Positions 1 through 64,000 of a DNA stretch of 64,000 nucleotides are shown here, one piece after another. Position 1 is the first letter of the stretch. Each line of letters starts with the position of its first letter. The DNA comes from Halobaculum roseum (lineage in GTDB: Archaea; Halobacteriota; Halobacteria; Halobacteriales; Haloferacaceae): contig NZ_CP082287.1 in the NCBI RefSeq assembly GCF_019880245.1, positions 62,001-126,000 of the forward strand, in the 5' to 3' direction. The notes under the pieces were generated by a model. It was given only the letters and a program-made list of their open reading frames with translations, ran no database searches and was not told where the DNA came from. A program made the position numbers and the translations under genes.

Positions 1-18
1 CTTAATATCCCAACGCTC

Positions 19-54
19 GGGAATCCCATCTCTTCAGGGGTGGGAGGAGGTCAA
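19..54 (+). mobile_element. Right end of an IS200/IS605-type (TnpB) element
   Basis: An 8-bp hairpin (CCCATCTC, loop TTCA, GGGGTGGG) is flanked by GGGAAT on the left and AGGAGGTCAA on the right. The same layout, GGAAT-CCCACGG-hairpin-GGATGTCAA, is found at the 3' end of the TnpB gene near 51.9 kb. The tnpB gene would lie to the left of the window. In such elements this segment is the 3' end of the guide RNA scaffold, and the guide would begin near position 55. Confidence 0.55.
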
Positions 55-95
55 GTGGACAGTACGTTGCCGAACGCTACGCCGTCCTGTTTATT

Positions 96-121
96 GAACC
101 CCTGAGAGGGGTGCGGGGGTC
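96..121 (+). promoter_or_regulatory. Recurring hairpin leader, copy 1
   Basis: ACCCC and GGGGT arms enclose a core TGAGAGGGGTGC; the ATG of a truncated DUF6166 gene follows 22 bases later. It is one of eight related elements in the window, all upstream of accessory genes on the plus strand. Confidence 0.5.
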
Positions 122-143
122 ACCGAACCGCCCGCGAGCAACG

Positions 144-353
144 ATGAACGGGAATGTACCTATGGCCAGTTCGGAATCGGTTCCAGTCGCATCGCTCGCT
201 CAGTCCCACCGAGACACAGTCGAGTACGTCGGCTTCCGTGTCGACGGCCAAGCCGTCGTCCTGAACCTCTCGGAGCATCGGCGGCTCTCCCCCGAGCACA
301 GTCTGGACCTCGTCAACCACAGTCTAGCTGGCCGCCTAAAGCGACTTACGTGA
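144..353 (+). pseudogene. Truncated DUF6166-family protein
   Basis: The reading frame encodes about 69 residues. Residues from YVGF to SLDLVNHS align with the N-terminal part of the DUF6166 protein at 5059-5676 (YVGR...SLDLVNHSPNGFE). After SLDLVNHS the similarity stops and the frame ends within about 12 residues, whereas the full copy has 205 residues. A hairpin leader precedes it, as for other intact accessory genes, and an IS right end lies just upstream. I read it as a remnant. Whether the short product is still made cannot be judged. Confidence 0.55.
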
Positions 354-538
354 GAGGCGGTTGCACAACAGTTCCCGCGCTGGAGCCGGTAAATTAGTCA
401 ATATAGAAGGATCTGAGACAGTCTGGAAAATGATCTGGTCAGCATCTGTCAGAAGAGAGCTGCTGAATATAGAGGGTACATCTATCGAGGCAGCCTGTAC
501 CCAAACCAATATACAACCGCATATTACTTAGAACAAAC

Positions 539-1234
539 ATGGTTGAGTTCGGCGCGGACGAACGGGAAGCTGTCTACAAATCCATCTATGCACGGCGGGA
601 CATCAGACAGTTCTGTGCTGAACCTGTCTCTGAGGAGGTGGTAGCGCGGATACTGGACGCTGCGCATCACGCTCCCAGCGTGGGATTCTCTCAGCCGTGG
701 GACTTCGTGGTAGTCAAAGACGATGAAACAAAATCAGAGATAGCATTAATCGCTGAACGGGCGATTGCTGCCGCACGCGAGGGTTATCAGGAGCCCAAGA
801 AATCAGATTTCGGGCAGTTGAAATTGGAGGGGATTACCGACGCTCCGGTGAATATCTGTATTACGTGTGATCCCACCCGCGATGCGCCGCATGTCCTTGG
901 GCGCAACACAATGCAGGAGATGGATGTCTATTCGACGTGCCTGGCTATCCAGAATCTCTGGCTGGCCGCTCGTGCCGAAGGTGTCGGAGTGGGGTGGGTA
1001 TCTTTTCTCTATCCCCACGAACTCCGGGAAGTGCTGAACATCCCACACCATATCCAACCTGTCGCATACCTCTGCGTCGGCTATCCTAAAAACGGATTCC
1101 CTGATGAGCCGGTACTTCAGCAACAGGGCTGGCGAGAACGTATCAACGGAGAGGAACTTGTTCACTACGGCGCGTGGAATCCGACCAAAACACCAGAGAC
1201 ACAATCGCAGCCAAAATCCCCAACTGACGACTGA
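539..1234 (+). CDS. bluB: 5,6-dimethylbenzimidazole synthase BluB
   Basis: A 231-residue flavoprotein of the nitroreductase fold. It has the BluB signatures RRDIRQFCAEPV near residue 20, AAHHAPSVGFSQPWDF near residue 40, and PHHIQPVAYLCVGYP followed by FPDEPVLQQQGW in the C-terminal third. BluB cleaves reduced FMN with oxygen to form 5,6-dimethylbenzimidazole, the lower ligand of cobalamin. The cobT gene at 3180-4229, which activates that ligand, supports the role. The ATG at 539 lies just after an AT-rich promoter region. A weak relative of the thiamine-type operator (TACAAC-CGC-ATATTA, 512-526) precedes it. The last 20 residues are a variable acidic/polar tail. Confidence 0.85.
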   Translation: MVEFGADEREAVYKSIYARRDIRQFCAEPVSEEVVARILDAAHHAPSVGFSQPWDFVVVKDDETKSEIALIAERAIAAAREGYQEPKKSDFGQLKLEGITDAPVNICITCDPTRDAPHVLGRNTMQEMDVYSTCLAIQNLWLAARAEGVGVGWVSFLYPHELREVLNIPHHIQPVAYLCVGYPKNGFPDEPVLQQQGWRERINGEELVHYGAWNPTKTPETQSQPKSPTDD

Positions 1235-1430
1235 ACGACCAATAGCAAACGCGAGATATACTGATAAATACGCGGGAGAGTTTAGCAGGATATTCGCCAG
1301 TTACTACCCCGAAAAACTGTGCGTGAACTTTTCTATGACACGCTCACAGAAAATAGTTCACTCAAATCTCACTCCGCAACGGAGTGGCGAATACACGTCG
1401 GCCCTTCCCATAGGTTATATTACTCGGCGA

Positions 1431-1445
1431 TATAACTTGGTTATT
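1431..1445 (+). promoter_or_regulatory. Candidate ThiR operator upstream of thiC
   Basis: The palindrome TATAAC-TTG-GTTATT ends one base before the ATG at 1447. A TATA-like TTATAT lies about 27 bases upstream of the start, which fits a leaderless transcript whose start site is covered by the operator. Nearly the same palindrome occurs before thiDN (19380) and before the gene at 14303. Confidence 0.55.
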
Positions 1446-1446
1446 G

Positions 1447-2895
1447 ATGGCAAAGACTCAGCTTCAGTGGGCCAAAGCAGGCGAAATCACGTCCGCTATG
1501 GAACGAGTTGCCGAGCGGGAAAACTGTGATCCAGACTTTGTTCGACAGCAGGTTGCCGACGGACAAGCCGTCATTCCAAACAATCATGCGCACGAATCGC
1601 TTGACCCGATGATTATCGGACGTGAATTCTCTACAAAGGTTAACGCGAACATTGGCAATAGCGACACGACCAGTGGTATTGAAGGCGAACTCCGGAAACT
1701 CCACACTGCGGTCCACTATGGTACCGACACTGTGATGGACCTTTCAACCGGCGAGAATCTTGATAACATCCGTAGCGCTAATATTGAGCATTCACCCGTG
1801 CCGGTCGGTACCGTCCCGATTTACGAGGCTGTCAAGCATGTTGACAACCCCGCCGATATTACCCACGAACTGCTGCTCAATATCATCGAGAAGCAAGCCA
1901 CGCAGGGCGTCGATTATATGACTATCCATGCAGGCGTGCTGATGGAACATCTCCCCCTGACAGATGGCCGTAAGACCGGAATCGTCTCACGAGGGGGCTC
2001 CATTCTAGCCCAGTGGATCGAAGAGAATGGGATGCAGAACCCGCTATACACGAAGTTCGAGGATATCTGCGAGATCTTCGCGGAACACGACGTCACGTTC
2101 TCATTGGGCGATAGCCTCCGCCCCGGTTGTCTCGCAGACGCGAGCGACGAAGCCCAGTTCGCCGAACTCGACACACTCGGTGAGCTGACTCGGACCGCAT
2201 GGGACCATGGCGTCCAAGTCATGGTTGAAGGGCCAGGGCACGTCCCGATGGACGAGATTGCCGATAACGTCGAACGCCAACAAGACGTCTGTGATGGCGC
2301 ACCATTCTACGTCCTCGGCCCGCTAGTCACCGACGTTGCGCCGGGCTACGACCACATCACAAGCGCGATCGGGGCGACCGAGGCTGCTCGTGCAGGAGCG
2401 GCGATGTTGTGCTACGTCACCCCGAAGGAACATCTTGGTCTACCTGATGAGGTAGATGTCAGAGACGGTCTTGCAGCCTATCGGATTGCAGCCCACGCTG
2501 CTGATGTCGCGAATGACCTTCCGGGTGCACGTGACTGGGATGACGCGCTCTCTGAAGCGCGCTATGAATTTGACTGGCGCAGACAGTTCGAACTCGCGCT
2601 GGACCCCGAGCGTGCCCAAGAATACCACGATCAAACATTGCCTGGCGACAACTACAAGGAGGCTCGCTTCTGCTCGATGTGCGGTGTAGAGTTTTGCTCG
2701 ATGCGGATCGACCAAGACGCACGAGATGCCGACGGTGAGATGTCTTCGATTGATGACGAGACCGACCTTGATGCTTCGCCATCTGCGGATGTGAATCTCC
2801 CACCGGTTGGAACCCACGACACGAGTCGCGTTCCTGATGAAGTCGAAATCAATGGTGTCACATTTACTCCTGCCGAATCACACGCCGACGATTAA
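1447..2895 (+). CDS. thiC: Phosphomethylpyrimidine synthase ThiC
   Basis: A 482-residue radical-SAM enzyme that converts aminoimidazole ribotide to HMP phosphate, the pyrimidine half of thiamine. Visible family features are VNANIGNS near residue 60, [47 protein letters not shown] and the C-terminal cluster motif CSMCGVEFC (CX2CX4C) near residues 407-415. A polar acidic tail follows. The ATG at 1447 is preferred over a TTG one codon upstream because it follows a TATA box at leaderless distance. It lies between bluB and cobT. ThiC paralogues (BzaF) make benzimidazoles anaerobically, but the overall sequence here looks like an ordinary haloarchaeal ThiC. Confidence 0.92.
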
Positions 2896-3179
2896 CCCCC
2901 AGCAGTTCTGAAATCTATTTTTGGGCCACTCAATACGAATAATCGCGACTTCGAGGACCTGTGTTGACTATGCATCCTCTATTCAGCATAGACCAACCAA
3001 TTTGCCGAGCTGTTGGCATAAGCGGCGTACTGACCACAGGGGGTAGATTCAGTACGGAAGCCGCGTTTGTTTCACGCTGAAACCAGGAACCTCCCGCTAC
3101 GTCGGGTGGTGGATTGACCAACGAGGTTGTGGATATGAGGTGTCCGCTTTACATTCTCGTTTGGCCCTTGTGCCTACTT

Positions 3180-4229
3180 TCAGGCGATATTACTGTCCGG
3201 GGGGGCTGCGGGGTGATCGTCGGGTGCGTCCGCAAGCAGCCGATCGTACACGGTAATAATTTGCTCGTGAAGATCAGCCATCGTAACCGCGGGGCCATCA
3301 GTTATCTTGCCCGTGAGGAGCGCGAGGGCGCCCCCCATCCCGACCCCTTCCTTCGCTTCGCCACGAACGTAGGCGTCCATGGCAGGGTGATCGGTTCGGG
3401 TGAACTCAGGATTCGTAACCGTGAGATCAAGGTCGAGTGCGTCGGCTAACTTGCGGACGTTCGCACTGGTGTCATCAGCAATGAACGAGGTCGTGGTCTG
3501 GGAGAGTGGTGCCTCCACACCGTAGTGCCGCACGAGCGCAGCCGCAGCACTCATTTGAGTCCCACCGCCAAGCGTCACGTCAGTCCCTGATTCGAGCGCC
3601 CCGACCGTCAGTCCCGACACGGCAGCTAACACGGGGTCTCCGACCGCCCTGAGGGCGTTCACTGGTTCACCATCAGCGTCGCCCTCGGCGAGCCCACTTG
3701 CTTGGAGTCCATCAGCGACCACGGATCGCTTGAGTTCGAGCGGGTTCTCTGGCAGTGACGAGGAAACGGCTGTTGGCTCGCCGAGGGCCGTCAGCACACC
3801 CATTGCGGTCGTCGTGCCTCCGGGGATCGTCTCGGCAACGACGAGTTCGTCATCGGGGAGTGACTGCCCATACGTCCGTGCGGCATCGAACTTTGCTGCT
3901 GCGTCCGGGACGGCCCTCGCCTCTCGTATTTCCTGGCCCGTTGAACCGGGGAGTGTAACCGTCGGTGCCGTGGTCGGTTTCGCTGTTCCTGCGTTCAGGA
4001 CGACGCTCTCGAATTCCAGCAGTTCTCTCGCTGCACGGGACACCACAGCGGGGGTTGGACATCCCGTTGGACTGACTGGCACCACAGGAGCCTGCGTCGG
4101 ACGACCATAGCTGAGAATCTCGGCGTCTGCGCTGGGTGTATGGAGCATCAAGTCCGGGTTGGCCCCTGCCGCGCTGATTCCGTCGATACGTGCGGTCTCG
4201 GTATTACCGATTGTGAGGACGAATTTCAT
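3180..4229 (-). CDS. cobT: CobT-type nicotinate-nucleotide:lower-ligand phosphoribosyltransferase
   Basis: A 349-residue protein of the archaeal CobT-like group. It begins [22 protein letters not shown] and contains [16 protein letters not shown], a [13 protein letters not shown] segment and [13 protein letters not shown] near residue 305. The Glu of the EGVG motif corresponds to the catalytic base of CobT. The enzyme would make alpha-ribazole phosphate from nicotinate mononucleotide and the benzimidazole produced by BluB, in the cytoplasm. It converges on thiC across a 284-bp spacer. Confidence 0.8.
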
Positions 4230-4576
4230 GACTCTATGTCTCCTGCCTCTGCGAACAGAAACACAATCAAACTTGTCCTAATAATACTAAATTGTTGTTG
4301 TGCGGCTACTGAGCTTTGGTAATGTACTGTACTTACTGATTCTTCTCGGTCTATTTCAGCCATTGTAGTGCGACCAACTCGCGCCCTGTATTCAGCACGA
4401 CTCGCTAAACGAGTCTATGACCTGATAGAAACACCCGTATACGTTGGTAGGTCATTGGGGTGCTTCCGGCTTCCTGTAGGCTATTTATCGGGCTAAAATT
4501 CAAGTACGATTTCGGGTCGATAGTGTTTATTGCCCCGAGAGGGGGTGCGGGGGAATTCACTCCCCGTCACCGAGCA
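4230..4576. other. Intergenic spacer with IS-like remnant and hairpin leader
   Basis: No convincing gene lies in these 347 bases. At 4381-4400 is a copy of a dispersed element (CCTGTATTCAGCACGA) seen at several other places, probably an IS or MITE end. The last 50 bases hold leader copy 2. Confidence 0.5.
4529..4556 (+). promoter_or_regulatory. Recurring hairpin leader, copy 2
   Basis: A short T-rich stretch (TGTTTATT) precedes a CCCC arm, a GAGAGGGGGTGC core and a GGGG arm, 21 bases before the HNH gene. Its outer stem has one mismatch, the poorest of the eight copies. Confidence 0.45.
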
Positions 4577-5062
4577 ATGACCGATTCAGAGTACCCCTGG
4601 CGAGATGAATCGCTCCTCTACGAACTCTACTGGGAACAGGAGTTGAGTACGGTCAAGATCGCGGATGTATTGAGATGTACACAACAGACGGTCTCGAAGT
4701 GGATGCAGAAGCTCGACATCCCTCGTCGGGATGCACGCGAGGCGGCCCCGAACCGGCGACGGCATCCCGCTGTGTTCACCGACCGTGGCTATGTCATCTG
4801 TGCCACAAACTATCGTGGGACGACGGATTCCGTCGGCATTCACCGGCTCGTAATGGTGGCAGAACGCGGGTTCGACGCCGTCGCGGACAAGCACGTTCAT
4901 CATAAAAATGGAGTCAGGTGGGACAACAGGCCGGAGAATCTCGAACTCCTCAGTCACTCCGAGCACGCCGAACGACACGGCTTCGGGTCCGAGATTAAGC
5001 CAACCGACCACGATTGGGACGTGTCGGATCGCGAGCGCGACGAACAGGGGCGATTCAAATGA
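4577..5062 (+). CDS. HTH and HNH endonuclease domain protein
   Basis: A 161-residue protein. Residues 15-50 form a helix-turn-helix (SLLYELYWEQELSTVKIADV then TVSKWMQKLDIPRR), as in homing-type nucleases. The C-terminal half holds an HNH-3 motif, KHVHHKNGVRWDNRPENLEL, then SHSEHAERHG. It probably binds and cuts DNA. The start at 4577 follows the hairpin leader. The stop overlaps the next start (ATGA), so it heads a compact operon of five genes to 6960. A selfish nuclease or a plasmid restriction-like function are both possible. Confidence 0.75.
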   Translation: MTDSEYPWRDESLLYELYWEQELSTVKIADVLRCTQQTVSKWMQKLDIPRRDAREAAPNRRRHPAVFTDRGYVICATNYRGTTDSVGIHRLVMVAERGFDAVADKHVHHKNGVRWDNRPENLELLSHSEHAERHGFGSEIKPTDHDWDVSDRERDEQGRFK

Positions 5063-5676
5063 CGACGGGATATGTTGGACGACGTCGGGGAGGAGAGCTC
5101 GTTGTCACTCGCCGTCCTGAGGACACAGAACTCACCCCCGACCGCAGTCTCGACCTCGTCAATCACAGTCCGAACGGCTTCGAAGTCGGGTATAGTGGTA
5201 GCGGGCCCGCTCAGCTCGCGTGCGCACTCCTGCTTGACTATTACGGCGACGAGCAGGTCGCCCGTGAGCACTACATCGCGTTCCGGAATAAGGTGGTCTC
5301 GCAGCTGGAGTGCGACGGTGCAGCGGCGTGCTGGCACCTCACCGGCGAGAAGATCGACGCCGCGATGGCGACCCTCACCGACGACGTCGTCGCGCTCGCC
5401 GACGGCGGACGGCCGTCACCGACGCTCCCCGAGAACTGGCGAGCTGTCTCCCGCCCGGACCGGCGGGTCTTCCAGCGCGCTGATTGCGACCACTACATCG
5501 TACTCGGAGATGGAAGCGAGGAGTGGCTGGTCGTACTCTGCAGCCAGGGCGACCGTGCATATCCTGCCCCGCTCGCACATCGGACGGTTGCCGAGGATGC
5601 TGACGTGGAACGGGTAATCCGGGAACTCGCCGAAGAGAGCAACGACCTCATCGAACCTCCGGAGGGGGAGCGCTGA
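5059..5676 (+). CDS. DUF6166-family protein
   Basis: A 205-residue soluble protein. It has the N-terminal YVGRRRGGELVV segment, SLDLVNHSPNGFE and SGPAQLACALLLDYYGDEQVA, which I recognise as the DUF6166 domain of plasmid and viral proteins. The later part, with a short HYIVLGDGSEEWLVVL strand region, is not recognised. It overlaps the HNH gene by ATGA and the next small gene by TGATG, so the three are translationally coupled. The function is unknown. The truncated relative at 144-353 shows that this family has moved or duplicated here. Confidence 0.65.
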   Translation: MTTGYVGRRRGGELVVTRRPEDTELTPDRSLDLVNHSPNGFEVGYSGSGPAQLACALLLDYYGDEQVAREHYIAFRNKVVSQLECDGAAACWHLTGEKIDAAMATLTDDVVALADGGRPSPTLPENWRAVSRPDRRVFQRADCDHYIVLGDGSEEWLVVLCSQGDRAYPAPLAHRTVAEDADVERVIRELAEESNDLIEPPEGER

Positions 5677-5807
5677 TGGAGACGCTTCGACTGGCGCGAG
5701 CCACCCACCAGCTCCTCGAACGTGGTGTCGAGGCACTCGAGAAAATCGGGCGCGAATTGGAGCGATACAACGACCGACAGGAGCGCACCGACGACACCGA
5801 CTCGTGA
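5676..5807 (+). CDS. Small helical protein, 43 residues
   Basis: The ATG overlaps the stop of the DUF6166 gene and the stop overlaps the next GTG start, so this is a coupled small gene. The product is highly charged and probably one long helix (LLERGVEALEKIGRELERY). No family is recognised. The tight overlaps on both sides are the main argument that it is real. Confidence 0.5.
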   Translation: METLRLARATHQLLERGVEALEKIGRELERYNDRQERTDDTDS

Positions 5808-6469
5808 CCCAAACTCACTCTCTAGACGGAATACGGAGTACCGGCTTCCAGTATACGCCTACCCAGGGTGGATGTTCGTGTCCCATTCATCGGGAAGGCC
5901 AGCCGGTCACGGCGCCGCTCGGTTTGCGGTTCGCAGAGCGCGTCCATATCGAATCGATCCCGCGCCACGTCGCTGGCGCGATCTACGAAGCACATCACTC
6001 CTATATGGACGATGTCCCCCGGACGAATCTCGTCCATCACGGACTCTGTTATCAGAACCAGCTACTAGGAGCGATTACGTGGCGCTATCCGCTGATTCGC
6101 TCACTGGAGTACGACGGGATGCGATTCGAGGGCGACGAAATCGTCGAGGCAGCACGGATTTGTATCGGCGTCGATTTCCCCAATCTCGCCTCTGCCGCCC
6201 TCGCCCGGTCGATGGAACGATTCGTGCGTCGGCACGGTCGGCGACGAGGCGTTCGGCTCCTGCTGACGTTCGTGCGAGCCGACTTCGACGGCTCGATGAT
6301 CAAAGCGCTCAGAGACAAGGGCTGGCACTGTGCCGGTAAAACGGACCCCGGCCAAGCGGGAAATCGCCCCGATAAGCAGATCCGAGAGCAGCCGAAGTGG
6401 CGGTTTCTCTGCGAGGTCCCAGCTGAGTCCGACCGGGAACAGGCCTCACTCGGGAGGTGGTCCCCGTGA
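5804..6469 (+). CDS. GNAT-fold protein resembling phage Mom-type modification proteins
   Basis: A 221-residue protein with a GTG start overlapping the previous stop. It has an N-terminal CSCPIH pair, then EAHHSYMDD, a LLGAITWRYPL strand, EAARICIGVDFPNLASAALA and a final ALRDKGWHCAGKTDPG. This order (HHS, GA-x-x-W/F-x-x-P, R-x-C-x-x-x-x-P-N-x-A-S, then a GW near the end) resembles Mom-like acyltransferase-fold proteins of phages, which modify adenine in DNA. The match is by eye only. It could be another GNAT enzyme. It sits between an HNH nuclease operon start and a zinc-finger protein. Confidence 0.4.
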   Translation: MTQTHSLDGIRSTGFQYTPTQGGCSCPIHREGQPVTAPLGLRFAERVHIESIPRHVAGAIYEAHHSYMDDVPRTNLVHHGLCYQNQLLGAITWRYPLIRSLEYDGMRFEGDEIVEAARICIGVDFPNLASAALARSMERFVRRHGRRRGVRLLLTFVRADFDGSMIKALRDKGWHCAGKTDPGQAGNRPDKQIREQPKWRFLCEVPAESDREQASLGRWSP

Positions 6470-6960
6470 CCACGAATGCCAGTCTCGATGAATTCGTAGC
6501 GGAGCCAGATTCGGACAGCCAGACAGATGACGGCCCATCGGTCGTCGACCAGCTGTTGAAGCCGGTATCGCCGTCGCTCGGACTGCAGCTCGTCCCCGGC
6601 AGGGGTGACCCATTATACCTCCAAAACAGGGGGACCGAACGCTACCTGTTCCGAGATGACCACGAGCGATGGTTCATCCTCCAGCCCTCAGCCAAGAAAT
6701 CGGTCGACGACTTCGTCCGCTGGGTGTACCTCCCCGAGGACAAGCCCACCGAGATCGCCCGAACAGCGATGGGCCAACGGACGGTTCTCGGCTACAGGTA
6801 CGTTACGCGGAACGAGGCCCCCGAGCCGGTGGCGACGACGGTGACAGCGATGTTCGTCAGCGAGCCCTGGCCCGATGCCACCTACGAGTGTGGATCCTGT
6901 AGTAGAGAGTTCGACTCACCGCAAAGCCACGCTCGGCATTGCTGGGAAGCACACCCCTAG
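6466..6960 (+). CDS. Zinc-finger protein of the HNH operon
   Basis: A 164-residue acidic protein starting at a GTG that overlaps the upstream stop (GTGA). The central region (YLQNRGTERYLFRDDHERWFIL) is not recognised. Residues 140-163 form a C2H2-type finger, CGSCSREFDSPQSHARHCWEAH. It is the last gene of the 4577-6960 operon and may bind nucleic acid or a partner. Confidence 0.55.
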   Translation: MTTNASLDEFVAEPDSDSQTDDGPSVVDQLLKPVSPSLGLQLVPGRGDPLYLQNRGTERYLFRDDHERWFILQPSAKKSVDDFVRWVYLPEDKPTEIARTAMGQRTVLGYRYVTRNEAPEPVATTVTAMFVSEPWPDATYECGSCSREFDSPQSHARHCWEAHP

Positions 6961-7081
6961 GTTCCAAATCCTGAACAGGTTCGTCGTCAGCGGAGTACTG
7001 ACCCTTAGAAGTCGAATATTCGAAATATTACGTCGCTTTCTTTGCCGTAGACATATAGTGAAAGAGACGAGAGATGGTAAT

Positions 7082-7471
7082 ATGGCGACAAGGATGGCCA
7101 CCCGCCTCGAGAACTTCTTCGAGCAACGAACGGACGAGAATCTCCGTAGTATCGTGAAGTACGAGGAGGAGTCCTACGATATCGTCTATCTCAGAGATGA
7201 TGTCGCTGAGCAGTATACTACTGAAGAGATTGAATCCGCGATCGATGATTCTCGGATGGAATCATTAACTGCGCCAATCTATGAGGACACCTACTCGGAA
7301 GACCACGGGCAACTCACCTGTCTTGTGCAGTGTTTTGAGAACGTTATCGAGATGAATTTTGTTCTCGAAGACGGGGTTGGGGCCGCGGTTGCACTTGATG
7401 CTGAGGCAATGGCCGATGCCCACGGACTCGTCGCGGAAGCGAGGGCAATCGTGATGGAGGAACGTCAATAG
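7082..7471 (+). CDS. Haloarchaeal conserved protein, paralogue of the next gene
   Basis: A 129-residue acidic protein beginning MATRMATRLENFFEQ. It contains SIVKYEEESYDIVYLRDDV, matched by GTVRYDGNDTDILHLREDV in the gene at 7607, and both end in a strand plus helix (GAAVALDAEAMADAHGLVAEA; GIIVSLEPETARDLNTFIGEC). The two are tandem paralogues. No function is known to me. An AT-rich promoter region (TCGAATATTCGAAATATTA) lies just upstream of the ATG. Confidence 0.6.
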   Translation: MATRMATRLENFFEQRTDENLRSIVKYEEESYDIVYLRDDVAEQYTTEEIESAIDDSRMESLTAPIYEDTYSEDHGQLTCLVQCFENVIEMNFVLEDGVGAAVALDAEAMADAHGLVAEARAIVMEERQ

Positions 7472-7606
7472 CAACCATTGGACATCGGCCTTTCAAGGAA
7501 CCCTCAGCTATTGGTAGAGTTTTCCAATGCTTGCATTCTAGGCGTGAGTATCAATAGCGCGATCTGGGGGAACCAGCATTAAGATGAAGCTTGATAATAT
7601 CCGAAT

Positions 7607-7966
7607 ATGGCTGAAAGTGCGTTAATTGACTACCTCGAAAGGAAGGCCGGTGAGTACCATCGTGGGACAGTTCGCTACGATGGAAACGATACCGATATTC
7701 TACACCTTCGAGAAGACGTGAGAGAAACACGTCTGACGAGCCAAATCGATCGGATGCTAAGGCGCATTCGCCCAGAATCGTCCCCAAAAGAGGAACGCTC
7801 CTTCCCGTTCGGAGAACTCAATGCCACAGTCCGGTTGTTTGAAGAAGCGATTATTATCCACTTCCCGAAAGGAAACGACCGTGGCATCATCGTCTCTCTC
7901 GAGCCTGAAACGGCACGTGACCTCAATACGTTCATTGGGGAATGCGAAAAACTCATCCAGGACTAA
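7607..7966 (+). CDS. Haloarchaeal conserved protein, paralogue of 7082-7471
   Basis: A 119-residue protein that shares layout and several motifs with the preceding gene. A central strand LNATVRLFEEAIIIHFPKG corresponds to LTCLVQCFENVIEMNFVLE. It has its own AT-rich upstream region and is followed closely by the convergent universal stress protein gene. The role is unknown. Confidence 0.6.
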   Translation: MAESALIDYLERKAGEYHRGTVRYDGNDTDILHLREDVRETRLTSQIDRMLRRIRPESSPKEERSFPFGELNATVRLFEEAIIIHFPKGNDRGIIVSLEPETARDLNTFIGECEKLIQD

Positions 7967-8004
7967 GTCTCGAAATCGCGGTTCGATGTTTCCACCTATA
8001 CTTG

Positions 8005-8454
8005 TTAGGCTGACTCGACGGTAGGAATCTCAGCCGCGGGGTCTACTTCCATAACGTCGGTATCTACAGCTGTGTTCTCACGAAGGAATGCACCGACTGC
8101 AGGACCGTTCCGAAGGATTCTACTCAGGATTTTTTGCCATGTTGCCTGCTGATTCGCACCAACGACAATGATGTCGGTATCAGTTTGAGTGGCCTCCTCG
8201 AGAATCACTTCTTCGACGAGAAAGCCTTGACGTGTAGTTACGGATGCCTCGACACCATCGAGCGTCGCCGAGATCGCATGGGTGAGTTCCTCCGTTTGTG
8301 TTCTGTCCCCTGTTTGGTACAAATTGACGTGGAGAACCCGAAGATCCGCTGGTGTGTGGTCATGTGCGAGTCGGCCAGCTGCTGCAAGGGTTTGCGCGCT
8401 CTGGTCGGTGAGAGGATATCGAATTGGCACGAGAATTCTGGTTAGATCTGCCAT
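8005..8454 (-). CDS. Universal stress protein, UspA family
   Basis: A 149-residue single-domain protein. It starts MADLTRILVPIRYPLTDQS and includes LRVLHVNLY, a VEEVILEEATQTDTDIIVVG segment and a C-terminal GNGP/IL-type region (LSRILRNGPAVGAF). In ATP-binding Usp proteins the motif is G-2x-G-9x-G(S/T). Here VGANQQATWQKILSRILRNG keeps spacing only loosely, so nucleotide binding is uncertain. It is a stand-alone gene with the promoter on the right. Confidence 0.75.
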   Translation of the reverse strand: MADLTRILVPIRYPLTDQSAQTLAAAGRLAHDHTPADLRVLHVNLYQTGDRTQTEELTHAISATLDGVEASVTTRQGFLVEEVILEEATQTDTDIIVVGANQQATWQKILSRILRNGPAVGAFLRENTAVDTDVMEVDPAAEIPTVESA

Positions 8455-8687
8455 GTAACGGCTCTACAATACGTTCCAAACGTAATCGTAATCATCCTAA
8501 CGGAGTGATTATCAATACATATAATATCAAAAAATGACGCAGTGCTGCTCATCAACCGTTGCTGTCGGCACTTAGTAATCGGACTTGTGGTGCTGGGCAG
8601 GTGGTCCTTGGTACAGGGGACTTCCGAATTCAAGACCCATTCTGAGGATGGAATTTTCGGCCACGCCAGACTAGCCCAATTTTCAGT

Positions 8688-8726
8688 TTAACCAACGTGG
8701 GAGAGTTTAGCTCGGGTGTTGGTTAA
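8688..8726. repeat. Spaced inverted repeat TTAACCAAC...GTTGGTTAA, copy a
   Basis: Nine-base arms are separated by 21 bases. It lies directly upstream of leader copy 3 and the gene at 8774. The other six copies in the window have a 23-base spacer. Confidence 0.65.
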
Positions 8727-8735
8727 CGTGGTGTT

Positions 8736-8767
8736 GTTTTTGCGCCCGGGAGAGGGGCGCAGGGCGC
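8736..8767 (+). promoter_or_regulatory. Recurring hairpin leader, copy 3
   Basis: A TTTTT tract is followed by GCGCCC, a core GGGAGAGGGGCGCA and the complementary GGGCGC. The six-base outer stem is perfect. The ATG at 8774 follows after 6 bases. Confidence 0.6.
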
Positions 8768-8773
8768 GAGACG

Positions 8774-8968
8774 ATGCAGTCGCACGTCGACGAGGATTCC
8801 TCAAGTGAGGTGACTGAGATGAAAGATCCAGAGTCCAGAACCATCTTCGCTGGCGTCGATGGACGTACCGACACCGAACTACCCGAATGGTACCGAGAGC
8901 GACACGGGAGCGACAATCCAAGTGCTTCGGGACTTGACCCTGAGGTAGAAGGCTGTAAACTCGGATGA
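8774..8968 (+). CDS. Small acidic protein next to TnpB insertion
   Basis: A 64-residue protein containing SRTIFAGVDGRTDTELPEWYRERHG. It follows the inverted repeat and the hairpin leader, so it has the upstream region of a plasmid gene. A TnpB element starts less than 70 bases downstream, and a 3' gene remnant lies beyond that element (10314-10751). It may therefore be the 5' part of an interrupted longer gene. No family is recognised. Confidence 0.45.
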   Translation: MQSHVDEDSSSEVTEMKDPESRTIFAGVDGRTDTELPEWYRERHGSDNPSASGLDPEVEGCKLG

Positions 8969-9035
8969 ATGGTCCACTTTCACCGTGGATGGCTGATATT
9001 CATTGGGAATACAGTGCTATATCCGACTGGAGCGA

Positions 9036-10313
9036 ATGACACACGACCAGACTCTCGTGAAGACGCTGGATTTCCAGCTGAATATCCAGAGTGACAACGA
9101 GAGTCTGCTGGAAGACGCCACGGTCGAATCGAGGTGGGTGTACAACGAAACCATCCGTCTCGCCAAGCAGGGCGTAGACTGGGACGAAATCTCCGACCGC
9201 GTGGCTGACGACGCCGACCTCGTGAAAAATACGACACAGCGTATTGTTGCGAAGGCACTCGGTGCGATGGAGAACTACCACAAGTACGACGGCTTCGGCC
9301 CGCCGAGCCACACCAAGGACGGTGCGTACCCGCTTCGAGCCAACTACGAAGAGGGCTACAACCTCACGCTCTGTGACGACGCATCTGTTGGGTTCCGTAT
9401 CAGTGCCAAACCGTACAAGCACGTTAACGGGGTCCTGGAAGGCGACGACGCCCATCTCGACATATTGCGGGCGGCACTCACTAGCGACGAGTGGAACATC
9501 GGGACAGCGGAAGCACTGTTTCACGATGGAACGCCCGAGTTGCACGTCAACGTCACGAATACCGAGCACACCGTTCGAAACAAAGAGGACTCTCGGACGG
9601 TCATCGGCCTGGACGTTAACGAGGGCAACGTGGCAGTGTCGGCACTGTCAGCAGATGGCGTTGAAGATACGCTGGTCATTGACTTCCCTGAAATCAAGTC
9701 CGAGCGCCACCGGTACTTCACGATGCGAAAGCGGGTTCAGAACGCCGCAAAGCCGAGTATGCACGATTCGCTCGAAGGACGAGAGGAACGGTTTGTCCGT
9801 GACCGACTCCACAAGGTGAGTCGACACATCGTGAAGTGGTGCCAGCAGTTCGAGAAGCCGTGCATCGTCTTTGAAGACCTCAAAGAGATGCGCGACAGTA
9901 TCGACTATGGCACCCGGATGAACCGACGCTTGCACCATCTACCGTTCCGTGCGCTCCAATACTACACATCGTACAAGGCCGCCTTCGAGGGCGTTCCAAC
10001 GGCGTGGATTGACCCTGAATACACGAGTCAGCGGTGTCCGATATGTGGACATACGGAGCGTGGGAACCGGAACAAGAAGCGGTTCAAGTGTCAGGACTGT
10101 GAGCATCAAGACCACAGCGACCGAGGTGCGAGCGTCAACGTGGCTGTCAAAGGCATCAAGAAGCATCAAGAATGGGATGTGCCTGCTCTCAACAGCCTTC
10201 CCCAAGTGCGGAAGGTGCGACGGCAGGCATCGGGGGCCGTGGACGCCCCGACCGTGACCCACGACACCGATCAAGGGCATCAGACCGATGGTGTCGCGGG
10301 AGTGTCTGACTAA
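9036..10313 (+). mobile_element. tnpB: TnpB (IS1341-type) RNA-guided nuclease
   Basis: A 425-residue TnpB. The RuvC-like residues are visible: IGLDVNEGNVAVS (Asp), IVFEDLKEMR (Glu) and HQDHSDRGASVNVA (third acidic site). The zinc ribbon is CPICGHTERGNRNKKRFKCQDC. TnpB uses an RNA from the element's right end to cut DNA at the donor site and so keeps the transposon. No tnpA is adjacent. ATG 9036 is preferred over 9003 because the family begins close to this point. The element separates the gene at 8774 from a gene remnant. Confidence 0.85.
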
Positions 10314-10751
10314 TCCACGGGAAGTCTCGAGATTTGGCACCGAGACAGTTCACACCCTGCTGGGGTTCCCGGACTACCCGGCCGAGCGTGCCGCTGGCGA
10401 TGCAGAAGCCAATGCGGCGTCCCCCTTCGAGATCGATATGTGGACGCTGCATTCCGGCGCGACGTACGCCCTCACCCACTTCTTCCAGGGGAAAGAGGGG
10501 GCATCCCTCGATCAATACGTTCGGATCGCCAACGACATCCTGTTCAACCCGGAAGGCACAATCGAGCGCGTCGAGCAGGCGTACGAGCAGGAGTTAGCGG
10601 CGGACGGCGACGATGGGTCGCAAGCCTCGCGGCCGGCGAGCGAGCGCTGGCGAGCATCGAGCGCGTCAGCGACGACCTGCAGGAGAAAGTCGAGCAGTTC
10701 GAAGAACGCGAGGACGCACTGCGTGAGCGGTTCCAAGAGGCGATGGTCTGA
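10314..10751 (+). pseudogene. 3' remnant of an interrupted and frameshifted gene
   Basis: Downstream of TnpB one frame reads ETVHTLLGFPDYPAERAAG and EIDMWTLHSGATYALTHFF up to AYEQELAADGD near 10610. Coding then continues in another frame as SLAAGERALASIERVSDDL and ends EEREDALRERFQEAMV at 10751. The codon use of both halves is good, so a single frameshift plus loss of the 5' end is the simplest reading. The family is not recognised. Confidence 0.55.
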
Positions 10752-10782
10752 CGCCGCATCAGTGACGTAGTCGTCTGTTCTG

Positions 10783-10817
10783 TTTTTCTCGCCCTAGAGA
10801 GGTGGAGGGCTACCGAG
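10783..10817 (+). promoter_or_regulatory. Recurring hairpin leader, copy 4
   Basis: TTTTT, then a GCCC arm, core TAGAGAGGTGGA and GGGC arm; CTC and GAG can extend the stem over a bulge. The ATG follows immediately at 10818. Confidence 0.5.
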
Positions 10818-11039
10818 ATGGAACAGGCCACAATCAGCGACGAGAGTGACGACGAATTCCCGCCTGAGAAGCGCCTCGAAGCACCGAATTACCGATTGAT
10901 CAAGGCCGGTATCGCGACGATTCCCGATATGGAGACCCTGCAAGAGTGTGTTGCCTACGAGAACGCTCACCAGAATCGGACGCAGATCCTTCGCCAGCTC
11001 AAGTGGAAGGCTGAAGAGCTACGTGAGGACAAAGAGTAA
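10818..11039 (+). CDS. Small protein, 73 residues, helical
   Basis: An acidic N-terminus is followed by RLIKAGIATIPDMETLQECV and a charged helix (QILRQLKWKAEELREDKE). Helices with a hinge suggest a small DNA- or protein-binding adaptor, but no family is recognised. Leader copy 4 precedes it and inverted repeat copy b follows. Confidence 0.5.
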   Translation: MEQATISDESDDEFPPEKRLEAPNYRLIKAGIATIPDMETLQECVAYENAHQNRTQILRQLKWKAEELREDKE

Positions 11040-11048
11040 GCTCTGTTC

Positions 11049-11089
11049 TTAACCAACACACTCCGCGTTAATTCCCTATCGTTGGTTAA
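11049..11089. repeat. Spaced inverted repeat TTAACCAAC...GTTGGTTAA, copy b
   Basis: Nine-base perfect arms with a 23-base spacer lie just upstream of leader copy 5 and the DUF6610 gene. Confidence 0.7.
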
Positions 11090-11104
11090 AGCGCTGTGCC
11101 TCGG

Positions 11105-11134
11105 TTTTTCAGGCCCCTGAACGGGTGCGGGGCT
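11105..11134 (+). promoter_or_regulatory. Recurring hairpin leader, copy 5
   Basis: TTTTT, then AGGCCCC, core TGAACGGGTGC and GGGGCT. The stem is closed by four G-C pairs and an AG/CT extension with one bulged G. The gene start is 28 bases downstream. Confidence 0.5.
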
Positions 11135-11161
11135 GCCAGCAGCGGCCTCGCGAGCCTAATC

Positions 11162-12163
11162 ATGTCCCTTGAGCTGAGCTCCAGCGCCAGCACCGCCCGC
11201 GAAATCGCCGCCGCCAGACAAGCAGACTATGTGGCGTTTCTGCATCGAGCTCCGTTCGTCGCCGATGCTCTAGCCCTCGGATTTCTCCCCGGATTTCGCG
11301 AGGACTGTGGGTATCAAGAGACGCAGTTTCAGAACCTCAGCCTCCCCGTCGGGATGCTCGACAACGATTTTCGAAATCCCGATCTGGAGCGGTTCATCGA
11401 CCGTTTCTTCGAGTACGAACCAGAGGTCGGGGTCATCGGGGACGTCGACGAACTCGACGACGTCGACGCCCACGTCGCTGCTGCTCGCGAGATCCAAGCG
11501 AGCTATCCCGAGGCCCAGCTCATCGTCGTTCCAAAGTCGCAGGCGGTGATCGACGCAATACCCGAGACTCTTGTTCTTGGCTACTCGCGAGGCTATGCTG
11601 ACCGGTTGGCCCACGAGTTCTCCGACCCAGCCGATTGGAGAGGGCGGCGCGTCCACATCCTCGGTGGGAGCCCGCCCAAGCAGCTCGACTCCATTCGACA
11701 GCTGACCCGACCGACACTCACTGACGAGCCACCGGCCGACATCGTCGGCGTCGACTGGAACGGGTTGCATCGTGGCGCACAGTTCGGTGAATTCTGGACG
11801 GCCGACGGCTGGGACGACAGCGGTCGCGACGCCGACCACGTCACCGTACGAAAGACGGTGCGCCACAGCCTCGCCCGCGTCCGTGAGTTTTGGAGGACCC
11901 ACGGAATCTGGCCCGAATCGACACCGCAAGACGAGGGGCTCAACGTCGAGTACGAGGGACCGAGTCCTGCCGATCTCGAGGGCGCCGCCTGTACCGAGTG
12001 CGGGGCGAACGTCTGGCGAACTCGCCGCGGCCCGTACGTCGCCGAATACGATACCGGCGCAATCTGTGGATACTGCAGCTATGAGTGCTACTTCAGTCAC
12101 CATCACCGGAACAACCTGGAGGAAATCGCCGGCGAACAGAGCGTCTACATCCCGCCGGCATGA
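11162..12163 (+). CDS. DUF6610-family protein
   Basis: A 333-residue protein with long segments I recognise from the haloarchaeal DUF6610 group: YVAFLHRAPFVADALALGFL, VGVIGDVDELDDVDAHVAAA, GYSRGYADRLAHEF and GRRVHILGGSPPKQL. The middle looks like a TIM-barrel series of strands and ends in a Zn-binding region (CTECGANVW, CGYCSYECYF). The HILGG-type strand and the barrel recall tRNA-guanine transglycosylase/DpdA-like enzymes that insert deazaguanine bases in DNA or RNA, but this is only an impression. It follows an inverted repeat and a hairpin leader. Confidence 0.6.
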   Translation: MSLELSSSASTAREIAAARQADYVAFLHRAPFVADALALGFLPGFREDCGYQETQFQNLSLPVGMLDNDFRNPDLERFIDRFFEYEPEVGVIGDVDELDDVDAHVAAAREIQASYPEAQLIVVPKSQAVIDAIPETLVLGYSRGYADRLAHEFSDPADWRGRRVHILGGSPPKQLDSIRQLTRPTLTDEPPADIVGVDWNGLHRGAQFGEFWTADGWDDSGRDADHVTVRKTVRHSLARVREFWRTHGIWPESTPQDEGLNVEYEGPSPADLEGAACTECGANVWRTRRGPYVAEYDTGAICGYCSYECYFSHHHRNNLEEIAGEQSVYIPPA

Positions 12164-12175
12164 CGCAGCGTGCTG

Positions 12176-12207
12176 TTTTTCGAGCCCCGGGAGAGGGCGG
12201 AGGCTCG
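12176..12207 (+). promoter_or_regulatory. Recurring hairpin leader, copy 6
   Basis: TTTTT, then CGAGCC, core CCGGGAGAGGGCGGA and complementary GGCTCG. The perfect 6-bp stem differs in sequence from copies 3, 7 and 8. It lies in the 75-base gap between two genes of the same strand, so it acts inside a transcription unit. Confidence 0.6.
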
Positions 12208-12238
12208 GTCGTGAGCCTTCGTCCAGAGGTGACTTTCC

Positions 12239-12601
12239 GTGAGTCAGCAACAAACTGCAGACGACGTTTCAATCGATGAGATTCCAATCGATATCTCGAA
12301 CACCCAGTCCGGGAATATCGATCCCGCCGATGTCCCCGACGAAATCGAGTCGATCACCCGTGGTCTAGCGAGCGAACAGCCGCCGACGAACCCCCTGGTC
12401 GTCCTCAAAGCGGCTCGCTGGTGGTACATCCATGGCAAGGGCGGCACAGATCCCGCCTTCCAGTGGGCCATCGAGTGGGCGCGGCACCTCGCGACCGACA
12501 CGCCCAGCGACGTCGAGCGCTTCGACGACTTCCTCGAGTACCTCGTCACGGTCGGATTGGCCGATGAAAAACGCTCTCTACGCGATCCCAAGGCGCCCTA
12601 G
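12239..12601 (+). CDS. Hypothetical plasmid-type protein
   Basis: A 120-residue acidic protein starting at GTG 12239. It contains ESITRGLASEQPPTNPLVVL and AARWWYIHGKGGTDPAFQWAI. No family is recognised. It follows leader copy 6 and overlaps the convergent DUF3892 gene by four bases. Confidence 0.5.
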   Translation: MSQQQTADDVSIDEIPIDISNTQSGNIDPADVPDEIESITRGLASEQPPTNPLVVLKAARWWYIHGKGGTDPAFQWAIEWARHLATDTPSDVERFDDFLEYLVTVGLADEKRSLRDPKAP

Positions 12602-12897
12602 AACTCGGGCAGTTCGCCCAGATTGTCGCTCGCGATGTTGTTCCCGTCAGTCCGAAGGTAGGTTGTCCCGTCAACTTCTACAGTTCCGACATCGTCACCC
12701 TTTGTCCATTTCCCATTGTCATTCTTATACGCCGTACAGTACTCTTGTCCAACCGATAAGTTGAGGATGACGGCCATTCGCGATTTCGTATCTCGGTTGA
12801 CCAGTTGATCTCCATCGTCCTCATATACCCGAACTTGTTCGATAGAGTCACCACTGTATCTAACTGCAGTGATTACGTAATCTGCCCACTTGCTCAT
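12598..12897 (-). CDS. DUF3892-family protein
   Basis: A 99-residue protein with the DUF3892 pattern almost end to end: ADYVITAVRYSGDSIEQVRV, EDDGD, a CTAYKNDNGKWTKGDDVG segment and LRTDGNNIASDNLGELPEF. The function is unknown. It is codirectional with no neighbour and probably has its own promoter near 12930. Its base composition is lower in GC than the flanking genes, hinting at a separate origin. Confidence 0.75.
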   Translation of the reverse strand: MSKWADYVITAVRYSGDSIEQVRVYEDDGDQLVNRDTKSRMAVILNLSVGQEYCTAYKNDNGKWTKGDDVGTVEVDGTTYLRTDGNNIASDNLGELPEF

Positions 12898-12992
12898 GGA
12901 ACAGTGTACTCAGACGTGTAGTGTAAAATATTGGAAAGTGGAGTGAAACTGAACACGTTGCTGACGGCTGGAGAGCCAGTTGGTGAATTTCT

Positions 12993-13020
12993 GTTTTTGC
13001 GCCCCTGAAGGGTGCGGCGC
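12993..13020 (+). promoter_or_regulatory. Recurring hairpin leader, copy 7
   Basis: TTTTT, then GCGCC, core CCTGAAGGGTGC and complementary GGCGC. The start codon is 45 bases downstream. Confidence 0.6.
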
Positions 13021-13065
13021 GTTCTGAACTGACGCAGTCGCCGTGAACTTGATTCGGTGAACACA

Positions 13066-14004
13066 ATGGCTACGACTAGTGACTCGTCGGTTTCCTTCGA
13101 GGAGACCGACACGCGAGACGACGAGATGAACAGTACCATCGAACAGTGGATCGACGACCTCGTCGCCGGCGTCGACGACGCGCAGGCCAGCGAGGAGTTC
13201 CAAGAGTGGCTCGACCTCCAGAGTCGCTTCCACGACTACTCCTACCGGAACACGCTCCTCATCAAGCGGCAGTGCCCCGAGGCGAGCCGGGTTGCGGGCT
13301 ACCGGACGTGGCAGGAGGAGTTCGATCGCCACGTCACGGAGGGCGAGTCGGCCATCTGGATCTGGGCGCCGATCATCACCACGCAGTGCCCGGAGTGCGA
13401 GAACTCGCCGAGTTACCACGAGGACAGTGACTGTGAGTACGACGAGACGCCACCCGAGGAGTGGTCCGAGGGTCTCGTCGGGTTCAAGCCCGCGCCGGTG
13501 TTCGATGTCTCCCAGACCGAGGGCGAGCCGCTTCCCGACCTGGACACGGCAGCGACCGGGGACGCCGGCAACCTCATCGATCGGCTGACCGACGCCGCAG
13601 ATGAACTCGGTGTGACGGTTCGAATCGTCCCGGAAGCGGAGTGGACGCACGGTGAGGCGAAGGGTATCTGCGAGCAGCTCAGTCTCGTCGATATGCAGCC
13701 GCGCGTTGAGGTCCGCGATCGGGAGAACGACGCCGATCTCGCACGGACGTTGATTCACGAGTACGCACACGCCCTACTCCATTTCGACGTCGACGACGAT
13801 ACCGAACGGTCGAAACGCGAAGTGGAGGCCGAAGCCGTCGCGTACGTCGTCGGGCGCTACTGCGGTCTCGACACCAGCGGGTCGGCGTTCTACTTGGCTG
13901 CTTGGGAGTCTGACGATCCCGAGGTCGTTCGCGAGCGGCTCGGGCGGATTAGTCGAACGGCAGAAGAACTCATCGACGTTCTCGAAGACCCGCCTACTCG
14001 CTAA
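13066..14004 (+). CDS. ArdC/ImmA-IrrE-like antirestriction metalloprotein
   Basis: A 312-residue protein. The first half has the ArdC-N layout: QEWLDLQSRFHDYSYRNTLL, then GYRTWQEEFDRHVTEGESAI and an inserted four-Cys region (CPECENSPSYHEDSDC). The second half has the zinc peptidase motif TLIHEYAHALLH near residue 230 and a downstream EAEAVAYVVG that supplies the third ligand. ArdC proteins bind single-stranded DNA and protect incoming plasmids from restriction. This fits the plasmid-type neighbourhood. The start at 13066 follows leader copy 7. Confidence 0.75.
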   Translation: MATTSDSSVSFEETDTRDDEMNSTIEQWIDDLVAGVDDAQASEEFQEWLDLQSRFHDYSYRNTLLIKRQCPEASRVAGYRTWQEEFDRHVTEGESAIWIWAPIITTQCPECENSPSYHEDSDCEYDETPPEEWSEGLVGFKPAPVFDVSQTEGEPLPDLDTAATGDAGNLIDRLTDAADELGVTVRIVPEAEWTHGEAKGICEQLSLVDMQPRVEVRDRENDADLARTLIHEYAHALLHFDVDDDTERSKREVEAEAVAYVVGRYCGLDTSGSAFYLAAWESDDPEVVRERLGRISRTAEELIDVLEDPPTR

Positions 14005-14288
14005 TTCGGTTAATCAACAGATAGCGGGCTTTCGGCCGTCTGATGATTGAAATTTTTCACAGTCACAGACAAGGACTTTCAGGGAATAATGAGGAACTGC
14101 GATCTTCTAGTGGTTGTCAGAGATGGCTCTGTCAGGGATAGCTGCGACTGTGTTTTAAATATTATGTAGCAAGAGGCGACCCCAATCCGGTGCTCTGAGG
14201 AGCAAACATGACGTGTCGGGTTCCGGTCACCAAAGGAGTCTCCGGCGAATGCCTGAGTCGGTCAATCCCAACGTATATTACTGGCGAA

Positions 14289-14303
14289 TACAACCCAGTA
14301 TTA
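14289..14303 (+). promoter_or_regulatory. Candidate ThiR operator upstream of the Nramp operon
   Basis: TACAAC-CCA-GTATTA overlaps the first base of the ATG at 14303. A TATA-like GTATATTA lies about 27 bases before the start. The surrounding 38 bases align with the region upstream of thiC (TATATTACT-GGCGA then the palindrome). Confidence 0.5.
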
Positions 14304-14494
14304 TGAAAATCACCGATGATCAGTTCAAACAGTATCAACGTGAGGGAGATGTTGTCACCGACGGATTGGAATCGAGCGTGAAGGTCGAGTGGGTAACGTC
14401 TCACATTCGCGTGCCGATGGAACCGGTGGGTATTCTCTTCCAGCAGTCCCTGGTCCCATACGCCACCGGCGATCGATTCCCGGGGTGTGTCTGA
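14303..14494 (+). CDS. Small protein heading the putative thiamine-regulated transporter operon
   Basis: A 63-residue protein, MKITDDQFKQYQREGDVVTD and so on, with no transmembrane segment. No family is recognised. The ATG lies at leaderless distance from a TATA box and is covered by a ThiR-type palindrome. The stop is one base before the next start, so it is cotranscribed with the Nramp-like transporter. Confidence 0.55.
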   Translation: MKITDDQFKQYQREGDVVTDGLESSVKVEWVTSHIRVPMEPVGILFQQSLVPYATGDRFPGCV

Positions 14495-14495
14495 G

Positions 14496-15827
14496 ATGGC
14501 GTTCACCCGCCTCTATGAGCGGCTCTCGGGCATGGGGCCAGCGTGGCTCGCGGGTGCCATCGCAGCCGGTCCGGCCACGATTAGCGCGCTCGTGGCCGCT
14601 GGTGTCGGCTACGGATACGACCTCCTGTGGGTTGTGGTACTGTCTGCGCCGGTGGGGTTCGTCGCGTTGCTGTTGGCCGCCCGGCTCGGGACAGCTACTG
14701 AGCGGGGAATCGTCCGGGCCGTCGAGGACCGCCTCGGCAAGTGGTGGGCGTGGCTGCTCGTTGTTGACACCGTAATCGTCGCCGGTGTGGCCCAGTTGCT
14801 GATCATGAAAGGGCTCGCGGACGTGTCGACCTCACTATTCGGCCTGACTCCGCCGGTCTGGGGCGTGCTCTGGGCAGTCGTACTTGCGGTCGGACTCGCA
14901 GGCGGTGGGTACCGAGTCGCGGAAATCGGGGCGAAAGTTGTTGTCTCGGCTGTCGTGCTCGTGTTCGTCGCGACACTCGCGGTTGTTCCGCCGGACCCGG
15001 CCGCCGCCGCGGCAGGGCTGGTGCCGACGACGCCGCCGGGCGCGGCAGTCACCGTCGCAGGTGTGCTCGGAGGCGCCGTCCACATTACGCTCGTCACAAT
15101 GCACACGTACACGATGCGGGCCCGAGAGTGGGGCAGCGACGACTACGGGCTGGCGCGATTCGACGCCGGCGCATCGATGCTGGCCGCGTTCGGGCTGTAC
15201 AGCCTCTCCATCTTTCTGGTTGTGGCCGGGGCGTTGGGCGGCCGAGATGTCGCCCCACAGGCCACCGCGGCCGCGGCAGCGCTGGAGCCTGTCGCGGGGA
15301 GCGCGGCCGTGACGTTGTTCCTCGTCGGCATTCTCGGCGCCGCCGTCTCGACCCTCGGCGGCAACACGGTTGTCCCGCCATTCTTGCTCGCGGACAAGCT
15401 GGGATGGGGAACCACCGTCGATGATGGCCGGTACCGGGCGCTGTTGGCCGGGACGGCGCTGGTTTCGGCCGCGGGCGCGTTCGTCGGCGGGAACTTCATT
15501 CCATTGCTCGTTCAGGCGTTGGCACTCGGACTTGCTGGGACACCCTTCGTCCTCGCACTCGTTTTGTATCTCCTGTACGACGTTCCTGGTGGGCCTCCCT
15601 CGCGGCTCTTGACCGGCTCGGGCGTCATCTTACTAGGTGTAACAAGTGTAACGGCGGCCAACTCCGTCCGGGACACTGCAGCGACCCTGACCGATGGGCT
15701 CGCCCCGACTCCTGCGTTCGTCACCCTGTTCGCAGTCGTGCTAGGTCTCGCGACGCTCGCTCTACTCGCGCTGTTCGTGCGTGAGTGGGCAGCCGGGTGG
15801 CGACGCGCCGACCGCACGGCCGGGTGA
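14496..15827 (+). CDS. Nramp-family transporter
   Basis: A 443-residue integral membrane protein with about 11 hydrophobic segments. The first helix region, LAGAIAAGPATISALVAAGV, matches the Nramp family's first transmembrane segment, but the metal-binding DPGN is replaced by GPAT. Segment six contains GAVHITLVTMHTYTMRARE where metal transporters have an MPHN-like motif. Nramp relatives lacking these residues carry substrates other than divalent metals. With a ThiR-type operator in front and thiamine genes behind, a pyrimidine, thiamine precursor or cofactor metal is plausible. The substrate is inferred only. Confidence 0.65.
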   Translation: MAFTRLYERLSGMGPAWLAGAIAAGPATISALVAAGVGYGYDLLWVVVLSAPVGFVALLLAARLGTATERGIVRAVEDRLGKWWAWLLVVDTVIVAGVAQLLIMKGLADVSTSLFGLTPPVWGVLWAVVLAVGLAGGGYRVAEIGAKVVVSAVVLVFVATLAVVPPDPAAAAAGLVPTTPPGAAVTVAGVLGGAVHITLVTMHTYTMRAREWGSDDYGLARFDAGASMLAAFGLYSLSIFLVVAGALGGRDVAPQATAAAAALEPVAGSAAVTLFLVGILGAAVSTLGGNTVVPPFLLADKLGWGTTVDDGRYRALLAGTALVSAAGAFVGGNFIPLLVQALALGLAGTPFVLALVLYLLYDVPGGPPSRLLTGSGVILLGVTSVTAANSVRDTAATLTDGLAPTPAFVTLFAVVLGLATLALLALFVREWAAGWRRADRTAG

Positions 15828-15831
15828 TTCG

Positions 15832-16380
15832 ATGCGAGACGTTTTCGAGGAGGGGTCGACGCTCATCCTCGGCCCCTCGAACGTCGGCAAGACCCGGCTA
15901 ACGGCACGAGCCCTCGGCCGCTGGGTCCGACAGAATGGACCGTCGGGTGTCGTTGTCCTGGAGTTTGCACCCGAACTGAAACGGGACGGGACCGTTCTGG
16001 GTGGACGGCTGAGCCGGTTCACGTCGGTCCCTGATGATGCCTTCCATGGGGTCGTGGAGGTCGACGCCCCACGCGCGGAGAGCGACACCGAGGACGGCGC
16101 ACTCACGCTCGCTCGGGGGAATGCCGAGCGCGCGTTCCGCGTGCTTGCGGCGGCGCCGGCGAATCCGACGGCGGTGTTTGTCAACGACGCGACGATTGCG
16201 CTCCAGGCGGACGCCGACCGTGCGGACGCACTGACCGACTACTGCGACCACGCGTCGGTCACCGTCTGTAACGCCTTCGAGAGTGACGAACTCGGCATCG
16301 AGGATTCTGTTTCACGAAACGAGCGGACGTCACTGCAATCACTCCGGACGTGGGCCGATCGGGTCGTCGAACTTTCCTGA
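15832..16380 (+). CDS. P-loop NTPase of the transporter operon
   Basis: A 182-residue protein starting five bases after the transporter stop. It has a Walker A motif LGPSNVGKTRLTARAL near residue 15, strand FAPEL, and a Walker B-like ANPTAVFVNDATIAL near residue 105. It could be a small nucleotide kinase or a dedicated ATPase. It lies convergent to thiV with a 15-base gap. No specific family is recognised. Confidence 0.55.
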   Translation: MRDVFEEGSTLILGPSNVGKTRLTARALGRWVRQNGPSGVVVLEFAPELKRDGTVLGGRLSRFTSVPDDAFHGVVEVDAPRAESDTEDGALTLARGNAERAFRVLAAAPANPTAVFVNDATIALQADADRADALTDYCDHASVTVCNAFESDELGIEDSVSRNERTSLQSLRTWADRVVELS

Positions 16381-16395
16381 ACGAGCCGACCGCCG

Positions 16396-17916
16396 TCAGT
16401 CGGCCGGCTCCGTAGGGTCGTCGTCGATGCGACCGACCTCGCCGGCGAGACCTTCGAGGTCGAACGCCGACGATGAGAGCCGCGCTGTGACCAGTGTCAG
16501 CGCGGTTGAGACGCAGAATGCGCCCGCGAAGGAGGTCAGGTACAACGGATCCGCCGCGGGGAGTGCATCGCCGAGGACCGGGACCGCCGCGAGCGCGCCG
16601 CGGAGATCGGGGAAGTACGCCAGCCCGACAGTCAGCCCGCCGATACTGCTTGTGAGCGCGCCGCGGCCAGTGATCGACTCCGAGTAGAGCCCATAGACGA
16701 GCGGGAACGCGACGGCTGCGCCCAGCAGGTCCGCAAAGAAGAACAGCCGAAGCACGCTCCGGGCCCGGAGGCTGACGTACACCGCTGCGAGCGCCACAGC
16801 GACGGTGAACAGTCGGGAGGCGAGGCGGAGCCGTCGATCGTCCGCTGCGGTGAGCCGCCCCAGGTCGACTGCGACGAGGCTCGCCAGCGCGTTGAACAGC
16901 GTGTCGACAGAGCTGATTACAAGCAGTAACGCGAGCAGCGTCACCCCGAGGACAACCGGTTCCGGGAAGGCCTCCTCGAGAAGCACGAACAGTGCGACAT
17001 CGGCATTGTAGCCCGCGCTCGTCACGTCGGTCACGATATCCGTGCTGCCGACTGCGACGATGCCAAACAGGGCAGCCAAGAACACGAGCGCACCGTTCGT
17101 CACGCTAGCTGTTCGGAAGCCGCGCCGGACGACGTCGTCGCTCTCGCCGGCGTACACCCGCTGCCACCAAGTCTGGTTGATCAGCTCCGCACCGAGGATG
17201 GCGAACGAGAGCGCGAGTCCGAACTGCAGGCCCGGGATGAACCCGGGGTCAAGCAGGGCCGGGTTCGCAGCGGTGACCCCGTCGTAGACAGGGCCAACCC
17301 CGCCGACAGTTACGAGGACGGCGATGAACGTGGCCACGAGTAGGGGAATCACGAGCAATGCCTGCACGGTGTCTGTGACAATACTCGCCGTGAGCCCGCC
17401 GTAGCCTGTGTAGAGGAGCACGATGCCGCCGACCAACACGGCTGTTTGCCACTGTGGGACGCCGGCGACGAGCGAGAGCGCACCCGCAATTCCCGTGAGT
17501 TCAGCGGCTACAAAGACGAACATGTAGAGTGCAGACACCACAAGGATGAACGCGTACATCGCGGTCCCGTAACGCGCGTGGGCGTACTCAGTCAGCGAGT
17601 GACCGTCCGGAATGAGCTGTCTGATTCGCGGCCCGATCCGGGCGTACGCGAGCATCGGAACCGCCTCGCCGACGGCGTAGCCGACGACCGCAGCGATCCC
17701 GAAGCTCGCGCCGGCCTCTGGCGCCGAAAAGAGTATCCAGACTCCCATTACCGACGCCACCAGCGTCCCGGTCATCCGCCGCTCGCCGATCGAGCCCCGG
17801 GCAGTGATGAGATCCTCGACTGACCCGACCTGACCGCGGGAGTACCATACCCCGATCGCGGCGCTCCCGGCGAGCACCGCCACGACGAGCCCGAGTGCAG
17901 CTGTCGGCGTCACCAT
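16396..17916 (-). CDS. thiV: Sodium:solute symporter, probable ThiV (HMP or thiamine uptake)
   Basis: A 506-residue protein with about 13 transmembrane segments of the SSS family. Visible features include an N-terminal ITARGSIG after the first helix, GVWILFSAPEAGASFGIAAV, GYGGLTASIVTDTVQALLVI and ELINQTWWQRVYAGESDDV. SSS members named ThiV have been predicted by comparative genomics as HMP transporters in haloarchaea. The gene is the third of an operon with two tenA genes, overlapping the second by seven bases. This makes salvage of the pyrimidine half of thiamine the likely role. Confidence 0.7.
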   Translation of the reverse strand: MVTPTAALGLVVAVLAGSAAIGVWYSRGQVGSVEDLITARGSIGERRMTGTLVASVMGVWILFSAPEAGASFGIAAVVGYAVGEAVPMLAYARIGPRIRQLIPDGHSLTEYAHARYGTAMYAFILVVSALYMFVFVAAELTGIAGALSLVAGVPQWQTAVLVGGIVLLYTGYGGLTASIVTDTVQALLVIPLLVATFIAVLVTVGGVGPVYDGVTAANPALLDPGFIPGLQFGLALSFAILGAELINQTWWQRVYAGESDDVVRRGFRTASVTNGALVFLAALFGIVAVGSTDIVTDVTSAGYNADVALFVLLEEAFPEPVVLGVTLLALLLVISSVDTLFNALASLVAVDLGRLTAADDRRLRLASRLFTVAVALAAVYVSLRARSVLRLFFFADLLGAAVAFPLVYGLYSESITGRGALTSSIGGLTVGLAYFPDLRGALAAVPVLGDALPAADPLYLTSFAGAFCVSTALTLVTARLSSSAFDLEGLAGEVGRIDDDPTEPAD

Positions 17917-18671
17917 TCTTTCTCACCCAGATTGCTCCCAATGTCGGCATCGTAGGCCGACTCGAAGAACGCGACCTCCAGTTCGACCGTCCGCCGGAAC
18001 AGCCGGTCGAGCCGTGCGCGTCGGCGACCGGATGCGGCCGCGCCCTCCCGGTCGAGTTCCTCGCGTAGCCAGTCGACGAACGCGACGAACCCCTCGTTCG
18101 CGTGAAGATCGATCCACTCCCCGAGATAGAACGGCTCGGGCACCGCGTCGGCGGCGGTCGCCCACTCCCGGTAGATCCACTCGGCGGGCACGAGCACCGC
18201 GAGGATCTCGGCATAGCCGCCCTCGCGGGCCGCCCGCTCCAGTACGTCCTGAAACGCACGGGTCGTGGCCGTCGTTTCCGGGTTGGTGTACGCTTCCTTG
18301 GCCACGCCGAGCGCGTCGAACGACCGCTCGAAGTAGTCGTTCTCCTCAGCGGTCAGCGACTCCATGAATGTCACGAGTTGCGACTTCGCGGCCATCGTCG
18401 GGGCCTCCCCGACCGCGTGGCCGAACGTACCGACGAGCGTCTCGACGAACACGTAATCCTGGAGAAGGTAGCGGCTGTATACGTCGTCGGCTATCGTTCC
18501 CTCGATCAGCTCTTCGGTGAACCGGCCCTCGATGGCGGTCGACCACTGCGGCTCCGCGCGGGCCCGAAGCCAGTCAGTGAATCGCGCGCCCTCTGCGCCC
18601 CCCTCCGCCGCCGTGGCGTACGTCTCGAAGTCGACCGGGACATCCGTCCCGTCCGATCTCTGCGTCGTCAT
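17910..18671 (-). CDS. TenA family protein, cysteine-lacking (TenA_E-like)
   Basis: A 253-residue helical protein. It has YSRYLLQDYVFVETLVGTFG, the TenA substrate-pocket segment with Asp-Tyr, and EILAVLVPAEWIYREWA where classic TenA has a catalytic Cys. C-terminal ELEVAFFESAYD carries the conserved Glu. Cys-lacking TenA proteins act on amino-HMP-type breakdown products of thiamine. It starts at ATG 18671, overlapping the stop of the first tenA. Confidence 0.75.
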   Translation of the reverse strand: MTTQRSDGTDVPVDFETYATAAEGGAEGARFTDWLRARAEPQWSTAIEGRFTEELIEGTIADDVYSRYLLQDYVFVETLVGTFGHAVGEAPTMAAKSQLVTFMESLTAEENDYFERSFDALGVAKEAYTNPETTATTRAFQDVLERAAREGGYAEILAVLVPAEWIYREWATAADAVPEPFYLGEWIDLHANEGFVAFVDWLREELDREGAAASGRRRARLDRLFRRTVELEVAFFESAYDADIGSNLGEKEW

Positions 18672-19333
18672 AGCGGCCACCCCTCTCTCTCCCAGGCGGC
18701 ATCCCAAAACAGGTACTCGTACTGGGCCGATATCCCAAACAGGTCGCGATAGCGATCCCGCTCGGCGTCGCTGGCTTCTGCGGCCACCTCGTTCATGAGG
18801 TCTTTGCACCACGTCGTGAGTTCGGTGAATTCCTCGCCAGCGTACATCTCTATCCAGGCTGCGTACTGTTCGTGCTCCGGCACCCCACGCGCTGCGAGGC
18901 GCGTTCCGGTCTCGTTAAAGCCCCACATACAGGGCAAGAGCGCGGCAACGAGGTCACCAAACGTTCCGTGGGAGGCCGTTCGGACGAGAAAGTCTGTGTA
19001 CCCACGGGTCGTCGGCGAGGGATTGGTCGCCGCCAGCTCATCCTCGTCGATGCCGAACTCGGCGGCGTACGAGCGATGAAGGTCCATCTCCGTGTTCACG
19101 GTCGATTCGAGCAACGTCGCGAACCGGCCCATGCGTTCGAGATCTGGCGCCTTCGCAGCGCCGAGCGCGAATAGCCGGCTGTACTCGATCAGGTAGACGT
19201 AATCTTGGCGCACCCAGTGACGGAACGGCGCTTCCTCGAGGGTGCCGTCCCCGAGTCGGCGCACCATCGGGTGATCGAGAATCGCCGACCAGTAACCGTC
19301 GGCCTCCGCACGTAGTTCGTCGGTGAATGTCAC
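18668..19333 (-). CDS. tenA: Thiaminase II / aminopyrimidine aminohydrolase TenA
   Basis: A 221-residue protein close to the usual TenA length. FRHWVRQDYVYLIEYSRLFA holds the conserved Asp44 and Tyr47. LLPCMWGFNETG holds the catalytic Cys135, and Glu near the C-terminus lies in YLFWDAAWEREGW. It hydrolyses aminomethyl-HMP from degraded thiamine to HMP. It is the first gene of the operon, with a GTG start at 19333 and a promoter in the 63-base divergent spacer shared with thiDN. Confidence 0.88.
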   Translation of the reverse strand: MTFTDELRAEADGYWSAILDHPMVRRLGDGTLEEAPFRHWVRQDYVYLIEYSRLFALGAAKAPDLERMGRFATLLESTVNTEMDLHRSYAAEFGIDEDELAATNPSPTTRGYTDFLVRTASHGTFGDLVAALLPCMWGFNETGTRLAARGVPEHEQYAAWIEMYAGEEFTELTTWCKDLMNEVAAEASDAERDRYRDLFGISAQYEYLFWDAAWEREGWPL

Positions 19334-19379
19334 ATCAGGACGCTAGACCGAGGACCGCAAAAGTGTTATGTTCAGGTTG

Positions 19380-19394
19380 TATAACCCAGTTATA
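19380..19394. promoter_or_regulatory. ThiR operator between tenA and thiDN
   Basis: A perfect palindrome TATAAC-CCA-GTTATA ends two bases before the GTG start of thiDN, inside the divergent promoter region. It is the best of the three related sites and could control both directions. Confidence 0.65.
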
Positions 19395-19396
19395 TT

Positions 19397-20746
19397 GTGC
19401 GAACCCCAGCACCAGATACGCGACCCGTTGTGTTGACCGTCGCGGGCAGCGACTCGGGCGGCGGCGCCGGCGTGCAGGCAGATCTAAAAACTGCCGAAGC
19501 CTGCAGCGCGTTTGCAACGAGCGCAATCACCGCTGTGACCGCCCAGCACACTCGTGGTGTGGAGTCAACCCATGTACTTCCGCTCGAGGAGATCTCGGCC
19601 CAGATCGAGGCCGTCCGCGACGATTTCGCGGTCGACGCCCTCAAGACTGGGATGCTCGCCACCGAACCCGTCATCGAGCTCGTGGCCGACCACGCTGCCG
19701 ATCTGGCGGCGCCAACTGTCGTTGACCCAGTAATGGTCGCCACCAGCGGCGACCGACTGCTCGACCCCGAGGCAGAGGGGACCTACGAGGAACTGCTCGC
19801 GCACGCGACACTCGCCACACCAAATGCCGAGGAGGCCGAGTTGCTGACCGGTGTCGCCGTCGATGGCCAGGAGAGCGCCGTCGAAGCCGGCCGCGTCCTC
19901 CTTGAGACCGGCGTCGATTCGGTCCTCCTGACGGGCGGCCACGTCGCCGGCGATACTGTCCAGGACGTGCTGGTCACCGCAGACAGCGTCGAGACGTTCG
20001 AGCACCCGCGTGTCGACACCGACGCGACCCACGGCTCTGGGTGCGCGCTCGCCAGCGCCGTCGCGGCCCGGCTCGCCCACGGCGAACCTCTCATCGAGGC
20101 CGTCCAAGCGGGGACGGACCTGCTCGCGCGCGCGATTCGCTACAACCATGACGTTGGCGAGGGACCAGGAGCGGTCCATCACCTCGTCGCGCTCCGGGAG
20201 CGGGCGGCGCGCGACCGGACGGCCGAGGCTGTCGAGTCCGTCGTCCGGCGGTTGGTCGATACGGATGCCTCGCCCGCGGTTCCCGAGGTCGGGATGAATG
20301 TGGTCGGGGCGACGCCGTACGCAGAATCACCCGAGGAGACGGCCGCGGTTGAGGGGCGAATCACTCGAACCCTCTCTGGGGTGTCTCCCAACCGCGGCGT
20401 TCGCTTTGGCGCCTCAAGTCACGTTGCGCGCTTCCTGCACGGCGCGCGCGAGTTCGACCCCGTGTTGCGGTTCGCGGTCAACTGTCGGTTCGACACGGCG
20501 ATCGAACAACGGCTGGACGACCTTGCGGGAGTCGTGGTGGAGATTGATCGACGCGAGGAGCCCGAGCCAGACGAGGAGCGTTCGACAATGGGATGGGCCG
20601 CTCGGCGCGCCTTCGAGCAGGCGGACGGAACCCCCGTGGCGGTGTACGATCGTGGCGCCGTCGGAAAGGAGCCAGTGGTGCGTGTGCTCGCACCCGACGC
20701 CGAGACGGTCACGAGGCACGTGTTGACGCTCGCGGGGCGTGTCTAA
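19397..20746 (+). CDS. thiDN: HMP-P kinase fused to ThiN thiamine phosphate synthase
   Basis: A 449-residue fusion. Residues 10-265 are ThiD: LTVAGSDSGGGAGVQADLKT, DALKTGMLA, VVDPVMVATSGDRLLD and DATHGSGCALASAVAARLAHG, which includes the anion-hole GSGC. Residues 285-449 are ThiN: PEVGMNVVGATPYAES, RFGASSHVARFL and AVYDRGAVGKEPVVRVL. Together they phosphorylate HMP-P and join the pyrophosphate to thiazole phosphate. The GTG start lies right after the operator. The stop is two bases from the thiR start. Confidence 0.92.
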   Translation: MRTPAPDTRPVVLTVAGSDSGGGAGVQADLKTAEACSAFATSAITAVTAQHTRGVESTHVLPLEEISAQIEAVRDDFAVDALKTGMLATEPVIELVADHAADLAAPTVVDPVMVATSGDRLLDPEAEGTYEELLAHATLATPNAEEAELLTGVAVDGQESAVEAGRVLLETGVDSVLLTGGHVAGDTVQDVLVTADSVETFEHPRVDTDATHGSGCALASAVAARLAHGEPLIEAVQAGTDLLARAIRYNHDVGEGPGAVHHLVALRERAARDRTAEAVESVVRRLVDTDASPAVPEVGMNVVGATPYAESPEETAAVEGRITRTLSGVSPNRGVRFGASSHVARFLHGAREFDPVLRFAVNCRFDTAIEQRLDDLAGVVVEIDRREEPEPDEERSTMGWAARRAFEQADGTPVAVYDRGAVGKEPVVRVLAPDAETVTRHVLTLAGRV

Positions 20747-20748
20747 CC

Positions 20749-21675
20749 GTGCCGTTTACGCTCCCGAGTGAGATCGTCGTGGAGGATGTTCTCCCGACCC
20801 TCCGTGTCGAGCTTGCGGCCGAACTCCAGCGATACGGGCTCACCCAACAGGAGATCGCCGACGAGTTGGGCGTCACGCAAGCGGCTGTCTCAACGTACGT
20901 CAGCGAGGACACCGCCACCGACCCGCGCATCGCTAAACATCCCCGAACGCGAGCGGCCGTCGAGCGGGTCGCCGAAGGGCTTGCGACCGACGAACTGGAC
21001 GGGTACGAGGCCCTTGCCGACATACTGGACCTCGTCCGTGCCCTGGAGGACCGCGGACCGATCTGTGAGATCCACGAGACGCGAATGCCCGAGATAGCGG
21101 GGCTCGGCTGCGATCTCTGCGTTCGTGGCGTCGATCCGTCGGTACGCGCCGAGCGGGCCGCCCTCGCCGATGTGCGCTCGGCCGCGCGGACGCTCTCGAC
21201 TACGCCCGGGATGGCTGCGTTCGTTCCGAACGTCGGCTCGAACATCGGCGCCGCGCCCCCGGACGCCGAGACGCCGACCGACGTGGCGGCGATCCCCGGA
21301 CGTATCTACGCTGTCGATGGCCGCGTTGAGGTGCCCGCGAACCCGGAATTTGGAGCGTCCCGACACGTCGCCACTGTCCTCCTTGCGGCGGCCGCGGTCG
21401 ACCCAGATCTTCGGGGGGCGGTCAATCTTGCTACCGAAAGTGCGTTCCTGGCGGCGGCTCGCGAGCGCGGGATTGAAACGATGGAGTTCGACGCCGACTA
21501 CGAGGATCGCGAGCGCCGGCTCCGCGAACGGTTTGCCGACCGAGAGTCGGCACCCCGGGTACTGTACCATGAGGGCGCGTTCGGTATCGAACCGATCACC
21601 TACGTGCTCGGCGCGAACGCGGAGGAGGCAGCGCAGTATGCCGCCGAACTCGTAGAAGAAATCACGGACGCGTGA
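20749..21675 (+). CDS. thiR: ThiR-type transcriptional regulator (HTH plus ThiN-like sensor)
   Basis: A 308-residue protein. Residues 15-55 form a helix-turn-helix, AAELQRYGLTQQEIADELGV then TQAAVSTYVSEDTA. A four-Cys-like segment (CEIHETRMPEIAGLGCDLC) follows. The C-terminal 180 residues are a ThiN domain (MAAFVPNVGSNIGAAPPDAE, FGASRHVATVLLAAA, VLYHEGAFGIEPITYVLG). This architecture defines archaeal ThiR, which represses thiamine genes when it binds thiamine phosphate. The GTG start is two bases after thiDN. It most likely binds the TATAAC-N3-GTTATA palindromes in this window. Confidence 0.85.
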   Translation: MPFTLPSEIVVEDVLPTLRVELAAELQRYGLTQQEIADELGVTQAAVSTYVSEDTATDPRIAKHPRTRAAVERVAEGLATDELDGYEALADILDLVRALEDRGPICEIHETRMPEIAGLGCDLCVRGVDPSVRAERAALADVRSAARTLSTTPGMAAFVPNVGSNIGAAPPDAETPTDVAAIPGRIYAVDGRVEVPANPEFGASRHVATVLLAAAAVDPDLRGAVNLATESAFLAAARERGIETMEFDADYEDRERRLRERFADRESAPRVLYHEGAFGIEPITYVLGANAEEAAQYAAELVEEITDA

Positions 21676-22005
21676 ACCGCCTCGGGTCAAGCCCAGTTGC
21701 ATTCGACTCGTATCCCCTGTAAACTACTCGGCATCGATGTAGTCTTCGTTCTCAGTCCCAACCCAGAATTTACGAATGAAGGTAGATATACTGATATATT
21801 TAACAAGTCATCTAGAGATATTTGATGAAATCATATACGGACAACACGTTATAGGGCGGATAATAAGCGATTTACTACGCATATCAGTCGGTTACATTGC
21901 CGATACCGGATCTGTCGCGTACGTCGTCGGCTGCTACTGCGGGGGAAAGGTTGCGTTTTTCTGCGCCCGCTGAGGGGCGGAGGCGCATTCTGACCTCCGC
22001 GAACC
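21676..22005. other. AT-rich intergenic region ending in a leader
   Basis: These 330 bases contain no convincing gene. Positions 21770-21900 are markedly AT-rich for this genome and have several TATA-like stretches, so a promoter for the gene at 22006 is likely. Leader copy 8 forms the 3' part. Confidence 0.5.
21956..21987 (+). promoter_or_regulatory. Recurring hairpin leader, copy 8
   Basis: TTTTT, then TGCGCC, core CGCTGAGGGGCGGA and complementary GGCGCA. The start codon follows 18 bases later. Confidence 0.6.
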
Positions 22006-22821
22006 ATGACTGACGCCTATCTCACAACGGTCCTCGAGGAAGCCAAGCACGTCGCCGAGCAGCACGATCAGGTCGCTCGAACGACGGACAACCAAGCCCA
22101 CGAGTACCTTCGATACGCCGTCCTCCGGATACTCGAGGGGCAGGCAGACCATCTCCCGACGGGCTGGACGCCGATCGACGGCGTCACGGTGGGCTACGGG
22201 AGCGACGACGCGATGTACGACAGCTGGGGCTCCAGCGAAGACTGGTGGGAGACCGTCCCGCCGCAAGAAGCGTGTACCCGCTTCAGGGTGTTCTTCCCGG
22301 ACGACCACCAGACGGTTCCCCGTGACATCGTCGACGTGATGACCGCGCTCGGTGCCTGGCGAGTGTGGACCGGGAGCGCAGCGGCGTGCGGCTCCTACGA
22401 CCATCGCGAGCGCCGTGAGGTCCACTACCTGTGGCAGGAAGGCCATCCGGTCGAGGAAGTGCTCCACGAGCGGCTCAGTGGTCCTGCGGAAGCCGTCGCG
22501 CCGGACGGTGGCCGAACGGGCGACGTTCGCGACCGACTGGTCGTCGACGAGAACGCACAGTCGGAGGACGATCTTGAGCCCCGCACGAAGCGTGCCGTCG
22601 CCGAAGCGATGGACGTCTCACTCCTCTCGAAGGGTGGCCGCTACGAGGTACAGTCTGCGTCCGGGAACCGGTACGAAGTCGACGTCATCGACGAATCGTG
22701 TACCTGTCCCGACTGGCAGCAACGTTCACCCGAAGGCGGCTGCAAGCACCTGCGCCGCGTCGATCACGAGATCAAACGGGGCCGCGTTCCCCGACCAGAC
22801 GGCCGCCTTCCCTCCCCGTAG
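22006..22821 (+). CDS. SWIM zinc-finger protein
   Basis: A 271-residue acidic protein. The C-terminal part carries a SWIM-type motif, SCTCPDWQQRSPEGGCKHL (CxC...CxH), preceded by the strand pair YEVQSASGNRYEVDVIDE. The N-terminal 150 residues (helices, then RFRVFFPDDHQTVPRDIVDV) are not recognised. SWIM fingers bind DNA or proteins. Leader copy 8 precedes it. It converges on the nucleotidyltransferase gene. Confidence 0.7.
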   Translation: MTDAYLTTVLEEAKHVAEQHDQVARTTDNQAHEYLRYAVLRILEGQADHLPTGWTPIDGVTVGYGSDDAMYDSWGSSEDWWETVPPQEACTRFRVFFPDDHQTVPRDIVDVMTALGAWRVWTGSAAACGSYDHRERREVHYLWQEGHPVEEVLHERLSGPAEAVAPDGGRTGDVRDRLVVDENAQSEDDLEPRTKRAVAEAMDVSLLSKGGRYEVQSASGNRYEVDVIDESCTCPDWQQRSPEGGCKHLRRVDHEIKRGRVPRPDGRLPSP

Positions 22822-22832
22822 TCGTGGCCAGA

Positions 22833-23636
22833 CTACTCCACGGGACGGACTGTGTCGCCATCCCGACGGACCCGGTCGAACGTTGAGAGATACGCGATCC
22901 GGTCGTGAACCTCGTCAGTATCCAGCTCCAGTTTGGCGGCCAGTTCGCCGACGGTCATCGGCTCGTCGAGTGCCTGGAGGACTTCGAGCCCCCGGTAGTA
23001 CCTGTTCGTGAGCTCCTGGACGCGGTCCTCGATCGGTGTGGTCACTCCGTACCGCTCCTCGAGTTCGACCAGCGCCTCGTTCGCGAACGTGGCGAACTGA
23101 TCGTCCCCCAGGCGTTCGATCTGGGCTTCGAGTTCAGCCCGGACGACGTCGTAATCGAGGCCGGCCTGCACGAGCATATTCATGTCCTCGATGTCGTCGT
23201 CGCGGCCGGCGATCGCCTTGAACAGGAAGATATCCTCGTTGCTGACTAGCCGGACCGTCAGTCGATCCGTGTCGAGGAACGGCTCGCTGCGCTCTTGCAT
23301 CCCGTCGGTGAGCACGAGCTTGTTCGCGACCTGCTGGTTGAAGATGTCGAGGCGACACCCATCGGCGTTCTCGACGCAGCTCGTCGCCCCCAGCGCCCGG
23401 TAATCTGGATCCAGCGATTGAACCTCCGCATACCCGAGATCCATCAGGACGGCCCACAGCTGACCGTACGCGTCGCCATCCGGGACGACCAGGTCGATAT
23501 CTTTCGTCGCCCCCTTGAGGTCGCGCAGCGACATCGCGCCACCACCGATCAAGTAGACTGTGAGCGGTTCAGATAGCCCGCCCCCGATTCGCTGGAATTC
23601 GTTCTCGATGTACTCACGTCCGAATGTTGGTCTCAT
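22833..23636 (-). CDS. MNT-type nucleotidyltransferase with C-terminal HTH (AbiEii/DUF6036-like)
   Basis: A 267-residue protein. LTVYLIGGGAMSLRDLKGAT followed by KDIDLVV is the GG...DxD nucleotidyltransferase signature. SNEDIFLFKAIAGRDDDIED is typical of AbiEii-like toxins. The last 50 residues (PMTVGELAAKLELDTDEVHD) look like a winged helix. Such enzymes modify tRNA ends or other targets in abortive infection systems. A matching HTH gene lies upstream on the same strand (25017-25943), separated by a TnpB element. Confidence 0.7.
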   Translation of the reverse strand: MRPTFGREYIENEFQRIGGGLSEPLTVYLIGGGAMSLRDLKGATKDIDLVVPDGDAYGQLWAVLMDLGYAEVQSLDPDYRALGATSCVENADGCRLDIFNQQVANKLVLTDGMQERSEPFLDTDRLTVRLVSNEDIFLFKAIAGRDDDIEDMNMLVQAGLDYDVVRAELEAQIERLGDDQFATFANEALVELEERYGVTTPIEDRVQELTNRYYRGLEVLQALDEPMTVGELAAKLELDTDEVHDRIAYLSTFDRVRRDGDTVRPVE

Positions 23637-23774
23637 AGTAAATCAATAGAGGTGCCCGAAACTACGGGTACGGGAGAAAACCAGCACTCGTGAGTCGTCT
23701 CACGGTCCATGGCAGGGTTGACTCTCTACTATATCTTATTAATACTTTTAATCACAGGTTGTGTTGTGATGTAT

Positions 23775-25004
23775 ATGGAGGTCCACCGCACTGTTCCGGT
23801 CAAACTCGATGTGACCGAAGAGCAGGCGGAACTGCTTCACGAGACCATCGACGAGTTTCGGTGGGCCGCCAACTATGTCGTAGATGCCGCGTGGGACGGT
23901 GAATGGGCCGAAACCCGAAAGTCCGTCCTGCACGACCTGACCTACGACGAACTACGCGAGCAGACACGGCTTCACAGCAACCACGTTCAGTCGGCTCGCG
24001 ACCGTGCCGTTGACGCACTTGAAAGTGTGCTCGCGAAGTGGTCGAAAGGTGAGTACGCTTCATTGCCCACGTTCACCTCGCCCTTCGTGGAATATAACCA
24101 GCGAAACGCCACATTCCACGACGACCACGCCTCGTTATCTACCGTCGATGGACGCGTTATTGTCGAGTACGTCATTCCCGAGGTAACCGGTGAAACGCCC
24201 TTCTCCGAATATCTGCGGAGCAACAAGTGGGAGACTACTGGTGCGACACTCCATTATCGCCGTGGCGATTTCTACCTCCACGTCCGAACAAAGGCGGATG
24301 TGGACGACCCCGTTCCAGCCGAGAACGGAACGGTTCTCGGTGTGGACCTCGGGGTCGAGAACATCGCCGTTACTTCGACTGGCGTGTTCTGGTCTGCCGA
24401 CGAACTCAACCACTGGCGACAGGAGTACGTTCAGCGCCGCAAATCGCTCCAAGAGTGTGGGTCGCGGTGGGCTCATGAGAACGTCCAAGCGGTCGGACGC
24501 AAGGAGACGGGACGCTTCAAGCAGTATCTTCACCGTGTCGCGAACGAACTCGTAGACGAGGCAGCTGAAAATGGCTGCACGGTGATCGCCTTCGAGAACT
24601 TGACGGATATCCGCGATCGGATGCCAGATGCCCGTAAGTTCCACGAGTGGGCGTTCCGTCGCCTGTACGACTACGTCTCGTACAAGGCCGAGGTACTCGG
24701 GATCCAGGTTGAGCAAGTGAACCCGAAGAACACGTCGAGACGGTGTTCATCTTGTGGGTTCACACACGAGGACAACCGCCCCGCACAGGACGCGTTCTGC
24801 TGTCAGTCCTGCGAGTACGAGAACCACGCGGACTACAACGCAGCCAAAAACATCGGCTATCGACTCCTTCGCAACCAAACTGGCGGCGAAGGAGGCGCAC
24901 CCGTAGGCGTGCGCTTGAACACCGGGATGCTGAACGCGAACGGGGTCAAGCCCCTGCCGGATTCGGCTAGAGCGGGAGTCCACGGTGAACACCACGGTCC
25001 TTAG
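23775..25004 (+). mobile_element. tnpB: TnpB (IS1341-type) RNA-guided nuclease
   Basis: A 409-residue TnpB starting [20 protein letters not shown]. Catalytic segments are [33 protein letters not shown] and [14 protein letters not shown]; the zinc ribbon is [23 protein letters not shown]. It belongs to the same subgroup as the copies at 35011 and 56032. Starts upstream (23709) would add a hydrophobic leader and are less likely. It lies opposite to, and between, an HTH gene and a nucleotidyltransferase gene that read the other way. Confidence 0.85.
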
Positions 25005-25016
25005 GCCGTAGTGAGC

Positions 25017-25943
25017 TTACTGTGGTAGTGGCACCTCGTAGTTAGCCGCCAGCTCCTGGAACTCGTCCCACTCCGGGAGTCGCTCGTCATCAACCTCGCC
25101 GTACGTCTCGAGGTAGCGGAGCAGGGCGTCGATTTCGTCTTCGAGACCATACTTCGCCGCCTGCTCTCGGAGGTCCGCCTCGTCGACGTCGACGTGGCTG
25201 AGCAGGAGGAGACAGTACGAGCGGTGGCGGCTGCCGTCGTCGATCAAGAGGGTGTGACAGCAGAGCTCCGCCGGTGAGACTACGTCGAGGTCCTCGGAGT
25301 AGACGTAGTAGCGGTGGCCGGTGAGCAGGAACTGGAGGTCGAAGGCCGCGAACCGACCGAGGCCGGTTTCGTGGAACCCCTCTGCCTCGATCTCCGTCTC
25401 AGCCTGGGCGAGGAATTCGTCGTAGTCCTCCCAGAGAATCGTGCCCTTCGGGGCGACGGCTTCGAGGCGCTGGCGATGTAGATGATGTGTGAGTTCACGC
25501 GCGAACTCGTGGAGGCGGTCGAAGTCGGCGTTGAACTCGTAGTGGCCGTCGACGGTCCCGACGAGCCCACGGTCGCGAAACCGCTTGAGGACGCGGTTGA
25601 CCGTGTTGCGGTAATTGTCGCTTCGGTCGGCGATCTCGGAGACGGTTCGCGGCTGGTCGAGGTAGTACAGCACCTCGAGTGCCTTGCCGGTCAGCAGCTC
25701 GGGGAACTCGATGTGGGAGTGCTGGCGGACGAGGTCCTGGTAGAGCTCGACGGCGCGAGCATCCGACGGGATAACTCGTTTTCGGCGGCCGTCGCGTTCC
25801 GTGTAGACGAGCCCTTTCTCAACGAGGTCGCCGACGGCACGAGAGAGGTAGCTCTCGCTGTGGTCGAGCTTCGTCGCGATCTCGGAGATCGTGTCGCCGC
25901 GGTCGACCGTAGCGAGGACCTCGAGTTCGATGCGCCGGAGCAC
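25017..25943 (-). CDS. Tandem winged-helix regulator, probable partner of the nucleotidyltransferase
   Basis: A 308-residue protein with two winged-helix units: LATVDRGDTISEIATKLDHS at residues 10-60 and VLYYLDQPRTVSEIADRSDN near residue 95. The C-terminal half has FAAFDLQFLLTGHRYYVYSE and ELCCHTLLIDDGSRHRSYCL, similar in kind to sensor regions of AbiEi-like regulators. GTG 25943 is chosen because a TATA box (TTTATATAC) lies about 27 bases upstream, giving a leaderless message. The TnpB element follows its stop. Confidence 0.6.
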   Translation of the reverse strand: MLRRIELEVLATVDRGDTISEIATKLDHSESYLSRAVGDLVEKGLVYTERDGRRKRVIPSDARAVELYQDLVRQHSHIEFPELLTGKALEVLYYLDQPRTVSEIADRSDNYRNTVNRVLKRFRDRGLVGTVDGHYEFNADFDRLHEFARELTHHLHRQRLEAVAPKGTILWEDYDEFLAQAETEIEAEGFHETGLGRFAAFDLQFLLTGHRYYVYSEDLDVVSPAELCCHTLLIDDGSRHRSYCLLLLSHVDVDEADLREQAAKYGLEDEIDALLRYLETYGEVDDERLPEWDEFQELAANYEVPLPQ

Positions 25944-25963
25944 GGTGTAACATAGTACGAAAC

Positions 25964-25976
25964 TTGTATATAAAGA
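25964..25976 (-). promoter_or_regulatory. TATA box of the winged-helix regulator gene
   Basis: TTTATATAC on the minus strand is centred about 27 bases before GTG 25943, the usual spacing for a leaderless haloarchaeal promoter. Confidence 0.5.
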
Positions 25977-26026
25977 AGTTTCGAGTAGTGTTACAGCCAA
26001 CAATCGCGAGAACCGCCCCCATCGGC

Positions 26027-26067
26027 TTAACCAACAAAACTATGGGTTCATGGGCCGTGTTGGTTAA
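26027..26067. repeat. Spaced inverted repeat TTAACCAAC...GTTGGTTAA, copy c
   Basis: Perfect arms, 23-base spacer, 14 bases upstream of the DUF6788-like gene. The same arrangement is repeated at 46411. Confidence 0.75.
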
Positions 26068-26081
26068 CACGAGAGTAGCCG

Positions 26082-26405
26082 ATGTCCTACGAACCACCGC
26101 CCCCACCGGCGAACCTCCCGACGGAGATCGTCAACACGCTCAATGAAGCCACACCGGAGCATCTTCGGGACGCTGCCAGCTACGCCGAGGCGTTGGCCGA
26201 ACACAAAGAGCGGGAAGCCCGTCTCGAGGAGGAAGCGGACGACGCCGACGTCGAGGAGCGCCCCGATGACCTCCCAGACGACGTGCCGGCGAAGGCGACG
26301 ATCACGATCAAGGAGATCAACGACAACCGCTACTACTACTGGCAGTGGCGGGAAGGCGATTCGGTGACGTCGAAGTACAAAGGGCCGGTGAATCCCGACG
26401 AGTAG
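26082..26405 (+). CDS. DUF6788-like small protein, copy 1
   Basis: A 107-residue protein with a proline-rich N-terminus (YEPPPPPANLPTEIVNTLNE), a charged helix (YAEALAEHKEREARLEEEAD) and a C-terminal compact strand region (ATITIKEINDNRYYYWQWRE then YKGPV). The end resembles DUF6788 proteins. It has a paralogue at 46468-46791 sharing most residues, and both are followed by C-rich origin-type repeats. The role is unknown, perhaps in replication or regulation of the element. Confidence 0.6.
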   Translation: MSYEPPPPPANLPTEIVNTLNEATPEHLRDAASYAEALAEHKEREARLEEEADDADVEERPDDLPDDVPAKATITIKEINDNRYYYWQWREGDSVTSKYKGPVNPDE

Positions 26406-26462
26406 ACGAGATGGAACTGTAGTCTGATGTTCTTTTCAGTACCATTAGAGACGTAGCAGGCG

Positions 26463-26993
26463 ACACCCCCCAGAGTGTGAATGGGTTCGGTTTGCCCAAC
26501 ACCCCTCAGTGTGAATAGGTCCGGTCAACCCGGACGAGTAAAACTCGATGAGGGAGGACCCCCACCCCACGTTTCCGTCGTAACTGGATGTGGGTGGCGG
26601 GGGTGACGCTGATTTTGAAGGGACCACACCCCCCGCCTTTCCGTCGTTTCTCCACCGTCTCCGCATCATCAATAGTACCGACGACAAAGAAATCGTAGGA
26701 CACACCCCCCGTTTTCGAGTTGTAAATGGGAGAGGGCTAAGAGATTACACAGTAGATCTAACGGCACGTCGAATCTCCTGACTCACCCACCCCCGTTTTC
26801 GAGTAGAAACAAGACATCCCGGCGACCGACACCCCCCGTTTTTGAGTAGTAAGCGCCAGAATGGTCGCGAAAGAACGAGGCTCGTAGGCTCCGTTCACGA
26901 ATGAGAGGAATACCGAGCTTCGGACATGATTGCTGGTGAAGCCGCTTTGGTGATCTCGAATGTTTCACCCCCGCCCCCCTTTTTCGAGTTGTA
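26463..26993. repeat. Cluster of ORB-like C-rich repeats, no Orc gene adjacent
   Basis: Eight units occur in one orientation. Two read ACACCCC-C/T-CAGTGTGAAT (26463, 26499). Two contain CACCCC-ACGTTTCCGTCGT or close variants (26560, 26626). Four read CACCCCCC-GTTTTCGAGTNGTAA (26700, 26784, 26829, 26966). A C/G run next to a conserved block is how archaeal origin recognition boxes look. The first two kinds recur downstream of the second DUF6788 copy next to orc1. It may be an inactive or secondary origin. Confidence 0.55.
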
Positions 26994-27049
26994 AGTCGCT
27001 GGGAACAGGCCATCAAGACGTAGCGTAGCGCGAGTTGAGGTAACTGAAG

Positions 27050-27535
27050 CTACGTGGAGGCGTCGTGACCACCATCGGCGAGCCCGTGGGCGGCAAATTT
27101 TTCTTGATCGACTTCGGGGAGAGCAGCGTATGGGATCTCCTCTGCCTCGGTCACCGTGCCGGTTACGATATCCACCTTCACGGAGTACCTGGTGGCCGGC
27201 GTATTCTTGACCACCTCGTATGCCAGCTCGTAGACGCTGTCTTGGTAGGCGATATGTTGCTGTTCGGGCAGTGGCGGCCGTGTCGCCTTCGTTGTCGCGC
27301 CACCGTCGAGAATCCGATCGAACAGTTGTGCCGTTTCGTCGTTGCCTTCAGCAGGGCGGACTGTATCGAGGACCTTCGTCGGGAGTTTCGCGTCGGCAAT
27401 CGTTGTCAGTTCGAGGCGTGCTGTAGGGGCTTCTGCAGCGGCGTTGCTTCCACCCAACCCACCGGGACTGGTGCAGCCAGCGAGTACTGCGGGGAGGGAC
27501 GTGGCGGCGGTCGCGAGGAGGGCACGGCGGCGCAA
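27050..27535 (-). CDS. Tat-type lipoprotein, unknown function
   Basis: A 161-residue protein beginning MRRRALLATAATSLPAVLAG then CTSPGG. This is a twin-arginine-like signal with a lipobox (VLAG-C), so it is exported and lipid-anchored on the cell surface. The mature part (LELTTIADAKLPTKVLDTVR, YELAYEVVKNTPATRYSVKV) is not recognised. Inverted repeat copy d lies 90 bases upstream. Confidence 0.6.
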   Translation of the reverse strand: MRRRALLATAATSLPAVLAGCTSPGGLGGSNAAAEAPTARLELTTIADAKLPTKVLDTVRPAEGNDETAQLFDRILDGGATTKATRPPLPEQQHIAYQDSVYELAYEVVKNTPATRYSVKVDIVTGTVTEAEEIPYAALPEVDQEKFAAHGLADGGHDAST

Positions 27536-27624
27536 AATCGTGATTCCACGAAGACGCTCGAAAAGCCTTGTGTCGGACGGATGAAGACAGCAAAAGCTCC
27601 GGAAACAGTGGAGGGGGCAGACTA

Positions 27625-27665
27625 TTAACCAACAGACTCTGTTCCTGGTTCGGATTGTTGGTTAA
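27625..27665. repeat. Spaced inverted repeat TTAACCAAC...GTTGGTTAA, copy d
   Basis: Perfect arms with a 23-base spacer, upstream of the minus-strand lipoprotein gene. Confidence 0.7.
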
Positions 27666-28307
27666 CAGCCTGTACTTGTCCACTGTCAAGTTCGGACTGT
27701 GAACAAGCCGTTCCCTCGGTATGTCAAGATGATGGGTTGTAGTACTGTCTACCTTGTACTGGAAACCCCCGTCGGGCAACTTTGAGTGGGTTTAGCGTCC
27801 CGGATTCTCGGGAATCGGGGGTATCTTTCGGCATCTCCCGGGAGAGCGCAGCCATCAATCAAGGCGTTCTTGACACAGGGGTATTCGTATCTCTCATCAG
27901 TCCTTCCCGAATTCACCCCCTTAGCCCGTGGTCGAGCAATTTTAGCGAGATAGTGGTGAACCGGTAGCTCGTCGAGGTATTTTCTACTGCCTCAAATCGG
28001 CCCGACGAGATTCTTCTACGATTTGAGACCGTTATTCGGATTTGAATATCGCGGATTTTGTCCAAAGGAAGAGGCGATATGCAATGTGCGAAGGCCGCCG
28101 GCTCTCTCAGGCCGAGGGGCCATCTCTGGAGTCCTGACTTCCGAAATATATCAGTTTGAGATCACAGTCTCGTCTACTGAGTCACCGGAGCGATCGTTGT
28201 TTCAACGACCTGCCCAGGGTGTCGGGATTGGGTCCTTGACAGCCCTGTCTGTGAGTCCGTCTCGTGGGTCCCCGATGTTGATGACGGCGGCGCGTGTCTC
28301 GTGGGCT
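27666..28307. other. Intergenic region, no gene seen
   Basis: About 640 bases with lower GC than the flanks. Open frames here have poor codon use and no recognisable motif. It may be the scar of a lost element. Confidence 0.45.
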
Positions 28308-28661
28308 ATGGACTGTCCTGCGTGTGGTGGCCCGGTCACACTCGAGATCGGACCGAACCGACTTCCGTCGACGCCATTGACCGAAGTAGTGCTTGATGCT
28401 GCTGCAGACGAACGTCTCGACGTCCTCCGGACGTGCTGGGACTGTGGGTGGCAGGAGGAGCGCCGACTTCGGATCGAGGCAATCGACACGACCGCCGGCG
28501 ATGCGGACACGATCGAGCGAGCCCGCCTTCTGGAAGAGATTACCGATGAGCTCGCGGCCATCGAGGCTCTCGGGACGCTGGAAGACACGCTGGCGGAGGT
28601 TCGCCGACAGCGCCGATTGGAGCCCTCGGCGGAAGATACAGACACAGACGCGACGGAGTGA
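28308..28661 (+). CDS. Small zinc-ribbon protein with coiled coil
   Basis: A 117-residue protein beginning MDCPACGGPV, with a second pair CWDCGW near residue 45, forming a zinc ribbon. The rest is an acidic helical region (LLEEITDELAAIEALGTLED) suited to dimerisation. No family is recognised. ATG 28308 is chosen because the first Cys pair follows at once. Confidence 0.5.
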   Translation: MDCPACGGPVTLEIGPNRLPSTPLTEVVLDAAADERLDVLRTCWDCGWQEERRLRIEAIDTTAGDADTIERARLLEEITDELAAIEALGTLEDTLAEVRRQRRLEPSAEDTDTDATE

Positions 28662-28804
28662 GCATAGTGATGACCGACTCTGAACCCCCCCTATGACGTT
28701 CGTGAACGCACTGGAAACCCCGAGTACGCAATCGGTTGATGACGTCGTCGAACTCGTCCTCGAGGGGGCACAGACCACCACGAGTGGACCACCAGGACGC
28801 CCAC

Positions 28805-29077
28805 ATGGACGGAGCGATGGCGACTGTCGTCGACAGATATGACCCGGATACCGTCCGAACTGTTATCAAGCGCGTGCTCGTCGTCGTCGATCCGTTTCGA
28901 ACTACCACGGCGGACCTTGACGTCAACAACATCGACCGCGCTCGAATCGAGACCGCAGCCACTCGATTCCTGGCAGAACTGAACGCACAGGGCGACGATT
29001 GCGTTCGATGGCCCAGATTCCTGACGCTCAGAGCGTGCGTTGTGGAAGCCCCGAAACCGTTACCAGCGTCTGTGTGA
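28805..29077 (+). CDS. Hypothetical protein, possibly frameshifted with an upstream short frame
   Basis: A 90-residue frame with VVDRYDPDTVRTVIKRVLVV and RIETAATRFLAELNAQG, good haloarchaeal codon use but no recognised family. A 49-codon frame just upstream (28693-28842: MTFVNALETPSTQSVDDVVE) is in another register and overlaps it, so the two may be one gene broken by a frameshift. Confidence is low. Confidence 0.35.
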   Translation: MDGAMATVVDRYDPDTVRTVIKRVLVVVDPFRTTTADLDVNNIDRARIETAATRFLAELNAQGDDCVRWPRFLTLRACVVEAPKPLPASV

Positions 29078-29091
29078 AATGTACGCACCGT

Positions 29092-29571
29092 ATGGAACCA
29101 AGCGACGAGCTGCGGCGAGTTCATTTTCACTCGCCAGTGTCTCTCGTCGAGCGGCTCGACGCCATTGCGGAGGTCTACGACACGAACCGAGCAGACCTAC
29201 TCGTTGAGGTCCTCCGCGAGTATCTCGACAAGACCGCGGACAATGAGCCGTTCCAAGAGCTCGTCGCGATGAAGTACTACGACGACCAACTCGAATTCGA
29301 GACGGTCACGCAGCTGGTCGGCGCCGAGACGGCTCATCGCCTCCGTCTTGTTAAATCGGATCTTGAAGACGCGTCACTCGATCTCGCTGCCCCTGACAAC
29401 GTCGGCGTCTACGATGGCGACGCGACGGCGGTCGACGCCGAGATCCGCCGGCTGTACGAGCGGTATCAGACGGCCGAGAGCGACGCCGAGCGTCGAAAGA
29501 TTGCCCTCAAGATGGGGAACCTCGATGGCCGGCGGCACGCGGAGATCTACACCGCACTCGAGGACGAGTAG
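29092..29571 (+). CDS. Ribbon-helix-helix regulator
   Basis: A 159-residue protein. Residues 8-45 (RRVHFHSPVSLVERLDAIAE then DTNRADLLVEVLREYLD) form a ribbon-helix-helix DNA-binding unit. The remainder is an acidic helical domain (DAEIRRLYERYQTAESDAER). It probably acts as a dimeric repressor. No toxin partner is adjacent; tfb follows after a 700-base gap. Confidence 0.6.
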   Translation: MEPSDELRRVHFHSPVSLVERLDAIAEVYDTNRADLLVEVLREYLDKTADNEPFQELVAMKYYDDQLEFETVTQLVGAETAHRLRLVKSDLEDASLDLAAPDNVGVYDGDATAVDAEIRRLYERYQTAESDAERRKIALKMGNLDGRRHAEIYTALEDE

Positions 29572-30273
29572 CGGCTTTCTGTACATTAGTGACGGAATCG
29601 TTCGTGACTGGCCGGCTCATCGACATCTGAGGGGCATCGACAGCTAACTCCCTTTACCATCAGGGTCACATCTGTCGAGGTTGCTCGCGAGATACTGCTC
29701 TCTGTTCGCGTGGTATCGGAGACAGCTATTAGAAAGCCCTCGGCCGCTCGACATCCCGCGCCTCACGCTGTGCGCCTCGCTGGACTCGGTGCTTGCGGGG
29801 TCGGGGGACGGTCGAGGCGGCCTCACCCTTTCTGAGTCTGCCAGGTCGGCGGCTGGATAGGCCGTCGTCGCCGTCGGCTGTCCGGTGGTTCTCAACCGGC
29901 CCGCGCCGCTCGCCGCTGGCGCCCTCCGCGTCGCTCGCGACCGACCATTCCGGGCGGGCTTCCGCTCCAGTAGGTGCGGTTCCTGCCGGGCTAAAATGTA
30001 TGTGCCCTCGACGCCAGCGGGAAAGCGCGGGGGGTTGCGCGGCGTGACTGCTCACCCCCCACGCTTTCTCCGCTGGTCGCTCGCTCCGGGCGGGTCGGCG
30101 CGCGGCGCTGGTTGAGTCCCTCCGTGCGGGCGCGCTCTCGCTCGCGCCCAGGAGGGCGCTCGCGAAGGCGCGAGCGAGAGCGCGCAGACGGCTCTGTCGG
30201 TCGTGACGTCGAGGAAACCGCGGTTTGGGGCCGCGGTGTCGGGCGCTGTGATGAGCGCCTTCAGGAGACTGCA
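29572..30273. other. GC-rich noncoding region upstream of tfb with two large inverted repeats
   Basis: No gene is supported. At 30021-30068, GAAAGCG-C-GGGGGGT pairs with ACCCCCC-A-CGCTTTC across 18 bases. At 30130-30185, a perfect 19-base inverted repeat (GCGCGCTCTCGCTCGCGCC) has an 18-base loop. Both lie within 260 bases of the tfb start, so they may be regulatory hairpins or binding sites. Confidence 0.6.
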
Positions 30274-31353
30274 ATGTCGAGTAACAACGCGAGCGAAAAG
30301 ACGGTTTCGGACGTACAGAGTACTACCACTGAGGAACGCGGTCACGAGACGACGGTCGAACACGAGCCGTCGGGGCGGTCGACCTGTCCGGAGTGTGAGG
30401 GCCAGGTGATCACCGAAGACGAGCAGTCGTTCTGCACGGACTGCGGGCTGATCGTCGCCGACGAGTGGGTCGACCTGAGCCCGACGCTGAACGACCTAGG
30501 CCTGGTCGGGGACGCCGACCAGAGCATCGAGACGGTGGACCCGCTGCGGACGGACAAGGGCCTGCACACGAAAATCGGGCGAAACACCGATGGGCGCGGT
30601 AACCCCCTAAGCAACGAACAGTGGGAGAAGGTCCAGCGCCTCCGGAAATGGCACAAGCGGATGCAGTTCGGCGAGAAGCGCAAGCGGACCAAGCGGCTCA
30701 ACGAGGGACTGCGTGACATCGAGATGATCGGCGGCAACCTGAGCCTGCCGGACCACGTCATCAAGCAGGCGGCCCGACATCTCCGGAGCGCCTCGGAAGC
30801 GCGGCTACCGGGCGGGCGGATGGCCTGGGAGGCACTCGCTGGCGGCGCCGTCCTCCTGGCCGCGCGAGCCTCAGCGGTCGACCGTGACGAGATCGACGTC
30901 GCGGTCGCCAAGCACACCAAAGCGCCCCTCGAGCGGGTGTGCGCTGCGGCGCGGAAGATCCGGTGTCAGTGCGGGTTCGATGCGCCGCTCATCAGACCCA
31001 ACGCCGTGATGGAGGTCGTCGACGCGCTCGATGACGACGCCATCCCCGGGGCGCGAGCCGTGCGGACGTGGCGGCTGGCCCAACACCTGATGAAGCTCGG
31101 CGATCGGGTGCCGGTCGGGCCAGGGACGCCACGATGCACTGTCGCGGCGTCGGCGCTGTACGCGGCGGATCGGCTGCTGTCGCGCAAGCACCTCACCCAA
31201 GAGCAGGTCGCCGTGGCGGCGAGCACGATCGTACCGACGTCCCGGAATCGGATCGCGCGGTACAGTCGGGAGCTCGTCGACGCCTACGAAGCCGAACACG
31301 GCACCGACGACCCGGGTGTCGGCCTCGAAGAGGAACGGGACACCCTGCGCTGA
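30274..31353 (+). CDS. tfb: Transcription initiation factor TFB
   Basis: A 359-residue archaeal TFIIB. An N-terminal zinc ribbon (CPECEGQVITEDEQSFCTDC) is followed by the B-reader/linker region (GLVGDADQSIETVDPLRTDK, RNTDGRGNPLS) and two cyclin-like repeats (LPDHVIKQAARHLRSASEAR; TVAASALYAADRLLSRKHLT then QEQVAVAAS). Length and layout match TFBs. It recruits RNA polymerase with TBP. The ATG at 30274 precedes the ribbon by about 37 residues of acidic leader. Haloarchaeal plasmids often carry divergent TFB copies. Confidence 0.9.
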   Translation: MSSNNASEKTVSDVQSTTTEERGHETTVEHEPSGRSTCPECEGQVITEDEQSFCTDCGLIVADEWVDLSPTLNDLGLVGDADQSIETVDPLRTDKGLHTKIGRNTDGRGNPLSNEQWEKVQRLRKWHKRMQFGEKRKRTKRLNEGLRDIEMIGGNLSLPDHVIKQAARHLRSASEARLPGGRMAWEALAGGAVLLAARASAVDRDEIDVAVAKHTKAPLERVCAAARKIRCQCGFDAPLIRPNAVMEVVDALDDDAIPGARAVRTWRLAQHLMKLGDRVPVGPGTPRCTVAASALYAADRLLSRKHLTQEQVAVAASTIVPTSRNRIARYSRELVDAYEAEHGTDDPGVGLEEERDTLR

Positions 31354-31549
31354 GCGGGGCGCTACCCCCGTTTTTAGTGGCGACCACCGCCCGTGGACGC
31401 CCCTCCACCCCACCCACCGCTCCGTGCTCGCTCCCTGCGGTCGCTGCGCGCGCAGCCACAACCTCGCTAACACCTGGATGGAGTCTCATCAACGGGGATA
31501 GGGACGGTGTGTGGTTTGTCGCATCCAAGAGGGGCGGAGTGAGAGACTA

Positions 31550-32173
31550 ATGAACGCTGTTCCATCGTACACCGTCGATAGAGAGACCGCAGCGACGCTC
31601 CGAGAATGGTTGTTCGAGAACGCTGTCGAGAAACACGGGGAGTCCGAGATCTCCGAGCCACTCGCTGAACTGGCGGCCGCCATCGATGGCGTGCTCTACA
31701 AGCAGGCAGAGGCCGTCGAACTCGGTGTATGGGCACAGACGGATCCTCTGGGTCAGCGAGACACATCACACGTCGACGGGAGCTCAGTCGATGAGCCCCG
31801 ATCAGATGACGCACGCGACCCAGCCGAGCCTGCTACTTTCGATGTGGGAATCAGCAAGCCAGATCGCATCTATGACACGCTTCCCTATTCGGCCTGGCAG
31901 CTCGATCACGAGCAATCCATGACGAACCAGGAGCGATCCCCGACAGCAGCGTCTCACGGTAGGGCGACACCGACAGCGACCTCCCACACACGACGGCAAC
32001 AGCACCGTCCATCAGTCCGGTATCGCACCGCGTACGAGTGTTCCGTGTGCGGGAGCGTTCGTGAGTTAGAAACCTCGCTTCGAGTCTGTGCGTTCGTCGA
32101 TGAGTGTCCCAGCTGCGGAGCAGTCGCTCGCTTTACTGCGGGTGGGATTCCCACACCGTTCAGGAAGAGCTGA
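31550..32173 (+). CDS. Hypothetical protein with C-terminal zinc ribbon
   Basis: A 207-residue protein. The N-terminal helices (LREWLFENAVEKHGESEISE) are followed by a disordered polar stretch and then a zinc ribbon (YECSVCGSVRELETSLRVCA then CPSCG). The layout suggests a regulatory or nucleic-acid-binding protein. A triple repeat of TATTACAGTC-type units follows its stop. Confidence 0.5.
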   Translation: MNAVPSYTVDRETAATLREWLFENAVEKHGESEISEPLAELAAAIDGVLYKQAEAVELGVWAQTDPLGQRDTSHVDGSSVDEPRSDDARDPAEPATFDVGISKPDRIYDTLPYSAWQLDHEQSMTNQERSPTAASHGRATPTATSHTRRQQHRPSVRYRTAYECSVCGSVRELETSLRVCAFVDECPSCGAVARFTAGGIPTPFRKS

Positions 32174-32180
32174 AGACGCC

Positions 32181-32210
32181 TATTACAGTCTATTACAGTC
32201 TCTTTCAGTC
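32181..32210. repeat. Short tandem repeat
   Basis: Two identical TATTACAGTC units and a variant TCTTTCAGTC stand in tandem between two convergent genes. Confidence 0.6.
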
Positions 32211-32234
32211 AGTTCCCTTGACTGTCGGAGATAG

Positions 32235-33674
32235 CTACGGGAACACCTGATAGAAGCCGGTCAAGCCGGTTTGACGGATTCGATCACAGGTATCGATGAA
32301 CGTCGCCCCCTGATCGTCCTCTCTGTGTTGCTCGATGAAATCCGGATAGCCGAGCAACTGGAGGTACGCATTAGCAAACTGGATGAGCGTCTTCACTGCG
32401 GCCTTCATGAAGTGGTATGGTTCGATGTAGCCCGCATCAGCCCAGTCTGCCTGATACAATCCCCACTCAGTGAGCGGATCATAGGGTAAGGGATCGTCAT
32501 CTATCTCGCGGTAGTACCGCTCGAAGGCATCTCGATCTGCCTCATTGAACCGGTCAAGCGGAATGACTCCCGCTGTCCAATCCTGATCAGCATCCTCGAG
32601 GAGACTGTCCTGATATCCTCCGCGATGGACTACGAGCGGTCGGAGAACATAGACCAGATTGATGTACGCCATGTGGTCCGCGATGTGATCACGAAGATCG
32701 GTGTTTGCCTCCCGTACTTCATTCAGAAAGTCCCGTCCCCGGTTGTTCGAGAGCGAAATGAACTCTTTGCGAATGTCGTCGATAGCATACTTCTCCGCGG
32801 TCTTGAGGGCTAGTGTATCGAAAACGCCGGTGATCAGGGAGATCGCATTGTCGAAATGGTACTGGACGTTGAGCTGCGTCCGGTTATCTGGCTCCTGGAA
32901 ATACTGATACCCGATCTCATCGACGGCGATAAGCAAGTTCTGAAATCGGATGCTAAATCCCCGTAGATAGTCGTCAGCCGCGTCGGCCTCCACGTGATAC
33001 CGCGGAACCAACGCCCGGAAGAGATGCCAGTACCAGCCGAACATTCCGACGGTGAGGTTCGGACTAGCGTAGAACTGCTCCCGATACCGGATATAGAGCC
33101 CGAGATACTCGACTGCCTCGCCGAGGCTCATGATATTCAACTGCCCACCGGGGAAGTGCGCTTCGAACCACCGTCGGTTGGTGAGGAGGACCGTTCGGTT
33201 CGTGATGAACAGGTGTCCCTCATCACGATGGTTGAGCGCGGCGTGGACGAACACCTGCCGGACTGTCGCCAGCTCTCGTTCGGTGACGTCCTCTACTTCG
33301 GTCGCATACGCGTCGATGTCATCGGAGAAGACTCGTGCTGTAGTCCGCCGAATCGCCCGTTCCTGATATCCGAACAGATACGAGAATGACGTGGTTGTTT
33401 GCTGCCCATCATCATCGCTCCGGACAACTCGAGCCCCGTTCTCTGCCGTCTCAATTGTATACGGTGGGATACACTCAAGCTCCTCATGCCGTGGCGTGTC
33501 TGGCGACCGAATGAATTCGAACTCGCGGTTCGCTGCATAGTCGAGTACCCGCTGGGCGGCATCGTTACCATCGGCGAGCTGCTCGTTCAGTGACGCGGTA
33601 TCCACCAGTACGCGCAGCGGGTCCTCACCGTCACGTGAATCATGGTCTCGACGGATGATATCGCGTGGGTTCAT
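32235..33674 (-). CDS. Large hypothetical protein
   Basis: A 479-residue soluble protein starting MNPRDIIRRDHDSRDGEDPL. The N-terminal segment DPLRVLVDTASLNEQLADGN and VLDYAANREFEFIRSPDTP resembles the start of a PIN-like or other nuclease domain with an early Asp. The middle (EYLGLYIRYREQFYASPNLT, GMFGWYWHLFRALVPRYHV) is helical. No family is recognised. It stands alone, near AbiEi-like and TIR-like genes, so a defence role is possible but unproven. Confidence 0.5.
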   Translation of the reverse strand: MNPRDIIRRDHDSRDGEDPLRVLVDTASLNEQLADGNDAAQRVLDYAANREFEFIRSPDTPRHEELECIPPYTIETAENGARVVRSDDDGQQTTTSFSYLFGYQERAIRRTTARVFSDDIDAYATEVEDVTERELATVRQVFVHAALNHRDEGHLFITNRTVLLTNRRWFEAHFPGGQLNIMSLGEAVEYLGLYIRYREQFYASPNLTVGMFGWYWHLFRALVPRYHVEADAADDYLRGFSIRFQNLLIAVDEIGYQYFQEPDNRTQLNVQYHFDNAISLITGVFDTLALKTAEKYAIDDIRKEFISLSNNRGRDFLNEVREANTDLRDHIADHMAYINLVYVLRPLVVHRGGYQDSLLEDADQDWTAGVIPLDRFNEADRDAFERYYREIDDDPLPYDPLTEWGLYQADWADAGYIEPYHFMKAAVKTLIQFANAYLQLLGYPDFIEQHREDDQGATFIDTCDRIRQTGLTGFYQVFP

Positions 33675-33890
33675 ACCTGTGTCTCGTAGTGCCGGCAAGT
33701 CAACGCTGTGGGCACGTCAACAAGCCCCTCCACCTTGTTTTTGAATACGATCGGGATTTTGTATCGAATGACTAATTCGAACTCGATCCAATGTCACATC
33801 AATAGCTGGACCAGCCAGAAGACGGGGTTGGAAGATACTGCCGACAGAATCTGCCACATCCGATTTGTTCATCCACAGTCTCCACGGTTC

Positions 33891-33931
33891 TTAACCAACA
33901 CATATCTATTTGATGATTTTGTGTTGGTTAA
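33891..33931. repeat. Spaced inverted repeat TTAACCAAC...GTTGGTTAA, copy e
   Basis: Perfect arms with a 23-base AT-rich spacer, 68 bases upstream of the AbiEi-like gene. Confidence 0.7.
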
Positions 33932-33999
33932 GGAAGCTAAGAAGGATGAGGCAAGGCTAAAGCAGGTCTGAGACTATATTCTATGTAAGAAACGCAGGT

Positions 34000-34830
34000 A
34001 TGGGTATCATAGAACAATCGCAAAATATACGCCAGGGTCTCTCGACTCGAGAAAGTCGACTCCTTGCACAACTCGCTGGCGCGGGGCACCAGATCATCTC
34101 CGTCGACGACATCGAGACGACCCTGGAGGTCCCCCCAAACACCGCCCGCGAGATCGCCTCCCGGCTCACCGAGAAGGGCTGGCTCGACCGGCTCTTCCCG
34201 GGCACGTATCTCATCATTCCACTCACTGCCGGCGAGGAGGCCGTGTACACCACCCACGAGTACCTCATCGCCGCCCACGTCGCCGAGCCGATGTACATCG
34301 GCTACTACAGCGCCCTCAGCCACCACGGGCTGACCGAACAGGTTCCCCGGACGGTGTACGTCGTCACGCCGACCCGAGCGCAAAGCAGGGAGATCCACGG
34401 CGTCCCGTACCGTGTCACGACAGTCACCGAGCAGAAATTCTTCGGCTTTGAGCCGACATCCATCGAGGGTACGACCGTTCAGGTCAGCGACCTGGAGAAG
34501 ACACTGGTCGACTGTGCGGACCACCCCGAGTTCTGTGGTGGTCTTCGGAAACTTGCGACCGCGATGCGCACCGCCGACGAACGGGGTTGCAACTGGGACA
34601 CCGTCGGCGAGTACCTCGAACGCCTCGACAACGGCGCTGCGACCAAGCGGATCGTCTATCTCGCCGACCAGCTCGGCATCGACCTCCCCGCCCGCGAGGA
34701 ACTCGTTGCGTCGTTCACAAGTGGCTACTCGCTGCTGGACCCGACGCGGCCCGACACCGGATCGACCAACAGTACGTATCGCCTCCGAATCAACGTCGAG
34801 TCAGCCATGCTGGAGCCCACGGAGTCCTGA
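34000..34830 (+). CDS. AbiEi-type antitoxin/regulator, orphan
   Basis: A 276-residue protein with an N-terminal winged helix (AGHQIISVDDIETTLEVPPN then TAREIASRLTEKGWLDRLFP). The AbiEi core follows: YIGYYSALSHHGLTEQVPRT, EQKFFGFEPTSIEGTTVQVS and LEKTLVDCADHPEFCGGLRK. AbiEi represses its operon and neutralises the AbiEii nucleotidyltransferase. No AbiEii gene follows; a TnpB element begins about 180 bases downstream. A decayed copy lies at 38280-38737. Confidence 0.75.
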   Translation: MGIIEQSQNIRQGLSTRESRLLAQLAGAGHQIISVDDIETTLEVPPNTAREIASRLTEKGWLDRLFPGTYLIIPLTAGEEAVYTTHEYLIAAHVAEPMYIGYYSALSHHGLTEQVPRTVYVVTPTRAQSREIHGVPYRVTTVTEQKFFGFEPTSIEGTTVQVSDLEKTLVDCADHPEFCGGLRKLATAMRTADERGCNWDTVGEYLERLDNGAATKRIVYLADQLGIDLPAREELVASFTSGYSLLDPTRPDTGSTNSTYRLRINVESAMLEPTES

Positions 34831-35010
34831 CCTAGGTACGAAGTCGGCGTATTCTCTGCAGCGTCGAGAACGGTGCTGTTCAACTGAAGCGGTAGCGCGG
34901 AGTCCCCTTCCTCAAGGAGCGACCGAAGGGTGCGAGTAGTGAGGGGAGGAGCGCGTTTGTATAGGCCACAGAAACTAATATATAAGTAGCCAAGAGACTA
35001 CATTGAATCT

Positions 35011-36267
35011 GTGGCAGACGACTACGTGCGCCGGACAGCAATCACCCGACTCTCGGTAGATGGTAGGCAACGCGAGTTGCTTGAGGAGACCATCTCTGAG
35101 TGGAAGCGTGGTTGCCAGCTCGCCACCGACATGGCGTGGGGCAAGTGCAACGCCAAGAGCGACGTACAGCCCCTCGCCTACGACGACGTGCGTGAGCAAA
35201 CCGGCCTCGGGAGTCAGCATGCGATTCTCGCCACCCACCAAGCCGCACAAGCCATCACTGGCTGTATCGAACGCCGGTCCAACGGCAAGAAGGTCAGCAA
35301 GCCGACGTTCACCGCACCCACGGTGAAGTACGACACCCGGACGATGACGCTGTTCGATGACGACACGGTTTCTCTCTCCACGACAGAGAGTCGCGTCCGG
35401 TGTTCGCTCGCACTTCCCGATGCCGACGATGGCTACCAACGGCAGTACCTCAACTCTGACGAATGGAGCGTTACAGAAAGTACGCTCACCGCCCGCAACG
35501 GCGATTACTTCTTGCACATCGGCTTCCGCCGACACAAGACCGACACCGAACGGAATACCGCCGAGGACGGAACGGTCCTCGGGGTTGACCTCGGTATCAA
35601 AAATCTCGCCGTCACCAGCACTGCCTGCTTCTTTAGCGGGCGAGAGTTAACCCATGACCTCCGCGAGTTCGAGAAGGTACGCGCCGGCCTCCAACAGACC
35701 GGAACGCGAAGCGCCCACCGGACGCTTGAACAGTCGAGTGGCCGGGAACTTCGCTACGTCCGCGACGTACTTCACCGAGCGTCGAACGCTATCGTAGACG
35801 AAGCACTCCGATACGAGTGCGACGTGATCGCGTTCGAGGACCTAACCCACATCCGCGACCGCACGGGTGCGTCGTGGGGCCACAAGTGGGCGTTCCAAAC
35901 GCTCTACGAGCAAGTAGAGTACAAAGCCGAAGCGAACGGTATCTTGGTGCAGCAGGTGGGTTCGGCGTACACGTCGAAACGGTGCGCCGAGTGTGGCTTC
36001 ACAGCCGACGAGAATCGCCCGAATCGAACCGATTTCTGCTGTCAGAAGTGCGAGTCGGAAGCGAACGCAGACTACAACGCGGCGAAGAACATCGGTATGC
36101 GGTACGTCCGCCGAGGCCAACAGTCGTCCCGGCGGACGGGCAACAGTCAGCTTGCCCTAAAGTCTGGAACGGTGACGCCAAGTGGCGGATTTACCGCCCA
36201 CCCGGACGGGTTCGAGGTCGAGGACACGGACAAGCCCCACCCTCAACGAGCAAAGTCGTCAGACTGA
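35011..36267 (+). mobile_element. tnpB: TnpB (IS1341-type) RNA-guided nuclease
   Basis: A 418-residue TnpB with a GTG start. It has [36 protein letters not shown], zinc ribbon CAECGFTADENRPNRTDFCC and [17 protein letters not shown]. The 3' end carries a CCCCACCCT...AGGGTGGGG hairpin ending GGGGTAGTT. This matches the end of the TnpB copy at 56032, so this is the right-end structure. It lies where an AbiEii partner gene would be expected. Confidence 0.85.
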
Positions 36268-36298
36268 GCGAAGTAGGGTGGGGTAGTTGACCGACGAA

Positions 36299-36787
36299 CT
36301 ATGGGTTTGTGCCACCATCGACGGCGTCGAGATCGGGCTCGTCGAACTCGAGGGCTTCCGCGACGGCATCCGGAAGCTCCGGGCGAGGGGCCGATTCGTG
36401 GCGCTCGATTTTCTCGGTCTTGCGCGTGTTTTCGTAGAGGGCACGTGCGACCGGAAGCCCACGGAGATACTTGTAGTCGTGGAGGACCTCGACCCCCCGC
36501 TCTGTGAATCCGTAGAACTGGGCGGGGAGATCACGTTTCCCCTCGCTTGGTTCGTACGTGTAGCGTGCGAGGAGCCCGGCGTCGATCAACGTCTCCAACT
36601 GGTCTTTGATGGCCGCCTGGCTCTTCCCGGTCATATACTCGAGTTCGGCGAGCGACATTAGATGGGCGGGATGGCCCAGCAGCTCCTGGATGATGAGATG
36701 GCGCGTATCCTGGGACAGCAGCTTGAACAGCCGCTGTTGTTCCGCGAACGGCCCCGCATCGGCCGCGCCAGTGTCGGTTTCGCTCAT
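36299..36787 (-). CDS. Winged-helix regulator
   Basis: A 162-residue protein with an ArsR/PadR-like winged helix: LFKLLSQDTRHLIIQELLGH, AELEYMTGKSQAAIKDQLET and a wing containing LPAQFYGFTERGVEVLHDYK. It is related to the gene at 37808-38215 (shared FYG-L/F-TEEG pattern and ESAPRPE/ENAPRPD end). ATG 36787 is chosen because residues upstream are not conserved. A half-site GTTGGTTAA lies upstream at 36834. Confidence 0.65.
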   Translation of the reverse strand: MSETDTGAADAGPFAEQQRLFKLLSQDTRHLIIQELLGHPAHLMSLAELEYMTGKSQAAIKDQLETLIDAGLLARYTYEPSEGKRDLPAQFYGFTERGVEVLHDYKYLRGLPVARALYENTRKTEKIERHESAPRPELPDAVAEALEFDEPDLDAVDGGTNP

Positions 36788-36902
36788 ACGTGACGATACG
36801 AGGAGGGGCGCTATAACAGTTAGGGTCATCCAAGTTGGTTAAATCAGAAAAAATCAAAGTGATTCAGAAAGGATAAGGTGTTGTGGTTTGAATCGGCAGC
36901 TA

Positions 36903-37703
36903 ATGACCGACCCAAGCCCGCCGCCGGACGCTGGGGAGATTATGGCCGTTGTTCACGAGGCCGTGGGGGGCATCGAACTTGAGCCTGCAGAGAAACGGGA
37001 AATATGGCGGTTCACCCAGCGTGAATTGCCGTATCTTTGGAGTCAGCGGACATCGTATTTCATCCTGGGAAGCTATCGCGACCCCTATATCCGTCGGCTT
37101 CGCGCCGTCCAGAACGAACTGACAAAGCAGCTCGGTGCGTATCCGTTCATCATGGGCGATCTCCTCGAGCTTCCGACTGACCGGCTCAATACGTTCGATA
37201 TCATGCTTTCGCTGCTCGCGACGTACAGCGACTACATCGTCGGTGTCTTCGAGAAGGAGAGTGGTGGGGAGGCGCCTGAATTGGGCGAGATCGATGACCC
37301 ACCGTATTTCGACAAGTCGTACGTGTTCCCGCGTGATTACGCGTGGGTGACTGACGAGAACCTTGACTCGACACAGCACGTCATTCAGGCTGCTCTCGAG
37401 ATAGTGTTCGCAGACGATTTGTCGGAGGAGGAAGTCCAATCAAAAGTCGAGTCGCTCATAGAGCGCGCACAGGAGAAGGGTCTTGACATCGACGAACAGG
37501 AGGTTTGGGATGTGATCGACGACCGGACAAATGAGGACGAAGAGCCGGCAACGTACAGTTGGGTTCATCTCAACAAGTTCCGCAAATTCGAACTCCACGA
37601 ACGGTGCTTCCCGTGGACGACAGAGGACGAACTTCGAACTGAGGTTGACGAACTCCCATCCCCGACACCACGTCCGGAGTGGGAAGAGCGTGAGGGCCAG
37701 TGA
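36903..37703 (+). CDS. TIR-like / nucleoside-hydrolase-fold protein, putative defence effector
   Basis: A 266-residue protein. The central region reads SYFILGSYRDPYIRRLRAVQ, KQLGAYPFIMGDLLELPTDR, then IVGVFEKESGGEAPELGEID. This order (strand GSYRD, long helix, strand with Asp, later strand ending in EKESGGxxxELG) resembles TIR-like and deoxyribosyltransferase-like domains, where a Glu acts on NAD or nucleosides. The C-terminus is acidic. It lies between two related winged-helix genes. The assignment rests on pattern only. Confidence 0.45.
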   Translation: MTDPSPPPDAGEIMAVVHEAVGGIELEPAEKREIWRFTQRELPYLWSQRTSYFILGSYRDPYIRRLRAVQNELTKQLGAYPFIMGDLLELPTDRLNTFDIMLSLLATYSDYIVGVFEKESGGEAPELGEIDDPPYFDKSYVFPRDYAWVTDENLDSTQHVIQAALEIVFADDLSEEEVQSKVESLIERAQEKGLDIDEQEVWDVIDDRTNEDEEPATYSWVHLNKFRKFELHERCFPWTTEDELRTEVDELPSPTPRPEWEEREGQ

Positions 37704-37807
37704 ATTATCCTGTCCTACTCGCTTGGCGGCACACTCATCATAGTGAGTCGGCTCGGTAGTTTACTCTCGGGTAAACTACTTTACTACGCCCGGTCGAATA
37801 CATCGTC

Positions 37808-38215
37808 ATGGAGGTTGGTTCGGGTGTCGGCGACGACACGACACCACGGGAAGTCATCCACTTCATTACACAGCAGACACGATTTTCGCTTATCAGCGAT
37901 ATTCTCGCTCACCCCCAACAGCTCCCATCAATGTATGAACTCGAGGAGCTCAACCCCAGCGTGAGTGATGCCACCGTCTACAAGTACATCCAGAAGCTGA
38001 TCGACGCCGGCATCGTCACGGAGGTCGCCCTGGACGACGACCAGCGCCGGCAGGGGTATCCCTGGAAGTTCTACGGCCTCACCGAGGAGGGTCGGGAGTT
38101 CTTGGAGACGCACAATCTGCTTGCCGCGGAGGAGACACTTCAGCAGATCTACGACACCATCGCCGATAAGCCCGAGAAGATGGTCAAGTACGAGAACGCG
38201 CCCCGTCCAGATTAG
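37808..38215 (+). CDS. Winged-helix regulator
   Basis: A 135-residue single-domain regulator: TRFSLISDILAHPQQLPSMY, a recognition helix in DATVYKYIQKLIDAGIVTEV and a wing with PWKFYGLTEEGREFLETH. It shares its C-terminal pattern with the regulator at 36299. It is an orphan next to AbiEi-like debris. Confidence 0.65.
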   Translation: MEVGSGVGDDTTPREVIHFITQQTRFSLISDILAHPQQLPSMYELEELNPSVSDATVYKYIQKLIDAGIVTEVALDDDQRRQGYPWKFYGLTEEGREFLETHNLLAAEETLQQIYDTIADKPEKMVKYENAPRPD

Positions 38216-38279
38216 GAGTGGTTGTCAGAGAATAGGGAGCGATAGTCTGCCGTTATTCCCGGAGGTTAGCCTGACTGAC

Positions 38280-38737
38280 CGACTTCACGGACGTAGCCGC
38301 TCCGCTCAAGATCAAATTCTTCGGCTACGAGTCGAGGCTCATCGAGGACACCGCCGTGAGCGTCGCAGATGTGTAAAAGACGACCGTTGACTGTACCGAC
38401 CATCCCGAACTCTGTGGTGGCATCCAAGAATTCGTACAGGCGATAGTCGTCGCGGAGGATCGAGACTATTCGTGGGCGACGGTCGTTGAGTGCCTCCAGC
38501 GACCCGACAACGGCGCTGCGACCAAACGAATCGTCACTCGCCGACCAGCTCGGCTTCGACCTCCCGGCGCGTGAGACGTTCCTCAAGTCATTCACGAGCG
38601 AGTGTCCGCTCCTCGACCCAATGCGATCCGAACAGGGAAGCTACGACAGTGAGTATCATCTCCGAATCAACGTCGACTGGGAGAGACTCGATTCGATGGA
38701 ATCCCGATGCCAGGTCGGTCCGAAAGGTAGCGTGAAT
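38280..38737 (+). pseudogene. Decayed AbiEi-type gene
   Basis: Segments in more than one frame match the AbiEi gene at 34000. KIKFFGYESRLIEDTAVSVA is followed by a stop codon, then TVDCTDHPELCGGIQEF, DNGAATKRIV and, in a shifted frame, LADQLGFDLPARETFLKSFT and SEYHLRINVDWERLDSMES. The N-terminal winged helix is missing. The order of segments is the same as in the intact gene. Confidence 0.7.
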
Positions 38738-38771
38738 TAAGATGCTCCCCCAAGTACAGCGAATCAGGTAG

Positions 38772-39647
38772 ATGGGTCACGTCTATTATCACCATCCGGG
38801 CGACAATCAGTTCTCTCTTGATTTTGTCCACGAGGCTCCATCAGAGATCGTTGCCAGGATTGTCGAGTACGACGACGACGTGGCGGTGAAGGTTCGCAAG
38901 TACGATTTTGACAGCGAGTTTTTCAGTATCTATACCTCCCGCGTCGGTGGTGGGGACGTCGGCGATCTCGAATTCGATCTTGGCGAAGCACTCTCTGAGA
39001 TGGGTGCTGATAACGGTACCATCGTTGCCCGGCTCCTTGAGATCTATCAAGTGCTCATAGCCCAGAATGAGGAAGAAGAAGGAGTTCCCGTTGAAGCGTA
39101 CAAGAGCATCGACATCGATGCACTCCCAGATGCGCTCAACCGGGTGTCGTGGGAGGGCAGCGCGACTGATGTTGCAGGCCGTCTCGCCTCAAATCTCATT
39201 CTCAAACACGCGCTTCCGAATGCGAACCATCGGACTGCTGTTGCCCTGGTTCAGTTCTACCTTCGTCGGATTGCTCCCGATTTCTCGATGCCAGAGACAT
39301 CCGTGGAAATCGACTCAGAGACATACGACTGGCGGGAGTGGGTAAACGAGTATATTAACGAGTCAAAGCGTCTCTTGACGGTTCGTCGGAAGAATGTGCT
39401 ACTCAAACATCTCTCTGACTTCGGAGCGACAACGCTTGAACGGAAACACGAGGTCCAGATCGACCTGACGGCATACGAGCTGGATATGTATCCCGCAGAA
39501 GCGAAAACAGTCTACGCAACAGCGCACGAGGAGCTCTGGATCGAATTCGTCGAAGAGGCGGTTGAGCGCACCGACAACCCCGAGCTAATGGAAACCCCTG
39601 GGCTATCCAAGGCGGAGTTCGCAGAGAAAATTCGGACTCTCGAGTAA
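38772..39647 (+). CDS. Fic/Doc-like protein with degenerate active site
   Basis: A 291-residue protein. LILKHALPNANHRTAVALVQ near residues 148-167 corresponds to the Fic motif HxFxDGNxR-T, with His, Asn and Arg present, but Phe replaced by Leu and DG by NA. Fic/Doc enzymes attach AMP or phosphate to targets. Missing residues could mean altered chemistry. The N-terminal part (YYHHPGDNQFSLDFVHE) and C-terminal helices are not recognised. It starts 35 bases after the AbiEi remnant. Confidence 0.55.
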   Translation: MGHVYYHHPGDNQFSLDFVHEAPSEIVARIVEYDDDVAVKVRKYDFDSEFFSIYTSRVGGGDVGDLEFDLGEALSEMGADNGTIVARLLEIYQVLIAQNEEEEGVPVEAYKSIDIDALPDALNRVSWEGSATDVAGRLASNLILKHALPNANHRTAVALVQFYLRRIAPDFSMPETSVEIDSETYDWREWVNEYINESKRLLTVRRKNVLLKHLSDFGATTLERKHEVQIDLTAYELDMYPAEAKTVYATAHEELWIEFVEEAVERTDNPELMETPGLSKAEFAEKIRTLE

Positions 39648-39657
39648 GCGGCGTGCG

Positions 39658-39762
39658 CTAGTCTTGGAGCGTCGCGACCGTGCGGCCGGTTTCTTCGGCC
39701 TCTTCGCTCCGCGACATCCCGTATGTTGCGAGAGCTTCCTCAACCGCGTCGTCCAGACTCAT
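39658..39762 (-). CDS. Possible 34-residue protein
   Basis: A minus-strand frame, MSLDDAVEEALATYGMSRSE and so on, ends ten bases from the Fic-like gene in convergent orientation. It has acidic haloarchaeal composition and one amphipathic helix. It is supported only by composition. Confidence 0.3.
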   Translation of the reverse strand: MSLDDAVEEALATYGMSRSEEAEETGRTVATLQD

Positions 39763-39993
39763 TGGTCAGGCAAATCTTGGCTCTGCCGACGGATAAAGTC
39801 TCGCACGATTTGCGTTTATCATTGCATCGGCCAACTCGCCAACCGTGCAGGACCGATCCCGCAAACAGTAGATAACCCGTAGCACCGTCCACTCTCATAG
39901 ATTCCCATCTCTCCGATGTATTCATAATCATATCGGGTAGAGTGGAATACAGACTCTTGGCGCACAGATCGAGTCGTCAAATAGTGAGACAGT

Positions 39994-40867
39994 TGTGCAA
40001 CCGTATTTTGGAGAGGCAATTCGATCTGCGAGTCCGAACTACTCGGGAGGCGACGTGAACAGGCGCCGATACTCGTCAAGCCACTCGATCTCGTGGTATG
40101 CCACGTCGTTCTGAATGTCGTATTCAAGCGGGAGTGGATCCGAACGGTGGGCTGTAAACGTGAGGTTGATCTCGATACAGGGCCCGTGCTCGGAGACGCA
40201 CTCGAAGCCATCGTCAACGGGGTATACAACGCTAAACCAGCGAATCTGGAACCCAAAGTGGTCACACACATCTCTGACGACTGCAGCATCGCAATAGGGC
40301 GTGTGGACCCACAGTTCCCCGCCAGCGTACGCCTGATCTTTGACACACCAGACTGCATCGAGGGAGCGGAGAAACTCCGCAGCGCGATTGTAGTGCACTT
40401 CAGTCAGGCGGTCCCACCAGTGGTACTCCTCGACATCGTCAACGAGGAGCTGGAGGCAATCACCACACACATCATATGCCCGTTCACCGAGAGAGACTTC
40501 GTGGAGTTTGTCGTACTGGGTGGTGTCACAAGCATCGCACGGCGGGGAAGCACCACTACCCTGGCATCCAGTGGATGATCGCTGTTCGGTGGGGTTGGAA
40601 TACCCGCTGTTTGCACTCCCTGGCTTCTGAGATTCGTTTGAGTCGGTATTCTCGGTCATTGGTATCTAACCGAGAACCGTCAGTCACGCCGTGTGACTGG
40701 GCTCCCGGCTAGCACCGGACCGGCGATCGGCCACTCATCTATCGCCACAGAGAGCAGGTTGGTGTAAATAGTTTCTGTGGGTCCAACCGAGAACACCGGC
40801 CAGCGTCCGGCTATCGACGACAGCCAATGCTAGGACATTAAACGTCGTGTGCAACCGTATCTTGGAG
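39994..40867. repeat. 20-bp direct repeats flanking the gene at 40039
   Basis: TGTGCAACCGTATTTTGGAG at 39994-40013 and the same with one change (C for T) at 40848-40867 flank the 40039-40659 gene. They could be target-site or attachment-type duplications of a small insertion. Confidence 0.45.
40039..40659 (-). CDS. Hypothetical protein with zinc-binding motif
   Basis: A 206-residue acidic protein. After a polar disordered start it has CDACDTTQYDKLHEVSLGER and YDVCGDCLQLLV, a four-Cys zinc-binding unit at residues 41-68. The later part (AEFLRSLDAVWCVKDQAYAG, IRWFSVVYPVDDGFECVSEH) is not recognised. It is flanked by the 20-bp direct repeats. Confidence 0.5.
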   Translation of the reverse strand: MTENTDSNESQKPGSANSGYSNPTEQRSSTGCQGSGASPPCDACDTTQYDKLHEVSLGERAYDVCGDCLQLLVDDVEEYHWWDRLTEVHYNRAAEFLRSLDAVWCVKDQAYAGGELWVHTPYCDAAVVRDVCDHFGFQIRWFSVVYPVDDGFECVSEHGPCIEINLTFTAHRSDPLPLEYDIQNDVAYHEIEWLDEYRRLFTSPPE

Positions 40868-41384
40868 TGTGACTGCCGTGTCTGTGGGTAACACACCCTA
40901 ACTAATTTTAATACAATTGCCACGATATTCCAGGCTGACGTCCGATACACCCCTCAAACCGAGAGAGTTCAACACGATGATCATCACTCGCCTCACCCCG
41001 CGGCGTGCTCGTTCTCGCTTAGCCGCGGCTCCCGTGTTCGGCGAGTGTCTACAAGATCAGCGTGCGAAGTGCCCGGGCGCAAACCGCCGGATCCACGTCG
41101 ACTTCGAATACGAGAGTTCGACGCAATCCGGCGACGGCCGGACACTCTCACCCGCATAACTCGGCCCCCATACGGACTACCCGTCACGGGTCGGGGAACA
41201 CGGGATTGCCGCCTGCCTGTGCCCAGTACTCGCTCAGGACACAGCCTGATGCGAGTGCGGGGTGCCAGGCTCGCGGCTGCTTGGTTTCCGTTCGTTCCGA
41301 TACAGGAGCGAGCGGACTCCGTCCGCGCTGAGCGTACGGAAGTCGTTAGCCAACAGCTCCGCAGCGAGAGCTGCGGCTACGTCG
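40660..41384. other. Spacer before the tRNA array
   Basis: About 720 bases. A frame from 40977 to 41159 (60 codons) has a start at plausible distance from the promoter but an Arg-rich product unlike haloarchaeal proteins, so it is not called. The 3' part has several GC-rich hairpins, for example CCGCAG-CGAGAG-CTGCGG near 41359-41376. Confidence 0.4.
40903..40915 (+). promoter_or_regulatory. Putative promoter of the tRNA array
   Basis: ATTTTAATACAA is a good haloarchaeal TATA box in an otherwise GC-rich spacer. Transcription would start near 40935 and run into the array. Confidence 0.4.
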
Positions 41385-41460
41385 AGCCCCGGAGTCTCCG
41401 CTGGCGAGGGACGCCGGACTTTGAATCCGGAGGTCGCCGGTTCGATTCCGGCCGGGGCGA
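41385..41460 (+). tRNA. tRNA-Gln(TTG)-like, non-canonical
   Basis: The arms found are D stem GTCTC/GGGAC, anticodon stem CCGGA/TCCGG with loop CTTTGAA (anticodon TTG), and T arm GCCGG-TTCGATT-CCGGC. The acceptor stem has six good pairs (GCCCCG/CGGGGC) and one A-G mismatch. Position 8 is G instead of the near-universal U. It shares D arm and flanks with the Glu(TTC)-like gene at 42847. Confidence 0.7.
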
Positions 41461-41463
41461 CAT

Positions 41464-41537
41464 GCCGACGTGGTGTAATCCGGCGAGCATACGGTCGTGT
41501 CACGGCCGTGATCCGGGTTCAAATCCCGGCGTCGGCG
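41464..41537 (+). tRNA. tRNA-Asp(GTC)
   Basis: Acceptor GCCGACG/CGTCGGC, U8 present, anticodon stem CGGTC/GGCCG with loop GTGTCAC, T arm CCGGG-TTCAAAT-CCCGG and discriminator G. The D stem relies on wobble pairs. It lies only three bases after the Gln-like gene, so the two are cotranscribed. Confidence 0.8.
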
Positions 41538-41786
41538 TGGATGCGTGGCGTGGCCACGTGGGGATACCCATCGAGGTAGGCAGCCCGTTGGTGCGATCAG
41601 CTGGATCGTTCCGACGATGCTGGGCCCAGCAGGGTCTGCAACCTACATGAGCCGGTGTGGTATTCCCGGGAACACCCGAAGTACGCCCGCGCGATGAGAC
41701 GCGCAACCACGACTACTCGGTCGCGGTTGCGCAGTTGGAAAGTCGTACAGATAGATAATCAACTGCCGAACGCTCGGCAGTCCCGT

Positions 41787-41859
41787 GAGCCGATGGTCCA
41801 GCGGACGACGATCTGTGCCTTGGGCGCACAGGACCGAGGTTCGAATCCTCGTCGGCTCA
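41787..41859 (+). tRNA. tRNA-Pro(TGG)
   Basis: Acceptor GAGCCGA/TCGGCTC, U8 and G9 present, anticodon stem TGTGC/GCACA with loop CTTGGGC, T arm CGAGG-TTCGAAT-CCTCG and discriminator A. The D stem is short (GTC/GAC). The acceptor pairing extends two bases further on both sides. Confidence 0.8.
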
Positions 41860-41863
41860 CTGT

Positions 41864-41950
41864 GCCGCGACTGGGTATTGGGGAACCCAGCGGCCTGCTA
41901 TGCCGTGGCCGTCTGCTATCGGTCTCCCGGTTCGAATCCGGGTCGCGGCG
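41864..41950 (+). tRNA. tRNA-Ser(GCT)
   Basis: Acceptor GCCGCGA/TCGCGGC, D arm GGGT...ACCC, anticodon stem GCGGC/GCCGT with loop CTGCTAT, a long variable arm (GCCG/CGGT) typical of serine tRNAs, and T arm CCCGG-TTCGAAT-CCGGG with discriminator G. Position 8 is C instead of U. It is four bases from tRNA-Pro. Confidence 0.8.
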
Positions 41951-41952
41951 TC

Positions 41953-42093
41953 ATGACAACGAATGTCTGCCCTGCCTGCGAGGAGGAAGCGTTCCGTCAC
42001 GTCCCACTCGGTGAAACAACGTCCATCGACACGATTGGAAGCGTGAAAATCTGCGTCACCGAGGACGGCGCATACTTCCACGGAACGAGGTGA
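41953..42093 (+). CDS. 46-residue zinc-finger protein inside the tRNA array
   Basis: It begins MTTNVCPACEEEAFRHVPLG and has a second Cys later (VKICVTEDGAYFHGTR). The start is three bases after tRNA-Ser, and tRNA-Glu follows. Codon use is haloarchaeal and the Cys pair suggests a half zinc ribbon. Small genes between tRNAs are typical of viral or plasmid tRNA arrays. Confidence 0.5.
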   Translation: MTTNVCPACEEEAFRHVPLGETTSIDTIGSVKICVTEDGAYFHGTR

Positions 42094-42141
42094 CTGCCAT
42101 CCATCCACTGGCCGATGACCCGTTCCAGACGAGGCCAACCC

Positions 42142-42213
42142 GCTCCAGTGGAGTAGCGGCCAAACTCCGGCCCTCTCACGGCCGAGCCCCCGGTTCGAAT
42201 CCGGGCTGGAGCA
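42142..42213 (+). tRNA. tRNA-Glu(CTC)
   Basis: Acceptor GCTCCAG/CTGGAGC, U8 and G9, D arm GAGT...ACTC with GG in the loop, anticodon stem CGGCC/GGCCG with loop CTCTCAC, T arm CCCGG-TTCGAAT-CCGGG and discriminator A. Base 26 appears to be missing. Confidence 0.8.
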
Positions 42214-42316
42214 TTCTCCAACAGTCCGAGACCTCTCACTTCCAGCCGACTAGACTGAGGGACGGACAGCTGTGGAGAACTGAGAGATGCCCATGAGTGA
42301 GTTCCGAATTGTGTGC

Positions 42317-42387
42317 TGCGGGATAGGATAATGGCAGTCCACGGGGCTCATATCCCCGAAGTCCAGGTTCGACTCCTGGTCCCGCAA
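42317..42387 (+). tRNA. tRNA with CAT anticodon (Met or Ile2)
   Basis: Acceptor TGCGGGA/TCCCGCA, U8 and A9, D arm GGAT...GTCC, anticodon stem CGGGG/CCCCG with loop CTCATAT, T arm CCAGG-TTCGACT-CCTGG and discriminator A. At 71 bases it is compact. An Ile tRNA with modified CAT cannot be excluded. Confidence 0.8.
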
Positions 42388-42399
42388 TGGAGGACAACA

Positions 42400-42804
42400 A
42401 TGGGACTATTCGATACAGTCGAACTCTACGACGACGTCCACCTGCCAGAGTACCCCGAAGGGATTACTCCTGCCGAGGACGTCGACTGGCAGACGAAAGG
42501 CATCAATCGACCGACCATGACCACATTTCGGATTACGGCGGACGGTCGGCTCCTCGAAGAGGAGTGGCACACCGAAGCGGTCCCGCCGGAAGACCGGCCA
42601 TACGCGAGCCGTGACGACGTCGACGAGGACGATTTTCGCTACATGGCCGGCAGTCGGAACCGAGTCCACGACGGCTGGATCGAACGAGACGACTACCACG
42701 GCCGCTTCAAGCTCAAACACTCCTTCGAGGGTCTCGAGACACTCGTCACGTATCAAGTAACGTTCACGCACGGACAACTCGAGGGCTTCGAACGGCTGCA
42801 GTGA
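42400..42804 (+). CDS. Hypothetical protein inside the tRNA array
   Basis: A 134-residue acidic protein starting MGLFDTVELYDDVHLPEYPE. This start resembles a widespread small phage/bacterial protein type that begins MG-F-D and then LP. The later strands (HGRFKLKHSFEGLETLVTYQ) are not recognised. The start is 13 bases after tRNA-Met, and a tRNA-Glu-like gene follows. Confidence 0.55.
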   Translation: MGLFDTVELYDDVHLPEYPEGITPAEDVDWQTKGINRPTMTTFRITADGRLLEEEWHTEAVPPEDRPYASRDDVDEDDFRYMAGSRNRVHDGWIERDDYHGRFKLKHSFEGLETLVTYQVTFTHGQLEGFERLQ

Positions 42805-42846
42805 CCCGTGCGTGCCCACACCTCGGTGCTTGATTTACTCTCCAGC

Positions 42847-42922
42847 GCTCCCGGAGTCTCCGTTGGCGAGAGACGCCAGTTTTTCAAACTGGAGGCCAGG
42901 GGTTCGATTCCCCTCGGGAGCA
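42847..42922 (+). tRNA. tRNA-Glu(TTC)-like, non-canonical
   Basis: Acceptor GCTCCCG/CGGGAGC, D arm GTCTC...GAGAC, anticodon stem CCAGT/ACTGG with loop TTTTCAA, T arm AGGGG-TTCGATT-CCCCT and discriminator A. Pairing is perfect, yet position 8 is G. It is a sister of the Gln-like gene at 41385, with nearly the same D arm but different acceptor and anticodon. Confidence 0.75.
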
Positions 42923-43027
42923 CTCGGGGGGCTGGCCATGACAGCGCTTTCCCGTGTCTGACATAGCGGGCAGCCACGGATCCGTGACGCTGTCACGGTC
43001 AGCTTTCCCCAAGCGTGTGGTCGTCGA

Positions 43028-43087
43028 GGTGGTGCGTTTCTTCGCCCGCAAAGCACACCAACGGGAGTCATAGCCCGTCGCACCACC
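43028..43087 (+). ncRNA. Long hairpin overlapping a tRNA-like element
   Basis: GGTGGTGCG (43028-43036) pairs perfectly with CGCACCACC (43079-43087). Inside is a smaller hairpin ACGGG-AGTCATAG-CCCGT. The 3' arm is also the 5' acceptor strand of the tRNA-like element 43082-43169, so the two folds exclude each other. Confidence 0.4.
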
Positions 43088-43169
43088 GGTTGCCCGACCG
43101 CACGTGGCGACCGTCGAGTCGGAGCGTTGCTTCGCTAGGAACTCGCAGGTTCAAATCCTGTCGGTGGCG
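43082..43169 (+). ncRNA. tRNA-like element X (T arm and acceptor, degenerate middle)
   Basis: The 3' part is a good tRNA half: GCAGG-TTCAAAT-CCTGT then CGGTGGC. The 5' strand ACCACCG gives six acceptor pairs. Between them no 5-bp/7-base anticodon arm forms; instead there are CCG-TCGAGT-CGG and AGCG-TTGCTT-CGCT hairpins. It cannot be a normal tRNA without unusual processing. Confidence 0.5.
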
Positions 43170-43272
43170 CAGTCCATCGAGAACATCCCGGACAAAGAGC
43201 GTACGAGAGGACGCTCGACACCGGTTCCGCTCCGACAGTTTTCCGGTCGCCGTGTCGCCAGTGGCCGTCGAT

Positions 43273-43327
43273 CTGGAGCGCTACGTCGATGGCACGCTAC
43301 GGGTTCGAATCCCGTCGTTCGCTCCAG
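43273..43327 (+). ncRNA. tRNA-like element Y (possible minimal tRNA-like)
   Basis: A perfect T arm ACGGG-TTCGAAT-CCCGT lies inside an 8-bp stem CTGGAGCG/CGCTCCAG, with a small CGT...ACG hairpin before the T arm. Alternatively CGTTCGC pairs with GCGTACG at 43199 with one mismatch, giving a 125-base gene with an intron-sized insert. Either reading is non-canonical. Confidence 0.45.
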
Positions 43328-43346
43328 GAATTGTCCGGCCACTCGT

Positions 43347-43421
43347 GTTCCCGTAGCTCAGTCAGGACAGAGCACCGGCCTTCGAAGCCGGGTGTCGCAC
43401 GTTCGAATCGTGCCGGGAACG
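43347..43421 (+). tRNA. tRNA-Arg(TCG)
   Basis: A fully canonical cloverleaf: acceptor GTTCCCG/CGGGAAC, U8 A9, D arm GCTC...GAGC, anticodon stem CCGGC/GCCGG with loop CTTCGAA, T arm GCACG-TTCGAAT-CGTGC and discriminator G. It lies 113 bases upstream of the TROVE gene. Confidence 0.9.
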
Positions 43422-43534
43422 TCCAGCCGAGCGATGCGAGGCTGGTTCGGGACGTTTTGCTCCCGAGGCTCGCTGCTCACAGAGCGTGTGGGCAGCTGCG
43501 ATCGGAGTCGCCTATTGCGGCTCCGGGTGATAGG

Positions 43535-45064
43535 ATGGAATTCAACACCCCAAAGCAAACGGTCGCGGAGGCAACGCGGACCACCAACTACGAAGGTGGG
43601 GACGCGTTCGAGCCTGCCGACCCCCGACTCGCACTGTACAAGCGCACGATCAACCAACTGCTGGAGGGCTCGTTCTACGAGACCGATGACGAACAGCTCG
43701 CTGCTGTCGTTCGCCAGTTCGATGCCGCCGCAAACGAGGACCCGGAGTTCGTCCTGAAGCTCGCGGCCTATGCGCGCCAGGAGCTCTACTTGCGGGACAT
43801 CCCACAAGTACTGCTCGTGCTGGCAGCCAACGACGACCGGTTCAAGGACGACTCCCCCGAGTCGCTCATCCGCGAATGGGCGCCGGCGATCATCCAGCGG
43901 ATGGACGAGACGGCCACCGCGCTCGCGGTCCACGATCAGCTCTTCGGCGTGACTGCGCCGTGGCCGCTTCGACGCGGGATCGAGGACGCGCTGGTGGAGA
44001 TGGCCGACGCCTACACGCTGGGCAAGTACGACCTGTCGCGGCGCGAGGTGACGCTGCACGACGTCTTCAACCGCGTCCACCCCACGCCCGTCGACGCCGA
44101 GCAGGAAGCGCTCTTCGAACGGTTCATGCGCGGCGGCCTCGACGACTATCCCGACGTCGACCCGTTGCCGTCGCCCAACACGTGGGAGACGGTTATCTCC
44201 GAGCGCGGCAACACCCAAGCCGCCTGGGAACTGCTCATCGAGGACGACGAGTACACGCTGCCCATCTTCGCGTCGATCCGGAACCTCCGGAATATGCTCG
44301 AAGCCGGCGTTCCGGAGGACACCGTCGTGGATCACCTCGACCTGGAGGCAGTCCGACACGCGCCGCTGTACCCGTTCCGGTACTACCAGGCCTACACCGC
44401 GCTGCAAGACGCGGATGTCCAGGCACCAGCGGTCGAGCAGTGGCTCGAAGACGCAATTGATGTCGCGGTCGAGACGGTGCCGGGCGGATTCGGCGATACC
44501 TTTGTCGCGGTCGACCTGTCGGGATCGATGGATCAGCCGCTGTCCGCGAACAGCACGCTCCGATTGAAGGAGATCGGTACGTTGTTCGGTGCGATCCTGG
44601 CCGACCAGGGTGTCGACGTCGGCGGGTTCGGCGACGACTTCCAGACCGTTCCGATGCACGTCGACACGCCAGTCCTGCAGCGCCAAGCGGCGGTGTTGGC
44701 GATCGACGAAGACGTCGGGAACTCGACGAACGGCTGGAAGGTAATCGATTACCTCCGCGAGCGAGGTGAGCCCGTCGAACGCATCGTCGTCTTCACCGAT
44801 ATGCAGATCTGGGACAACACGCCGTTTACAGCCCGCGATTCCCAGACGGTCAAGGACGCGTTCGATGCGTATCGGGACGAGGTGTCTGCGGACACCGCGC
44901 TGTATCTCGTCGATCTCGCGGCCTACGGCGACCTGGTGACGCCAGAAGGCTACGAGAACGTCTACAACATCTCGGGGTGGTCGGAGAACGTCCTCTCGTT
45001 CATCGAACACGCCGAGAATCCGAAGCAGATCATCGATGAGATCGAGGCGTTCGAGCCGACCTAG
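43535..45064 (+). CDS. TROVE-domain (Ro60-like) RNA-binding protein
   Basis: A 509-residue protein. Residues 15-310 are helical repeats of the TROVE type (RLALYKRTINQLLEGSFYET, KLAAYARQELYLRDIPQVLL, LPIFASIRNLRNMLEAGV). From residue 320 a von Willebrand A domain follows, with a complete metal site DLSGSM and later RIVVFTDMQIWD. Ro proteins are rings that bind Y RNAs and misfolded RNA ends and work in RNA quality control. ATG 43535 is chosen; upstream in-frame codons overlap tRNA-Arg. It sits inside a tRNA array, with tRNAs on both sides in the same direction, which points to tRNA or tRNA-like substrates or partners. Confidence 0.9.
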   Translation: MEFNTPKQTVAEATRTTNYEGGDAFEPADPRLALYKRTINQLLEGSFYETDDEQLAAVVRQFDAAANEDPEFVLKLAAYARQELYLRDIPQVLLVLAANDDRFKDDSPESLIREWAPAIIQRMDETATALAVHDQLFGVTAPWPLRRGIEDALVEMADAYTLGKYDLSRREVTLHDVFNRVHPTPVDAEQEALFERFMRGGLDDYPDVDPLPSPNTWETVISERGNTQAAWELLIEDDEYTLPIFASIRNLRNMLEAGVPEDTVVDHLDLEAVRHAPLYPFRYYQAYTALQDADVQAPAVEQWLEDAIDVAVETVPGGFGDTFVAVDLSGSMDQPLSANSTLRLKEIGTLFGAILADQGVDVGGFGDDFQTVPMHVDTPVLQRQAAVLAIDEDVGNSTNGWKVIDYLRERGEPVERIVVFTDMQIWDNTPFTARDSQTVKDAFDAYRDEVSADTALYLVDLAAYGDLVTPEGYENVYNISGWSENVLSFIEHAENPKQIIDEIEAFEPT

Positions 45065-45091
45065 CCCTGTTCGGATCTTTTCTTTGAGGAT

Positions 45092-45164
45092 GCGCGAGTG
45101 GTGGAGTTCGGAAACACGCGGTCGTGCCACGACCGAGACGGACGTTCGAATCGTCCCTCGTGCA
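45092..45164 (+). tRNA. tRNA-Gly(GCC)
   Basis: Acceptor GCGCGAG/CTCGTGC with one G-T pair, U8 G9, short D stem GTG/CAC with GG in the loop, anticodon stem CGGTC/GACCG with loop GTGCCAC, T arm GGACG-TTCGAAT-CGTCC and discriminator A. It starts 27 bases after the TROVE stop and closes the array. Confidence 0.8.
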
Positions 45165-45223
45165 CTCGGAGTACAGTTGTCGAACATCTGGCCCGTGAGA
45201 CGCGCCTCAACGGAGATGATAAT

Positions 45224-45517
45224 ATGGCAGTATCCAATACCACCGACCTAGACTCGACGACAATTGCCGTCGTGACGATTCGAATCCCCTGCGGCGCGGA
45301 TGGGGACCTCGTCACTGACACTGAGAAGCGTATCTCGCGGCCCGAAACTATCGATGACGTCACGATTGACGAATTGGATAGTATCGAGCCACAGCTGTCG
45401 GCAACACTCATTACCGTCGAAATTACGGTCCGGTGGGCTACGGCGATTGGCGAGGAGGAAGTCAGAGACAGACTGGCTGGTGTCTCGGGACTTGAGTCAG
45501 TCAGACGGATTGCATAG
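45224..45517 (+). CDS. Small hypothetical protein after the TROVE array
   Basis: A 97-residue acidic protein: TTIAVVTIRIPCGADGDLVT and ATLITVEITVRWATAIGEEE suggest an alpha-beta fold with alternating strands. A final helix-strand (VRDRLAGVSGLESVRRIA) recalls ferredoxin-like folds. No family is recognised. It lies 59 bases after tRNA-Gly and may be cotranscribed with the array. Confidence 0.5.
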   Translation: MAVSNTTDLDSTTIAVVTIRIPCGADGDLVTDTEKRISRPETIDDVTIDELDSIEPQLSATLITVEITVRWATAIGEEEVRDRLAGVSGLESVRRIA

Positions 45518-45588
45518 GCCGTTCAGAACGGCATAGCCGAAAGTGTAGTAATCTATTTGACTGTTACCAGGATATTGGTAATTATTAG

Positions 45589-46263
45589 ATGTACGAACCG
45601 TTTGATGAGACGGCTGTTAGAGTGTTGCTCGCGGTCAATCCTGGGGATTCGATCCGAACGGTAGCCCAACATCTCCACACCCCCTACGAAACGGTTCGAC
45701 AAGCAGTCAATCAACTAGAGGATGCAGGGTATCTTCGATATGATGATGGACTGTTCGTGACCGACGATCGCGTCCGTAAGGCGGCACGAGACCTGCTGGC
45801 CACGAGTGCCGCCGTGAATCCACCGTCCATCGAAGAGGCGTACGTACTCCCACAGTTCGGTGACTGGCCCTTCGCCTTTACACAGGTGGACGCCGTCTAC
45901 GTGTGGACCCAAGGGGGCTATCAGGTTGGTCGCGAGCCCGGAGACTACCCGCTCTTTCTTGCCGTCCTTGAGAATGACATCGACGCCTGGCAGCGTTTTT
46001 TCGAACGGTTTGGAATCCCAACAGGATTTGAGCGACAACCGGAGGAATCATTTGAAGGTCCTCTCCAAGTCGTCCTCAACGAGCGTTCGGTGCTCAACCC
46101 CGACCACGTCGAAGGATATCCAGTCATCTCTCGGCGCGAGACGATAGAGTTCATGCGGAAGCATTATGCGACGTTTCAGTCAGCACTCGCTATGCTCGAT
46201 CGCATGTACGACGATCTCGATCTCGACGTTTCCTACCGTGAGTCAGAAAGAGAATGCTGGTGA
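45589..46263 (+). CDS. Winged-helix protein with C-terminal sensor domain
   Basis: A 224-residue protein. Residues 5-65 form a winged helix (VNPGDSIRTVAQHLHTPYET then VRQAVNQLEDAGYLRYDDGL). The remainder (AYVLPQFGDWPFAFTQVDAV, DYPLFLAVLENDIDAWQRFF, FEGPLQVVLNE) resembles the ligand or partner region of AbiEi-like haloarchaeal regulators. No nucleotidyltransferase follows. The function is unknown. Confidence 0.55.
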   Translation: MYEPFDETAVRVLLAVNPGDSIRTVAQHLHTPYETVRQAVNQLEDAGYLRYDDGLFVTDDRVRKAARDLLATSAAVNPPSIEEAYVLPQFGDWPFAFTQVDAVYVWTQGGYQVGREPGDYPLFLAVLENDIDAWQRFFERFGIPTGFERQPEESFEGPLQVVLNERSVLNPDHVEGYPVISRRETIEFMRKHYATFQSALAMLDRMYDDLDLDVSYRESERECW

Positions 46264-46410
46264 GTTTCACAGCAGCAATTGAATTATCGACCTCCTCCAC
46301 GGTGAGGTTTAATTGATTACCGTTGGTTTGACATCGACAGCGTTCCCGGGTTGCTATTTTTGAATAGTTTGCTATTCATACTCTTCAACCCGTGACGAGT
46401 CGATATCTGA

Positions 46411-46451
46411 TTAACCAACAAATCTATGCCGATACGCACTTTGTTGGTTAA
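46411..46451. repeat. Spaced inverted repeat TTAACCAAC...GTTGGTTAA, copy f
   Basis: Perfect arms, 23-base spacer, 16 bases upstream of the second DUF6788-like gene. The arrangement matches copy c at 26027. Confidence 0.75.
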
Positions 46452-46467
46452 CACGAGGCGACCGCTG

Positions 46468-46791
46468 ATGTCCTACGAACCACCGACGCCGCCGGCGGAA
46501 CTCCCGACAGACCTCGTCAATACGCTCAACGAGTCCTCTTCTGAACAGCTCCAGTACGTTGCCCGCTACGCTGAAGAGCTAGCTGAGCACAAAGCTCGCG
46601 AGGCACGTCTCGAAGAGGACTCAGATGAAAGCGAAATCGAAGAACGCCCCGACGATTTGCCGGACGACGTCCCGGCGAAGGCCACGATCACGATCAAGGA
46701 GATTAACGACAACCGCTACTACTACTGGCAGTGGCGAGAAGGCGAAAAAGTGCGTTCCCAGTATAAAGGCCCCGTCAGTCCCGACGAGTAG
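46468..46791 (+). CDS. DUF6788-like small protein, copy 2
   Basis: A 107-residue paralogue of the protein at 26082. The C-terminal strands ATITIKEINDNRYYYWQWRE and YKGPV are identical apart from a few changes, and the central helix is more diverged. Upstream inverted repeat and downstream C-rich repeats are also conserved, so a block of about 700 bp was duplicated. Its place beside orc1 links it to replication or copy control by context only. Confidence 0.6.
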   Translation: MSYEPPTPPAELPTDLVNTLNESSSEQLQYVARYAEELAEHKAREARLEEDSDESEIEERPDDLPDDVPAKATITIKEINDNRYYYWQWREGEKVRSQYKGPVSPDE

Positions 46792-46843
46792 ACGATAGTG
46801 AACTGTAGCTGAGTGTTTGTTCAGCGCAATTAGTAGCAGAGGA

Positions 46844-47100
46844 CACGCCCCAGAGTGTGAATGGATTCAACCCACCCCACACCCCTCAGTGTGAATGGGT
46901 CCGGTCAGTCCAAACAGGTAACACTCGGAGAGAAGATACCCACCCCACGTTTCCGTCGTAACTGGAGGTCGGTGGAGGGAACGCAGCCACGATCGAGGGG
47001 ATCACACCCCCCACGTTTCCGTCGTTTCGTCACCCGGCCAAAGTCGATTATTGGGAGTAGAAGACGACCTCGGATCACCCACCCCACGTTTCCGACGTAT
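46844..47100. repeat. ORB-like C-rich repeats downstream of DUF6788 copy 2
   Basis: Five units: two ACACCCC-type with CAGTGTGAATGG (46844, 46878) and three CACCCC-ACGTTTCCGTCGT-type (46938, 47002, 47075). They match the first half of the 26.4-27.0 kb cluster and lie at the 3' end of orc1. Confidence 0.55.
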
Positions 47101-47149
47101 CGAGAGATACACTCGTGATCAGGGGTGTGGTCAGCGACCGAAACGGGAG

Positions 47150-48427
47150 CTAGGCCAGGTCTTCCAGCCGGCTGTCCCGGAGGACAGATTTCAGCACGAT
47201 GCCGGTATCCTGAACCAGCCGATGCTCAAGATAACTGCCTTCACCCCGGCCACCACCGGTCCGAGTTGATTCAACGACACCGAGGAACGCCTGCTCTTTC
47301 AACAGCTCATAGACGCGGTGCTCGCTGAGAGTCTTCGCATCAGCCTTCTCTGTCGTCGCTTGATAGCGCTCGTAAATTCGGTTGGTAGAGAATCCATCCT
47401 CGTTCGGATTTTCCTCGGTGAGCAGCGCGAGCGAATAGAGGATGAATTTGACCTGTGTCGTCGACCCGCGTAGCAGCTCCTCGAACCGATCGATTTCAGC
47501 CCACTCCTGAGCATCACGAACGTGTTCCTCGACGACCGTCTCGACGTTTTCTCGTTCGGCTAGTTCGCCGGCGTGACGAAGAATTTCGATTGCCTTTCTG
47601 GCGTCACCGTGTTCTTGAGCGGCTAGTGCCGCCGTCAGCGGAATCACATCATCAGAGAGAACGCCATCGTGGAACGCGTCCCGTCGATGCTTCATAATCT
47701 CGCGAAGCTGATTCGCGTCGTAGGGTTGGAAGACGAACTCTTCCTCGCGAAGACTGGACTTGACGCGTTCGTTAAGCTGGTCACGATACTCAATCTTGTT
47801 GCTGACTGCGATGACGCCCAGGTGGCAATCTGCTTTCCCCGATTCGCGAGCCCGCGACAACTGCATAAGAATATCATCGTCATCGAGTCGGTCCACCTCG
47901 TCGAGAATGATGATGACTGACTCGTAGGCAGTATCCAGAATCTCCCAGAGATAGTCGTAGTATTCACCGCTGCCAATCCCTGCGCGCGGAATATCGAAGT
48001 CAGTCTCGTCCGTTTCGTTAAGTGAACGAGTTACCGTCCTGGCAACACGCGTCTGTGTGTTGTGCTGCGCGCAGTCGACGTAGACCGTGCCGACGGACAC
48101 ACCGTTCGACTCCGCGGCTCGTCGCGCTCGTTCGGTCACGTGACGAGCAACCAGTGACTTCCCCGTACCCGTTTTCCCGTAAATAATCACGTTGTTGGGC
48201 GGATCGCCACGAACGATCGGTCTGAGTTCAGCAGCAACGGCTTTGATCTCACCATCTCTGCCGACGATACGTCCGCTTTCAGGGACGTGGCCAACCTTCA
48301 GCAGCTCCTTTCGAGCGAAAATGTTGGCTCGGTCAGGGTCGTCTTCATCAAAGTCAAAGAGGGGATCGTCAGCGGGATCCTCGTAGCGGCCGTCGAAGTC
48401 AGAGAGTTGGGACGGTTCCTCAGCCAT
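47150..48427 (-). CDS. orc1: Orc1/Cdc6 replication initiator
   Basis: A 425-residue AAA+ initiator. Walker A is IIYGKTGTGKSLVARHV near residue 80 and Walker B is VIIILDEVDRLDDDDILMQL. Sensor 1 is LGVIAVSNKIEYRDQLNERV, and the C-terminal winged helix includes AKTLSEHRVYELLKEQAFLG. It recognises ORB repeats and loads the replicative helicase. ATG 48427 is chosen over a TTG one codon upstream. The origin-like repeat region begins just upstream, the usual arrangement for haloarchaeal replicons. Confidence 0.93.
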   Translation of the reverse strand: MAEEPSQLSDFDGRYEDPADDPLFDFDEDDPDRANIFARKELLKVGHVPESGRIVGRDGEIKAVAAELRPIVRGDPPNNVIIYGKTGTGKSLVARHVTERARRAAESNGVSVGTVYVDCAQHNTQTRVARTVTRSLNETDETDFDIPRAGIGSGEYYDYLWEILDTAYESVIIILDEVDRLDDDDILMQLSRARESGKADCHLGVIAVSNKIEYRDQLNERVKSSLREEEFVFQPYDANQLREIMKHRRDAFHDGVLSDDVIPLTAALAAQEHGDARKAIEILRHAGELAERENVETVVEEHVRDAQEWAEIDRFEELLRGSTTQVKFILYSLALLTEENPNEDGFSTNRIYERYQATTEKADAKTLSEHRVYELLKEQAFLGVVESTRTGGGRGEGSYLEHRLVQDTGIVLKSVLRDSRLEDLA

Positions 48428-48472
48428 CAATATAAGACATCGCGGATGGGACCTACTTAATGATTTGGCTAC

Positions 48473-49436
48473 CTCGACCAGAGTGTAAATCGGGCTATGG
48501 TCGTCTTCTGATGTTTTGTCGCTGCCGTATCATCCTCACAAAGGGTCGAGTCGGTCCCGAGTGAAATCGGATTCGGAGCGACAGTTACCGACGCAGACGG
48601 GCACCCCCAATCCAGAGTGAAAACGCCGGACTGGAGCGGGTTTGACACACCCCTAGTCAAGAGTGAATAGCCCTCCAGCCGGAGAGCAGAGTACTTGGTT
48701 GAGGCAACACCCCTCGTCCAGAGTGAAAGCTCCGGTGTGACGAGTTGGAGTGGAGTGTGGACCCCGAGTGACAGTGACGAGCGTTTGTCGGCACCCCCAA
48801 TCAAGAGTGAAGACGCAGGCCAGATCTCCAGCCGAAGCAAAGCAGGGTACAGTAGGAACTGTCGGGATTGGGTGTCTTGATTACGGTTGACGAGGGAGAT
48901 ACCAATCCCGATTTCGGCCTTTGATGCCGCTTAGCTGGTTGGCGAATAGTCAGAATGACGATTGTTCCTTCAACGTCTCATAATACACTGACGACGGAAT
49001 CGAACCCCCACACCCCTCGTCCAGAGTGAAACGCTACGAGAGTCCCTCGGTTGACCGGGCGGAAACCACACGGCGAGTCGGCTGAGAAGTGCCGAAATCA
49101 CAAGGCGTGAGACGTGTATCTCTCTAACAGCAGTCGTCACACAGCCGAGGATCCTCTAAACATACCAATCTACATAGTATTACCTAGAAGTTTTATTACT
49201 ACCTGCTCCTTACCATTCCCCAAGTGCATTCAGCACACAAAGGAGGACGAAGGCGGCATTCGTCCGGGTGGTTTCGAACCGCTACTTGTGTTCCCTGTTT
49301 CATTCCTTCCCTGTTTTCCCGTCTCAGGCTGTCTATCCGTGATTCTTGCTGACCACCTCTCACGAAAACCCCTATTTCCCGTGGACCTCACCCCACACCT
49401 CTGATTGGTTTTCACTCTGGACGAGGGGTGTGTGGG
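48473..49436. repeat. Putative replication origin with ORB-like repeats
   Basis: Direct copies of CACCCC-Y-NGTCCAGAGTGAAA or close forms start at 48473 (weak), 48601, 48647, 48707, 48791 and 49008. One inverted copy lies at 49410-49436. Between 49008 and 49410 is an AT-rich stretch (49156-49204) suited to unwinding. Repeats facing each other across an AT-rich segment next to orc1 are the standard haloarchaeal origin design. The irregular spacing rules out a CRISPR array. Frames overlapping this region are not credible genes. Confidence 0.75.
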
Positions 49437-49479
49437 CGAGGTATTCTCTCCGGCTTCCAGTCCGTGTCTCCACTCAGTA

Positions 49480-49520
49480 TTAACCAACATATCTCCTGAC
49501 ACATCGACAGTGTTGGTTAA
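49480..49520. repeat. Spaced inverted repeat TTAACCAAC...GTTGGTTAA, copy g
   Basis: Perfect arms, 23-base spacer, at the edge of the origin region and two bases from the polB stop codon. No gene starts next to it, unlike most other copies. Confidence 0.7.
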
Positions 49521-49522
49521 TC

Positions 49523-51682
49523 TCACTCAATCTCGGTGAAGGCGGCCAAGTTCGTTTCCCTAGTTTCCGCGATCTCGCGTTGAATCTCCGTCCGATCCCA
49601 GCCAAGCGGTGACAGCACACTCTCAACAGCTCTGACGAGTTGCGTCTCGTAGTACGACGCATCGTACGACTCGACCTCCTCGTGAGTCAACGCGACCCGT
49701 TCTCGCGAGCTTTTCTTGTCGTCGACGACCACGTACTCGATGTCTTGGCCTGGATGAACAGCGAGATCCTGATCGCGAGCCCGCTTCAGCGCCGCCACGT
49801 TCTGGGTGTTTTGCGTGTATCCCTCCAGCGGCTTGGAGACACGATTCCGTTCGACGAGCTGCTCGACCGGCACCGTTCCAGCGTGGAGGCGCTTGATAGC
49901 ATCCTGAAGACAGTCGAGTACGGCGTCCGGAGATCGAGTCGCGTCGAGCCGTTCGAGACAGTTCCGCTGGACGTCCTCGATGAACGGCGGGGTTGAGCGC
50001 TGCCGGGCTTCGATGCCTCTGATCTTAAAATCGTCGTCGCCGGCGACCTTCCCGAAATACTTCGTCAACGCGCCTGCGTTGCTCTCGCGCTGCGGGACGA
50101 ACGCCACCCAGTCGTAGTGCGCCTCGTGTTCGAGCCGAATCTCGACGCGTTCCGTAATCTCCGTCGCGAGCGTCTCGAGGTCCTCGCGGTCCTCGTCGTC
50201 GACGTCGGGGTCCGGGGTCACCCAGATGGAGTCGACGATCCCGTGGACGACCCGCCAGCCGCCGGCTTCCAGCCGTTGTTTCGCCGTCAGCAGAATCTCG
50301 CGAGCGAACGCGTTGATTGCCTCGTGACACTCGATACGGCCGAATTTCGCGTTGCTGAACCCTTGATAGCCGAAGCAGGCGACGAGGATCCACTTCAGCG
50401 CTCCCGACCGCCCTTCGAGTTCCGCCAGGCGGTCCTCGTCGGGGTCGTCCCGTTCCTTCTCGCGCCGGATGGCCGCCTTGATCTCGTCGCGTGCGTCGAT
50501 GATCGGCTGTAGCACGTCGACGAGGTAGCCCCGGTCGTCGCAGATCGAGTACCCGAGCCCGGGGACGTCGTCGCAGTCGCTGTGGCAGTCACATCGGATA
50601 ACGTCCGGCGAGACGTTCCGGGTACAGATGATGTTCGGATACAACGAGGAGAAGTCGAGTTCGTGGACGTTCTCGTGGAGGCCGACCTCGGGCGCGAAGA
50701 TGAAGCCGCCGCGGTCGGCGTCGTGGAGCGTCCCCATCGGCTTGTAGAACTCGTGGCGCCAGGAGTTCCACGGCACGAGGACGCCGCGGTCGTGGGCCTC
50801 GCAGATCTGGATCGCCGTGAGGACGTTCCCGATCGACGCCCACGCGAGCTCCTGGACGGGCTTTTTCGAGCGCGACACGAGGTCGAGAACGCCGTCGAGG
50901 TTCGTCTCTCCGTAGAAGAACGTGTTCGACTCGTCGATAATCGCCCGGCCGGGCACGTTGTACCGCGCCGGCGAGTGGCCGACGCGGCCGTAGCTCGAGT
51001 ACGTCGACCGGCTCGCGAGTTGCTGGTAGTCGACGTCCGGCCACCGACTCAGCGAGAAGTCGTCGACGCCGGCGTCCGTCGCCATCTCGTACAGGGTCGG
51101 GACGATCTCGCTCGTCGAACAGACCAGGACGTCCGGATCGTGTGCGTCGAGCGCCTCTTGGACGGCGGTCAGGATATCCGTCGGCGAGCCGGTGACGGTG
51201 TCGCCGGCGACGGACAGTTCCTCGTAGACGTCGTTGCTCGTTTCGGTCACCGGAATACTGAGCCGGAGCGTCGACAGCTCGCTCGCCGGCGTCGGATCGG
51301 CACCGGTCTCCAGACAGTATCGGAACTCTCGCGAGAAGTCGACGTTGAAACAGGCGAGATCCCCGACTGGATACTCCGACAGCTGGCGCGCTTGCCGGGC
51401 AAGTGGGGTGACGCGGTCGATGTGGGCGACATCGACCGCGAGAACGGCCTCCTCGTCCCGTCGAAAGCTGGGGCGTCGCGCAACCAGTTCGGTCGCGACG
51501 ACGTCCGGGTGCTGGTCGTACACCGATTGGAGGGTTGTGAGATCGAGGTCGGTCGCTGGGTCGCGAGCGGCGACGTAGAAGCGTGGGGTGTACTTGTCTC
51601 GTTCTGTTACGACGGCACCGTCGGTGGTCGCCTCCCACTCTAGAACGCGGCCTTCGTCCAGGAAGTCGATTGTGAACGGCAT
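49523..51682 (-). CDS. polB: Family-B DNA polymerase, exonuclease-defective
   Basis: A 719-residue polymerase starting MPFTIDFLDEGRVLEWEATT. Motif A is ELDFSSLYPNIICTRN, motif B is KWILVACFGYQGFSNAKFG and motif C is VHGIVDSIWV. In motif C the usual DTD is IVD, so only the second Asp is kept. The exonuclease motifs are not seen: a LSTLRLSIPV stretch stands where DxE is expected and LVCSTSEIVPTL where the second motif should be. It resembles PolB2-type inactive or specialised polymerases. It reads away from the polB fragments and the RecA-like gene further right. Confidence 0.85.
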   Translation of the reverse strand: MPFTIDFLDEGRVLEWEATTDGAVVTERDKYTPRFYVAARDPATDLDLTTLQSVYDQHPDVVATELVARRPSFRRDEEAVLAVDVAHIDRVTPLARQARQLSEYPVGDLACFNVDFSREFRYCLETGADPTPASELSTLRLSIPVTETSNDVYEELSVAGDTVTGSPTDILTAVQEALDAHDPDVLVCSTSEIVPTLYEMATDAGVDDFSLSRWPDVDYQQLASRSTYSSYGRVGHSPARYNVPGRAIIDESNTFFYGETNLDGVLDLVSRSKKPVQELAWASIGNVLTAIQICEAHDRGVLVPWNSWRHEFYKPMGTLHDADRGGFIFAPEVGLHENVHELDFSSLYPNIICTRNVSPDVIRCDCHSDCDDVPGLGYSICDDRGYLVDVLQPIIDARDEIKAAIRREKERDDPDEDRLAELEGRSGALKWILVACFGYQGFSNAKFGRIECHEAINAFAREILLTAKQRLEAGGWRVVHGIVDSIWVTPDPDVDDEDREDLETLATEITERVEIRLEHEAHYDWVAFVPQRESNAGALTKYFGKVAGDDDFKIRGIEARQRSTPPFIEDVQRNCLERLDATRSPDAVLDCLQDAIKRLHAGTVPVEQLVERNRVSKPLEGYTQNTQNVAALKRARDQDLAVHPGQDIEYVVVDDKKSSRERVALTHEEVESYDASYYETQLVRAVESVLSPLGWDRTEIQREIAETRETNLAAFTEIE

Positions 51683-51780
51683 TCCTGTAGAACAAATAGG
51701 TGGTATTCCGGATAACCGATGGCGTGTCACTTCCGGATTTCAGAGAACGATGTTCTCTCTCGCAACCATCTCGGTCACGT

Positions 51781-51873
51781 CGACGACGGATGTTGGTCGT
51801 ACACCGACTGAGGGACCGTAAGGTCGAGGTCAGCCTCTGGGGCGTGAGGGAAGACGTAGAAGCGTGGGGTGTA
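51781..51873 (-). pseudogene. polB fragment B (codons from YTPRFYV)
   Basis: The minus strand encodes YTPRFYVFPHAPEADLDLTV then PQSVYDQHPSS, matching residues 31 onward of the intact PolB (YTPRFYVAARDPATDLDLTT LQSVYDQHP). It begins exactly at the right end of the TnpB element at 51874. It is the continuation of fragment A at 55932-56030. Confidence 0.75.
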
Positions 51874-51910
51874 TTGACATCCTCCCACGGCTGAACCGTG
51901 GGATTCCTCC
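51874..51910 (-). mobile_element. Right end / guide RNA scaffold hairpin of the TnpB element
   Basis: On the minus strand GGAAT is followed by CCCACGGTTCAGCCGTGGG and AGGATGTCAA, a hairpin at the typical position after tnpB. The next bases (TACACCCCACGC) are polB sequence and would serve as the guide. Confidence 0.7.
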
Positions 51911-51923
51911 GGTGAGGCTGTGG

Positions 51924-53228
51924 TTATACCGTCCCCACGGAGGCAAGTTTCCCGTCGCCGGTACTCCGGTCTGTGCGCTCCTCGTTGGGACTGGCCCTCT
52001 CGGGAGAGCGTGGTGACTCCGACCAAGTGTGGTCGTCCCACGTGAGGCGCACGGGCCATGCCATCGACCCTGTCTCGAATTCAGTGCCAGTCTCCAGTTC
52101 AAGAAACGTCCGTGAGGCGTCGAGATCAGCGTGGCTCTCGTGTCCACACGAACACCGAAACACGTCGCCATACCGCTCTGTCTCCACCTGCTCGCCACAC
52201 TCGACACAGGTTGCCGTCGTGAACGCCTCTGACCGCTCTTCGACAAAGATTCCGTACTCCTCGGCAGTGTCTTTGAGACGATCGACAAACGAGCGGTGTG
52301 CCCAGAACTGGTGGGTCTTCTCGTTGACTTCTGGGTGCCAGTGTGTCGAGAGCACGTCAGTGAGGTCGCCCACATACACCGTTGCTACGCCCTCATCATA
52401 CAGCCGTTCGATCAGATCACGACAGAGTGCTTCCTGCGCGTGGTCACGGCGACGCGTTCGCTTACGGTACAGTCGGCGAATCCGCTGACTGCTGTACCGA
52501 CCCTCGCGAAGTTTAGATTGTAGACGGGCGATCTCTTCGGTCGTCTCACGGAAGTCAGCGAACAACTCGCGACCCTCGTAGAGGAACCGTTTGCCGGTCG
52601 TCGTCGTACAGGCGACGAAGTTGTTTGCGCCCACGTCCAGAGCAGCCGATTCGTCGGCTAGTGGTGAATCCCGTTTCGAATCTGGTACTGTGACGGGCTG
52701 AAAGGCTCTGAACGTGTCGCTCACTTCGTCGTACTGTATTTCCAACTGCCCTTTCTCGCCGTCCCACTTCCGGCTCCCAACAAGTTCCAGACGGAGTCGC
52801 TCGTAGTATCCGAGTCCGTACTTCTCTTTCAAGTCTTGCCCTACGGGGATCTCGACTCGACTCCGCTCGCCGAACTCAAGCGTGTACTGGTCGTTCCGGA
52901 TAAACGTACGCAGCTCACGTCCAGCGTCTTCGCTACCCCAGTAACCGGGCGGAGCGGCATCCCCACTGTCTTCACGGGCAGCGAAGAACGACTTCCACGC
53001 CGACTTATTCTTGCGGATTACTTGTTGAGCGGTGGCTGAGCCGAGGACACCGACGTACTGTTTCCGGTAGTCGGCGGTGTCCCACACTGAGTTGCCATCA
53101 AAGAACTGTTGGCGACGTTCGTAGTTGAGTTCGTTCCAGAGACTGGCGGAGGCGTCCAACAATTCGCGGAGTAGCCGCTCGTCGCCGTCAGTAAGCGGTC
53201 TGACCGCGAAGGTGTTGGTTCGCCTCAC
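51924..53228 (-). mobile_element. tnpB: TnpB (IS1341-type) RNA-guided nuclease, second subgroup
   Basis: A TnpB of about 434 residues from GTG 53228 ([20 protein letters not shown]). Active-site segments are [36 protein letters not shown] and [15 protein letters not shown]; the zinc ribbon is [21 protein letters not shown]. In the middle site Glu is replaced by Asp (VGDLTD). A left-end hairpin CCTTT-TACGAGT-AAAGG lies at 53245-53261. A small divergent RHH-like gene overlaps the left end. Confidence 0.85.
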
Positions 53229-53272
53229 GACAACAGTTTCTTGTCCTTTTACGAGTAAAGGTCTTTTGGACG

Positions 53273-53419
53273 ATGAGACCAAACATCGACATCAGCCACA
53301 CGCTGGCTGGACGCGTGAAGGACTACAAGGAGGCTGCCGATATGGACAGTCTGAGTGAGGCGTATCGAGAGGTGATCGAAGCGGGGTTGGAAGCGGTGGA
53401 ACGTCCAGACGAGTCGTAG
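53273..53419 (+). CDS. Small RHH-like protein divergent from tnpB
   Basis: A 48-residue protein, [20 protein letters not shown] then [20 protein letters not shown]. The strand-helix-helix layout fits a short ribbon-helix-helix repressor. Such small genes often accompany haloarchaeal TnpB elements of this subgroup and may repress them. Confidence 0.55.
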
Positions 53420-53480
53420 TCAGTGAATAGACCAGGCCGGCTCTATTGAAACTCTCTGCCGCTGATAGTTTACTGAGGCC

Positions 53481-53509
53481 GTGCTGAATACAGAGCGCAT
53501 ATTCAGCAC
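53481..53509. repeat. Palindromic element GTGCTGAATA...TATTCAGCAC
   Basis: Ten-base perfect arms surround nine bases. The arm matches the dispersed CTATATTCAGCAC elements at 461, 2976, 4381, 54817, 54872 and 55826, likely IS or MITE ends. Confidence 0.55.
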
Positions 53510-53552
53510 CACCCCACAAAATGGAGAGTTGCAGGTTGTCTATAGTACAACG

Positions 53553-54536
53553 TCACCTAGTTGTGTCGGATTCCTCCTCGGGTCCACCACCGTTTTCCGG
53601 TAACTGGATGCCCGGTCTCGGCGTTTCGAACGGGCGACCGCCTTTCAAACTGAACAGCATCTCCCGGCTCGACAGAACCCGAATCTCCGGATACCGGCGT
53701 CTCACGGCTTGCGCGTAGCTCGCGAGCGCGACCAATACGACGCCACCAGTCGTGTTGCCAAGCAGGATCGGAAGCCAGAACTCATAAATCAGGGTGAGTA
53801 CCCCCGGACTCGGCGTCTTGAGAAACACGACGAAGAGTGCTTCAGCGCCCGAACTCACGACGTGGTACAGGCCGAGGACGGGAATCGTGTAGAAGACGAG
53901 ATAGGTGATTACGACACGCGAGATCGTGTCTCGCGCAGCCGTATGGAGCCACACCACGCCAGCAACAAGCCACCCCGCGAACAGGGCCTTGAAGAACAGG
54001 TCCCACCAGCCCAGTTCGAGGCCGTGCTGGAGGAATTCGGCTCCGACCTCCATCTCTGCCGGCGTAAGTACGTGCGTGTTTGCGAGGATGAACGCGCCGA
54101 ACGCGGCACCGATGACATTCGCCAGCAGGACAACGCTCCACATGCGTAACAGCAAGGGGAGACTGGCCAACCGGGTCAGCACCAGCTTGACCGGTGGGAG
54201 AGTGGTCTCGGTGTACAGTTCGTACCGTCCGAGAATGATGTACATGAACCCGATCGGATACAGCACTGCGGCGAGGAATCTATTGTTTGGGAACGTCGCG
54301 GTCCCGACCGTGTAGCCGATGAACGTCAAGACGATCGCGAAGCCGGCGGTGAAACCGCTGAAAAACAGTTCCGAGAGCGTGCTGGCGATTTCCTCGTCGG
54401 CGGACGCGAGCAGCCGTTGATGGATTTCATTCCATGAGAAGCGATCACCGAGTGCCCAGCCCGCTGCCGGGACGCCGGAAGCAGCCCGGTCCTGGGATCG
54501 GACGCCTGGTGGCGAGTCCTCGGATTCGTCGCTCAT
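53553..54536 (-). CDS. Formate/nitrite transporter (FNT) family channel
   Basis: A 327-residue membrane protein with six hydrophobic segments. Features are LFFSGFTAGFAIVLTFIGYT, YPIGFMYIILGRYELYTETT, LLANVIGAAFGAFILAN and EFWLPILLGNTTGGVVLVA. The GNTTGG motif in the last helix and the ELYTE loop are family marks. It would pass formate, nitrite or similar small anions across the cell membrane. It is isolated between mobile elements. An acidic N-terminal tail of about 40 residues is cytoplasmic. Confidence 0.8.
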   Translation of the reverse strand: MSDESEDSPPGVRSQDRAASGVPAAGWALGDRFSWNEIHQRLLASADEEIASTLSELFFSGFTAGFAIVLTFIGYTVGTATFPNNRFLAAVLYPIGFMYIILGRYELYTETTLPPVKLVLTRLASLPLLLRMWSVVLLANVIGAAFGAFILANTHVLTPAEMEVGAEFLQHGLELGWWDLFFKALFAGWLVAGVVWLHTAARDTISRVVITYLVFYTIPVLGLYHVVSSGAEALFVVFLKTPSPGVLTLIYEFWLPILLGNTTGGVVLVALASYAQAVRRRYPEIRVLSSREMLFSLKGGRPFETPRPGIQLPENGGGPEEESDTTR

Positions 54537-54999
54537 GAATACCCTCCAGACAGCAACTGCTGTGGTTCGACTGTATCCGGAGTCGGGTCCGCTCGTCGGA
54601 TCTGAATAATCCGCGATCCCGGACTAAGATGAAATGGTGGTACCATAATGTCTCTCCCCGAGTATAGGTGATAATGTGTAGCATTATAAATTTATCAGCG
54701 GCAAGCGGGAGACGGCTACCGGCGTTCGGACGTATGGCGTTCCGTTATCCCGTGCATGTGAGTCAGGGCCAACTAACTGGTGACTATTCCTCTGAAGCTG
54801 CCATTCTGTTGACTACATCCTCTATACTCAGCACGCGACTCTTGACAGTGTTCGGTGAGGTCTCTGCAATCATGCTGAATAGAGGGCGCGAATCGGTCAC
54901 TGGCACAGCATCCAGTATGTGCGAGTCGGATTGCTCAGAACAGAGCGTGTAGTTCGTGTGAGTGCTGACGTTTACAAATACGGGAACTCACATCGAAGT
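54537..54999. other. Intergenic region with facing IS-end-like elements
   Basis: No gene is supported in these 463 bases. CATCCTCTATACTCAGCACGC at 54817 and its inverted relative ATGCTGAATAGAGGGCGCG at 54872-54890 face each other across about 35 bases. They look like a minimal MITE or two IS ends. Confidence 0.5.
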
Positions 55000-55758
55000 A
55001 TGGTTGCCACGTATCCAATACTGTCACTCCTGATCATCTTCGCGCTGTCACTGTTGATTGTGCGTACTGGCTCGATCGCGCTGGAGATGAACGGCCTCTC
55101 ACCGGATGTGGCCTCCTTTCAGGCCACGTCAGCATTCTCTGGAGCGGGATATACGACCGAAGAGGCTGAACAGGCTGTCACCACGGCTGGCCGCCGAAAG
55201 ACCGTGAAGGCGCTCATTCGGCTCGGCAGCATTGGAATCATCGGTGCGATTTCGTCGCTTGTGCTTTCGTTCACGCGTACTAGTGGCGATAACCTGTTGG
55301 GATTACTGTACATTCTCGGTGGTGTCGGTGTAATCGTCCTGTTCGCACGAAGCCGATGGTTCAACCGCCTCGTCACACCACTTATTGAGTGGGCACTTAG
55401 TAAGACAACAGAGTTGGAGGTCACGGATTATGTCCAGTTGCTCGGGTTGCAACGCGAGTATCGTGTGGCGGAGGTGGATGTCGAGGCGGGGGATTGGCTG
55501 GCTGAGAAGACGATTACTGAACTGGATTTACCGAGCGAGGGGGTGTCGATACTCGGCATCCGCCGGGAGGACTCATACATCGGGGCGCCGCAACCAGATG
55601 TGGAGACGAAACCCGGAGACACACTCGTCCTCTATGGGAAACGAGACCGTCTCAAAGAACTGTCAGGCCGCCTCAGTGGAGAGACAGAGGCCCGAGAAGA
55701 TGCTGTCGAAGACCACGAAGAAACCCTCGAAGAGCAAGAACAACTCATTGAACAATAA
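55000..55758 (+). CDS. Membrane protein with TrkA-C domain
   Basis: A 252-residue protein. Three or four transmembrane helices (YPILSLLIIFALSLLIVRTG, IGIIGAISSLVLSF, LLYILGGVGVIVLF) with a GAGYTTEEAE loop precede a RCK-C/TrkA-C domain (YRVAEVDVEAGDWLAEKTIT, VSILGIRREDSYIGAPQPDV, GDTLVLYGKRDRLKELS). Such proteins regulate or form ion transporters and sense ligands such as cyclic di-AMP. The C-terminus is a charged coiled coil. ATG 55000 is preferred because it begins just before the first helix. Confidence 0.7.
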   Translation: MVATYPILSLLIIFALSLLIVRTGSIALEMNGLSPDVASFQATSAFSGAGYTTEEAEQAVTTAGRRKTVKALIRLGSIGIIGAISSLVLSFTRTSGDNLLGLLYILGGVGVIVLFARSRWFNRLVTPLIEWALSKTTELEVTDYVQLLGLQREYRVAEVDVEAGDWLAEKTITELDLPSEGVSILGIRREDSYIGAPQPDVETKPGDTLVLYGKRDRLKELSGRLSGETEAREDAVEDHEETLEEQEQLIEQ

Positions 55759-55931
55759 GCACTCCCTTTCTAGCGGATGGTTCAGTAGAGTGTGGTGAAA
55801 TGAACGGACTCGCCATGCTGAACTCACCCTCTATATTCAGCACGCGATACCTGTCAGGCCTTGAGGGTTTCAACAGAGCCACCAGGCCATATTGGCGCTC
55901 AGACCACCCCTGAAGATATTGGCTCCGCTCC

Positions 55932-56030
55932 CTACGTATCATCGCGCTCGGTCGCGACGGCGCCGTCGGCGGTTGCCTCCCACTCCAGGACGCGGCCGTC
56001 GTCCAGAAAGTCGATAGTAAACTGCCCCAT
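55932..56030 (-). pseudogene. polB fragment A (first 30 codons)
   Basis: The minus strand encodes FTIDFLDDGRVLEWEATADG then AVATERDD and a stop, matching the start of the intact PolB (FTIDFLDEGRVLEWEATTDG AVVTERDK). The apparent ATG comes from the right end of the adjacent TnpB element. The next codons, YTPRFYV, are found 4 kb away as fragment B. Confidence 0.8.
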
Positions 56031-56031
56031 C

Positions 56032-57318
56032 CTACTCGCTCACGGCTTCGCCGTTCGCTTCGTTGCGGGTGGGGCTTTCGCATGGACTCCCGTTCTGTCC
56101 GCCGTCGGCGGAAGGCTCGTAATCGCCATTCACGTTCAACGTCCCGCGATTCAAGCGCACGTTTACGGGTGCGCCTCCGCCCGACGACTTTTGCGCCGAG
56201 CGGAGATACTTCAATCCGATATTCTTCGCCGCGTTGTAGTCCGCATGGGGGGAGTATCCACACTTCAGGCACTCGAATACGTTCTGCACATCCGAGGTCG
56301 GACGGTTGTTCTCGTGAGTGAAGCCGCACTTGGAACACCGCTGGCTCGTGTACGCAGGACTCACCTGTTCGACCGAGATACCGACCACTTCGGCTTTGTA
56401 CTCGACGTACTCGAACAGGCGGCGAAACGCCCACGCGTGGAACTTCTTTGCGTTGGGCATCCGGTCACGAATCCCGGTCAGGTTCTCGAACGCGATCACG
56501 TCGCAGTCGTTCTCGGCGGCTTCCGCGACGAGTTCCTTGGAGACCGTGTGTAAGAAGTGATCGTAGCGGCCCGTCTCAGTACGTCCGACCGACTGGATGG
56601 TTTCGTGTGCGGCCCGCGTGCCGCGCTGGTGGAGTGACCCGCGACGCTTCTCGAACTCGCGGTGCCAATGATTCAGCTCCGACCCGTTCCAGAATGTCCC
56701 TGTGGAGGTGACGGCGATGTTTTCGATGCCGAGGTCAACGCCGAGGACTGTGCTGTGCTCGCCGTTGCCGTCGTCGGCAGTCTCGAACTCCACGTCCGCC
56801 TTTGTGCGGACGTGAAGGTAGAACTCGCCGTCGCGGTAGTGCAGTTCTGCGCCCGTCACTTCGTAGTCGTCGTTGTATAGATACTCCGAGTGTGGTGTCT
56901 CGCGGTTCTCGTCGGGGAGGACGTATTCAGCGGAAATCCGTCCTTCGACGGTCGAAAGTGTGGCGTGGTCGTCGTTGAATGTCGCACACCGCTTGTCGTA
57001 GACGAGCGTCGGCGCGGTGAAGTTCGGCTTCCCCGCATAGTCCCCTTGCTTCCACCGGGCGACAACGCTCTGTACGGCGTCGGCAGCCTTGTTGCGAGCG
57101 TTCTGGACGAGATTCGCTTGCAGCCGAGTCTCTGCCCGCACGTCGTCATAGGTTTCGCGTTGGAGTTCGGCTTTGCTCGTCGTCTTGTACTCGCCTTGCC
57201 ACGCGTGGTCGACGACGTAGTTGGCGGCCCACAGAAACTCGGAAATGGTTTCGTGGAGGAGGTCGGCGTCGCTGTCGGCCACGTCGAGTTTGACGGGGAC
57301 GGTGCGTCGGACCTCCAT
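56032..57318 (-). mobile_element. tnpB: TnpB (IS1341-type) RNA-guided nuclease
   Basis: A TnpB of about 428 residues from [20 protein letters not shown]. It has [37 protein letters not shown], zinc ribbon [19 protein letters not shown] then CLKCG, and [15 protein letters not shown]. It is closely related to the copies at 23775 and 35011. Its right-end hairpin (CCCCACCC...GGATGGGGCAG) abuts the third codon of a polB gene. Confidence 0.87.
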
Positions 57319-57491
57319 CCGTGTTTCAGATGTACGCATGTGTCTTTATATTCGCCACGATTCGGTGGGAGTCGGTAACCCATCGAGCGTGGATGGCACA
57401 GTATCGTGTCGGTTCCCTCTCCACACAATCTCTCGCTTCGCTTGCCCGGTGAGGTCGGAATCTTTCCCTTGCATCACGCTGAACGGCATCG

Positions 57492-57797
57492 TCACGGATT
57501 CGAGTCCGGTGGGGCACTCTCTTGATCATCGCGTGCTGCGACCGCGGCTTCGAGTTCCTCGAGGCGCTCTTCGTGATCGTCGAGGCGCCCCTCCTGTTCA
57601 AGATCGATGCTGAGCAGCGCCGGCAGCAGCGGGTTTTGGTGGTTCAACAGCCCGCTCGCGTCGGCATGCTCGCGGGCGTACTCGAACAGCCGGTCGAAGC
57701 GCGGCTGGTCGCGACGCCGCAGTGCCCGGCGGAACTCCGCCCACCGCTCTTCGATGGCCCGGAGCGCATCCCGGTACGTCGGGTTTGTGCGCCCCAT
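57492..57797 (-). CDS. Small charged protein between RecA-like gene and polB remnant
   Basis: A 101-residue protein, MGRTNPTYRDALRAIEERWA then EFRRALRRRDQPRFDRLFEY, helical throughout with a C-terminal coiled coil (RLDDHEERLEELEAAVAARD). It starts two bases after the RecA-like stop, so the genes are coupled. Its place before polB suggests a replication or repair accessory role. No family name is certain. Confidence 0.6.
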   Translation of the reverse strand: MGRTNPTYRDALRAIEERWAEFRRALRRRDQPRFDRLFEYAREHADASGLLNHQNPLLPALLSIDLEQEGRLDDHEERLEELEAAVAARDDQESAPPDSNP

Positions 57798-57799
57798 CG

Positions 57800-58744
57800 C
57801 TATCGGCCTCCTGTCCCGGTCGCGGTCCACGCATCGAGCAAGGGGTCCGCAGTGGCCGCCACCGTCTCACCGTCAGCGGTGACGCCCGTCCCGACACCCT
57901 CCGGGGTCGGCGTCGACGGCCCCGGTGTCGTCGGTTCCACGCCGACCTGCGTGGCGCGTGCCGCGAGCAGCTGCCGCCAGTACGCGAACGTCGTCTGGTA
58001 GTACGCGCCGTCGTCGACGGGATAGACGAGCGTCTCGAAGTTCTCGCCGACGACCCGTGGCCCCATCCGGGTTTGCTCGCACTCCAGGTGGTGGTCGGCG
58101 ACCGTCGCGACTGACTCGGTGAATTCGTTTCGTTCGTTTCGCGTAACGAGCACCGGGATGTCGTACCCATCGGCGTAGGTCGCCAACCGGGCGAGAGTTC
58201 GAGCCTGAAGGGTTTTCGCGTGGGTCTCGCCGAGGGTATCGTCGGCGCGGTACTGGGTGTCGACCACCGGCGCGACAATGAGGGCGGGTGTATGGGGCGA
58301 CGTGTCCGCGTCACGACCTGGCGTCCCTCGACCGGCCGCCCTGGCGTCGGTGGTGGACATCTGGATCGACTTGTTCACTGCCGTCGGGAGATCACAGACG
58401 GCGCCGTAGTGCTGGTAGGCGGTGAATCCGCGTGCCACGTGGATTCGGTTGAGCAACCGTTGACTGGGCGCGATCTGAGCGAGTGTCGTCGTCGTCGCGT
58501 GTCCGTTTGCGTCGACCCAGAAGGCGGGCCCGTCGTGCAGGAGGAGATGGTCGAGCACGAGCGACTGCAGGATCGGGACGCCGCGGCCTCCTTCGACGTC
58601 GAGCAGCGTGATGCCGTCGTCGAGCTGCGGCAACAACATCTCGTCCGTAGCCGGATCGGCCTGGTCAGCGAGGGACCGATTGCGGTCAGCGCCCCGTGTC
58701 GGCTGGTCCACCGCCAATCGGTCCGACGTTGAGTGTTTTTCCAT
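57800..58744 (-). CDS. RecA-superfamily-like protein lacking a Walker A motif
   Basis: A 314-residue protein. ITLLDVEGGRGVPILQSLVL followed by LLHDGPAFWVDANGHATTTT and RIHVARGFTAYQHYGAVCDL follows the RecA/KaiC core order, but the expected GxxxxGKT is replaced by EGGRGVPI, so ATP binding looks lost. PALIVAPVVDTQYRADDTLG stands at the Walker B position. The protein may be a regulatory paralogue like Rad55 relatives. It forms an operon with the small gene and, originally, polB. Confidence 0.55.
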   Translation of the reverse strand: MEKHSTSDRLAVDQPTRGADRNRSLADQADPATDEMLLPQLDDGITLLDVEGGRGVPILQSLVLDHLLLHDGPAFWVDANGHATTTTLAQIAPSQRLLNRIHVARGFTAYQHYGAVCDLPTAVNKSIQMSTTDARAAGRGTPGRDADTSPHTPALIVAPVVDTQYRADDTLGETHAKTLQARTLARLATYADGYDIPVLVTRNERNEFTESVATVADHHLECEQTRMGPRVVGENFETLVYPVDDGAYYQTTFAYWRQLLAARATQVGVEPTTPGPSTPTPEGVGTGVTADGETVAATADPLLDAWTATGTGGR

Positions 58745-59014
58745 ACACGACTAGAGGTCTACATACCCGATAAGCCGCGGCGTGTCGCTTCCGCGTTTCA
58801 GGGAACCGATCAAAATACAACGAGTGGCGTCGCTGTTTGCGTGTTTTCGTGTTAGGATGACCACTTCCGAGAACAATTCCGATATGAGGCGCCTCCTAGA
58901 ATCAGTCAGCTCTGAGAGTTATACTGGTCAGTGTTACTAGTCAGTTAATTCATATGAGAAATGGAAAAACACCGACAGAGAATTGTCGCTGGAGCAAGAC
59001 ACTGATGACAGTGT

Positions 59015-60136
59015 ATGCCCACATCACCAGATAGTCCGTGGAGTGCGACTAGTTCAGACATACATGACGCAATCGCGGAGATCGTTTCGACGAATCGGGA
59101 GGCTGCACTTGCGACCGTCATATCGGTTGAAGGATCCGGGTATCGTCGTCCGGGTGCCAAAATGGTCGTCGAACCAAAGGGTTCAGTAGCGGGAGCAGTG
59201 ACGGCTGGATGTCTTGAGGATTCTGTCGTGGAACTATCGGCCACGGTACTTGATCAGGGTGAGCCACACATCCAAACGTACGACCTTACGAGCAGCGATG
59301 ATCCCGACGCTTGGGGGCTCGGTCTTGGCTGCAACGGCGTTGTTGAACTGTTGGTTGAACCGATAGACGAGAGTTATCAACCAGTCGTAGACGAACTTCA
59401 ATCGGGGCGTTCCATGACCGTTATCACGACTCTCGAGTCCTCGGTGTCCAGTACGGTCGCTGGTGACCGAGCAGTCATGGGGGAGAATGAATCAGTCATT
59501 CCCAGTGTTCGCGGACTCCCTTCACACATTGTTGATGCCGTCAGATCGTCTGGAGAAGACTTCTCTGCACCGGAAACTCGAACTGTTCAAATCTCAATAG
59601 ATGGTGATCCAGTTCGCATACTTATCGACCGCTTCGAACCGGCACCCAGACTACTTCTCTTCGGTGGCCAGCCAGACGCGGGACCAGTCGTCAACTTGGC
59701 AAACAGCGCGGGGTTTGATGTCCACTTACACACTGCTCGCGGCGGTAACGCGGACCCAGGGCGGTTTCCCTCCGCAAGTGAGGTTACGGCGACGCGACCG
59801 TCGGATGTAGGCGATCATGTCACTCGGCCGGACCACACCTATGCGATCGTCATGTCGCATAATTTCGTAGACGATCGACTCGCACTAGAGTCACTATTAG
59901 AGACTGAAGTCGACTATATCGGTGTAATGGGTCCAGAAAAGAGGTTTCGTCAACTAACCGACGAGCTACCTATCGACGTGGACAGTAATCGGATCGCTGC
60001 CCCTGTGGGATTGGACCTTGGTGGGGACGAGCCAATGGCGATCGCATTCAGCATCGTTGGAGAGCTACTTGCAGCCCACAATGGTGGCAGTGGGAGACCC
60101 CTCTCGAAGCAGGACGGTCCCATCCATCCACGGTAA
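59015..60136 (+). CDS. xdhC: XdhC/CoxI-family molybdenum cofactor maturation protein
   Basis: A 373-residue protein. The N-terminal XdhC domain has REAALATVISVEGSGYRRPG, AGAVTAGCLEDSVVELSATV and GLGLGCNGVVELLVEPID. The C-terminal XdhC-C Rossmann domain has RLLLFGGQPDAGPVVNLANS and VMSHNFVDDRLALESLLETE then VDYIGVMGP. XdhC binds molybdenum cofactor, helps sulfurate it and inserts it into xanthine-dehydrogenase-type enzymes. The hydroxylase large subunit at 61900 is the probable client. Confidence 0.88.
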   Translation: MPTSPDSPWSATSSDIHDAIAEIVSTNREAALATVISVEGSGYRRPGAKMVVEPKGSVAGAVTAGCLEDSVVELSATVLDQGEPHIQTYDLTSSDDPDAWGLGLGCNGVVELLVEPIDESYQPVVDELQSGRSMTVITTLESSVSSTVAGDRAVMGENESVIPSVRGLPSHIVDAVRSSGEDFSAPETRTVQISIDGDPVRILIDRFEPAPRLLLFGGQPDAGPVVNLANSAGFDVHLHTARGGNADPGRFPSASEVTATRPSDVGDHVTRPDHTYAIVMSHNFVDDRLALESLLETEVDYIGVMGPEKRFRQLTDELPIDVDSNRIAAPVGLDLGGDEPMAIAFSIVGELLAAHNGGSGRPLSKQDGPIHPR

Positions 60137-60183
60137 CACAGCTAAATCCCGCCACTACGACCGATCATACACGAGATGCGCGA

Positions 60184-61770
60184 TTATACGTTGACGTTCG
60201 CGTAGACGGTTACATCGAGGTCATCGATTCCAAGTTTTCGTCGTAGCACCTTTCCTACATTACTCTTAACGATCTCATCGACGAAGACATATTTACGCGG
60301 TCGCTTGAAGTCGGCTAGGTCAGAACTTTCGCGACAGTAGTCATCGAGCCGTTCGGCCAGTTCCGAAAGACCTGTTGGCTGGGATCCGGGAACGGTCACA
60401 AAGGCAGTGACTACCTGGTTCCAACGTTCGTCCTCGAGGCCGACCACTGCTACCTCGTCGATCTCCTCGTGTCCATCGAGCACGTTCTCAACTTCCACTG
60501 GATAGATGTTCTCGCCACCGCTGATGATCATATCATCAACTCGACCGACGACGAACAGATCGCCATCCTCATCTCGATAACCAAGGTCCCCGGTGAAGTA
60601 CCAGTCATCCACAAACGCCTGCTCGGTTGCATCTGGGCGATCAAGGTATCCGTCGAACGCCTCCGGAGAGGTTGCATCGACGATAATCTCGCCGAGCGTT
60701 CCCGGGTCAACGGTACGTTCCGGATCGACTGCCTCGTCGCGCTTTGCGTCTACAACGCGTACTCGCGTGTTGATCCCTGCGCGGCCAGCTGATCCTGATT
60801 TTTCGTCGATCCACGAACAGACACTATAGGTGTACACCTCTGTACTACCATAGTGATTGACGAAGACGCTTGGTTCAAACGTGTTCCTCACTTGGGCCTC
60901 AACGGATTTGGTCATCGGAGTGCCGGCGTATCCCAACCGCTCGACGCTGGATGTGTCCGTACCCTCGATGGCCTCGGATTTTACCAGGTCGTGGAACACT
61001 GTTGGGACCAGATAAAGACTCGTCAACTCCTCTGACTCGATCAGATCAGCGGTTTGTTCAGGTGAGAACGAACGTTGAGCTACCCACGTGCCGCTGAGGA
61101 TCATGGTTGTGACGAGTGACCGAATCCCCATGGTATGGTATATCGGCATAAGCCCAAGCGTCCGCTCCCCGTCGACCCACTGTGACTGAATCGCATGTGC
61201 CTTCGCCGCAGTGTACGTGTTCGTGTGCGTTCGCGGAACACCCTTTGGCTGGCCTGTTGTACCGCTCGTGTGTAGAATGATGCTCGTCGTATCCGGTTCG
61301 ACCGAAGCCGGTTCATGCGGCTCCGCATCTTCAGCCAGCACGGACTCGTAGGGCGAAGCGTACGTTGGAATATCCTCGTCAATGTAGACGAGGTTGATAT
61401 CCGAATCAAACGATTCGTGTGCTCCGTCGATCGCCTCACGGCCGATCTCGGAGTAGATGATCACATCCGGATCTGTATTATCCACTAGGAACGTCAACTC
61501 GTCGGCAGCCGCCCGAATATTGAAAGGTACGAACACCGCACCGATCTTCTGCACCGCCCAGTAGATCGTTCCCGCTTGAACACGTGGTTGCATAACCACG
61601 GCCACGCGATCGCCAGGACCGACGCCGAGGTCTTCCAATCCCTCTACTAGTTGATCGACACGCTCGTTCCAATCGTTGTAGTCGTACTCGACACCCTCAT
61701 CGGGATCGACGACAGCGGTTCGATTTGGATTCCGTTCGACTGATCGCTGAAAGACTCTTCCCATGTGCAT
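60184..61770 (-). CDS. AMP-forming acyl-CoA synthetase
   Basis: A 528-residue adenylating enzyme. Motifs are TTSIILHTSGTTGQPKGVPR (P-loop-like), GYAGTPMTKSVEA, HYGSTEVYTY, DWYFTGDLGYRDEDGDLFVV and GRVDDMIISGGENIYPVEVE, with the C-terminal catalytic Lys in VKSNVGKVLRRKL. It activates a carboxylic acid to its CoA thioester. The substrate cannot be told; the neighbouring hydroxylase genes suggest an aromatic or heterocyclic acid pathway. It shares direction with the hydroxylase gene, which lies upstream. Confidence 0.85.
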   Translation of the reverse strand: MHMGRVFQRSVERNPNRTAVVDPDEGVEYDYNDWNERVDQLVEGLEDLGVGPGDRVAVVMQPRVQAGTIYWAVQKIGAVFVPFNIRAAADELTFLVDNTDPDVIIYSEIGREAIDGAHESFDSDINLVYIDEDIPTYASPYESVLAEDAEPHEPASVEPDTTSIILHTSGTTGQPKGVPRTHTNTYTAAKAHAIQSQWVDGERTLGLMPIYHTMGIRSLVTTMILSGTWVAQRSFSPEQTADLIESEELTSLYLVPTVFHDLVKSEAIEGTDTSSVERLGYAGTPMTKSVEAQVRNTFEPSVFVNHYGSTEVYTYSVCSWIDEKSGSAGRAGINTRVRVVDAKRDEAVDPERTVDPGTLGEIIVDATSPEAFDGYLDRPDATEQAFVDDWYFTGDLGYRDEDGDLFVVGRVDDMIISGGENIYPVEVENVLDGHEEIDEVAVVGLEDERWNQVVTAFVTVPGSQPTGLSELAERLDDYCRESSDLADFKRPRKYVFVDEIVKSNVGKVLRRKLGIDDLDVTVYANVNV

Positions 61771-61899
61771 GCTTGACTCTCGCACGACGTTGATGATTCA
61801 CACGAGGGAGTCCATTAAAAACATTCCGCTGAAATACAACTTGTGTTACAGACATACGCTTGTTCCAAATTAGATAACCCACTGAATCGTCTTCCTCGG

Positions 61900-64000
61900 T
61901 CAGTCGCTGCTCTTCTCGCCCTCTGCTTCTTCGATGAGCGACCACACGCGAGGTGGTTTGAGCGGGAGCGATGTGATTTCCACGCCAAGCGGATCGAGCG
62001 CGTCGTTGACGGCGTTCGCGATGGCTGCGGGCGCACCCTCAGTTCCCGCCTCCCCGGTTCCCTTCGATCCCATCGGTGTCTTCGGGGACGGGGTTTCGAT
62101 GTGGTCAGTCGTTACGTCCGGCGCCTCCTTTGCGGTCGGGACGGCGTAATCCATGAATGTGTCCGTTTGGAGTGTCCCACTGTCGTCATATCTAAGCTCC
62201 TCATAGAGACTCCCTGCTAACCCGTGGAAGATCCCTCCTTCCACTTGGCCATCTACGATCTTGGGATTAACGATCGTTCCGCAGTCGTGAACTGCGACGT
62301 AATCGAGGATGTCTATTTCGCCGGTTGTCTTGTTCACCTCGACTGCAACGAGTTGCACCCCATATCCGTATGAACCTGAAGAGTTGATCCGATCATCTTC
62401 GTCAATCGGCCTTGAGTCGTCCATGCTGAACGTGTGCTGGGTTCGGAGGCCGGGTTCGATATTGTCCGGGAGTTTCGATGGATTCCAGTGAGCCGTCCCC
62501 GCGATCTCTCTGATAGATATCGCGCCACCGTCGGGCCCGTGTGCACGACCGTCTTCTAATGATATCATCACGGGATCGACATCCAATATTACGGCCGCGA
62601 TACGTCGCATCTGTTCGGCGATTTGCTCGCTCGCGTTCTTGACAGCGCTGTGACCGACCGTGGCGAATCGTGAGGAGTAACTTCCCGATGAGACGCTCCA
62701 CGCTTTCTCGCTTGTGTCCATGCCCGAAACGACGGTGATTGCTTCCGGGTCGACTCCTAGTTCATCAGCCGCGATTTGGGAGGCGGTCGTCTCGTGTCCC
62801 TGTCCGCTCGGAGCGGAATCGAGTTCGACCACTATACTCGCGTCGGGTTGCACCATCATCGTGACAGCACTGACGGCACCCGACTTGGGGTGCCCCTTCT
62901 CACGCTCTTCCGGCGGGAGGGCCACCGAAACGTATCCCATATTAGAGGCCGACGGGTCGATGATCGCCGCACAACCGATTCCTATGTACCGGTTGTTCGC
63001 TCGTGCCCGGTCACGCCGGCCGAGATAGTCCTCGTACTCGAAGAGTTCTTTCGCCCGTTGGAGTGCTTTGCTGTAGCGTCCGCTGTCATACTCTCCGCCT
63101 GTCGGTGTCCGATATGGGAACTCATCTTCGTCGATAAAGTTCCGTTCGCGGAACGCAGTCGGGTCCATGCCGACGACATCAGCCATGCAGTCTATGAGTC
63201 TTTCAAGACCGAAGTAGTACTGGTGACAGCCGTAACCCCGATTTAGCCCAGCTGGGCATTTGTTCGTCTGAACCGCGCGGAATTCCCCACCGAAAGCGTC
63301 GAAGTCGTACGCATTCACGTAATTCCCGAGCGGACGGAACGTGTTACCTGGCTCTGGAGCACGAACGTATGCTCCAAAGTTGTCGTAGAGGTCGACCCAG
63401 ACGCCTAGGATATCGCCCTCCTCGGATACCGCGCCACGCATACGTTGAGTCCGATCCGTGTGACACGCGCTTGCCTGAAGGTGCTCTCTTCGACTTTCGA
63501 TCCACTTGACTGGTGCACCGGCCTCGCGTGAGGCTATCACTGCTGCCGCGATGTAGGGGTAAATATGCGCCTTGACACCGAAACTTCCTCCACTGTCGGA
63601 TGGTACCTTGAACTGTAGATCCGCCTCTGACATCCCCAATGCGCCCGCAACAACAGGATGCATTGTGAATGGGCCTTGGAAGTTTGACCACACAGTCGCG
63701 CCGTCACGAGCTGTGTCGTACTCGGCAATGACTCCGTACGTCTCCATTGGCGCACTCGTATATCGGGGGAATTCGAACTCTCGTTCGACAACGTGGTCCG
63801 CACGTTCGAAGGCTTCGTCAACAGGACCGTACTCCAATTCGCGGTAGTTGGCGCAATTTCCACTGGGATGGATCTGAGGAGAATCGTCGTCCAGTGCTTC
63901 GAGTTCGTCGGTAACCGGATCCAGTCGCGTATAGTCGACGACAATATCTTCCAGCGCGTCGGTCGCACCGTACTTGGTCGTCGCTACAACCATTGCCACA
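61900..64000 (-). CDS. Molybdenum hydroxylase large subunit (xanthine dehydrogenase/CoxL family), partial
   Basis: At least 699 residues; the 5' end lies beyond the window. Seen are VPSDSGGSFGVKAHIYPYIA, NKCPAGLNRGYGCHQYYFGL, LDSAPSGQGHETTASQIAAD, VHDCGTIVNPKIVDGQVEGG and GSKGTGEAGTEGAPAAIANA. The last contains the catalytic Glu of the family. The CoxL signature AYRCSFR is absent, so it is not a carbon monoxide dehydrogenase; it hydroxylates another substrate. Small and medium subunits probably lie to the right. Confidence 0.88.
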   Translation of the reverse strand, partial: VAMVVATTKYGATDALEDIVVDYTRLDPVTDELEALDDDSPQIHPSGNCANYRELEYGPVDEAFERADHVVEREFEFPRYTSAPMETYGVIAEYDTARDGATVWSNFQGPFTMHPVVAGALGMSEADLQFKVPSDSGGSFGVKAHIYPYIAAAVIASREAGAPVKWIESRREHLQASACHTDRTQRMRGAVSEEGDILGVWVDLYDNFGAYVRAPEPGNTFRPLGNYVNAYDFDAFGGEFRAVQTNKCPAGLNRGYGCHQYYFGLERLIDCMADVVGMDPTAFRERNFIDEDEFPYRTPTGGEYDSGRYSKALQRAKELFEYEDYLGRRDRARANNRYIGIGCAAIIDPSASNMGYVSVALPPEEREKGHPKSGAVSAVTMMVQPDASIVVELDSAPSGQGHETTASQIAADELGVDPEAITVVSGMDTSEKAWSVSSGSYSSRFATVGHSAVKNASEQIAEQMRRIAAVILDVDPVMISLEDGRAHGPDGGAISIREIAGTAHWNPSKLPDNIEPGLRTQHTFSMDDSRPIDEDDRINSSGSYGYGVQLVAVEVNKTTGEIDILDYVAVHDCGTIVNPKIVDGQVEGGIFHGLAGSLYEELRYDDSGTLQTDTFMDYAVPTAKEAPDVTTDHIETPSPKTPMGSKGTGEAGTEGAPAAIANAVNDALDPLGVEITSLPLKPPRVWSLIEEAEGEKSSD

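Follow-up and report, generated by a model that had tools for sequence, protein, structure and literature searches.

A candidate thiazole salvage module with an Nramp-family protein lacking metal ligands, behind a ThiR-type operator in haloarchaea

What do an Nramp-family protein without the metal ligands of its family and a P-loop protein annotated as 'hypothetical' in public records contribute to a cell in which their genes stand beside those of thiamine salvage? The initial annotation of this locus in Halobaculum roseum had described a unit of three genes, encoding a 63-residue protein, the Nramp-family protein and a P-loop NTPase, behind a ThiR-type site and next to thiamine salvage genes. 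We found this arrangement to be correct in the window, by which we mean the whole stretch of 64,000 nucleotides that was analysed. Three plus-strand ORFs that overlap or abut one another (ORF calls at 14303–14494, 14496–15827 and 15832–16380) form one unit, which is adjoined by thiV, tenA, thiDN and thiR. On its 3′ side the minus strand carries thiV, a divergent tenA and tenA, after which thiDN and thiR follow on the plus strand. The features are as follows.

1413–1440, plus strand: ThiR-type operator of thiC
1447–2895, plus strand: second thiC copy of the genome
14275–14302, plus strand: ThiR-type operator/promoter (ATATTACTGGCGAATACAACCCAGTATT), immediately before the operon's first ATG (model from thiC promoters of other haloarchaea)
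14303–14494, plus strand: 63-aa ORF, remnant of a PhyH-family 2OG-Fe(II) dioxygenase gene after an in-frame internal deletion
14496–15827, plus strand: Nramp-family (SLC11/APC fold) transporter without metal ligands, proposed HET/THZ importer
15832–16380, plus strand: P-loop protein of 182 aa with a RecA-like fold, proposed HET kinase in place of ThiM
16396–17916, minus strand: ThiV, sodium:solute symporter family (SSF, 85 bits), presumed HMP-type precursor transporter
17910–18671, minus strand: TenA2, divergent TenA-like protein (72 bits, where TIGR04306 requires 130)
18668–19333, minus strand: TenA (thiaminase II/aminopyrimidine salvage; TIGR04306, 192 bits)
19365–19396, no strand assigned: ThiR-type operator between the divergent tenA and thiDN (18.1 bits, core model)
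19397–20746, plus strand: ThiDN, HMP/HMP-P kinase fused to a ThiN-type thiamine phosphate synthase (profile search)
20749–21675, plus strand: ThiR, regulator with HTH and ThiN domains (ThiN 170 bits, HTH_3 25 bits)

The thiamine cluster is located on a contig of 240 kb which, judged by the typical haloarchaeal plasmid genes just upstream of the cluster, is plasmid-like. ArdC-like, DUF3892 and DUF6610 genes (12000–14003) were 87–93% identical to many haloarchaeal plasmids. Since a thiC, as well as ThiN-domain genes resembling thiDN and thiR, is also present on the chromosome contig, the cluster in the window is a second thiamine gene set. The divergent TenA paralogue TenA2 (17910–18671) is often the next gene after tenA in such clusters. 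Elsewhere in the window, bluB, encoding 5,6-dimethylbenzimidazole synthase (539–1234; TIGR02476, 269 bits), stands directly before the second thiC (1447–2895) with its ThiR-type operator, and the product of this thiC scored as a true ThiC, not as BzaB. A TnpB-type (IS200/IS605) transposase-like ORF, judged by eye, is located between thiC and the salvage cluster (9003–10313).

The site before the operon (14275–14302) scored 12.7 bits with a 28-nt model trained on thiC promoters, where random 300-nt stretches have their 99th percentile at 7.1 bits, and was similar to the sites before thiC (1413–1440) and tenA/thiDN (19365–19396) in the same window. The sequence TTATAACYWAGTAGTATAACCTAGTTAT next to the start codon was common to the thiC promoters of 30 haloarchaea, and thi4 promoters carried a related site. 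A palindromic operator model was trained on 30 thiC and 30 thi4 promoters only. With this model, 30 of the 81 Nramp loci had a site before the Nramp gene that scored above the 99th percentile for unrelated promoters, where about one was expected; at the heads of the Nramp operons, 31 of 81 exceeded the 99th and 48 the 95th percentile (Mann–Whitney p = 8e-29). The top-scoring promoters in the 'unrelated' set were those of thiDN, tenA and thiR. The strict model missed about half of the Nramp loci, and some of the lower scores, as in Haloarcula, belonged to visible variants of the site. With an operator in its promoter that is conserved across species, the Nramp unit is a predicted member of the ThiR regulon. 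Archaeal ThiR regulons published in 2017 (reportedly in J. Bacteriol.) are said to comprise ThiR with palindromic operators before genes of thiamine synthesis and transport, and the Nramp gene may already have been described as linked to ThiR.

The initial annotation had called the unit thiamine-related and had proposed its co-occurrence with thiV, tenA and thiR across haloarchaea as a check. We detected tenA, thiV, thiDN or thiR within about 8 kb of the Nramp gene in 27 of the 81 loci, the window included, where a rough estimate of the chance level was about two; the linkage recurred in named genomes and the claim was borne out. Several arrangements were observed, and since the orders and strands of the thi neighbours differ, they are not one inherited block. 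Nor was the unit consistently found away from thiamine genes and without the operator: loci that had no thi-gene neighbours still tended to have a ThiR-type site.

The Nramp protein is a member of PF01566 (209 bits, gathering score 29.8) and is annotated in public records as 'divalent metal cation transporter'. It scored below the cut-offs of all three NCBIfam metal-transporter families (65.9/430, 40.1/50 and 37.3/272.5 bits). Its model (pLDDT 89) had the fold of DraNramp, the top match in Foldseek (TM-score 0.75, 24% identity), and EleNRMT, a Mg-transporting NRMT relative, matched the fold likewise. Alignment with DraNramp showed the metal ligands to be replaced (D56 by G25, N59 by T28, A227 by G193, M230 by H196 and H232 by T198), with G25, G193 and H196 invariant across 38 diverse clade members. 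The ligand motifs of Nramp/MntH, DPGN in TM1 and M(P)H in TM6, were absent from the protein, which has GPAT and H-I-T in their place. It thus shares the fold of Nramp/MntH and NRMT but differs from both in its binding-site residues (G/T/G/H), in its place in a thiamine-salvage operon and regulon, and in its apparent dependence on a thiazole kinase, described below. The smaller side chains at the former metal site could make room for a larger substrate, and the replaced ligands support the non-metal substrate suggested earlier for this protein. The clade was present in 110 of 243 Halobacteriales genomes; its orthologues were 53–80% identical, whereas ordinary Nramp paralogues reached only 27–34%.

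The P-loop protein contains the Walker A motif GPSNVGKT and an invariant FVND. No Pfam or NCBIfam family matched it above cut-off, a PDB sequence search gave nothing significant (best E = 0.026) and PADLOC returned a weak P-loop match only. Its AF2 model (pLDDT 92, pTM 0.90), with the Walker A motif, a Walker B-like strand and the corresponding topology, indicates that it is a P-loop NTPase of RecA-like fold. The best structural matches were CobA (Z 13.0), CobU (12.6) and TK1-type thymidine kinases (11.9), and the Rho, F1 and KaiC ATPases matched at nearly the same Z (11–12); the modelled fold fits a small-molecule kinase and does not prove kinase activity. The CobU adenosylcobinamide kinase and the TK1-type thymidine kinases have, like the P-loop protein, a single-domain RecA-like P-loop fold and act on small molecules, as is proposed for the P-loop protein, but they have other substrates, share only 12–20% identity with it and give no significant sequence match, and the guanylyltransferase function of CobU is not implied for it. 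We found the P-loop protein in 60 of the 243 Halobacteriales genomes, all 60 of which carried the Nramp clade, and in none of the genomes outside Halobacteriales in a phylum draw of 247. The listed matches lay directly behind the Nramp gene, save one extra partial copy.

The distribution of the P-loop protein was complementary to that of ThiM. ThiM was called by PF02110 at E < 1e-50, other kinases reaching no better than about 1e-9, and was present in 98 of the 243 genomes. Among the 110 genomes with the Nramp clade, 57 had the P-loop protein only, 47 ThiM only, three both and three neither (p = 1e-23), so that ThiM occurred in 94% of those without the P-loop protein. One or the other was present in 107 of these 110 genomes, compared with 48 of the 133 without the clade (p = 1.5e-26, OR 63). 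In a control, the P-loop protein was independent of ThiC (p = 0.68). The complementarity held within the families f1, f4, f5, f7, f12 and f14, and there was no overlap at all in f1 (5 against 7), f5 (4 against 5) and f12 (6 against 3). On the tree of the Nramp protein the P-loop state changed 11 times; in seven independent, supported pairs that differed in the P-loop protein, ThiM changed in the opposite way in six and in the same way in none (p = 0.03). That the tree-corrected support reaches a p of only 0.03 counts against the reading that we prefer below. The complementarity was also seen in a second set, in which 39 of 43 named genomes fitted it; when those recognised as belonging to both sets were left out, 36 of the remaining 40 fitted (p = 5e-7). 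In Haloferax prahovense the Nramp orthologue is located about 8 kb from thiM.

The exceptions were two Haloarcula and three other genomes with both kinases, and two MAGs of the second set with neither. In Natrinema gelatinilyticum, one of the genomes with both, the Nramp and P-loop genes stand on a plasmid and ThiM is encoded by a separate contig, a placement that would be expected if the cluster is mobile. Two of the three genomes with neither in the first set were incomplete MAGs. The complete genome G003 (locus L064) has the order tenA-tenA2-thiV-Nramp, with a peroxiredoxin-like gene after the Nramp gene and neither ThiM nor the P-loop kinase; a third kinase is possibly present there. A search for a hidden P-loop gene in G003 and two MAGs with neither kinase, in a set that held no positive genome, found none. 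ThiM without the Nramp clade was observed in 48 genomes, and therefore HET import or salvage does not require the Nramp protein.

We consider it probable that these genes form a ThiR-controlled thiazole salvage module, in which the Nramp protein imports 4-methyl-5-(2-hydroxyethyl)thiazole (HET, also THZ) or carboxylated HET and the P-loop protein acts as the HET kinase that replaces ThiM. The gene linkage, the operator, the complementary distribution and the fold on which this reading is built are results of this analysis, and from them we infer the substrate, the direction of transport and the kinase activity. A thiazole moiety is the suggested substrate because the P-loop protein is complementary to ThiM, and the same distribution is the reason to regard the P-loop protein as a putative HET kinase (EC 2.7.1.50). 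When thiamine phosphates are low, ThiR would leave the operator, as published work on this regulator suggests. The Nramp-fold protein would then import HET, possibly in the 2-carboxy form, instead of a metal ion, and the P-loop protein would phosphorylate the hydroxyethyl group to give HET-P, which ThiN or ThiE would join with HMP-PP to form thiamine phosphate. The neighbouring ThiV and TenA would serve the pyrimidine half. Lineages with the same Nramp protein and no P-loop protein would use ThiM, of which the P-loop protein would be a non-orthologous replacement, analogous and not homologous as proposed from sequence. Both would catalyse the same reaction (HET + ATP to HET-P) at the same position in salvage; ThiM, however, has a ribokinase-like fold without a P-loop, whereas the P-loop protein combines a Walker A motif with a RecA-like fold, and a Pfam search found no match in it to PF02110, the ThiM/HK family. 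The initial annotation had proposed the import of a thiamine precursor with the substrate left open; the complementarity points to the thiazole moiety and to a kinase activity of the P-loop protein. Its alternative of metal supply is not supported, as discussed below.

Growth of a Haloferax volcanii delta-thi4 mutant on exogenous THZ (PMC4215014) indicates that haloarchaea take up and phosphorylate THZ. The 2-carboxy form of HET (cHET) is used by E. coli and marine algae, and ThiM was needed in the alga tested (PMC5899164); the distribution that we observed cannot separate HET from cHET as the substrate. If our reading is true, it fills the gap of how haloarchaea import the thiazole half, for which the importer used by the thi4 mutant is unnamed (PMC4215014), extends a transporter superfamily known for metal ions to an organic substrate, and gives a function to a protein annotated as 'hypothetical'. 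It would also explain why many haloarchaea lack thiM. The gene is missing from most Haloarcula, which has been read as possible reliance on external thiamine or on de novo synthesis (PMC12029414); the genus that includes Haloarcula salina and H. sebkhae (g32) mostly carries the P-loop protein. We lean slightly towards the broader claim that the P-loop protein represents a new RecA-fold family of HET kinases unrelated to ThiM, the Nramp protein the first transporter of its superfamily for an organic vitamin precursor, and the PhyH dioxygenase a means of widening the range to modified thiazoles. The role suggested here for the Nramp protein, thiazole import under thiamine control, has also been proposed for bacterial ThiW, which is controlled by a TPP riboswitch and is believed to belong to an unrelated membrane protein family. 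The thiW gene is described in the literature under tandem TPP/HMP-PP riboswitches, in contrast to the ThiR-type control of the Nramp protein. In the searchable literature, outside of which the 2017 ThiR regulon tables fall, we found neither the complementarity with ThiM nor the kinase proposal.

It is unlikely that the Nramp protein imports intact thiamine, with the P-loop protein acting as a thiamine kinase or as an accessory of thiamine uptake. ThiR control and thi neighbours would fit any thiamine vitamer, and some genomes with the Nramp clade (G001, G012, G032 and G144) lack both thiC and thi4. However, thiamine import would not lead one to expect the complementarity with ThiM, whose substrate is HET and not thiamine, or the frequency of ThiM where the P-loop protein is absent, and G012, with its complete tenA-thiV-thiDN set, salvages the halves. 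Quite unlikely, too, is a P-loop protein that is an ATPase, chaperone or transporter regulator instead of a kinase, with the absence of ThiM as a lineage effect. The strict linkage to the transporter gene, the Z of 11–12 for RecA-type ATPases and the clustering of P-loop and ThiM presence on the tree are compatible with such a role, but the complementarity was found within six families and in independent tree pairs, and ThiC gave no such signal. Moreover, Nramp proteins with and without the P-loop gene are close orthologues, and the transporter therefore does not need the P-loop protein. Import of the pyrimidine half (HMP or amino-HMP), as by ThiV, would agree with the frequent co-location of the Nramp gene with tenA and thiV, and we regard it as very unlikely: ThiD(N) phosphorylates HMP, so that a dependence on ThiM or a stand-in would be unexplained, ThiV already provides an HMP route, and 79 of the 110 genomes with the Nramp clade have thiC and are able to make HMP. 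A plain thiamine or HMP importer was rejected, as it does not account for the dependence on thiazole kinases. That the Nramp protein provides ThiC, Thi4 or the dioxygenase with a divalent metal such as Fe or Mn is highly improbable despite its family membership, fold and annotation and the use of Fe(II) by PhyH enzymes. The metal ligands D56, N59 and M230 have been exchanged, M230 for an invariant histidine, every NCBIfam metal-transporter cut-off is missed, and the two metalloenzymes of the pathway, ThiC and Thi4, are only weakly associated with the clade (OR 2.1 and 3.7, against the 63 for thiazole kinases).

In the thiazole salvage reading, the 63-aa ORF would be what is left of a PhyH dioxygenase gene that came first in an earlier form of the operon. 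The initial annotation had counted its product as a functional part of the unit, which we do not uphold. About 36 N-terminal and about 30 C-terminal residues match both ends of a PhyH dioxygenase of about 260 aa (PF05721, 138 bits for the intact relative), and the ORF lacks the complete catalytic domain and its HxD...H metal triad, the HQD and the intervening ~190 aa being gone. A conserved small protein was rejected, as the ORF aligns to both ends of PhyH. Among the 81 loci, 11 had an intact PhyH gene of about 260 aa beside the Nramp gene, in five of them upstream and in six in divergent orientation (L067, L070, L074, L081, L083, L089, L091, L097, L102, L103 and L111). Intact orthologues occurred in 17 genomes, six of them unlinked to the Nramp gene, and all 17 carried the Nramp clade (p = 7e-7). 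The dioxygenase showed no association as an alternative to either kinase (p = 1.0), and its substrate is possibly a modified thiazole. Three further loci (L032, L087 and L090) carry differently deleted internal remnants of the same gene at the same position upstream of the Nramp gene. The decay seems to spare the gene ends, perhaps for translational coupling. All four remnants start beside the operator and stop at or near the Nramp start, in the window 1 nt before the Nramp ATG, which suggests that the stub was kept as a leader for coupled translation; the 63-aa ORF may now be such a leader only.
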